Shown here: piece by piece, positions 1-34,233 of the stretch
Numbering within the stretch: the stretch's first letter is position 1
Layout of the letters: each line of letters starts with the position of its first letter
From: Planctomycetota bacterium
Lineage (GTDB): Bacteria > Planctomycetota > B15-G4 > JADJEK01
Assembly (NCBI GenBank): GCA_016213895.1
Contig: JACQZJ010000026.1
Coordinates: 1 to 34,233 of the forward strand
Direction of reading: 5' to 3'
DNA length: 34,233 nt
Notes under the pieces: generated by a model
The model's input: only the letters and a program-made list of their open reading frames with translations
Told to the model about the DNA's origin: nothing
Databases searched by the model: none
Position numbers and translations under genes: made by a program

Positions 1-294
1 ATCCGGGACGAACCGCTCCTGGTTTTCATCACCAACTACGGGCTCGCCGTCATCATGTTCGGCCTCTTCCTGTGGTCGAGGCGGGCGCCGCTGCCGGCCA
101 TCGTGACCGCTCTCTGCATCTACCTGGTGGTCCTGACGATCGGCGGCATCATCGATCCCGAGTCCATTCTCAAGGGGATCCTCATCAAGATCCTGGTGAT
201 CTGCGCGCTGCTCTCCGGCATGAAGGGAGCTCTGGCCGAACGGGCCGCCGCCGGGAGGGATGAGCAGAGGGCTCCGGGAGCGGCCTCGGCGTGA
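1..294 (+). CDS. Small integral membrane protein, 5' end outside window
   Basis: The reading frame is open from the first base, so the gene starts upstream. The visible 97 residues contain two to three hydrophobic segments (about residues 6-24, 30-52 and 58-72), separated by a short basic loop (WSRRAP) and a loop with a DPES motif, and end in a charged, Ala-rich tail. No catalytic motif is visible. The stop codon overlaps the GTG start of the CPBP protease gene by four bases (GTGA), which suggests translational coupling in one operon. I do not recognise the family; the function is unknown. Confidence 0.7.
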   Translation: MRDEPLLVFITNYGLAVIMFGLFLWSRRAPLPAIVTALCIYLVVLTIGGIIDPESILKGILIKILVICALLSGMKGALAERAAAGRDEQRAPGAASA

Positions 295-1121
295 GCGGCG
301 ACGGCGAGGCGCCGGACGACCGGACTGTCCCCGTGTGCCCCTATTGCGCCGCACCGGTCCGCGGCGGCGCCTTGTTCTGCACTCAGTGCGGCGCGTCTCT
401 CGGTGCCGGAGCGGAAGAGGTTCAGGGCGGCGGCGCGCGGCGTGCCTGCGCGCGGCGCGGACCGAGTCTCGACGTCGCGGGAGAGAGGCTGTGGCGGTCC
501 TTCGCTCCCGCTCTTTGGTTGTGGGTGCTGCTTCTCGCGACCTCGGGAGGCCTCGGTCTGCTGGCCCGCGTTCGGGACGTGTCCTCGCCCGCCTTCGACG
601 CCGCCTTCACCCTCATCGATGCGGTCATCGTCCTCTGGTTCTGCTCCGCGAACCGCGCGCGACTCCGTCCCCTGCTGGACCGCTCGGGCCTGGGCCGCCG
701 CACCTGGCACCTCCCGCTGCTCGGCTTCGCCGCGTTCCTGGTTTTCATGTGGGCCTACTTCCTGATCCTCGAGCTGCTGGGGGCAGAGGAGTTCCGGTAC
801 CTGGACGACTTCGAAGCGCACGGCTGGCCGCTCTGGTCGGCGCTGATCCTGTTCGCCCTCTGCCCCGCCGTTTTCGAGGAGCTGGCCTTCCGCGGCGTCA
901 TTATGTCCCGGCTCGAGGGCGTGATGACCCCGAAGGAGGCCCTCCTGGTGCAGGCCGGCATGTTCTCGGTCCTGCACTTCCTGCCGCTGATCTTCGCCAG
1001 CCACTTCATCCTCGGCCTGGCGTTCGGCCAGCTCCGGCGCATGACGGGGAGCCTCTACCCCGGAATGCTCCTGCACCTGGCGTGGAACGCGTGGGTCGTG
1101 ATGGCCGAGAGAATGGCCTGA
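291..1121 (+). CDS. CPBP (CAAX-type) intramembrane metalloprotease with N-terminal zinc ribbon
   Basis: The 276-residue protein opens with a zinc ribbon (C16-x2-C19 and C30-x2-C33), then about seven hydrophobic segments from residue 80 on. The CPBP/Abi signature is present: E196-E197 in an EELAFR motif with R201, H229 in an FSVLHF segment, and H262 with N266 in HLAWN. In this family the glutamates and histidines form the intramembrane active site, so the protein is probably active. CPBP members process prenylated proteins or peptides or act in bacteriocin self-immunity; the substrate here is unknown. The GTG start is supported by its GTGA overlap with the upstream membrane-protein gene. It ends three bases before the convergent WPLY lipoprotein gene. 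Confidence 0.88.
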   Translation: MSGDGEAPDDRTVPVCPYCAAPVRGGALFCTQCGASLGAGAEEVQGGGARRACARRGPSLDVAGERLWRSFAPALWLWVLLLATSGGLGLLARVRDVSSPAFDAAFTLIDAVIVLWFCSANRARLRPLLDRSGLGRRTWHLPLLGFAAFLVFMWAYFLILELLGAEEFRYLDDFEAHGWPLWSALILFALCPAVFEELAFRGVIMSRLEGVMTPKEALLVQAGMFSVLHFLPLIFASHFILGLAFGQLRRMTGSLYPGMLLHLAWNAWVVMAERMA

Positions 1122-1124
1122 GGC

Positions 1125-2018
1125 TCACGCCCGCGTGCGCTCGACGATCGGCAGGCCCAGGACGGACAGGGTGCGCATCCCGCTCTGGTCGAGGCGGTCG
1201 CCGAAGATCAGGAAGCGGCGGCGCAGGTCGATGACGTCGCCCCGCGCGTCGAACGATTCGTTGCGCTCGTAGATGGGCCAGAGCACGGTCAGGTTCGCCG
1301 TGCGCGTCGTGCCCTGACGGACCTCGGACCGCTCGAAGAACGGGTAGAGCGCCGTGGTCGACTCCTGCTGGCTCTCGACGCGGAGGTACGGCGCCAGCCA
1401 GAGCTTCCTGGCATCGGCCGCCTCCGACCTGGAGAACAGGGGCAGGAACCACTGCCGGTGCGACTTTCCGCCCCATGCGGCGCCGGCGGACAACACGTAG
1501 AGCTTCCGCGCGTTCCCCTCGCGCGCGTAGACGACCAAGGGGCAGACCACGCGGTCGACCTCTCCGCCGTTCGTGCGCCAGTAGACGCCGGGCAGGACGA
1601 CGCGGTGGCCGCCGGTCCGCAGATAGAAGGGCAGCACCAGCTGGAAGTCGCCCTCGATGTACGCCGGCGGCACGCCCAAGATGGTGCGCTCCGGCGTCTG
1701 GTGGATGAGCGGGAGGAGCGTGAAGCGGTCCTCCTGCGCGCTGTAGTAGAAGGGCGCGGCACGGACCAGGCGGCCTTCCGAGACCTTCACGAGCGGCCAG
1801 AGGACATGGTGGTCGCGGCCCTCGTTCGTCCGGCAGTAGAACGGGAAGACCAGCCGGAACGGGCCTTCGCGGACGTAGAGGGGATAGGCCACGGTGAGCG
1901 AGTCCTTGTCCCGTTCGTAGAGCGGCCACAGGTCCGTGCTGGCGCACGCGCACAGCGCGGCCGCGGCGGACGCCAGGACGAGACTTCGAGCAAGCAAGAG
2001 GGTGAAGCGCGTGGACAT
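1125..2018 (-). CDS. WPLY/FPFY-repeat lipoprotein, function unknown
   Basis: The start is set at an ATG preceded seven bases upstream by AAGGAGG; the frame stays open further upstream without a good ribosome site. The 297-residue product begins with a signal peptide ending in ALCAC, a plausible lipobox. The mature part is built from about ten recurring units of roughly 20-30 residues centred on W/Y-P-L/F-Y/F followed by a charged turn, such as WPLYERDKDS, YPLYVREGP, FPFYCRTNEG, APFYYSAQED, YPFFERSEV and WPIYERNES. The pattern suggests a repetitive beta-structured envelope lipoprotein. I know of no assigned function for such proteins. It is convergent with the CPBP protease gene. Confidence 0.75.
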   Translation of the reverse strand: MSTRFTLLLARSLVLASAAAALCACASTDLWPLYERDKDSLTVAYPLYVREGPFRLVFPFYCRTNEGRDHHVLWPLVKVSEGRLVRAAPFYYSAQEDRFTLLPLIHQTPERTILGVPPAYIEGDFQLVLPFYLRTGGHRVVLPGVYWRTNGGEVDRVVCPLVVYAREGNARKLYVLSAGAAWGGKSHRQWFLPLFSRSEAADARKLWLAPYLRVESQQESTTALYPFFERSEVRQGTTRTANLTVLWPIYERNESFDARGDVIDLRRRFLIFGDRLDQSGMRTLSVLGLPIVERTRA

Positions 2019-2144
2019 CTGAGCCTCCTTGGCGAGGTCATGGGTGATGCACGCCGGGAGTCGATGCATGCGCCATGCCGCGCCGCAAAGCCTTGTGGAT
2101 TCACGTGTTGTCTGGAAGAGGCCTTCCACCAGCCGTACGCCTCG

Positions 2145-2160
2145 TGTACAGCGCTGTACA
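2145..2160. promoter_or_regulatory. Perfect 16-bp palindrome, candidate operator
   Basis: TGTACAGCGCTGTACA is a perfect inverted repeat in the 302-base divergent region between the WPLY lipoprotein gene and the FG-GAP stub. Its TGTACAGC half-site recurs upstream of the YddG-like gene about 1.3 kb away, which favours a dimeric repressor or activator site over chance. No regulator gene is adjacent. Apart from this palindrome I see nothing recognisable in the intergenic stretch 2019-2320. Confidence 0.45.
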
Positions 2161-2320
2161 CCAGATGCTCAGGGCCCGAGACAGCCGCCACGCACGCGGC
2201 GCCGCGAAACCGGGATTTCGGGATTCCCGCGAAGCAACGGCGCGACAAACGCGCTTCTCGCCCTGGCAGCGCCGCGGGCGGGGGGTCCGCGCGCGCATCG
2301 TCCAGCGAGGAGGTTTCATC

Positions 2321-2473
2321 ATGGCGAGGACGGTGCTTCTCGCCGGGCTGTTCGCCGGCCTGCTCTCGGGCGCGGCCGGCGCCGGGGACGTCAACAAGGA
2401 CGGTTACGCCGATGTCATCGCCGGCGCGCATGGCTTCTCCACCACGAACGGCGTGAACATCGACATCCACTGA
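2321..2473 (+). CDS. 50-residue exported FG-GAP-repeat stub
   Basis: A strong AGGAGG lies seven bases before the ATG. The product is a clean signal peptide (about residues 1-21, ending AAGA) followed by DVNKDGYADVIAGAHG, the calcium-binding core of an FG-GAP/beta-propeller repeat. It then stops after about 14 more residues. FG-GAP proteins normally carry several such repeats over hundreds of residues, so this looks like the 5' remnant of a longer secreted protein, cut off by a stop just before the convergent exporter gene. A genuine short peptide cannot be excluded, because start signals and leader are intact. Confidence 0.5.
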   Translation: MARTVLLAGLFAGLLSGAAGAGDVNKDGYADVIAGAHGFSTTNGVNIDIH

Positions 2474-2492
2474 GCGCGGCGCCGCGCTCCCT

Positions 2493-3434
2493 TCAGGCGC
2501 GCGCGCGCTCCGTGACCGCACTCCAGGTCAGGAACGACCCGACCACGACGAGCAGGCAGCCGGCCCAGAACCACGCCCCCGGCGCGACGCGCAAGTAGGC
2601 GCAGGCCACGAGGGTCGCGAGCAGGGGCGTGAAGTAGGAACAGGCCGCGACCAGGACCACGTCGCCCTTCCTCATGGCGTGGTCCCAGAGCACGTAGCCC
2701 GCTGCGGTGAAGAAGCCGAGCACGCCGGCCTCGGCGCAGGCACGCGCGGTGAACGCGCCCTCCTCGGGGTGAAGCAGGCAAAGCGCCAGGAGCACGAGGC
2801 CGCTGGCCGGCAGAAAGAGCAGCACGCCGCCCCGCACCTCGCCGCCCGCGAGGCGGCGCGTCAGGTTCGAGTAGAGGGCCCAGGACAGCGCGGCCACGAA
2901 CGCGAGGGAGTAGGCCGCGGGGTTGCCGGCCGCGTTCGCCGCGAAGGACGACCAGGAGGCCACCGCGCCCTGGGTCATGCCGAGGCAAACGCCGAGCAGC
3001 GCGAGGAGCATGCCCGGAACCGCGAGGAAGCGCGCGCGCGTGCCGAGCAGGAGCAGCGAGAAGAGGATCGTGAGGGGGCACCACAGGTAGTTGACCAGGC
3101 CGACCTCGAGCGCCTGGCGCCGGTCTTCCGCGAGCCCGAGGGCCAGGTAGAAGGCGAGCATGTAGAGCACGAAGAGGAGGCCGCAGGCGAGGAGGTAGCG
3201 CCGCGGCAGGCGCCGGATCTCGCCGAGCGCGCGCGGGGCGAAGGCGAGCCAAGCGAGCGCGAGCGCGCCGGCCACGAGCTGCGCCGCGGCCGCGGCCGCG
3301 AGGCGGCCGACCTGCTCGGTGAGGCTGCGCGCGAGCGCGATGGTCGTGCTCCAGAGCAGGATTGCTCCCAGACCACACAGCGTGGCGCGGTCGAGCCTCG
3401 GGCGGCGGCCGAGAGATCCTGGCGTGGCAGTCAT
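2493..3434 (-). CDS. yddG: DMT-superfamily exporter, YddG-like (aromatic amino acid efflux)
   Basis: The 313-residue protein has about ten hydrophobic segments arranged as two EamA halves. It matches E. coli YddG, as I recall it, across its length: ATLCGLGAILLWST near the N-terminus, QALEVGLVNYLWCPLTILF around residues 105-125, PGMLLALLGVCLG, and GSYFTP-type residues (CSYFTPLLA) near the C-terminus. YddG exports aromatic amino acids and some toxic analogues across the inner membrane. The start was chosen because MT...RATLxGL aligns with the YddG N-terminus; an in-frame ATG 11 codons upstream has no better ribosome site. The gene is divergent from the TPR gene and has paired TGTACA half-sites in its promoter region. 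The substrate is inferred from homology only. Confidence 0.82.
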   Translation of the reverse strand: MTATPGSLGRRPRLDRATLCGLGAILLWSTTIALARSLTEQVGRLAAAAAAQLVAGALALAWLAFAPRALGEIRRLPRRYLLACGLLFVLYMLAFYLALGLAEDRRQALEVGLVNYLWCPLTILFSLLLLGTRARFLAVPGMLLALLGVCLGMTQGAVASWSSFAANAAGNPAAYSLAFVAALSWALYSNLTRRLAGGEVRGGVLLFLPASGLVLLALCLLHPEEGAFTARACAEAGVLGFFTAAGYVLWDHAMRKGDVVLVAACSYFTPLLATLVACAYLRVAPGAWFWAGCLLVVVGSFLTWSAVTERARA

Positions 3435-3475
3435 GTGCAGAAGAGGCCGCCGCGGGGCGAGGAACATACATGGGA

Positions 3476-3502
3476 TGTACAGCACCCCTCGTCGCTTGTA
3501 CA
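3476..3502. promoter_or_regulatory. Paired TGTACA half-sites, candidate operator
   Basis: TGTACAGC and GCTTGTACA face each other across ten bases, directly upstream of the YddG-like start and within the 256-base divergent region shared with the TPR gene. The half-site is the same as in the perfect palindrome at 2145-2160. One regulator controlling both regions is an inference from this recurrence. The rest of 3435-3690 shows only the ribosome site of the TPR gene. Confidence 0.35.
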
Positions 3503-3690
3503 GGCGCGGTTTTGGGAGAGTCTGGTACGCCGCACGCAGAGCCGCTTCCAAGAAGTCGCAGCATCCTGCGGATGAAGTACTTGCAGCGAAACCGATGCCT
3601 GTTCTGGCCGTTCCTCCGGCCGCTGCTTGGGTTGGCACGCGGCGTGCGTTTCGTCCAGAGGCATCCCAAACCACACGAGGAGAATGTGAC

Positions 3691-4728
3691 ATGAGAAACG
3701 TGACCATCGTGGCGCCGGCGCTCCTGCTGGGCCTGGCGCTTCCCGCGGCGTGCGCCGCCACGGACGTCAAGGCCGCTCAAGCCGGGGACAAGGTCCAGGA
3801 GGCGTACCGCCTCAGGATCGACGGCAAGGTGGACGAGGCGAAGCAGGCGCTCGACGCCGAGGTGGCGGCGCACCCGGACAGCGCCGCAGCCTGGTTCGAG
3901 CTGTCGCGGCTCGACTTCTACCGCAGCCTGCGCGAGGGCGAGGGCGGGAAGGGCATGGACCAGGCGCAGGTGGAGGTCGAGAAGGCCGTGGAGCTGGCTC
4001 CGGACAACGCGCGCTACCACGCGTGGGCGGGCCAGCTGGCGATGTACTGCGCGATCGGCAAGGCCCATTCGAAGAAGATGGACGACGTGCGCGCGCAGAT
4101 GAAGAAGGCGGCGGACGCGCTCGAGCAGGCGATCGCCAAGGAGCCGGGTCGCGACGAGGCGCGGCTGCTGCTGGTCTACCTCTACGGCAACAACCCGCCC
4201 GATCTGGGCGGCGACCGCGACAAGGCCGAGGCGCAGGTCAAGGCGCTGGAGGCGCGCTCGCCCGTGCTCGGGACCAAGGCGCGCTGCGACTTCTCGGTGG
4301 AGGAGCCGGCGGAGAGGATCGCGCTCTGGCAGGGCCTGGCGGAGAAGCTCTCGCAGGACCCGGCCGTGCACGAGAACCTCGCGCACGAGTACGCGCGGAG
4401 CGGCGACGACGACAAGGCGGTCGCCGAGGCGGACCGGGCGCTCGCGCTGGATCCGGCGCGTGTCCGGGTGCTGCTCGACGTGGGTCTCGCGCTCGGCCAC
4501 GCCAAGAGCCTCGATCCGGCGGAGACCCTCGTCCAGCGCTACCTCGATAACGCTGGCTCCGAGCCGGCCGCTCTGCGAGCCTACGGCCAGTTTCTGCTCG
4601 GGAAGCTCCAGGACATGAAGGGCGACAAGGAGGCCATCGGCGCCGCGCTGAAGAAGGCGCGCGAGATCGATCCGTACTGCTGGTTCACCATGCAGCCGCC
4701 GGCGCCGGAGCTGTTCGAGGCGCTGTAG
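3691..4728 (+). CDS. Periplasmic TPR protein
   Basis: GAGGAGA precedes the ATG by eight bases. The first 22 residues form a signal peptide (ALLLGLALPAACA). The remaining protein of about 320 residues is helical with TPR-type units: one near residues 30-70 (AYRLRIDGKVDEAKQALDAEVAAHPDSAAAWFELSRL), one at about 85-110 (EKAVELAPDNARYHAWAGQLAM), one at about 225-260 (ENLAHEYARSGDDDKAVAEADRALALDPARV), and a last one before the C-terminus. TPRs mediate protein-protein contacts; the partner is unknown. It is transcribed away from the exporter gene and is followed by a 560-base stretch with no intact gene. Confidence 0.8.
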   Translation: MRNVTIVAPALLLGLALPAACAATDVKAAQAGDKVQEAYRLRIDGKVDEAKQALDAEVAAHPDSAAAWFELSRLDFYRSLREGEGGKGMDQAQVEVEKAVELAPDNARYHAWAGQLAMYCAIGKAHSKKMDDVRAQMKKAADALEQAIAKEPGRDEARLLLVYLYGNNPPDLGGDRDKAEAQVKALEARSPVLGTKARCDFSVEEPAERIALWQGLAEKLSQDPAVHENLAHEYARSGDDDKAVAEADRALALDPARVRVLLDVGLALGHAKSLDPAETLVQRYLDNAGSEPAALRAYGQFLLGKLQDMKGDKEAIGAALKKAREIDPYCWFTMQPPAPELFEAL

Positions 4729-4857
4729 CCGGGAAACCGGGGAAGGAGGGAGCACGCCCGGCGCGGGACGGGCGGCTGGATCGAATGCGGTCCGGCGGCT
4801 CGTCCCGCGCCCTTTGGCGCTACAGTGAACGCTCGCGACGGAGCGGACGAGGGCGGC

Positions 4858-5107
4858 ATGGGCGAGAGCGAACGAGAGCAGGTGACGATTGCGCGCATGT
4901 GCGGCCGTTTGGCGGTATTCGCGGCCGTGCTGCTTTGCCTGGACCTGTTGGTCGGGCGACGGACACACATTGGTGGTCAACGTGGGAGAAGAGGAGAGCC
5001 TGCAGCTCCTTGATGTCGATGAACATCAAGTCTTGATTCTCAGGGAGAGCACGTACGGCTGGGACCTGAGCTGGGCTCCGATGGCGAGGCCGTTTCCTGA
5101 GAGATGA
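4858..5107 (+). pseudogene. Possible frameshifted small exported-protein gene
   Basis: In the 564-base stretch between the TPR and acylase genes, one frame encodes MGESEREQVTIARMCGRLAVFAAVLLCLDLLVG, which looks like a leader with a hydrophobic core. The next frame takes over near 4950-4970 with VVNVGEEESLQLLDVDEHQV and runs to a TGA at 5105-5107. One base shift would join them into a protein of about 83 residues. Two complementary fragments in order suggest decay or a sequencing slip, but both are short and in GC-rich DNA, so chance is a real alternative. The remainder of 4729-5292 holds only a hairpin (5009-5030). Confidence 0.25.
5009..5030. repeat. Inverted repeat, 8-bp arms, 6-base loop
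   Basis: Arms CTTGATGT and ACATCAAG are perfectly complementary around CGATGA. There is no T-run after it on either strand, so a rho-independent terminator is not supported. It lies inside the possible decayed frame at 4858-5107. Confidence 0.4.
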
Positions 5108-5292
5108 GCAGCCGTCACTGCCGGCACGGGTGCTAGGACGCGGCCAGAGCGGTGGCTGCGAGGGGATGCTCGCTCGGTGGCCACGGTGGCCGGCAGGTCG
5201 ATACCCGAGAGCGACGGGAGCCGGCGCGCGGTGGTAGCATCGCCGCCCCCCGGCGCCGATCGCACGGCGCGGCGACCAGGCGGAGAGACACG

Positions 5293-7434
5293 ATGGCCAC
5301 GCGTTTCCTGCTCGTTCTGCTCCTTCTGTCCGGCTGCAGCCCGCTCGCTCCGCAGGCCGCCTTGGCAAGAAGGGGCGCGGCGGAGGAAGAGCGGGCGCGG
5401 CTCGAGGCGCGGTCGCAGGCGGTCACGATCCACCGCGACGAGTACGGCGTGCCGCACGTGTACGCCGACACGGACGCGAACGCGGTCTTCGGCTACGTGT
5501 ACGCGCGCGCCGAGGACGAGTTCGAGCGCATGGAGCAGAGCCTGCTCGGCCTCCTCGGCCGCTCGGCCGAAGTCACCGGCGAGGCCGGGGTTGCGAGCGA
5601 CCGGGTGGTTCTCGCCCTCGAGATCCCGCGGCGCGCGCGGGAGACGTACGCGGCGCTCCCCCCGGACGTGCGCGCTCTCTGCGACGCGGGCGCGGACGCC
5701 TTGAACTTCTACCTGCTGAAGCACCCCGAGACGAAGCGCCTGCTCCTCGACCGCTTCGAGCCCTGGTACTTCATCGCGGACAACTACTCGTTCAACGTGG
5801 CCATGCTGGTCATGCCCGAGGGGCAGCGGCTCCTCGGGCGCGGGCAGGAAGGCCAGGAGAGCGAGAAGCGCGCCCCGCCCGCGGACGAGCGCGCTCAGGA
5901 CGGCTCCAACATGTGGGCGATCGGCCCGCAGAAGAGCGCCAGCGGCAAGGCCATGCTCTTCATCAACCCGCACATCCCGCTGCACGAGCTGTACGAGGGG
6001 CATCTGCACAGCGACGCCGGGTGGGACTTCGCGGGCGGCAACGCCTACGGCGGCGGGCTCTTCCCGATCATCGGCCACAACGAGCACCTGGGCTGGAGCT
6101 TCACGGTCAACTACGTGGACATCCTCGACGTGTACGCCGAGACCTTCGACCACCCGGATGACCCGGACTCCTACCGCTACGGAGACGGCTGGCGAAAGGC
6201 GACGGTCTGGAAGGAGACCGTGAAGGTAAAGACCGAGGGCGGCTTCGAGGAACGCGCGCTCACCCTGAAGAAGACGCACCACGGCCCCATCCTGGGTGAG
6301 AAGGACGGCCGCCAGCTCGCCGTGCGCATCGCCCGGATGGAGGAGAACAACATGCTGCGCCAGCTCTACGCCATGAGCAGGGCGCGGAACGTGGAGGAGT
6401 TCAAGCAGGCCGCCTCCCTGCTGGGCATCGTCTTCCACAACCTGATGTGCGCGGACAGCGCCGGGAACATCTACTACGTCTACAACGCCGCGATCCCCCG
6501 GCGCGACCCGTCCTTCGCGTGGGGCGAGGTCCTGGACGGCTCCGACTCGGCGACCGAATGGCAGGGCTATCACTCCCTCGACGAGCTGCCGCAGGTGCAA
6601 AACCCCGAGTGCGGCTGGATGCAGAACTGCAACTCGTCGCCCTTCGTCACCGCGGCCGACACGAACCCGCGGCGCGAAGACTTCCCCTCCTACATGGCCA
6701 CGGACCCGAGCGATCCGCGCGTGGCCATGTCGCGGAGCATCCTCTCCGGCAAGGAGACCTTTACGTTCGAGGAATGGGCCAGGGCCGCCTTCGACACGCA
6801 CGTGCACGAGGCGGACCACTGGGTCGAGCGGATCGTCCTGGCCTGCGAGAAGAGCGACGGGCGGCTCGCCGAGGCAACGGCGCTGCTCGCCGAGTGGGAT
6901 CGCTCCATCTCCCTGGATTCCACGGCCGCGACGCTCTTCCTGCTCTGGTTCGAGAGCCTGGCTGCGCAGCTTCTTGCCGGCGAGCCGGCGGACGAGAAGA
7001 TCCGCGAGGGACTCGAAGCCGTGCTCGCGCTGCTGGAGGGGCGCTTCGGCGCCTGGCGCGTGCCCTGGGGCGACATCAACCGCCACCAGCGCCGCGACCT
7101 GCGCTCAGGCGAGGCCTTCAGCGACGAGCGCGCGAGCTGGCCGTGCCTCGGCGGCCACGGCGTGGCCGGCGTCTGCTTCTGCTTCCTGGCGAAGACTCCC
7201 GAGGGGTGCAAGCGGCGCTACGGCTTCCACGGCCACTCGTTCGTGAGCGTGGTGGAGTTCGGCGACACGGTGCGCGCCCTGTCCATCGTGCCCTTCGGCG
7301 TGAGCCGCGACCCGGCCTCGCCGCACTACGCCGACCAGGCGCCGCTCTACGCGCGCGGCGAGTTCAAGCCGGCCTGGTTCGAGCTGGAGGAGATCCAGGC
7401 CCACCTCGAACGCTCGTACCACCCGGGGGAGTAG
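5293..7434 (+). CDS. Penicillin acylase family (Ntn-hydrolase) lipoprotein
   Basis: The 713-residue protein has a signal peptide with lipobox LSGC (about residue 14), so it should be anchored in the envelope. The mature N-terminal part starts with [37 protein letters not shown], the canonical alpha-chain start of penicillin acylases. A linker then leads to [10 protein letters not shown], where the serine (about residue 206) would be the N-terminal nucleophile exposed by autoproteolysis. [17 protein letters not shown] follows, with beta-chain motifs such as HHGPIL. The family hydrolyses amide bonds, including beta-lactam side chains, acyl-homoserine lactones and acylated peptides; the substrate is unknown. 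All key motifs are intact. The ATG has GGAGA nearby. It is convergent with the broken isocitrate dehydrogenase gene, seven bases away. Confidence 0.9.
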
Positions 7435-7440
7435 CGGCGT

Positions 7441-8564
7441 CTACATGCGCTCGATGATCGCCTGGCCGAAGCCGGAGCAGGAGACCTCGGTCACGCCCTT
7501 GCGGCCCTCGGCCTTCATCAGGCGCGCCAGGTCGTAGGTGACCTGCCCGTCCTTGATGGCCTTTGCCATGCCGCGCATGATCAGCTCGGCCGCCTCGGGC
7601 CAGCCGATGTGGCGCAGCATCATCTCGGCCGAGAGGATGAGCGAGCCCGGGTTGACCTTGTTCAGGCCGGTGTACTTGGGGGCCGTGCCGTGCGTGGCCT
7701 CGAACATCGCGACCTCGTCGCCGATGTTGGCGCCCGGGCCCAAGCCCAGCCCGCCGACCAGGGCGATGGCCGCGTCCGACAGGTAGTCGCCGTTCAGGTT
7801 GGGCAGCGCGAGCACGCTGTACTCGCCGGGGCGCGTCTGGATCTGCTGGAAGATCGAGTCGGCGATGCGGTCCTTCACCAGCACGCGGCCCGCGGGCATC
7901 TTGCCGTCCAGCTCCTCCCACAGCTTCTTCTCGGTGACCGTCACGTCGCCGAACTCCTCGGCGGCCACCTCGTAGCCCCACTTGCGAAGTCGTGGCCGGC
8001 GTACACGTCCTCGGTGTTCTCGCGGAAGAGGATGAAGTCCACCTGCTGGGCGTAGCGGTTCGGCGCGGGCACGCCCTCGAAGTAGCGCACCGGCCGCACG
8101 CAGGCGTAGAGGTCCATCTTCTGGCGCAAGCCGACGTTGATCGAGCGGAAGCGCTTGGCCACGCCGTCTTGCTTGCCGCACTTCTCGCACGCCCCGCCCT
8201 GGTACTGCTGGTGGGCGCAGTGCAGGCAGACGTGCGTCTCCTCGCCGATGGGCGTGGTGAACGGCCCCTTGATCGCCACCTTCAGGTGGGTGATGGCGTC
8301 GATCGACTCCTGCGGCAGCACCTCGCCGTAGCGGTTGAGGCCCTCGAGGCCGCAGTAGACCGGGCACCAGGCGATCTTGCGCTTGCCGCCGTAGGCCTTG
8401 TCCACGGCCGCGTCGACGACCGCCTCGGCCGCCGGGAAGATGTCCAGCCCGATGCCGTCTCCCCTGAGCTTGCCGATGATCGGGTGGTTGCCGACCTGGA
8501 GCTTGCCGTCGCGGACCTGGATGAGATCGCCCTTGGGGATCGTGACGTGCTGGAACTGGCTCAT
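7441..8564 (-). pseudogene. icd: Isocitrate dehydrogenase (NADP), internally deleted and frameshifted, with Cys4 insert
   Basis: The N-terminal part (8564 down to about 7985) reads [17 protein letters not shown] through [28 protein letters not shown] and [11 protein letters not shown]. The C-terminal part (about 7980 to 7441, another frame) resumes at [12 protein letters not shown] and continues with [29 protein letters not shown] and [18 protein letters not shown]. Compared with E. coli Icd, roughly 70-75 residues between YAG and KWGY are missing, including the VHKGNI segment with the catalytic lysine, and the junction shifts frame. The gene as read cannot give active enzyme; an assembly error is the main alternative. 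Before RSINV there is also an insert with CLHC-x9-CEKC, absent from E. coli Icd and resembling a small zinc ribbon. GAGAGGA provides a ribosome site, so the gene was expressed until recently. Confidence 0.85.
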
Positions 8565-8727
8565 GGCGTCCTCTCGGATCGTGGGTTCTCTACGCTCGTC
8601 TGCGCGCGCATGCGAAACGGGCCATCTTGCCCGGGAGGCGCGCGCGGGTCAAGGTGGCTCGTGCCCGCGACCGGGCGGCGCGCCTCGGGCGACGCCGCGT
8701 GTCCGTCCAGGTCGGAGGAACCCGCCC

Positions 8728-9288
8728 GTGAAGATCGGAATCGCGGCCGTCCAGTTGTCCCTGACCGTGCCGCTCCTCGTCGCCCTCGTCGCCGCCGCGG
8801 GCTTCGCCCAGCCCGCGTCCCTCGCGGCCAAGCAGAACAAGCCGCAGCCCCGGCCGCCGCAGGGCCGAACCGATCCCGGCCGCGCCGGCGCCGCGACTCC
8901 CCGGGCGGCGCCGCCCGGCCCGGTCCACTCGTGCGCGGAGTGGGAGGAGTCGGAGGGCGTGATGGCCGGGCGGAGCGAGGGACGTCTCGGCAGTCAGGTG
9001 CCGATCCGCCTGTCAGGGAACGCCGGGGAGCAGTACGTCATCTACTCGTCGCTCTTCGAAGACCACGAGCCGACCCCGTTCGGTCTGCTGCGCATCCGTC
9101 GCCAGCACGGCGCCATTGTCGCCCAGGGGACGCTCCCGCCATCCGGGCAGGTCGAGGTGCAGCTCTCCATGCCGAGCGGCAGCTACCACGCCGGCCGGGA
9201 GATCCACCTCCAGGCCCTGATCGGAGCGGCCTTGCTGCCCGGCTCCGCGCACTTCACCAATCGCTGCATCGTGGAGGTCGTCGAGTAG
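8728..9288 (+). CDS. Small secreted protein, function unknown
   Basis: The GTG start is chosen for GGAGGAA seven bases upstream and because it places a signal peptide at the very N-terminus (about residues 1-27, ending GFAQP). The 186-residue product then has a Pro/Gln/Arg-rich linker (about residues 30-65) and a compact C-terminal domain, about residues 80-186, predicted to be beta-rich, with VPIRLSGNAGEQYVIYSS, a GQVEVQLSMPSG turn and paired cysteines (one before the domain, one in TNRCIVEVVE). I do not recognise the domain. It is divergent from the broken isocitrate dehydrogenase gene across a 163-base region. Confidence 0.65.
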   Translation: MKIGIAAVQLSLTVPLLVALVAAAGFAQPASLAAKQNKPQPRPPQGRTDPGRAGAATPRAAPPGPVHSCAEWEESEGVMAGRSEGRLGSQVPIRLSGNAGEQYVIYSSLFEDHEPTPFGLLRIRRQHGAIVAQGTLPPSGQVEVQLSMPSGSYHAGREIHLQALIGAALLPGSAHFTNRCIVEVVE

Positions 9289-9320
9289 CCGGGCAGCGCA
9301 GAGGCGCGCCCCGGCGCGCT

Positions 9321-13820
<4,500 letters not shown>

Positions 13821-13939
13821 GTCGAGTCAGATCGGGGGCTTGCCTCCGGCGGAGGCGGAAGTGGCCATGCGCAGGGCTTATCGGCAGGCGCCGCGCCCGG
13901 TCTGAACGGCGCGAGGACGGGAGGGAGGAGGGCGGGGGA

Positions 13940-13965
13940 GCTTCCCGGCCCGCGGCCGGGGAAGC
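13940..13965. terminator. GC-rich hairpin downstream of the HEAT-like gene
   Basis: Arms GCTTCCCGGCC and GGCCGGGGAAGC pair over about 11 bp with one bulged base, four bases beyond the stop of the minus-strand HEAT-like gene. No T-run follows, so it may terminate weakly or only protect the mRNA end. Confidence 0.4.
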
Positions 13966-13968
13966 GGG

Positions 13969-14526
13969 TCAGTCCTGCGCGGCGCGCGAGACCGTGAACC
14001 AGCGCTGCCAGGCGTCCGCGTCCAGGCCGAGGTTGATCCCGTAGGTGATCTTCAGGGCGCGGCAGGCCTCGTAGGCGGGGAGCCCCTGGCGCTCGCGGAT
14101 GGCGAAGATCAAGGCCTCGATGGCGGCGCCGCGCCGGCTCTCGGCGAGCGCGAGGGCGAGCGAGGCCAGGGCGCGCGGGTCCTCTTCCCGTTCGAAGGCG
14201 CGCACCAGGGCCGCGATGGCGTCCGGGTGGCCGGAGATCCCGAGCAGGCTGGCCGCGAGGCGCCGCTCGCGCTCCGTGCCGACCAGCAGGTCGGAGACCA
14301 GGTCCGCCAGGGTGGCGCCGCGCAGATAGGACATCTCCTCGTCGCCCGCGAGGCGCAGGGGCCGGTTGCGCGTGCGCGTGCGCAGCGAGTCGACGTCGAG
14401 CCGCTCGCCGGGCGCGGCCAGCTCAGGCGACTCCGCCGAAGCCTGGGTCGGCGAGGTCATGGAGACCAGCGGCACCAGGATGAAGAGAGCACTCAGGACC
14501 AGCACCGGGAAGACGAAGCGCCACAT
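13969..14526 (-). CDS. Membrane-anchored protein with HEAT-like helical repeats
   Basis: The 185-residue product has one N-terminal membrane segment or signal anchor (FVFPVLVLSALFILVPLV). After a linker come paired helices resembling HEAT repeats, about residues 65-165: LADLVSDLLVGTERERRLAASLLGISGHPDAIAALVRAFEREEDPRALASLALALAESR. This suggests a binding scaffold on the periplasmic side. A GTG three codons upstream (14535) is an alternative start; neither has a clear ribosome site. It lies downstream of metG on the same strand with a gap of about 80 bases. No function can be assigned. Confidence 0.6.
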   Translation of the reverse strand: MWRFVFPVLVLSALFILVPLVSMTSPTQASAESPELAAPGERLDVDSLRTRTRNRPLRLAGDEEMSYLRGATLADLVSDLLVGTERERRLAASLLGISGHPDAIAALVRAFEREEDPRALASLALALAESRRGAAIEALIFAIRERQGLPAYEACRALKITYGINLGLDADAWQRWFTVSRAAQD

Positions 14527-14604
14527 GACAATCACCCGGCGACCGAGCCGCGACCCGCCACCGCGGGTACTCTAGCGCTTTCTCGTCAAGCACGCCGGGC
14601 GACT

Positions 14605-16461
14605 TCAGCGATTCCCCTCCCGGTCGCGCAGTTTTCCCACTTCCAGGGCCACGAGGTCGTCGCTGATCTTCGGGACCAGCACCTCGGGCTTGCCGAGGGC
14701 GTGCCCCTCGGGCAGGAGCAGGGCGGCGTCCTGGCGGCCCGGCCAGAGCGGCTCGCCCTCCAGGCCGAGCATGCGCCACAGCCGCGCGGCGGTGCGCGGG
14801 ATGAAGGGCGCCCCGACCCCGGCGAGGGCCGCCAGCAGGCGGATGCACTCGCGGATCGCCGCGCCGCAGCCGGCCGGGTCGGAGGTGCGCGTCTTCCAGG
14901 GCTGCTGTTCGTCGAAGTACTTGTTGCCGGCGCGCGCCAGCTCGATGAAGCGCTCGGCCGCGGCGCGGAAGGAGTAGCCCTCGATGGCCTCGCCCACGGC
15001 GGCCGCCTGGCGCCGGATCAGCTCGGGGTCGAGGGCGGGCGCGGCGCCGCCCTGCGGCACCTTGTTCTCGAAGTAGCGCTCCGCGAACTTCAGCACGCGC
15101 GCGGCCAGGTTGCCGAACGCGTCGGCCAGCTCGTTGGTGCGCGCCTGGAACTCGCGCCAGGTGAAGTCGCTGTCGCCCGTCTCCGGCATGGTGCGGCACA
15201 GGGCGAAGCGCGCGGTGTCCATGTCGTAGCGCGCGCGGAAGTCCGCGGGATCGATGTACCAGCCGTCGCTGGTGCTGAACTTCCTGCCCTCGAGGTTGTA
15301 GAACTCGTTGGCCGGCACGTTCTCCGGCAGCACGAACGCCTCGTTCTCGCCAGGCCCGAGCACCGAGCCGAGCGCCGCGCGCACGGCCTCGATCCCCTCG
15401 CGGCCGGTCTCCTGCCAGGCGAGCATGGCCGGGAAGATGATGCAGTGGAAGGGGATGTTGTCCTTGCCCAGGAAGTGGATGAGGCGGGTCGAGCCCTCCT
15501 CGCCCTTGGGCCGGATCCAGTAGCGCCGCCAGCGCTCCGGATCGCCCGCCTTTTCGCGCGCCCACAGGGCCGTGGCCGAGATGTAGCCGATGGGCGCGTC
15601 GAACCACACGTAGAGGACCTTCTCCTCGGCCTCCGCCCGGGTGAGCCCCGGCACCGCGCCCTCAGGGAGCGCCGCCAGCGGCACGCCCCAGCGCATGTTG
15701 CGCGTGATGGGCCGCGCGCGCGGCTTCTCCTGCTCGACCAGCTTGGTCACGACCGTGGAGTAGACGTTCGGCTTGAGGTTCTCGCGCGTGGCGAAGCGGT
15801 CGAACCACTCCTGCAGGGCGCGGCTCCCGGGCAGGCCGTCCGGCAGGTCGCCGCGGCGCTTGGGGTAGCCTTCGAGCAGCAGCTCCCACTGCGAGACCGA
15901 GCGGATCTCCGGCGTGGAGCGGCACACGACGCACACCGGGTCGATGAGCCGCGTGGCCTCGATGAGCGTGGTGCACTTCCTGCACTCGTCCCCGCGCGCG
16001 CGCAGGGCGCCGCACGAGTAGCACGTGCCCTCCACGTAGCGGTCCGACAGGAAGCGGTCGCACTTGACGCAGTAGTGCTGCTGCACCTCGCGCGGCTGGA
16101 TGCGGCCGTTGTGCAGCAGGCGCAGGAAGAACTCGAGCGAGAGCTGGTAGTGCGGCTCGCGGCGCGACGTCTGGCCGAAGTAGTCGAACTTGATGCCGAA
16201 GGTGTCGAGGAAGCCGAAGATCTCCTTGTGCCAGTGGTCGACGTAGTCCTGGTAGGGCTTGCCCTCCCGCTCGGCGTTCACCGTGATCGGCACGCCGTGC
16301 TCGTCCGTGCCGCAGATGTAGAGCACGTCGTTCCCGAGCATGCGGTGGTAGCGCACGAAGATGTCGGCCGGCAGGTAGGCGCCCACCAGGTGGCCGAAGT
16401 GGATCGGCCCGTTGGCGTAGGGCAGGGCGCTGGTCACCAGCAGGCTCTTCGTGCGCGTCAT
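14605..16461 (-). CDS. metG: Methionyl-tRNA synthetase
   Basis: The 618-residue class I synthetase starts at TSALPYANGPIHFGHLVGAYLPADIFVRY, with the HIGH signature as HFGH (residues 22-25). CGTDEHG follows. The zinc-binding connective domain has CVKC, CYSCG, CRKC and CVVC pairs (about residues 130-185), the two-knuckle form. The KMSKS loop reads KFSTS in EGRKFSTSDGWYID (about residue 395). The anticodon-binding helical domain follows, and the protein ends near residue 610 without the EMAP-II-like tRNA-binding domain found in many longer bacterial enzymes. It charges tRNA-Met and is essential, and it looks intact. A separate gene elsewhere could supply the tRNA-binding domain. Confidence 0.96.
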   Translation of the reverse strand: MTRTKSLLVTSALPYANGPIHFGHLVGAYLPADIFVRYHRMLGNDVLYICGTDEHGVPITVNAEREGKPYQDYVDHWHKEIFGFLDTFGIKFDYFGQTSRREPHYQLSLEFFLRLLHNGRIQPREVQQHYCVKCDRFLSDRYVEGTCYSCGALRARGDECRKCTTLIEATRLIDPVCVVCRSTPEIRSVSQWELLLEGYPKRRGDLPDGLPGSRALQEWFDRFATRENLKPNVYSTVVTKLVEQEKPRARPITRNMRWGVPLAALPEGAVPGLTRAEAEEKVLYVWFDAPIGYISATALWAREKAGDPERWRRYWIRPKGEEGSTRLIHFLGKDNIPFHCIIFPAMLAWQETGREGIEAVRAALGSVLGPGENEAFVLPENVPANEFYNLEGRKFSTSDGWYIDPADFRARYDMDTARFALCRTMPETGDSDFTWREFQARTNELADAFGNLAARVLKFAERYFENKVPQGGAAPALDPELIRRQAAAVGEAIEGYSFRAAAERFIELARAGNKYFDEQQPWKTRTSDPAGCGAAIRECIRLLAALAGVGAPFIPRTAARLWRMLGLEGEPLWPGRQDAALLLPEGHALGKPEVLVPKISDDLVALEVGKLRDREGNR

Positions 16462-16545
16462 GCTCGGCTCCTCGAGAGAACCCCGCGATCTTAGCCCAAC
16501 TTCCGCGGTTCGTGAGGGGGCGGTGGAGCGGCGCCGGTGCGCGGA

Positions 16546-17376
16546 TCACGCTCCGGCCCGCAGGCCGCGCTCGCGCAGGTAGGCGAGGGTCGCGCCGGCC
16601 ACGCCGAGCGGCAGCAGGAAGGGGAGCACGGCGAACGGCAGGGCCAGGCCGAGGTGCAGAAGGAGCGAGCGGTTCACCAGGCGGAAGCGCGCCGAGATCG
16701 GGTAGCACTTCCGCGCCACCACCACGTCGCACAGGGTGACAGCCGTGAGCCACGCTCCGCCGAGGAAGACGAGCGGCGCGAGCACGCCGGTCAGGGACAG
16801 GACGAGGAAGAGGAGCGCGGCGCAGGCCTGCAAGAGGGCGACGCCCGCGGCCTGGAACACGGGCGCGATCCACACGCTCCAGACGTACTCGAGAGTGATG
16901 GGGGTCTCGTCCCGCCGGCCGAGGACCACGGACTCGACCGCCTCGGAGAGCCACTCCAGGAAGGGCGCGGCCACGACCGCGGAGCCGAGCACCGTGCCTC
17001 CGGCCGCGGCGAGGATGCCGAGGAGCACGGCGCCGTAGACCGCGGCCTCCTGGAGGAGGAGCCTGAGCCAGTCCAGGCCGTACACCCATTCCGCGGCGAG
17101 CTCGGGCCGGAAGGCCTCGCGCTCGGCGATGACCAGCCAGACCAGGAGCGCGAAGACGAGCACGTTCAAGACGAGCGGCGCGATGACCAGGGCGAGGAGC
17201 CGCGGCCTGGACAGGGTGAGCGCGGCCCCGCGCAGGGCGAGCGCCAATCCGACCAGAAGCTCCGCGGGCCCGCGGCGGCGCAGGGGCGAGAGCAGGTCCG
17301 CGCGCGCGACCTCTCCGTTGCAGCGCGCGCACCCGCCTTCTCGCGCGGCGTTTCCGCAGACGGCGCAACGTTCCAT
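16546..17376 (-). CDS. EI24/CysZ-like membrane protein with N-terminal zinc ribbon
   Basis: Start chosen at MERCAVCGN because GGGAG lies just upstream and it begins directly with the zinc ribbon (C4, C7, C16, C19); a longer frame upstream lacks a ribosome site. The remaining part of the 276-residue protein has about six hydrophobic segments and the layout of EI24-domain proteins: LALRGAALTLSRPRLLALVIAPLVLNVLVF near the N-terminus, then a region with FLEWLSEAVESVVLG, then LGGAWLTAVTLCDVVVARKCYPISARFRLV. CysZ members move sulfate, but many EI24 proteins have no assigned role, so I do not claim a substrate. It is divergent from gcdH with 86 bases between. Confidence 0.68.
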   Translation of the reverse strand: MERCAVCGNAAREGGCARCNGEVARADLLSPLRRRGPAELLVGLALALRGAALTLSRPRLLALVIAPLVLNVLVFALLVWLVIAEREAFRPELAAEWVYGLDWLRLLLQEAAVYGAVLLGILAAAGGTVLGSAVVAAPFLEWLSEAVESVVLGRRDETPITLEYVWSVWIAPVFQAAGVALLQACAALLFLVLSLTGVLAPLVFLGGAWLTAVTLCDVVVARKCYPISARFRLVNRSLLLHLGLALPFAVLPFLLPLGVAGATLAYLRERGLRAGA

Positions 17377-17462
17377 CGCATCGCTCCCGGTCGTCAGGCC
17401 CGGCCTCGCCGCAGATGCTATAAAGGCGCGCGGGAAGAGCATTCCGGAGATCGAAAAGCGTC

Positions 17463-18632
17463 ATGGGCGATTACCGAGGCGTCGACTTCTACGGGCTGGA
17501 TGACCTGCTGACCGAGGAGCAACGCATGGTCCGCGACACGGTGCGGGACTTCGTCTCGGCCGAGGTCGTGCCGATCATCGCCGGCCACGCGCGCGACGGC
17601 ACCTTCCCCCTGGAACTCGTGCCGAAGCTCGCCGAGCTCGGGGTCCTCGGTCCCACCCTGCCCGAGGAGTACGGCGGCGCGGCTCTCGACGACGTCTGCT
17701 ACGGGCTCATCTGCCAGGAGCTGGAGCGCGGCGACTCGGCGCTGCGCTCGTTCGCCTCGGTGCACTCGTCGCTCGCCATGCACGCCATCTTCGCCTTCGG
17801 CAGCGAGGAGCAGAAGCGCCGCTGGCTGCCGCGAATGGCCCGGGGGGAGAAGATCGGCTGCTTCGGCCTGACCGAGCCGGATCACGGCTCGGACCCGGCT
17901 GGGATGAGCACGCGCGCCACGCGGATCGACGGCGGTCATTCGCTGCACGGCAGCAAGATGTGGATCACGAACGGCACGATTGCCGACGTGGCCGTGGTCT
18001 GGGCGCAGGCCGAGTCCGGCGTCCGCGGCTTCCTGGTCGAGAAGGGCATGAAGGGGTTCAGCGCTCCCGAGATGAAGGGCAAGCTGTCGCTCCGCGCTTC
18101 CGTGACCTCGGAGCTGGTCATGGAGGACGTGGAGGTCCCGGAAGGGAACCTGCTCCCGGGCGCCAAGGGGCTCGGCGCCGCGCTCGCCTGCCTGAACCAG
18201 GCGCGCTTCGGCATCGCCTGGGGCTCGGTGGGCGCGGCCCAGGCCTGCTTCGAGGAGGCGCTCGCCTACCAGAGGACGCGCGTCCAGTTCGGCAAGCCGC
18301 TCGCCGGTTTCCAGCTCAACCAGGCGAAGTTCGCCGACATGCTGACCGAGATCACCAAGGCGCAGCTCCTCTGCCACCGGCTGGGCAGCCTGAAGAGCGC
18401 GGGCAAGGCCGCGCACGCGCAGATCTCGCTCGCCAAGCGCAACAACGCTCGCATGGCGCTCGATGTCGCGCGCACCTGCCGCACCATGCTCGGCGCGAAC
18501 GGCATCCTCGACGAGTACCACTCCATGCGGCACGCGGCCAACCTCGAGGCGGTCTACACCTATGAAGGGACGCACGAGATCCACACCCTGATCCTGGGCG
18601 CCGCGGTCACGGGCATCGAGGCGTTCCGGTAG
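17463..18632 (+). CDS. gcdH: Glutaryl-CoA dehydrogenase (acyl-CoA dehydrogenase family)
   Basis: The 389-residue flavoenzyme has LTEEQRMVRDTVRDFV at the N-terminus, LPEEYGG, FGLTEPDHGSDPAGM and SKMWITNG for flavin and substrate contacts, and RTRVQFGKPL. LSLRASVTSELVMEDVEVPE and the ending YEGTHEIHTLILGAAVTG, with the catalytic glutamate, are the glutaryl-CoA dehydrogenase signatures; RSFASVHSSLAMHAI contains the arginine that binds the substrate carboxylate in this subfamily. It oxidatively decarboxylates glutaryl-CoA to crotonyl-CoA in lysine and tryptophan breakdown, passing electrons to ETF. No other pathway genes are adjacent. The ATG follows GGAG at a slightly long spacing. Confidence 0.92.
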   Translation: MGDYRGVDFYGLDDLLTEEQRMVRDTVRDFVSAEVVPIIAGHARDGTFPLELVPKLAELGVLGPTLPEEYGGAALDDVCYGLICQELERGDSALRSFASVHSSLAMHAIFAFGSEEQKRRWLPRMARGEKIGCFGLTEPDHGSDPAGMSTRATRIDGGHSLHGSKMWITNGTIADVAVVWAQAESGVRGFLVEKGMKGFSAPEMKGKLSLRASVTSELVMEDVEVPEGNLLPGAKGLGAALACLNQARFGIAWGSVGAAQACFEEALAYQRTRVQFGKPLAGFQLNQAKFADMLTEITKAQLLCHRLGSLKSAGKAAHAQISLAKRNNARMALDVARTCRTMLGANGILDEYHSMRHAANLEAVYTYEGTHEIHTLILGAAVTGIEAFR

Positions 18633-18687
18633 GAAACGTCCTGCGCCGCCGGCGCCGCTTCCCTCTCCCGAGGAGCGTTGCCGCGGC

Positions 18688-19395
18688 TCAGGAGACCCCC
18701 GCGGCCGGGACCTCCCGCATCCCGATCAGGCCGCGCCTGCGCCAACCGAGTTCGAGCAGCCAGGTCCGCGCCCGCGCGAGCGGCCGCTCCGCGTCCCCGC
18801 CGTCCAGGCCCCGCGGCCGCCGGCCCGCGGTCTCCTTCCACCCGCCGAACCAGAACCCGCTCGCGAAGGGATCGAGCAGCGCCTGGCGAAGGCGTGCCGC
18901 GTGCCGCCGCGCGTTGTTCAGCACGTAGCAGAGCGCGCTGCGCACCTCGCGCGGCGTCCTCAGGATGCGGGAATGGTAGCGGTCGGCGAACACCCGGCCG
19001 TGGCGCTGCCACAGCCGGTTCAAGGCCTTGGCCACGCGGATCAGGAGCCCCTGCATGCCCTTCGCCAGCGCCGCGCGGTCCTTGCTCTCGCAGATCAGGT
19101 GCAGGTGGTTTGACTGCACCGAGTAATGCGCCAGGCGGAAGCCGAAGCGGTCGCACCCGGCCGCGAAGGCGTCCCTCAGCACGCGGTGCGTCCCGTGGTC
19201 GCGCAGACCGGGCAATCCTCGATCGACCCGCACCGTGACGTGCACGGGGAAGCGCGCCGCGAGCTTCTCGCGCGGCCGATGCGGCACCCCGGCCCGTTCC
19301 CCCTTGGGCTTGCGCCCGGCGCCGGGCCTCCGGCCGCCCCGCCGGGCGAAGCCGAACTGCTGCTGCCTTGGGATGGTCGCCTGCTTCTTCGCCAT
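18688..19395 (-). mobile_element. REP-associated tyrosine transposase (RAYT, Y1/IS200-like)
   Basis: This 235-residue ORF starts with the basic segment GGRRPGAGRKP common in this subgroup. It carries the HUH nuclease motif as H97-L-H99 in QSNHLHLI and a catalytic tyrosine candidate Y157 in LCYVLNNARRH. VFADRYHSRIL is also typical. RAYTs are single-copy, domesticated relatives of IS200 transposases that act on hairpin repeats with flanking short motifs. All catalytic residues are present. An inverted repeat 65 bases upstream of the start could be a substrate or operator. The element sits directly before the retroelement cassette, with its 5' end facing it. Confidence 0.85.
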
Positions 19396-19459
19396 GTGAT
19401 TGAGCAGATATTAGTCACGGACTGGGGCGAAGTCAACGAGCGATTCCAGAATCCCTGCA

Positions 19460-19480
19460 CATTCTGCGAGATGCAGAATG
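19460..19480. repeat. Hairpin upstream of RAYT gene (candidate REP-like element)
   Basis: CATTCTGC and GCAGAATG form a perfect 8-bp stem around the loop GAGAT. It lies in the 419-base region 19396-19814 between the RAYT and the SIR2-NACHT gene, which otherwise holds no gene; the first 45 bases before the RAYT start are relatively AT-rich, as expected for its promoter. RAYTs recognise imperfect hairpins of this size, so a link is plausible but not shown. Confidence 0.45.
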
Positions 19481-19814
19481 CCTGCGGCGGAGGGACGCGA
19501 GTCGTGGGGCTCGGCACTGCCGGATCCCTGGGCCGAGCTGGGCTCCTGGAGCGTGCTCTCGGGACGTGCTGCGCGTGGGACAGCGGTCGTTCTGGGGGGG
19601 CGCAGCAGGGCCGGCGCCACACGGCCCGGAGCGGGCCTCGCGCGCGGCGCGAGACGATCATGCGGCTGTCGTGCACCCCGGCTGCAGGCACAGCGGGCGC
19701 GAACGCGTCGAGTTCGGGTAGGATCAAGGGGACGCTCCTCCCTGAGCTGGCCGTGCGGGCGGCCCGGGAGCAGCGAGATCATGTTTCGGGAGAGAGAGCA
19801 GGGGACCATCACCC

Positions 19815-22800
19815 TTGAAACGCAAGAAGACGCCGCGAAGCCGAAAGCCGGGGAGCGGCGCGGCGCAGGCCGACTCCGAGTACCGCGCGCTGGTGCTGGC
19901 CGCCCGGGACGCCGGCGGTTTCCGGCTGCTGCTCGCGGTACATGACGATCCTGCCGTGCGCCGCGACGTCGCGGCCCGTCTCGAGACCGACCTTCGCGCG
20001 CGGTCCATCGATCTGGTCCAGGTCGATCTGGCCGAGTCGCCGGAGGAAGGAACGCTGCTCGAGACCGTCCACTCGCGGGTCGAGGCCGCTTCGCGATCGG
20101 ACGCCCGGCTGGTGGTCTCCGTCGTCGGCCTGGACTCGCGCCTGGACTTCTCCCCTGGGGCGCCTGTCGGCGTGCGGTTCCTCGAGGACGCGAACCTGCA
20201 CCGCGACGCGTTCCCGAAGGCCTGTCCATTTCCGTTGATCTTCTGGCTCACGCCTCTCGCGGCCACGGCCCTCGCACGTTCCGCGCCGGACCTGTCGCAC
20301 TGGCGCTCCGCGACCTTCGACTTCTGCGGCCCGTTGCGCGTCGATCCCTCCGACTTCGCTTCGACCTCGGCCCTGGAAAAGCACGAGCACGTCGCGGCCC
20401 TGGTCGAGCGGCTGCAGCGTCTGGAGTCGGTGCCGGGAGCGGACTCGCCGGCGCAGCTCAGGGCCAAGGCGGACCTTCTCGTCCGGTTGGGCATCGCCCA
20501 GCTCGCGACCGGCGCGATCCGCAAAGCGGTCGACATCCTGACCCGGGCGCTGGAGATCGCTCGCCAGATCGGAGATCCACGCATCGAGGGCCGGGTGCTC
20601 GGCAACCTGGGAATGGCCCGCCTCCAGGCCGGGGACGTGCGCGACGGCATCCAGCTTCATGAAGAGCAGCTCGAGATCGCCAGAAGGGTCGGCGACCGCG
20701 AGAGCGAGAACATGGCCCTGCTCCATCTCGGCGTGGGTCATAGCAAGCTGGACGACAGGGCCACTGCGATCAGGCTCTGGACCGAGTGCGCGGACAGGGC
20801 CCGCGAGAGCCGCAACTGGCCGATGGAGAGGAAGGCCGCCGGCAACCTGGTCATCGGACACCTCAAGCAGGACGACCATGCCGCGGCCCTCCGGCTTGCG
20901 GAACGGGAGCTGCAGTGCGCGAGCGAGTTTGGTGATCGGGCAGGAGTCGCAGAGTTCGAGAGCCTCTTGTCCCAGGCGCAACTGCTCGCGGGCGATCTCG
21001 TCCAGGCCGTGGAGCACGGCGAGCGCTCCCTCGAGATGGCGCGCGAGCTGGGAGACCGCCTCCTGGAGGCGCAGGCGAGCTGGAATCTCGGCCTGGCCTA
21101 CCAGCACGCTGGCGAGCTGCCGAAGGCCCTGGAGCTGATGCGGGTCAGGCTCGAGTACGCTCGCGAGATCCAGCTCCCGGATCTGGAGAAGACATCCGCC
21201 CAGGTGGCGGCGCTGGAGGAACGAGTAGTGGGAAAGGAACCGAAGACACAGGGCACGACGAAGCAGACGGTCGAGGCGTGGAAGGAACCGCTCGAGCCGT
21301 TGCGGCGGCGGCTGCACGAAGGCAAGAACGTGGTTCTGCCGCTGGTCGGGTCGGGGATCTCGCAGGGCCTGCCGAGCTGGCGCGCGGTGGTGCGGGAGCT
21401 TCTGGATCGGGTCAAGCCGGTCGCCGCGCGTGACGAGATCGTCCAGCTACACGGGAAGCCGGAGGAGGATCGCGCCGACCTGCTGGGCCTCGCCTCGGAG
21501 ATCGAGATCGAGCTGGGGAAGGAGGCCGTTCGGGACGTCCTGAAGCGGACCTTCGAGAGGCCGGCGGCGCCGGCTCCTTCCGTCTACGAGCTGATCGCCG
21601 CCTTGCCGGTCGATCACTTCGCCACCACCAACTGGGATCCGTGGCTCAGTAGCGCCGTGCGCAGGAAGCACCTCGGCGAGACCGTCCAGGTGTTCACGCC
21701 GATGGACCCGGAGGGGTTTGAGAACGTCCTGGCCGACGCCGCGGCCACGGTCTGGATGCTCCACGGCGACGCGGCGCGGCCGGCGTCGTGCGTGCTGACG
21801 CGGGGGGCCTATGACTCGTTGATCCTGAACAACCGTACCTGGCGGACCGGCGTCACGACTCTGCTCCACCATCGGACGTGGCTGTTCCTGGGCTACTCGC
21901 TCACCGATCCCGACGTCGAGTTCCTGCTGAAGCTCTGGAAGCAGGTCTACCCCGAGAGTGGCACGAAGCACCTGTTGTTGACAGCGGAACCGTCGCCGCG
22001 CCGCGCGCGGGCGCTGCGCGCGCTTGGCGTGGACGTGGTCGAGTACTCGTCCGACCACGGCCACGCGGAGCTGTCGCGGATCCTCCGCTTCCTGGCCACG
22101 CCGCCGGTGAGCCCGCCCGTTGCCGGAACCACGAAGACCAAGAAGGGTGCTGCCTCCACCGCGCCGCCGGACGCCTGGTGGAAGCACGTCGAGTTCGAGT
22201 GCTCCGGCGTGCTCCTCTCCGGTCTGCTGGGAGACAAGCCGGCGCCGCCGCTGAAGCTCGAGGACGTCTACGTCCCCCTGCTGGCGCCGAGGACGGACTT
22301 GGAGCCCCGGGTCGAGGCCAAGACCGAGCGCGACGACGACACGCTGAAGACGCTGGTCAAGGCGCTCCAGGAAGACGCGGCGAAGGTAGCCGACAAGGTG
22401 CTCACCGCGGCGCTGCGCGGCGCCGGCGTTGGCAAGGACGACGCCTCCGCGAAGGCGACCGTCGAGGACACCCGGCGCCGGCTCCTGGAGATTCCCAAGA
22501 ACCGGCTCGACGGGGAGGCGGTGCGCCGCGTGCTTGCCACGCTTGAGCTGGACGCCGTCCTGCGCCGGCACAAGCGCCTTCTCGTGGAAGGAGACCCCGG
22601 CTCCGGCAAGACGACGACGCTGAAGCACGTGGCGATGGCGCTGGTCAAGGCCCACCGCGGTGAGGGCGACGCGGCGCGCTGCATGGGCTTCGCGGCCGGC
22701 GCCGTCCCCGTGTTCGTTCCCCTTCGCGACTTCTGGACGCACTTGCGCTCGGCCAAGAGCCACGACCCGGATTGCGCCGCACGGCTGCTCGAGTACCTCG

Positions 22801-25010
22801 AGAAGCAGCTCGACGCTCACGGCGGAAGCGCGTGGCTCGCCGCGGCGCTCGAGGAAGGCCGCGCCGTGCTTCTCCTCGACGGGCTGGACGAGGTCCTGGA
22901 CCCGGCGCTCCGCACCCGGGCGGCCGCGATCATCCGCGAGTTCCTGCAGGAACACGAGCGCTGCCCGTTCGTGGTCTCGAGTCGGCCGTCGGGCCTGCAG
23001 GAAGGCAACCGCCATGCCTTCCAGTCGGTCGGGCTGGTCCACGCCCAGGTGCAGGACCTCGACGAGGAGCGGGTCGCGCGCTTCGTCCGCGCGTGGTATC
23101 GCGCGCTGATCGCCAATCCCGACAAGGCCGAGGCCGAGACGCAGGACCTGCTGCACCGCATCGCCGGCAAAGCGGCGCGGACCATCCGCGATTTCACGCG
23201 GAAGCCGATCCTGCTCACGGCGTTGGCCGTGGTCCACCAGACGACGGCGCGCCTCCCCGAGAGGAAGGCCGACCTGTACGAGCACTGCGTGCGGGCCCTG
23301 ACCTACCTGTGGGACGACGTCAAGTTCCGCGACATGGCGGACCGGCAGGACGTGTTCACCGCCGACGACAAGCTGAAGTTGCTGCAGCGCATCGCGGCAT
23401 ACATGTTCCGGAACGACTCCCAGACCATCGAGCGCGAAGCAGTCATCCGGCTCGTCTGCGGCCTGCCAGGCGGGAAGGGCCTCGACCACCTGCGGGAGGC
23501 CCTGGAGGAAGCGGGGGCGGATGACGCGGCGCGGTCGCGGTTGGAAGGTGCCCTGGGCCGAGCCCTCGAGCTTCCCGAGGTTCGGAACGTCGCCGAGCTG
23601 CGCGCGCTGGTGGAGCGGGCGCGCGACTTGCCGAACGAGGTGAACCGCGCCGACCTCCAGCACTACCTCGACCTCTCGGCGGGCATCCCCGGAGGGAGGG
23701 ATCTCGGGGAAATGCAGATCCAGACGGCGCTCGCTGCCCTGGCGGAGCGCAGCGGCGTGCTGATCCCCGAGGGATTCGAGGGCTACCGCTTCCGCCACTT
23801 CAGCTTCCAGGAGTTCCTGATGGCGCGCTGGCTGGGGCGCGAAGCCAAGCAGAAGATCATCGCGCTGGCGCCGCGCATTCCGGACTGGCCGGACGTCGCC
23901 CAGCTCGCGGTCGGCTACAGGGCGATCGGCTCGCCGCAGGACGCGACCATGATGGCGCGGGACCTGCTGGCGGACGGGCTTGCGGCCGCGGCGGAGCAGC
24001 CCCAGCGTAAGCACAAGGTGCTCGAGGTGACGGCGCGGACGATCCTGGACCTGATCGAGTACCAGGCGCCGGATCTTGCGCTCGTGTGGAAGAAGGAGAA
24101 GGACGCCTTTCTCGGCGTGCTGAACGACCGGGAGCAGAAGGCCGACTTCGCCTGCAGGCTGGCGGTGGGGGAGATGCTGGGGAAGCTCGGGGATCCGCGG
24201 CTGGCGGACGAAGAACGCTGGGTAGAGGTGCCGGCCGGGCCGTTCCGGATGGGCTCGGATGAAGGCGCTCCGGACGAGAAGCCGGTGCGCCGAGTGCACG
24301 TGTCGGCCTTCCGCATCCAGCGCTGGCCGGTGACGATCGGAGAGTACGGCACGTTCGTGTTGGACGGTGGCTACGGCGAGTGGAAGCTCTGGGACGCCGA
24401 GGGTTGGGAGTGGAGATCGAAGAAGTCGGAGGAGACGCCAGGCCGGTGGGAGAGGCAGCTCCAGAAGCCATCGAACCACCCGGTCACCGGCATGTCCTGG
24501 TGGGCGGCGCAGGCCTTCTGCCGCTGGCTGTCGCGGCGGACGCGGAACCTGCCGGAGGGATTCGAGATCCGGCTGCCCACGGAGGCGGAGTGGGAGAAGG
24601 CGGCGCGGGGCGGGCTCGAGCTGGCGAACGGTCGCGAGAACCCCGCGCCCGATCGCGAGTACCCGTGGGACGGGGAGCTCGACGAAAGCAAGGTCAATGG
24701 GTGGAAACTGGGTCACCGCGGGACGACTCCGGTCGGCATCTTCCCTGCCGGCCACGGCCCGTACGGGACCTGGGACCAGAGCGGCAACGTGTGGGAGTGG
24801 TGCGGCGACTGGTACGGCCCGTACCGCAAGGACGACCTGAAGGACCCCACTGGACCTGAGAAGGGGGAATACCGGGCCGCGCGTGGCGGCTCGTTCGCAT
24901 TCATCCGGCGCAGCCTGCGCGTGTCGTTCCGCCTCGGCTGGTGGCAGCCGGAACTCCGCGGCGACGTCCTCGGTTTCCGCTGCGTCGCCGCCCCTGTCCG
25001 GGGACCTTGA
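19815..25010 (+). CDS. SIR2-NACHT conflict NTPase with TPRs and DGR-diversified FGE/CLec-like C-terminus
   Basis: This 1731-residue protein has, in order, an alpha/beta N-terminal domain of the kind found before TPRs (about 20-190; FRLLLAVHDDPAVRRDVAARL ... [26 protein letters not shown]), kinesin-light-chain-like TPRs (about 220-465), SIR2 (about 500-780) and NACHT (about 905-1250). An FGE-sulfatase/C-type-lectin-like domain follows (about 1467-1728). SIR2 has VGSGIS, TTNWD with N606 and LHGD with H650, so NAD cleavage is likely. NACHT has GDPGSGKTT (K932) and LLLDGLDEV (D1022). The last 40 residues coincide with VR1. In this class, ligand sensing at the C-terminus is thought to trigger NTP-dependent oligomerisation and effector toxicity. 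The start is TTG with weak AGGGG upstream; a different nearby start is possible. Confidence 0.92.
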   Translation: MKRKKTPRSRKPGSGAAQADSEYRALVLAARDAGGFRLLLAVHDDPAVRRDVAARLETDLRARSIDLVQVDLAESPEEGTLLETVHSRVEAASRSDARLVVSVVGLDSRLDFSPGAPVGVRFLEDANLHRDAFPKACPFPLIFWLTPLAATALARSAPDLSHWRSATFDFCGPLRVDPSDFASTSALEKHEHVAALVERLQRLESVPGADSPAQLRAKADLLVRLGIAQLATGAIRKAVDILTRALEIARQIGDPRIEGRVLGNLGMARLQAGDVRDGIQLHEEQLEIARRVGDRESENMALLHLGVGHSKLDDRATAIRLWTECADRARESRNWPMERKAAGNLVIGHLKQDDHAAALRLAERELQCASEFGDRAGVAEFESLLSQAQLLAGDLVQAVEHGERSLEMARELGDRLLEAQASWNLGLAYQHAGELPKALELMRVRLEYAREIQLPDLEKTSAQVAALEERVVGKEPKTQGTTKQTVEAWKEPLEPLRRRLHEGKNVVLPLVGSGISQGLPSWRAVVRELLDRVKPVAARDEIVQLHGKPEEDRADLLGLASEIEIELGKEAVRDVLKRTFERPAAPAPSVYELIAALPVDHFATTNWDPWLSSAVRRKHLGETVQVFTPMDPEGFENVLADAAATVWMLHGDAARPASCVLTRGAYDSLILNNRTWRTGVTTLLHHRTWLFLGYSLTDPDVEFLLKLWKQVYPESGTKHLLLTAEPSPRRARALRALGVDVVEYSSDHGHAELSRILRFLATPPVSPPVAGTTKTKKGAASTAPPDAWWKHVEFECSGVLLSGLLGDKPAPPLKLEDVYVPLLAPRTDLEPRVEAKTERDDDTLKTLVKALQEDAAKVADKVLTAALRGAGVGKDDASAKATVEDTRRRLLEIPKNRLDGEAVRRVLATLELDAVLRRHKRLLVEGDPGSGKTTTLKHVAMALVKAHRGEGDAARCMGFAAGAVPVFVPLRDFWTHLRSAKSHDPDCAARLLEYLEKQLDAHGGSAWLAAALEEGRAVLLLDGLDEVLDPALRTRAAAIIREFLQEHERCPFVVSSRPSGLQEGNRHAFQSVGLVHAQVQDLDEERVARFVRAWYRALIANPDKAEAETQDLLHRIAGKAARTIRDFTRKPILLTALAVVHQTTARLPERKADLYEHCVRALTYLWDDVKFRDMADRQDVFTADDKLKLLQRIAAYMFRNDSQTIEREAVIRLVCGLPGGKGLDHLREALEEAGADDAARSRLEGALGRALELPEVRNVAELRALVERARDLPNEVNRADLQHYLDLSAGIPGGRDLGEMQIQTALAALAERSGVLIPEGFEGYRFRHFSFQEFLMARWLGREAKQKIIALAPRIPDWPDVAQLAVGYRAIGSPQDATMMARDLLADGLAAAAEQPQRKHKVLEVTARTILDLIEYQAPDLALVWKKEKDAFLGVLNDREQKADFACRLAVGEMLGKLGDPRLADEERWVEVPAGPFRMGSDEGAPDEKPVRRVHVSAFRIQRWPVTIGEYGTFVLDGGYGEWKLWDAEGWEWRSKKSEETPGRWERQLQKPSNHPVTGMSWWAAQAFCRWLSRRTRNLPEGFEIRLPTEAEWEKAARGGLELANGRENPAPDREYPWDGELDESKVNGWKLGHRGTTPVGIFPAGHGPYGTWDQSGNVWEWCGDWYGPYRKDDLKDPTGPEKGEYRAARGGSFAFIRRSLRVSFRLGWWQPELRGDVLGFRCVAAPVRGP
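24876..24995 (+). repeat. DGR variable repeat VR1
   Basis: A 120-nt segment aligns without gaps to the template repeat at 26142-26261. The 5' 21 bases and 3' 27 bases are identical. In the 72-nt core, 18 of 21 template adenines are replaced (for example AAC to TTC, CTC, GGC, GTC, CGC; TAC to TTC), against 7 of 51 other bases. This adenine bias is the signature of mutagenic retrohoming. It encodes residues about 1688-1727 of the SIR2-NACHT protein, in the frame RGGSF...LGFRCVAAP. Confidence 0.93.
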
Positions 25011-25037
25011 CGCTCGTCCTTGAGCCTTGATCTTCTT

Positions 25038-25060
25038 GGCCCCGAGCGAAGCGAGGGGCC
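25038..25060 (+). repeat. Hairpin 3' of VR1 (candidate DGR target mark)
   Basis: GGCCCC and GGGGCC form a 6-bp stem enclosing tandem G-A mismatches and the core GCGAAGC, a sequence known for unusually stable DNA mini-hairpins. It lies 43 bases after VR1 and recurs after VR2, not after TR. In the Bordetella phage DGR a hairpin downstream of VR stimulates homing, so an equivalent role is a reasonable inference. Similar GAGCGAAGCGA hairpins are also common gene-end elements in GC-rich genomes. Confidence 0.5.
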
Positions 25061-25070
25061 GCCGCGGAAG

Positions 25071-25120
25071 TCGTTTCCGCACCTTCCCGCGTGCTTCCGC
25101 GAATTTCCGCGGGTTTCCGC
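25071..25120 (+). repeat. Five 10-bp phased repeats, consensus nnnTTTCCGC
   Basis: Five consecutive 10-mers in exact register end in TTTCCGC or a close variant (tcgTTTCCGC, accTTCCCGC, gtgCTTCCGC, gaaTTTCCGC, gggTTTCCGC). They follow the VR1 hairpin and lie 50 bases before the HTH gene start. The 10-bp period equals about one helical turn, so all copies face the same side of the DNA. A matching array follows VR2. Confidence 0.7.
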
Positions 25121-25146
25121 GACGCGCGCGGACCGCTTCTCCGCTT

Positions 25147-25164
25147 CACGTTCCACGGAACGTG
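25147..25164. promoter_or_regulatory. Perfect inverted repeat at HTH gene start, candidate operator
   Basis: CACGTTCC-AC-GGAACGTG is a perfect 8-bp dyad ending five bases before the ATG of the HTH gene, overlapping where its ribosome site should be. Its position suggests autoregulation by the HTH protein, controlling the whole accessory/RT operon. Confidence 0.5.
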
Positions 25165-25169
25165 GACTC

Positions 25170-25781
25170 ATGGACCTGACCCCCAAGGAAGCGGCGCGCT
25201 ATCTCGGCAAGTCCGAGCGGATGGTCCGCTACCTCCTCAAGTCTGGGAAACTGCCCGGCCGCAAGCAGGACGACAAGTGGCGGATCCCCAAGGACGCCCT
25301 CGAGCCGCTGCTCTCCGACCAGCAGCGCGCCGAGCGCCGCGAACGCGTCGCTGACCTCCGGGAGCGCCTCGACCAGTCGCTCGGCGAGCTGCAGCCGGCC
25401 GCGAAGGACGAGAGCGGGCGCAGCTTCTACTCGGTGCGCGACGTCCGCCTCTTCGGCGCCCTCATCCAGGTTCTCGCCGAGGTGGAGCAGCTCGAGGCGC
25501 CCGCCCTGGCCCGCGTCGCCGACTCGCTTCGCGCCTGCCTCCGGCACCTCGCCGACGGCATCCACCAGTTCGAGATACCCGTGAAGCTCGACCGGCTCAC
25601 GCGCGCGCGCACGGACCTGTGCACCGCGCTGGCCGATCTGCTGGTGCACGCGACGTCCAGCGAGTCGTCGGCGGTCGTTCCCCTCGCCGACCGCATCGAG
25701 GGCGAGATGCTGCGCTCGCTGAACGGCCTGCTGCGGCGCGTCGAGCGCCGCCGTCGCAGGCCCGCGGGAGGCGCCGCGTGA
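25170..25781 (+). CDS. MerR/excisionase-like helix-turn-helix protein of the DGR cassette
   Basis: Residues 1-50 (MDLTPKEAARYLGKSERMVRYLLKSGKLPGRKQDDKWRIPKDALEPLL) form an HTH_17-type winged helix as in excisionases and MerR-like regulators. A charged helix follows (about 52-72), then an all-helical C-terminal region (about 90-195; SFYSVRDVRLFGALIQVLAEVEQLEAPALARVADSLRACLRHLADGIHQFEIP) with no motif I recognise, and a basic end. The 203-residue gene overlaps the Avd gene by four bases (GTGA) and is preceded by a perfect dyad and by the phased repeats that end the VR1 region. It may regulate the cassette or bind the target-site repeats; both are inferences from position. Confidence 0.78.
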   Translation: MDLTPKEAARYLGKSERMVRYLLKSGKLPGRKQDDKWRIPKDALEPLLSDQQRAERRERVADLRERLDQSLGELQPAAKDESGRSFYSVRDVRLFGALIQVLAEVEQLEAPALARVADSLRACLRHLADGIHQFEIPVKLDRLTRARTDLCTALADLLVHATSSESSAVVPLADRIEGEMLRSLNGLLRRVERRRRRPAGGAA

Positions 25782-26116
25782 GCGACCTGCAGGCGCCCCT
25801 CTTCGTCCGCTCCTACGACGTGGCGCGGGAGATCCTGGAGCGGACCGCGCACTTCCCGCGGCAGCAGCGCTTCGTGCTGGCGAGACGTGCCGAGGAGGCG
25901 GCCCTCGACCTCGTGGAGAACGTGGCGCTGGCGCTGCAGTCGAAGGCGGGCCGGATCGACCGCGTCGTCGCCGCCGACCTGGCGCTGACCCGGCTGCGGC
26001 TCGCCTGGCGGCTCGCGCGCGATCGCCGCCACGTGAACGAGCGGGGCTTCCAGCACGTCGCCCTCCAGCTTGGCGAGATCGGCCGGATGCTGGGGGGCTG
26101 GCAGCGGAAGCTTTGA
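25778..26116 (+). CDS. avd: Avd-like four-helix-bundle DGR accessory protein
   Basis: The 112-residue protein starts at a GTG overlapping the HTH stop. It has four amphipathic helices: SYDVAREILERTAHFPRQQRFVLARRAEEAALDLVENVALAL, then RIDRVVAADLALTRLRLAWRLARDRR, then FQHVALQLGEIGRMLGGWQRKL. This is the layout of Avd and of the related four-helix S23-type family: an aromatic-containing first helix, a FP-x-x-QR/F-x-LA turn, and a basic third helix. Avd forms a pentamer that binds the reverse transcriptase and the template RNA and is needed for mutagenic retrohoming. Its place, directly before the TR and RT, fits the standard avd-TR-RT order. The symbol is by analogy. Confidence 0.82.
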   Translation: MSDLQAPLFVRSYDVAREILERTAHFPRQQRFVLARRAEEAALDLVENVALALQSKAGRIDRVVAADLALTRLRLAWRLARDRRHVNERGFQHVALQLGEIGRMLGGWQRKL

Positions 26117-26141
26117 GACGACAGATGACGGAGCGGCCGGC

Positions 26142-26261
26142 GCCGCGCGTGGCGGCTCGTTCCACAACGACCGCAACAGGCTGCGCGTGTCGTACCGCAA
26201 CGACTGGAGGCAACCGGCGAACCGCAACGACAACCTCGGTTTCCGCTGCGTCGCCGCCCCT
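26142..26261 (+). repeat. DGR template repeat (TR)
   Basis: This 120-nt non-coding repeat matches VR1 and VR2 end to end. Read in the VR frame it would encode RGGSFHNDRNRLRVSYRNDW and on to NLGFRCVAAP. It holds 21 adenines, all in the central 72 nt; the 21-nt 5' and 27-nt 3' flanks contain none on this strand. Adenines sit mostly in AAC, GAC, AGG, TAC and CAA codons, where replacement by any base never gives a stop. The 3' 27 nt are identical in TR and both VRs and would act as the homing anchor. Confidence 0.93.
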
Positions 26262-26362
26262 CCTCGAAGACCCAGCCCGTCCGGGATGCGGCGGTCCGTG
26301 GTGCACCGCCGCGCGCGACGGGCCGGGTCCAGGCCGCTCCGGGGCGAACTGATCGCCCGCCC

Positions 26363-26414
26363 GGCCCGTCCGTTCTGGTAGGGCAAACGCCCGAACGTCC
26401 GGACGGGCCCTTTT
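26363..26414 (+). terminator. Long hairpin with T-run between TR and RT
   Basis: GGCCCGTCCG pairs with CGGACGGGCC, with an internal GGGC-AAAC-GCCC hairpin and extra TTC/GAA pairing, followed by CTTTT. It looks like a rho-independent terminator 22 bases before the RT start. It could limit RT expression relative to the template RNA, or be the folded spacer used to prime cDNA. Confidence 0.6.
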
Positions 26415-26436
26415 CCTGCACCGCCGAGGAACGACC

Positions 26437-27438
26437 ATGCGCACGTGCCGGAACCTCTTCGAGAGGGTCATCGCCACGGACAACCTGTTCGCTGCCTGGA
26501 GCGACGCGCGGCGCGGCAAGCGGCGGCGGCCGGACGTGGCGCGGTTCGAGCTGGACGCGGAGTCGCGCCTCCTCGATCTGCGGCGGCTGCTCTTGTCGGG
26601 AGAGTGGCGGCCGGGGCGGTACCGCACCCACGTCCTGCGCGAGCCGAAGAAGCGCCTCATCGCCGCGGCGCCGTTCGCGGACCGCGTGGTCCACCATGCC
26701 ATCCACCGGGTGATCGAGCCGCCGCTCACGCGCCGCTTCCTTCCTGGGACCTTCGCCTGCCGGCCGGGGTTCGGGACCCATCGCGGCGTGCTGGCGTTCC
26801 GCGGTGGGCTGCTGCGCCACCGGTTCGTCGCCCGGCTCGACATCCGCCGCTACTTCCTGGAGGTCGACCACAGAGTCCTGCTCGCAGTGCTGGGTCGAAC
26901 GATCCGGGATCGACGAATGATGGAGCTGCTCGCCCGGATCCTTTCGAGCGGCGCGGCGCTCTACTCCGATCCGCGGGTGCTGGACGCCCTCGGCGTCGGC
27001 GCGGTCTACCGCCCGTCGCCGGCGAAGGGGCTGCCCATCGGCAACCTCACGAGCCAGCTCTTCGCCAACCTCTACCTGGACGGGCTGGACCACTTCGTGA
27101 AGCGCGAGCGGAAGGTCGCGGGGTACTGCCGCTACATGGACGACGTGGTCCTGTTCGGCGACAGGAAAGGGGAGCTGCGGGACCACCTGGACGCGTGCGT
27201 CGACTGGCTCACGCGCGAGCGGCGGCTGGAAGCGCACCGGCTCGTGGTGACGCGGACGGAGGGGGAGCACCGGTTCCTGGGGCACGTGGTCTCGCGCGCC
27301 GGGATCCGCCCGCGGGCGCGGACGGTCAAGCGTCTGGTGCGGCGGGCAAGGGAGAAGGGTCGACTCGCCGGCAGCGAGCGGCGGCGGGACGAGTGGGAGC
27401 GGGAGCTGGTCGCGAACGTCCGGGCCGTGTCCCTCTGA
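26437..27438 (+). CDS. DGR reverse transcriptase
   Basis: The 333-residue enzyme has the reverse transcriptase blocks in order: LREPKKRLIAAAPFADRVVHHAI (about 67-90), PGTFACRPGFGTHRGV (about 104-120), ARLDIRRYFLEVDH (motif A, about 132-145), and GLPIGNLTSQLFANLYLDGLDHF (about 195-217), which carries the [L/I]GxxxSQ form typical of DGR enzymes. The catalytic YMDD lies in GYCRYMDDVVLFG, and HRFLGHVVSRAG follows. It lacks maturase, endonuclease or RNase H domains. It copies TR RNA with adenine-specific errors for transfer into VR1 and VR2. GAGGAA precedes the ATG. The stop lies two bases before the phased repeats of the VR2 side. Confidence 0.94.
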   Translation: MRTCRNLFERVIATDNLFAAWSDARRGKRRRPDVARFELDAESRLLDLRRLLLSGEWRPGRYRTHVLREPKKRLIAAAPFADRVVHHAIHRVIEPPLTRRFLPGTFACRPGFGTHRGVLAFRGGLLRHRFVARLDIRRYFLEVDHRVLLAVLGRTIRDRRMMELLARILSSGAALYSDPRVLDALGVGAVYRPSPAKGLPIGNLTSQLFANLYLDGLDHFVKRERKVAGYCRYMDDVVLFGDRKGELRDHLDACVDWLTRERRLEAHRLVVTRTEGEHRFLGHVVSRAGIRPRARTVKRLVRRAREKGRLAGSERRRDEWERELVANVRAVSL

Positions 27439-27440
27439 TC

Positions 27441-27480
27441 CGCGGAAAGGCGCGGAAATCCGCGGAAATGCACGGAAACG
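27441..27480 (-). repeat. Four 10-bp phased repeats 3' of VR2
   Basis: Four 10-mers in exact register on the plus strand (CGCGGAAAgg, CGCGGAAAtc, CGCGGAAAtg, CACGGAAAcg) are the reverse complement of the TTTCCGC array found after VR1. Seen from VR2 they follow the hairpin, in the same order and spacing as at VR1. Confidence 0.7.
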
Positions 27481-27491
27481 ATTTCCGCGGC

Positions 27492-27513
27492 GGCCCCTCG
27501 CTTCGCTCGGGGC
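27492..27513 (-). repeat. Hairpin 3' of VR2 (candidate DGR target mark)
   Basis: On the minus strand GCCCC and GGGGC form a 5-bp stem around the same GAGCGAAGCGA core as the VR1 hairpin, 53 bases beyond VR2. Sequence between VR2 and hairpin also matches the VR1 side in part (TTGAGCCTTG then TCTTCT), so the two 3' regions share ancestry beyond the coding sequence. Confidence 0.5.
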
Positions 27514-27551
27514 GAAGAGGACCGGAGAAGACCAAGGCTCAAAGGCAAACT

Positions 27552-30500
27552 TCAAGGCCCTGGGGGAGGGGCGGCGACGCAGCGGAAACCGAGGGTGGCG
27601 TGACGGTACGCCGGAGGGCATCGGTCGACGCTGTACGACACGCATAGGAGGCATTGGAAGTCGTCGAACGAGCCGCCACGAGCGGCCCGGAGTACCCCCT
27701 CCTTGGGTCCGGTGGGATGCTCGCGTTCGGTCTGACGGTAGGGTCCGTACCAGTTGCGGCACCACTCCCTGACGTTGCCGCTCTGATCCCACGTTCCGTA
27801 CGGCCCGTGGCCAGCCGGATGACAGCCGACGGGCTGCAAGTGCCTCGATTCGTAGGCTGCTGCGTTCCTTTCGTCCCACCCTCCCACCCACGGCCATTCG
27901 CGCCGCGGTTCGGGGTTCTTGCTGCCATCGGCCAGGTACTCCCCGCCGCGCGCGGCCTTCTCCCACTCGGCTTGGGTGGGCAAGCGGACGATCCAGCCGG
28001 TTCGGGGAAGCGGAACCATATCGGTGAACCAGCGACAGAAAGCCTCAGCCTCCCAGCAGGAAACTCCCACCACCGGATAGTTGCTCGTCCGGGCCAACTG
28101 CTTGCGCCAGCTTCTGGGTGTCGTGACTGCGTTCTCTTCACGCCACGACCAGCCTTCTGCACTCCACAGCGTATGCTTGTCGTAGCCCCCATCCTCGACG
28201 AAGCGCCGGAACTCGGCAATGGTCACAGCCCAGCGCTGGATCGCGAACTCAGAGACCGTGACCAATACCATGGGCCGCTCGGAGCCGGACCAGAAGGGGC
28301 CCTCCGGGACTACGATCCAGCGCTTGTCATCCTCGAGCCGCGGGTCTCGTGTTCTGCCGAGACCCTCGGCCACCTGGATGCGAACGTTCAGAGGTGCTCT
28401 TTGCTTGGGATCCTTGAGCACTGCGAGCACGAAGCCCAGAGCCTCGCGGAGTGGCGAGAGCGTCTTTTCAGGCAGTTGAAACGCCTCCAGGTCCTTCAAG
28501 CACACGGCTGCTGCTGCCACGCGTGGCGCCCACTCTGTCGGGGGCGCCTTCTGGCCGACCAACTTGCGGAGGAACTCCTCGATCCGCTCCTCCGCAGATT
28601 GTTGGGCCAACACGCCGGCCGTCAGCGCCGTGACCTCGGCCCACGCCGGGTCCTCCAGGTGGCGGATCAGCTCGACCGCTGGGTCAGTGCCGTTGGCGAT
28701 CTGCTTCGCGATCAGGTACTCCTGAAAGGTGCGGTGGGGGAAGTGGACCTTGGGGCCGTCCAAGTGGATCAGGCCGACGTTGACCTCGAGGGCGTGCAAT
28801 AGCTCCCTGGCCTGGTCGCGGCAGAGGTCGTCATCGTTGCCATCCAGGCGCGTCGCGAGCAGGCGCTCGGCCTGGTCCCGGCCCAGCGCGTTCTTGCGTG
28901 CGCCGTCCCTGTCCCTGGCGTGGTGCATAGCGCGCGCCAGCGCCTGGAGGTGGCGGAGGATCGCCGGCGGCTTTCCCCACGGCCCGAGAGCCTCCCGCTG
29001 ACGCTCTACTAGGTACTCAACGCACTGGTCGTAGAGGATGGCCCGTTGCTCGGGCAGGCGCTTGCGCGCTCTGTAGACCAGCGCCAGCATGGTCAGGGTT
29101 TGGGGATTGGCGGCGAGGTTTCGCACTTCAGGCGAGCCCCGGACAGCGGCCTTCATCCCGGCCGCAACGCTCTCCGGGTCGCCTGCTGTCCGAGCCCAGC
29201 GGTTGAGGAACTCGTCCATCGCCTTGTCGTCAAGGGGCTGGATCTCCACCTCGTCGAAGCGAGAGAAGGCCTTGTCGCCGCCCCACGCCCGCGTGCGGCA
29301 GGCGACAACGAAGCGGTTCTTGTTGTCCTTCCATCCCGGGAAGGCGTCCGCGAAAGCCGAGATGGCGGCGGCAAGGCGCTTGCGGCTTCTTTCGCCTGCC
29401 ACCTCGTCAAGACCGTCGAGAAGGACCAGCAGGCCGCCGCAACAGAGCAGGCTCTCCATTCCCTCGCCGCTCAGCGCGATCCCGCTATCGGCGCGGATCT
29501 GAGCGGCAAGAGCATCGGGCCAGGCCGACACATCCGGGTCCCGCGCCACCTTGGTGGGCAACCGCTCGGCCAAGTGAGTGAGCCGGAAGAGGAGCGGCGG
29601 TGGCAGCGGCTCGAAGCCGAGGCGATCAGCAAGGCCGTGCTGGTCCGTGGTCGTCAGACCGCGCGCAAGGAGGAGGGCCACGTAGCGGAGGAGCGTGGTC
29701 TTGCCGGAGCCCGGCTCGCCGGTAATCGCGAGCAACTCGGATGTGGGCAGCACGTCCTTCAGGTCGAGGTCATCGCGTGCGGCGCCGGTCTCGGTGTCCC
29801 GATCCTCATGGCGCGTCCGGCGGCTGACGATGCGGAGCTTTACGTAGACGCGGTCCAGCTCGATGTTGTTCACGTCGCGAGTGCTGATCCCGGGCACGTC
29901 GACGTAGCGCAACCTCCGCACCAGCCATTCCAGGTACGGCCGCAGATCCAGCGTTGTGGCGGCAGTCAGTGGGGCACGCGCCAGGCCGGCGCCGATCGTG
30001 CGCAGGGGGACAGCCTCGGGAGGACTTCCTTGGTCGGCCTTGTCCAGGTTCTCGGTCGGCTCGGGCTTGAAGTCCCAGGTGCCGTCCTGGAGCTGCATCG
30101 CCCGGCGCGGCCAGAAGCGGATCTGCCCTGTTCCATCGGGGAGCAGCGCCAGCCGCCCGACCGCGTAGCCGTGGATGCGTTCTTTCTCGCCGTCGAAGGT
30201 CCTGAGGCCGGACAGCGATGCCGCCTGGTGGATTCTGCGCTCGACGCCGCCTCCCTTTCTCGTCGTCTCGCGCGCGTCCACGTGCAAATGCCCGCAGAGG
30301 TGCGCGACGATCCGGTCGTCCGCGAAGATCCCGGAGCGGTACCCAGCGAGCGCCCGCGACGACAGCCATGACGGCGGGTGGTGCGACACCAGGAGCACGC
30401 CGTGGTGGCGCCCTTCCCACTTGACCGCGTCGCCGCCGCAGGCCTGGTGGTACTGCTCTACCTCCAGTGCGAGCTTCCCCTGGTGGTTGCCGTCACCGAT

Positions 30501-31070
30501 CTGCAGGAACGCGCTGTTCAGCCCTGCGATGCCGAGGCGCAGCCGGCCGTCTTGGCTGGCGACGGTGGCGCTGAAGTCCTCGGGGAGCAGTCCGGGCTGG
30601 CGATCGGCGCCGACCCGGTCGCAGTCCTCCAGCCAACGCCGGTACGCCTGGAAGGCGTCGCTCACCATGGTGAACGCGTCGTTCCTCGCCAGGAAGTCGG
30701 CGCGCGCCTGGTCGTCGTCGAACTGCTTCAGATCGCGCAGCCGCGAGCGCACGTCCGACAGCGTTGGATCGGGCCGCACCAGGTCGTGGTTGCCGGGCAC
30801 AGAGTAGAGCGGCGCCCGGCCCGAGCCGACGCGCTCCAGCTCCGCGTAGAGATCGTCGAGCACTCCCTTGAGCCCCTCGAAGTCCGCGTCCGTCCCCCGG
30901 TGCGTCAGGTCGCCCGTGAACAGCACCACGTCCAGCGGCCCGCCCGCCAGCTTCAGCACTGCCTCCAGGTCCTCGAAGAACCGCTGCCGCACCCTGGGCC
31001 AGAGGTTCTTCGAATCCGGATGCCCCCAGTGCAGGTCGGTGAGATGCAGCCAGCGGATAGCCGACGACAT
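27552..31070 (-). CDS. Metallophosphoesterase-NACHT conflict NTPase with DGR-diversified FGE/CLec-like C-terminus
   Basis: The 1172-residue protein starts with a calcineurin-like phosphoesterase (about 1-310) bearing all metal ligands: D12 and H14 in TDLHWG, GDLTHRG (D54), GNHD (N94, H95), H230 in SHHPP and GHLH (H261, H263). NACHT (about 385-750) has GEPGSGKTT (K457) and LLDGLDEVAG (D552). A helical region and an FGE/C-type-lectin-like domain (about 915-1169) follow, ending in VR2. The phosphoesterase would be a nuclease or nucleotide hydrolase effector released on sensing, a different effector from the SIR2 protein but with the same sensor design. The genes converge on the cassette from both sides. 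GGAGGA precedes the ATG but is locked in an inverted repeat. Confidence 0.93.
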   Translation of the reverse strand: MSSAIRWLHLTDLHWGHPDSKNLWPRVRQRFFEDLEAVLKLAGGPLDVVLFTGDLTHRGTDADFEGLKGVLDDLYAELERVGSGRAPLYSVPGNHDLVRPDPTLSDVRSRLRDLKQFDDDQARADFLARNDAFTMVSDAFQAYRRWLEDCDRVGADRQPGLLPEDFSATVASQDGRLRLGIAGLNSAFLQIGDGNHQGKLALEVEQYHQACGGDAVKWEGRHHGVLLVSHHPPSWLSSRALAGYRSGIFADDRIVAHLCGHLHVDARETTRKGGGVERRIHQAASLSGLRTFDGEKERIHGYAVGRLALLPDGTGQIRFWPRRAMQLQDGTWDFKPEPTENLDKADQGSPPEAVPLRTIGAGLARAPLTAATTLDLRPYLEWLVRRLRYVDVPGISTRDVNNIELDRVYVKLRIVSRRTRHEDRDTETGAARDDLDLKDVLPTSELLAITGEPGSGKTTLLRYVALLLARGLTTTDQHGLADRLGFEPLPPPLLFRLTHLAERLPTKVARDPDVSAWPDALAAQIRADSGIALSGEGMESLLCCGGLLVLLDGLDEVAGERSRKRLAAAISAFADAFPGWKDNKNRFVVACRTRAWGGDKAFSRFDEVEIQPLDDKAMDEFLNRWARTAGDPESVAAGMKAAVRGSPEVRNLAANPQTLTMLALVYRARKRLPEQRAILYDQCVEYLVERQREALGPWGKPPAILRHLQALARAMHHARDRDGARKNALGRDQAERLLATRLDGNDDDLCRDQARELLHALEVNVGLIHLDGPKVHFPHRTFQEYLIAKQIANGTDPAVELIRHLEDPAWAEVTALTAGVLAQQSAEERIEEFLRKLVGQKAPPTEWAPRVAAAAVCLKDLEAFQLPEKTLSPLREALGFVLAVLKDPKQRAPLNVRIQVAEGLGRTRDPRLEDDKRWIVVPEGPFWSGSERPMVLVTVSEFAIQRWAVTIAEFRRFVEDGGYDKHTLWSAEGWSWREENAVTTPRSWRKQLARTSNYPVVGVSCWEAEAFCRWFTDMVPLPRTGWIVRLPTQAEWEKAARGGEYLADGSKNPEPRREWPWVGGWDERNAAAYESRHLQPVGCHPAGHGPYGTWDQSGNVREWCRNWYGPYRQTEREHPTGPKEGVLRAARGGSFDDFQCLLCVSYSVDRCPPAYRHATLGFRCVAAPPPGP
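27567..27686 (-). repeat. DGR variable repeat VR2
   Basis: This 120-nt segment aligns to TR without gaps. The 3' 27 nt are identical and the 5' 21 nt differ once. In the 72-nt core, 14 of 21 template adenines differ (AAC to TGC, GTC, TAC, CAC, ACC; GAC to GCC) but 13 of 51 other bases also differ, so VR2 is a less exact match to the present TR than VR1. It encodes residues about 1129-1168 of the metallophosphoesterase-NACHT protein and includes three cysteine codons absent from TR. Confidence 0.88.
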
Positions 31071-31083
31071 GGAGGAGTCCTCC
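31071..31083. promoter_or_regulatory. Inverted repeat covering the ribosome site of the metallophosphoesterase-NACHT gene
   Basis: GGAGGA-G-TCCTCC is a perfect dyad immediately before the start codon. On the mRNA the GGAGGA ribosome site could pair with UCCUCC, though a one-base loop forbids full closure, so partial pairing or a protein site is more realistic. The 243-base divergent region 31071-31313 shows nothing else I can name. Confidence 0.35.
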
Positions 31084-31313
31084 CTCTACCGCGGCCACCC
31101 AGGGCCGCGGCCCAGAAGCATAACCTCATGCCTCGCGATCGTCGAGGAGGAGCGACCAGCGCGGGAATGTCCCGCGCCGCGCCCAGTTCGGCACAACACA
31201 CGGGCGCGCCGTCCGTACCTCGGAGCGCCGCGCGCGGTTCTTCTTGATGATCCGCGCCGCGCTCCGTACAAGGTGTCGATCGGAACGTCCTTGCCCGAGG
31301 AGACCGCGCCTTC

Positions 31314-32096
31314 GTGAAGCGCTGCTTCATCTGCCTGCTGCTCGCCGGCTGCATGTCCGGCGGCTGCGCTTTCGTCGCGGATCGCGGCCTCGACCTGGCC
31401 CAGGTGGCGAACCTGTCGCTCGGCCTGTCCGAGGGCGTGGACCTGAGCGTCCGGGTCACGAAGGTGGTGCAGGCCGGCGTGGGCTCCTACCGCGGCCTGT
31501 TCTGGGTCGGGCTGAAGGACGGCCTTCTCGACGTCTGGCAGGAGGAGCGCAGCGAGTTCGGCCTGGGCCCGCTCTACATCCACGAGGTCTTCCGCGACCG
31601 CGGCGCGCGCCTGCTCGCCATCCGCTACCCGCTCTTCGCCGATCCCGGGTTCCGCGAGTACTCCCTCGACGTCACCCACCTCTCCGACCGCGGCTGGTTC
31701 GGCGCCGGCGCCACCGCGAACTTCATCTTCCTGGGCGTGGACGCGAGCCTCGAGCTGGCCGAACTCCTCGACTTCCTGACCGGCTTCGCCGCGTACGACC
31801 TGCTTCACGACGACGTCCACGGCCCGAGCCCCGAGGAGCTCTGCTTCCGCCTGAGCGGCGAGAACGCGCGCGTGCGCGACGCTGCCGCGCGCGCCCTGCG
31901 CCTGCGCTTCGGCGAGGACTTCGGCTACGTCATCTACTCGGCGCCGGATCAGAAGCCGGCCTGGCAGATCGCGGCCATCGAGCGCTGGCGCGAGTTCCTC
32001 GGCTTCCCGGCCGCGCGCGCGCCGCGCGAGGCCGAGGAGGCGCTCAGCCCGCCTGCTCCGGAGACTGCTCCGCCAGCTTCACCTGAAGGTCGCTGA
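31314..32096 (+). CDS. Lipoprotein, function unknown
   Basis: The GTG start gives MKRCFICLLLAGCMSGGCAF, a lipoprotein leader with lipobox LAGC. The 260-residue protein continues with FVADRGLDLAQVANLSLGLSEGVDLSVRVTKVVQAGVGSYRGLFWVGLKDGLLDVWQEER, a compact glycine-spaced segment, then a YSLDVTHLSDRGWFGAGATANFIFLGVDASLELAELLDFLTGF segment, and a Pro/Glu-rich tail. Similar lipoproteins may exist in related genomes, but I cannot assign a domain. AGGAG lies about 12 bases upstream of the GTG. The last 53 bases overlap the convergent DUF1844 gene. Confidence 0.65.
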   Translation: MKRCFICLLLAGCMSGGCAFVADRGLDLAQVANLSLGLSEGVDLSVRVTKVVQAGVGSYRGLFWVGLKDGLLDVWQEERSEFGLGPLYIHEVFRDRGARLLAIRYPLFADPGFREYSLDVTHLSDRGWFGAGATANFIFLGVDASLELAELLDFLTGFAAYDLLHDDVHGPSPEELCFRLSGENARVRDAAARALRLRFGEDFGYVIYSAPDQKPAWQIAAIERWREFLGFPAARAPREAEEALSPPAPETAPPASPEGR

Positions 32097-32334
32097 GCAC
32101 CGCCTGCAGGTACTCGTCCTCGTCCTCGCGCAGGTTGCCGCGCGTCTTTTCCGCGAGCATGTCCAGGAGTCCGATCACGTGGGCCGCGCGCGGCAGGTCC
32201 AGGTTCTTGCGCTTCAGCACCGGGCTCTCGAGGCAGCCCAGGCACACGAGCGCGGTCGAGGCCAGCTCGGTCACGAAATTCTTGAAGGTGACGGGCGGCA
32301 GGCTATCCCTGCCGGGGAGTTTCTTGCTGACCAT
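32044..32334 (-). CDS. DUF1844 domain protein
   Basis: The 96-residue protein shows the DUF1844 pattern: FKNFVTELASTALVCLGCLESP near the N-terminus, then NLDLPRAAHVIGLLDMLAEKTRGNLREDEDEYLQAVLSDLQVKLAE. It is a small helical cytoplasmic protein of unknown function found in several deep-branching phyla; the LG, dLprA-I-LldmL-eKT-GNL and late L-dL positions are all present. Its 3' end overlaps the convergent lipoprotein gene by 53 bases, so each transcript is partly antisense to the other. Confidence 0.8.
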   Translation of the reverse strand: MVSKKLPGRDSLPPVTFKNFVTELASTALVCLGCLESPVLKRKNLDLPRAAHVIGLLDMLAEKTRGNLREDEDEYLQAVLSDLQVKLAEQSPEQAG

Positions 32335-32500
32335 CTGGCCTCGGGCGGTCGCTCCGCGCGTCTGAAACCTCGCAGTCTACCTGCCAGCCGCGATGCCGCC
32401 CAAACGCGAGAGTTGAAGTTACCTCCAGGCCGAAAAGGAATACGTGCTCTATTCCCGCCCGGACGCTGCCCCGGGAGCGGGAACGGCGGAGACCAGCCCA

Positions 32501-33730
32501 GTGCCCGATCCCTGTCCTGCCCGAGCGCGCCTTCTTCACGCGGCATGCGCCGCGGCCCTCGCGCTCGCCTGGAGCGCGAGCCTGGCCCAAGCCGCGCCCG
32601 GCCCGGGCCGCACGAACGGCGGCGCGCCGGTCGCCGCGGACGCGGCAGCCCACGCCTTCTTGAAGAAGCACGGCGGCCGCAAGGCCGAGGACGGGTTCGC
32701 GGACCTCGTGCTGCGCGTCTCGGCCGAGGTCCCCGAGTTCGCGCCAGGCGGCGAGCGCGAAGACCCGCGCCTGCGCGCGCTGCGCGCGCTCGCGGCCGCG
32801 CTCGATGCGCCCGCGAACGCGTCCAAGGACCGCTTCAAGAAGCGCCTCACCTCCGGAGGCAGCGCGCCCTCCGACCCGCGCGACTTCCCCCTGCCGCGCG
32901 AGCTGATGTACCGCTTCGGCAGCCGGGAGCTCGAGGCGCTCGACCCGGACAGCAAGCGCATCGCGGCCGCGCTGAAGAAGGGCGAGGCGCCCGCGGCCGA
33001 GGACCTCACCGCCGAGAACCGCCTCGACTCCCTGCTGCGCGGCTGCCTGCCCGAGACCGAGCTGGCGCTCTCCGAGATCGAGCGCCGCCTGGACGTGCAG
33101 CAGAGCGCCGACCGCTTCGCCCAGTTCCTGGAATCGTGGCGCAACCACGGCCCGCAGGGCGAGGAGTCGTTCTACGAGGCGCTCGACCGCACGGCCGGCA
33201 CGGACGAGGAGGTCTTCTTCTACGACGCCATGCTCGCGGCCTTCGTGGGCGAGTTCGCCGGAGAGGCGGGCAAGCGCTGGAGCCGGAACGAGCAGCACGC
33301 CAACCACCAGCAGGCCTTCCTCACCTACCGCCAGTACCGCGGCATGATCGAGGCCACGGCCTTCAGCCTCGTGCTCCCGCCCGACGTGGCGCTCCCGGCG
33401 CGCCTCGCGCGCTACGACTACGGCGCGGTGGGGGCGGGGCTCTTCTCGCTGCGCCACGAGATCGACCTGCTGGCCGTGCTTCACGCCGGAAACGCCGAGC
33501 TGGTCGTGGAAGAGGTGCGCACGTTCCTCGCGGAGCACCGGCTGCCCGAGCCGCTCTGGGAGCGCTACGACCCGCTCGCGGACTTCGGCCGCGCCGTGCG
33601 CGAGGCGGTCGAGAAGAAGGTCTTCGCCGAGGGCTTGTCGCTGCACCAGGCCTGGGAAAGGCAGCGCGACGCGGGCGTCCGCCTGGCGGAGAGCATCCGG
33701 CGGGCCGCTGCGCAGGCGGCCGCGGGCTGA
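32501..33730 (+). CDS. Exported helical protein, function unknown
   Basis: The GTG start with GGCGGAGA upstream places a signal peptide at the N-terminus (RARLLHAACAAALALAWSASLAQA). The frame remains open to an ATG at 32444, but that start would bury the leader. The mature protein of about 380 residues is charged and mostly helical: LRALRALAAALDAPANASKDRFKKRL, SEIERRLDVQQSADRFAQFLESWRNHG, EEVFFYDAMLAAFVGEFAGEAGKRWSRNEQHANHQQAFLTYRQYRGMIEATAF, and EAVEKKVFAEGLSLHQAWERQRDAGVRLAES. No family is recognised. The 166-base region before it, after the DUF1844 gene, has no further gene. Confidence 0.62.
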   Translation: MPDPCPARARLLHAACAAALALAWSASLAQAAPGPGRTNGGAPVAADAAAHAFLKKHGGRKAEDGFADLVLRVSAEVPEFAPGGEREDPRLRALRALAAALDAPANASKDRFKKRLTSGGSAPSDPRDFPLPRELMYRFGSRELEALDPDSKRIAAALKKGEAPAAEDLTAENRLDSLLRGCLPETELALSEIERRLDVQQSADRFAQFLESWRNHGPQGEESFYEALDRTAGTDEEVFFYDAMLAAFVGEFAGEAGKRWSRNEQHANHQQAFLTYRQYRGMIEATAFSLVLPPDVALPARLARYDYGAVGAGLFSLRHEIDLLAVLHAGNAELVVEEVRTFLAEHRLPEPLWERYDPLADFGRAVREAVEKKVFAEGLSLHQAWERQRDAGVRLAESIRRAAAQAAAG

Positions 33731-33827
33731 CCCTCCGCGCGTTTCCTCCGCGCCGATCGCCGTGCACGACGCCCGGTTTCGGGATACTCTTCGAGCGCCC
33801 GGCACGCGCGGAAGGACGCACACCAGG

Positions 33828-34106
33828 ATGGACAGCCGCGTCGATGGACTCCTCGCCGAGCTGGCGAGCCGCTACTCCCTCACCGAACGCTTCCTGGCGG
33901 AACTCCGCCCCACGCTGGTCACCATCCTGGCGGATGAGCAGCTCAGCGCGCACCGCACCCACCTGCTCGAGCAGGTGGCGGAGACGTGCCAGCGCGACCA
34001 GGAGCTGCGCCGCGCCTTCGCGGCCCTGCGCCGCAGCCTGCAGCAGTTCTTCGCGCGCCTGGTGCGGGAGGCGGAGCAAGGCAAGGGGAAGCTCCCCGGC
34101 CGCTGA
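33828..34106 (+). CDS. Small helical protein, function unknown
   Basis: A 92-residue protein with AAGGA upstream of the ATG. It is predicted to be almost all helix: VDGLLAELASRYSLTERFLAELRPTLVTILADEQLSAHRTHLLEQVAETCQRDQELRRAFAALRRSLQQFFARLVREAEQGKG. There is no signal peptide or membrane segment. It reads like a regulatory or coiled-coil adaptor but no family is recognised. A GC hairpin follows its stop. Confidence 0.55.
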   Translation: MDSRVDGLLAELASRYSLTERFLAELRPTLVTILADEQLSAHRTHLLEQVAETCQRDQELRRAFAALRRSLQQFFARLVREAEQGKGKLPGR

Positions 34107-34112
34107 AAGGCG

Positions 34113-34134
34113 GCGCGCGCCGCGGGGCGCGCGC
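34113..34134. terminator. GC hairpin between convergent genes
   Basis: GCGCGCGCC and GGCGCGCGC form a perfect 9-bp stem with a GCGG loop, seven bases after the stop of the small helical protein and six before the stop of the minus-strand gene. There is no T-run; it may serve both transcripts. Confidence 0.45.
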
Positions 34135-34139
34135 GGACT

Positions 34140-34233
34140 TCAGCACGCGGCCGGGCCCGCGGCCGACGGCGCCGCGGCGTTCTCGCCGCCGCGCGCGGCG
34201 CGGTGCGCGAGGGCCGCGCGCACGAACGACGCG
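34140..34233 (-). CDS. C-terminal fragment of a minus-strand gene
   Basis: From the right edge the minus strand reads ASFVRAALAHRAARGGENAA and about ten more residues to a TGA. The alanine-rich, stop-free frame and its location after a hairpin between convergent ends suggest the tail of a real gene, but 30 residues cannot be identified. Confidence 0.35.
   Translation of the reverse strand, partial: ASFVRAALAHRAARGGENAAAPSAAGPAAC

Follow-up and report, generated by a model that had tools for sequence, protein, structure and literature searches.

The closest described counterpart of the sites analysed here is the recipient hairpin or cruciform of the diversity-generating retroelement (DGR) of Bordetella phage BPP-1. 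There, according to excerpts from PMC3240598, a GC hairpin with a G..A loop lies just 3' of VR, beyond the TR homology, and is absent at TR. The same excerpts state that only 24 bp are needed after VR, and describe neither a phased array nor a DNA-binding accessory protein. The BPP-1 DGR functions in E. coli with four core components (PMC12875486). Among DNA-binding proteins, BldC (PMC5859096) and RdfS (PMC11963761) oligomerise head-to-tail on DNA.

The locus described in this work lies in a window (the whole stretch of DNA analysed) of 34,233 nucleotides from a Planctomycetota bacterium. It is a DGR: a DGR-type reverse transcriptase (RT), TR/VR pairs, Avd and a hairpin 3' of VR are all present, the gene order being target 1, HTH gene, avd, TR, RT, and then target 2, which is inverted. 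The features are as follows.

24876..25006, + strand: VR1, at the 3' end of the TPR-SIR2-NACHT-FGE target gene (19815-25010); 77% identity to TR
25004..25037, + strand: spacer of CCTTGA-like 7-nt units, from VR1 to the hairpin (sequence)
25038..25060, + strand: VR1 hairpin, GGCCCC-GAGCGAAGCGA-GGGGCC, i.e. GGCCCC-GA-GC(GAA)GC-GA-GGGGCC, 23 nt (sequence, folding)
25064..25080, + strand: VR1 inverted half-site plus first unit, GCGGAAGTCGTTTCCGC, second hairpin (sequence, folding)
25074..25123, + strand: array 1, five 10-bp units, core TTTCCGC (sequence; unique in the genome)
25170..25781, + strand: HTH protein gene, HTH_17 winged helix (residues 3-45) and predicted C-terminal four-helix bundle (Pfam, AlphaFold2, Foldseek)
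25778..26116, + strand: Avd (bAvd Pfam 9.8e-17, yet under the NCBIfam cut-off; phrog_3206)
26142..26272, + strand: TR (sequence comparison with the VRs)
26437..27438, + strand: DGR reverse transcriptase, YMDD intact in the sequence (phrog_1423 1.6e-86; RT tree)
27439..27478, - strand: array 2, four 10-bp units, core TTTCCGC (sequence)
27472..27488, - strand: VR2 inverted half-site plus first unit, GCGGAAATCGTTTCCGT, second hairpin (sequence, folding)
27493..27513, - strand: VR2 hairpin, GCCCC-GAGCGAAGCGA-GGGGC, 21 nt (sequence)
27514..27551, - strand: spacer from VR2 to the hairpin (sequence)
27556..27686, - strand: VR2, at the 3' end of the metallophosphatase (phosphoesterase)-NACHT-FGE target gene (27552-31070); 76% identity to TR

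Mismatches to TR fall at TR adenines in 20 out of 30 cases for VR1 (10 at non-adenine positions) and in 16 out of 32 for VR2 (16 at non-adenine positions), an adenine bias weaker than in relatives. TR and the VRs differ at many non-adenine positions, an unusual feature when set against relatives, so that TR has probably drifted after the most recent homing event; these differences also hide the pair from our TR/VR detector, whose threshold is 70% of mismatches at adenines. No remote VRs of this DGR were found beyond VR1 and VR2. The gap between TR and RT features an inverted repeat around GTTCTGGTAG...CGAACGTCCGG, both in the window (~26360-26409) and in a related locus, L048 (~5905-5955); it is perhaps part of the DGR RNA. 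The targets, NACHT/SIR2/TPR and phosphoesterase-NACHT proteins, resemble anti-phage proteins, and the locus has in this respect a bearing on diversifiable bacterial immunity.

The original prediction held that each VR has on its 3' side a short spacer, a GC hairpin and 10-bp-spaced units carrying TTTCCGC, five after VR1 and four after VR2, and that TR lacks hairpin and array. Direct inspection of the sequence bears out this arrangement. The 10-mers of array 1 are, in order from 25074, TTTCCGCACC, TTCCCGCGTG, CTTCCGCGAA, TTTCCGCGGG and TTTCCGCGAC, and those of array 2, in order from 27478, TTTCCGTGCA, TTTCCGCGGA, TTTCCGCGCC and again TTTCCGCGGA; the VR1 and VR2 modules share 85% identity over 82 nt. 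The 10-bp register stood up to scrutiny, but the TTTCCGC core is exact in only 6 of the 9 units, namely 3 out of 5 in array 1, where the other two are one base off, and 3 out of 4 in array 2. Neither hairpin nor array is found 3' of TR in the window sequence, with the caveat of a lone TTTCCGC inside TR (26240), a matching coding word being present inside both VRs. An inverted half-site (GCGGAAG or GCGGAAA), overlooked in the original prediction, directly precedes the first unit of each array, so that a second hairpin folds at each of them. Only at VR1 is the GC hairpin the clearer fold, because in the minimum-energy DNA structure of the VR2 strand CTTCGC pairs with GCGAAG, in place of the drawn stem.

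A genome-wide search for the module, the check originally suggested, covered 5.5 Mb in 218 contigs and located the array only beside the two VRs. TTTCCGCN3TTTCCGC occurs only at the two arrays, and the looser TTCCGCN4TTCCGC has five matches, four in the arrays and one elsewhere (three for the reversed control); the hairpin core occurs three times, twice at the VRs and once within an apparent unrelated coding sequence. Dispersed 10-bp phased repeats occur in some environmental genomes, and the arrays might be taken for a generic repeat of this kind, without any tie to the DGR: this reading, very improbable in our judgement, is already contradicted in this genome by the absence of the array elsewhere in 5.5 Mb.

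Among 80 surveyed loci of RT relatives, in most of which TR/VR pairs were found, an HTH homologue is encoded in only two, L041 and L048, where repeated TGTCA/TGACA sites follow both VRs, 3' of the hairpin. A profile search for the HTH protein revealed further full-length homologues at L132, L133, L135, L136, L137 and L153-L156, for 11 loci beyond that of the window, in 8 genomes, the window's own included: L133 shares a genome with L041, and L135 with L136, while L132 is on contig C62 of the genome to which the window belongs. All loci in which an RT was found share the layout VR1-HTH-avd-TR-RT, with an inverted target 2 after it if the contig extends that far; L132 and L156 are cut off by contig ends, and the filter did not pick up VR2 in L153. 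The 10 placeable RTs from HTH+ loci form a single clade, with support 100/100, in a tree of 79 DGR RTs. Searching phages, plasmids and viral contigs for HTH homologues produced no match.

Some of these loci have peculiar arrangements. The second HTH homologue of the window's genome (L132, 336-7513, G000:C62) lies between two FGE genes, both followed by TGCCGG-rich arrays; no TR or RT was seen before the contig end. L136 (11300-11931) has a third VR with a truncated HTH gene copy behind it, an arrangement that a joint duplication of VR, flank and the start of the HTH gene would produce. L157 (7282-7845) contains an intact HTH homologue with TGTCA-like sites just upstream of its start, and no RT or FGE gene was found there in 15 kb.

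A multi-copy motif is located 3' of the VRs in 11 of the 12 HTH+ loci, window included, and varies by system, being TTTCCGC, TGTCA, TGCCGS or TGRCCG; L136 has no class motif. A de novo 6-mer test of the VR 3' regions, based on dinucleotide shuffles, detected an over-represented word in 9 out of 12 systems at p=0.005, which is the floor of the test; L155 follows with p=0.015, and the signal is weak in L135 (p=0.045) and in L153, where it is not significant. Single regions reach p<=0.007 in 12 of 25 HTH+ flanks versus 8 of 86 HTH-minus ones (Mann-Whitney p=1.7e-5), and several of the latter 8 are due to a TR situated immediately downstream. In most systems, the word selected at one VR is found again at the other, the two sides not being independent for R1/R2 of the window, R1/R2 of L137 and parts of others, which are homologous copies. 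This recurrence holds also where the flanks show no homology (L041) or are homologous over the first 49 nt only (L132); flank homology is short in L132, L133 and L154. The words are 10- to 95-fold denser in VR 3' regions than in the rest of each locus. With motif words picked after inspecting the sequences, 113 sites are counted after VRs versus 3 after TRs, and same-strand spacings peak at 10.25-10.5 bp; phasing at 10.5 bp has p=0.0008 when exact words are used, with one region per system and the window excluded.

The HTH protein scores above the TIGR01764 cut-off, and HTH_17 is found in all 13 homologues scanned. AlphaFold2 confidently predicts a winged HTH and, after it, a four-helix bundle at the C-terminus, with a pLDDT of 85 over the entire protein and of 93 for the bundle by itself. 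Foldseek matches the winged HTH to BldC (TMt 0.80, 1.2 A), Xis and RdfS; a search of solved structures by sequence returned only a weak Xis match. The best Foldseek matches of the bundle are 2gsc and 2rld, both 23S-rRNA-IVP proteins, with bAvd lower in the list and E values of at least 0.04, and no sequence signal between this domain and Avd was detected by hhalign or Pfam; the likeness to Avd is accordingly a suggestion. By these models, the protein would join a BldC/Xis-type winged HTH to a four-helix bundle resembling Avd.

The residue following the conserved Arg17 varies along with the motif class, as assigned from the words picked by inspection: it is Gln with TGTCA (L041, L048, L133), Thr with TGCCGS/TTGCCG in three cases out of four (L132, L137, L154, the exception being L136), Ala with TGRCCG (L135, L153, L155, L156) and Met with TTTCCGC (window). 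Phylogeny renders these classes partly dependent; in a partial Mantel test, motif-profile similarity correlates with recognition-helix identity when C-terminal identity is controlled for (r=0.46, p=0.001). Motifs differ between the two systems of the window's genome, TTTCCGC in one and TGCCGG in the other. Co-occurrence, helix-motif co-variation and the predicted BldC/Xis-type winged HTH all support the early suggestion that the adjacent HTH protein is the array binder, and from them we infer binding.

The main rival reading would make the array nothing else than the operator of the HTH-avd-TR-RT operon, with the HTH protein repressing or activating its own promoter and the VR2 copy surviving passively from a duplication of the VR. 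Array 1 is situated as an operator would be, directly upstream of the HTH gene in the interval from VR1 to its start codon, but array 2 is placed between convergent gene ends, far from any visible promoter. R1 and R2 are homologous in the window, in line with a duplication; against this, the motif recurs at both VR flanks in most systems, including the non-alignable L041 and the short-homology L132, L133 and L154. HTH_17 proteins are often regulators, the sites of L048 extend to the start codon and those of L157 lie upstream of a homologue without a DGR; a passive copy, however, is not expected to track the recognition helix. We regard an operator role as rather unlikely to be the sole function of the arrays, while autoregulation in addition to another function is likely.

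Hairpins are widespread at the VRs of other DGRs. In the 80 RT relatives, strong GC hairpins (score of at least 14) follow 42% of VRs, the share being 14% for TRs and 1% for shuffled flanks, and GNA-type loops are the commonest form of DGR VR hairpin. In VR 3' flanks such as those of L045, L064 and L092, many of the hairpins are followed by AAATTTTTT-like runs resembling terminators. The spacer between VR and hairpin, corresponding to the first ~50 nt after VRs (L041-L120), displays in many phyla a 7-8-nt periodicity of CYTTKAC / CTGATCA-like units: 3-mer identity reaches z=17 at distance 7 and z=22 at distance 8, and periodicity has p<=0.01 in 27 out of 65 loci after VRs versus none out of 65 after TRs. 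The window's own spacer is not significant alone. This periodicity is possibly a general, undescribed DGR recipient element.

Folding of the inverted pairs in the arrays, together with the T-runs following many hairpins in other DGRs, would suit a DNA-structure or RNA element needing no dedicated protein, such as an extended cruciform, a replication-fork obstacle or a transcription terminator. Helically phased direct repeats, motifs specific to each system and their co-variation with the protein helix are not expected of such an element, which we consider distinctly unlikely; a terminator reading of the window module was rejected, as no T-run is present 3' of the hairpin.

We think it reasonably probable, instead, that array and hairpin are the recipient-site mark of a DGR lineage equipped with a dedicated DNA-binding accessory protein. 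The BldC/Xis-type winged helix of the HTH protein would bind the phased units downstream of each VR, with a protomer on every turn; the protomers would probably lie head to tail along one DNA face and polymerise on the array. The resulting nucleoprotein patch, beside the hairpin, may mark or prepare the VR, by bending it or by holding hairpin or duplex open; alternatively, it may dock the Avd/RT/cDNA complex via the Avd-like bundle. In either case, cDNA would go to the VRs and not to TR, and array 1, just upstream of the HTH gene, would probably autoregulate this gene too. Since the BPP-1 DGR works with its four core components, the HTH accessory would be the addition of one lineage, not a general DGR requirement.

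More tentatively, and with rather less than even chances, these systems may form a target-addressing DGR subclass, in which the HTH-Avd-like fusion becomes part of the Avd/RT complex and brings cDNA to those genes that have a cognate phased array. If this is true, each DGR of a genome (TTTCCGC and TGCCGG here) would have a recipient address of its own, and hypermutation would be redirected by transferring an array. How cDNA reaches VR rather than TR is only partly understood, and a dedicated DNA-binding subunit would offer a concrete answer for one DGR lineage; readable, system-specific sites would provide a handle on how this lineage is regulated and, possibly, an address that could be programmed for targeted diversification.

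In comparison with known systems, the hairpin 3' of VR, rightly recognized at the outset as a DGR recipient element known from BPP-1 (PMC3240598, in excerpt), is not new here; its distance from VR is about 40-50 nt in the window, versus the 4-34 bp reported in the same excerpts. Neither a phased array nor a cognate DNA-binding accessory for DGRs is described in the open-access literature searched, and within that scope the phased arrays with their cognate HTH protein are new. BldC of Streptomyces (PMC5859096), RdfS (PMC11963761), lambda Xis and Pukovnik Xis have a winged HTH of the same HTH_17/excisionase kind, and this group forms head-to-tail oligomers about one DNA turn apart, on direct repeats in the case of BldC; they act in transcription or tyrosine-recombinase excision, whereas the winged HTH of the window carries a predicted helical bundle and is retroelement-encoded. 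The predicted fold of the C-terminal domain resembles the four-helix bundles of Avd/bAvd and 23S-rRNA-IVP proteins (4dwl, 8ub7, 2gsc), and an ordinary Avd is also encoded in the window; this C-terminal domain differs in showing no detected sequence similarity to them and in being fused to a DNA-binding domain. Finally, the targets recall the DGR-diversified putative antigen sensors of multicellular bacteria (PMC10907252), conflict-system targets with variable CLec-type domains. In one ternary-system locus of that study an HTH-domain gene replaces VMAP, and was read as an alternate effector; the HTH gene of the window, in contrast, lies inside the DGR gene cluster and is accompanied by cognate arrays.

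Follow-up and report, generated by a model that had tools for sequence, protein, structure and literature searches.

Adenine confinement in the template repeat of a chromosomal Planctomycetota DGR and synonymous adenine avoidance across FGE-type templates

Adenine-poor template ends are kept so by selection in FGE-type diversity-generating retroelements (DGRs), as shown by a comparison of 49 template repeats (TRs). The comparison started from a 34,233-bp contig (the window, that is, the whole stretch of DNA analyzed) within a 5.5-Mb assembly of a Planctomycetota bacterium, in which all adenines of the conserved part of one TR are confined to a stop-proof core. As part of our best explanation of the whole locus, positions 26142-26272 are very probably the TR of a chromosomal DGR with two NACHT-FGE/CLec targets. 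Seen in this TR alone, adenine confinement is nothing unusual for a DGR; across the family, it is a rule with statistical backing. On balance, we favor the view that selection acts on FGE-type TRs at the nucleotide level to keep adenine out of both ends, even at synonymous sites, which would leave every cDNA with a mutation-proof homology arm on each side; exclusion of adenine from the arms and stop-proofing of the core would be two separate design rules.

Organization of the locus

The surroundings of positions 26142-26261 form a complete DGR with the gene order target 1 (+), HTH, bAvd, TR, RT, and target 2 (-). The reverse transcriptase (RT; 26437-27438, + strand) carries the motifs IGNLTSQ and YMDD in its translation and matches RVT_1 over the cut-off (1.9e-11). 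In an RT tree, it groups with seven relatives (L127, L162, L214, L215, and L263 to L265; support 0.999), and in all eight loci of this clade an upstream target is paired with a downstream, convergent one. The accessory protein bAvd (25778-26116, + strand) matches the Pfam bAvd model at 9.5e-17 (61.9 bits vs. a cut-off of 40); its score against NCBIfam DivGenRetAVD was 70.1 bits, below the cut-off of 80. According to Pfam, target 1 (19815-25010, + strand, start codon uncertain) is a TPR-SIR2-NACHT-FGE/CLec protein, and target 2 (27552-31070, - strand) is a metallophosphoesterase-NACHT-FGE/CLec protein. Their FGE-sulfatase domains (3e-58 and 3e-45, Pfam) terminate in VR1 (24876-24995, + strand) and VR2 (27567-27686, - strand), respectively. 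A GC hairpin, GGCCCCGAGCGAAGCGAGGGGCC, lies downstream of target 1 (25038-25060, + strand) and an identical one downstream of target 2 (27492-27514, - strand; DNA fold z -3.5). DNA folding supported both, and a genome-wide search found only these two copies, one per target. The TR-RT spacer (26262-26436, + strand) has a strong predicted RNA structure (MFE -95.6 kcal/mol, z -2.5 vs. shuffled sequence), and an Rfam search around the TR returned zero matches.

The window therefore holds the features by which DGRs are recognized: an RT with motif 4 of the form (I/V/L)GxxxSQ and YxDD, an accessory protein, VRs at the C-terminal end of CLec-fold targets, TR/VR differences concentrated at TR adenines, and an IMH/IMH*-type difference with a downstream hairpin. 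The identification of a DGR template, first made by a sequence-only reading of the window, is upheld by the presence of the RT, bAvd, the TR/VR pairs, and the FGE-NACHT targets.

Both targets resemble immune sensors, target 1 with its ThsA-like SIR2 (PADLOC) behind TPRs and target 2 with a PDC-S60-like metallophosphoesterase. These N-terminal effectors are unrelated despite a shared 3' segment (24729-25112 and 27440-27833, in inverted orientation), which takes in the end of the FGE domain and runs on for about 110 nt past the stop through a CTTGA-rich tract, the hairpin, and GCGGAAA repeats, in that order. The shared segment stops exactly at the RT stop codon. We considered a truncation of the RT by the 3' UTR of target 2 and rejected it, the RTs of L127 and L162 from the same clade being equally long. 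More widely, the 5.5-Mb genome holds 29 FGE-sulfatase domain matches, one of which is the TR itself, and several lie in ORFs of 900 to 1350 codons.

Adenines, codons, and boundary of the template

Adenine occurs exactly 21 times in the conserved 120-nt part of the TR (26142-26261, + strand), first at 26164 and last at 26233. This leaves a mutable core of 70 nt (26164-26233) between adenine-free ends of 22 nt on the 5' side (26142-26163) and 28 nt on the 3' side (26234-26261). The sequence-only reading had counted the 21 adenines correctly and placed them centrally; the lengths that it gave (21, 72, and 27 nt) were one base off. The 5' flank encodes the RGGSF motif and is a putative 5' homology arm, with 21 of its 22 nt identical between VR1 and VR2. 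On the other side, the tract encoding GFRCVAAP, a putative 3' homology arm or IMH-like region, is free of adenine over 33 nt (26234-26266), is internal to the repeat, and is identical between the two VRs over 26234-26261 (28/28).

In the target frame, 14 codons of the TR contain adenine, namely AAC (six), GAC (three), AGG (two), CAC, TAC, and CAA. The only sense codons that can become stops upon adenine replacement are AAA, AAG, and AGA. None occurs among the 14 codons, and the earlier statement that each of the 21 adenines is safe from stops is correct. So is the figure of 4^21 (4.4e12) variants that the core could reach at the DNA level, which corresponds to 5.25e11 proteins.

The 3' boundary at 26261 proved too short. 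Alignment with a repeat finder extended the TR/VR homology over 131 nt, to about 26272, which adds about 11 nt of a diverged, IMH*-like end and three adenines (A26267, A26268, and A26270); over 26142-26272, the TR is a 77% repeat of VR1 and a 76% repeat of VR2. The ends of the 120-nt cut do lack any mutable base, as had been proposed, but the flank as a whole does not, since the 3' homology continues into these adenines. The sequence-only reading had itself named such an extension as grounds against its claim. Homologous ends are found in the RT-clade relatives, where TR/VR homology likewise reaches the last codons of the targets. Near the target end, a TR adenine faces a VR guanine in five of the seven relatives: CAA (TR) against CAG (both VRs) for L162 and L127, GAA/GAG for L214, and AAC/AGC for L215 and L265; L263 and L264 have no such difference there. 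The window has AGA in the TR and GGA and GGG in the VRs at the same place. This looks like an IMH*/IMH-type difference, as in BPP-1, and adenines 26267, 26268, and 26270 look as if they face fixed differences of this type rather than random mutations.

Divergence between the template and its targets

VR1 differs from the TR at 18 of the 21 adenine sites and at 7 of the 99 other sites (p 5e-13), and VR2 at 14 of 21 and 14 of 99 (p 3e-6). The share of mismatches facing adenine is 72% for VR1 and 50% for VR2. These values are low for a DGR, a share of at least 75% being near-universal (Roux et al., PMC8144416). The non-adenine mismatches are nearly all in the core, some are synonymous, and four are at identical positions in both VRs. 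Given 7 and 14 such mismatches, it was not the present TR that wrote the present VR cores, contrary to the implication of the sequence-only reading that it now generates VR diversity. Since the TR and VRs have come apart at non-adenine sites, full copying has probably not been recent in this genome; the DGR may be dormant, or active only on rare occasions. We also searched the rest of the genome for remote VRs of this TR and found none, the remaining matches being of only about 20 nt.

Non-adenine mismatches are in excess at columns that are adenine in relatives (codon positions 1 and 2, 0.56 vs. 0.15, p 0.001; core only, p 0.04). Part of them could be TR adenines lost since the last copying, a reading that is only suggestive because one of those adenines is already missing from L215, the closest relative. 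Loss of TR adenines would explain the mismatches only in part, as many are at third codon positions. Errors made beside adenines were rejected as a source, adjacency not being enriched (p 0.19 and 0.71).

A dormant or decaying DGR, in which the TR and VRs are relics that drift separately and diversity no longer comes from the tidy TR, is a serious contender that we hold at slightly below an even chance. The mismatch counts, synonymous changes included, compared with 0 to 4 in the TR/VR pairs of RT-clade relatives, speak for it, as does the excess at columns that are adenine in relatives. Set against this, the RT, bAvd, the HTH gene, and both target ORFs are open, the hairpins are present, and the end of the RT matches those of L127 and L162. 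In addition, the two flanks of VR1 and VR2 are still identical at 49 of 50 positions, compared with 111 of 147 in the coding DNA immediately upstream; this contrast agrees with the reading of the flanks as homology arms.

Chance expectation and family-wide comparison

If 21 adenines were placed at random, adenine-free flanks would have a probability of 2.7e-6, but random placement is the wrong null for this test. Once the encoded protein and local codon use are taken into account, two flanks that both lack adenine have a probability of 0.20-0.23, and the absence of any stop-prone codon from the 14 has a probability of 0.22. Among 18 non-DGR FGE paralogues of the same genome (a count that omits the VR-like L022 and L023), the 5' flank is free of adenine in six, the 3' flank in four, and both in one. 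From this TR alone, neither the adenine-free flanks nor the stop avoidance is significant, and we rejected the idea that the flanks stand out by themselves. What is exceptional here is the adenine-rich core (21/71 vs. 6-17 in the paralogues), with its six AAC codons (P = 3e-5). The adenine sites of the TR match columns that are adenine in most of 37 relatives.

To extend the comparison to the family, RT relatives were collected from IMG/VR, GTDB genomes, and the phylum of the window. TR/VR pairs were detected by script, with a candidate pair in 134 of 160 loci (IMG/VR and GTDB) and 91 non-redundant TRs after filtering. Because assigning the frame from the longest ORF failed in about 14 of the 91, the main tests use only TRs framed by the RGG...GFR motif. 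In 49 FGE-type TRs, synonymous flank codons containing adenine numbered 26, compared with 97.1 expected from the codon use of each target (z -9.3). There was no such depletion in the 40 codons upstream of the VRs (205 vs. 190 expected), and 35 non-DGR FGE genes had 49 at the same positions, compared with 56.7 expected. The contrast between DGR and control flanks, 0.27 vs. 0.86 of expectation, was significant (p = 5e-7). Stop-prone codons were also scarce in TR cores, at 15 of 800 (1.9%); control cores had 23 of 383 (6.0%), and the remainder of the target ORFs had 9.4%. The alignment of related TRs that the sequence-only reading had proposed as a check therefore comes out in its favor: flank adenine exclusion and stop avoidance both exceed the expectation from codon use, and they hold as rules of the family. 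Some TRs of the same RT clade, those of L263 and L264, nevertheless carry adenine in the 5' flank.

Adenine-free ends could also arise as a by-product, without selection, if the CLec fold motifs (RGGSF, GFRC) simply need no adenine in a GC-rich genome. The probability of 0.20-0.23 obtained for this TR and the single adenine-free flanks in 4 to 6 of its 18 paralogues fit such an origin. We consider it improbable, and it is strongly disfavored for the family, where the 49 TRs are so much more depleted than the 35 controls and the depletion is absent immediately upstream of the VRs. Selection for adenine-free ends remains the reading that we prefer. Stop avoidance in DGR templates has already been published (PMC10907252, PMC12875486); a limited phrase search of the open-access literature returned no report of synonymous adenine avoidance or adenine-free TR flanks.

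HTH protein and orphan targets

Just upstream of avd, positions 25170-25781 (+ strand) encode an HTH_17/excisionase-type protein (Pfam). Its gene has a homologue in seven of the eight RT-clade loci, being absent from L127, and homologues are encoded in L162, L214, L215, L263, L264, L265, and L262. When 392 genomes of the phylum were searched, five of the matches outside the window were in such DGRs and the others beside orphan VR-like targets on contig C62. These orphan targets, in the same genome as the window, are a pair of long FGE-domain genes (L262, G000:C62, 333-3713 and 4580-7513, minus strand) whose flanks are almost the same and whose core varies, much as in two VRs that share a single TR; a homologue of the HTH gene lies between them. 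No TR match was found for the pair, and only one RVT_1 domain was found in the whole genome assembly.

The C-terminal half of the HTH protein is a predicted four-helix bundle (pLDDT 86). Its best Foldseek matches were chains of the S23 family; Avd was matched at E 0.07-0.2, in a search where helical bundles match easily. The VIA Z scores of 12-14 are equaled by those of unrelated bundles, and at the sequence level no connection of the HTH protein with Avd was found. A possible Avd-like fold of the predicted bundle is a lead. In the RT clade of the window, an HTH protein with such a bundle might guide the RT-Avd-cDNA complex to the hairpins that follow the targets, an idea that we regard as unlikely.

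Comparison with known systems

The closest layouts are in the RT clade itself, where L162 (a Chromatiaceae MAG) and L214, L215, and L263 to L265 (same phylum) follow the order target 1, HTH, (Avd), TR, RT, and convergent target 2. Their TRs and VRs are in register, with few non-adenine mismatches, unlike those of the window. An RT that in this element errs at C and G besides A could account for numerous non-adenine mismatches located in the core, but is very improbable given these relatives of the same clade, the C/G-rich flanks with only 0/49 and 1/49 mismatches, and the lack of enrichment beside adenines.

The clade-5 DGRs of Thiohalocapsa PB-PSB1, especially clade 5D with its STAND NTPase-CLec targets (Doré et al., 2024, PMC10907252), are also chromosomal. 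In clade 5D as in the window, there are two targets, each with one C-terminal CLec of the FGE type, a central NACHT/STAND NTPase (NACHT in both targets of the window), and an N-terminal effector-like domain; this likeness is one of target architecture, the RT having been placed only in our own tree. Targeted codons cannot yield stops in either system, and HTH genes were reported near some PB-PSB1 loci (DGR 8), as found here. Unlike in PB-PSB1 clade 5, the TR and VRs of the window are out of register and target 2 is convergent with the RT.

The window shares with the DGR of Bordetella phage BPP-1 (mtd/avd/TR/brt; Guo et al., 2011, PMC3240598) the TR-RT-Avd logic, adenine-specific differences, an IMH*/IMH-like 3' difference, a hairpin downstream of the VR, and a structured spacer after the TR. 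It differs in being chromosomal, in having a pair of large NACHT targets where BPP-1 has a phage tail-fiber gene, and in its extra HTH gene. The hairpin is also tens of bases past the VR, compared with 4 bp in BPP-1.

Proposed mechanism and implications

By homology with BPP-1, an RT-Avd complex would reverse-transcribe the TR RNA, misincorporating opposite template adenines, and the cDNA would replace the VR of a target by retrohoming. Only codons for residues at the surface of the CLec core would contain adenine, and the conserved motifs of the fold that flank them (RGGSF and GFRCV) are written without it. Both cDNA ends would then stay identical to the target and could serve as mutation-proof homology arms, and avoidance of AAA, AAG, and AGA in the core would leave any variant translatable.

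An impression from one sequence has become a measured rule, namely that adenine is avoided at template ends even at positions where a synonymous codon containing it is in normal use. The window also illustrates that good design in a TR is no guarantee of register with its targets; figures for diversity such as 4^21 therefore call for a check of the non-adenine mismatches. The avoidance of adenine at the ends lends support to the view that an unmutated arm on each side is required for DGR homing, and it offers a simple guide for laboratory DGR templates.
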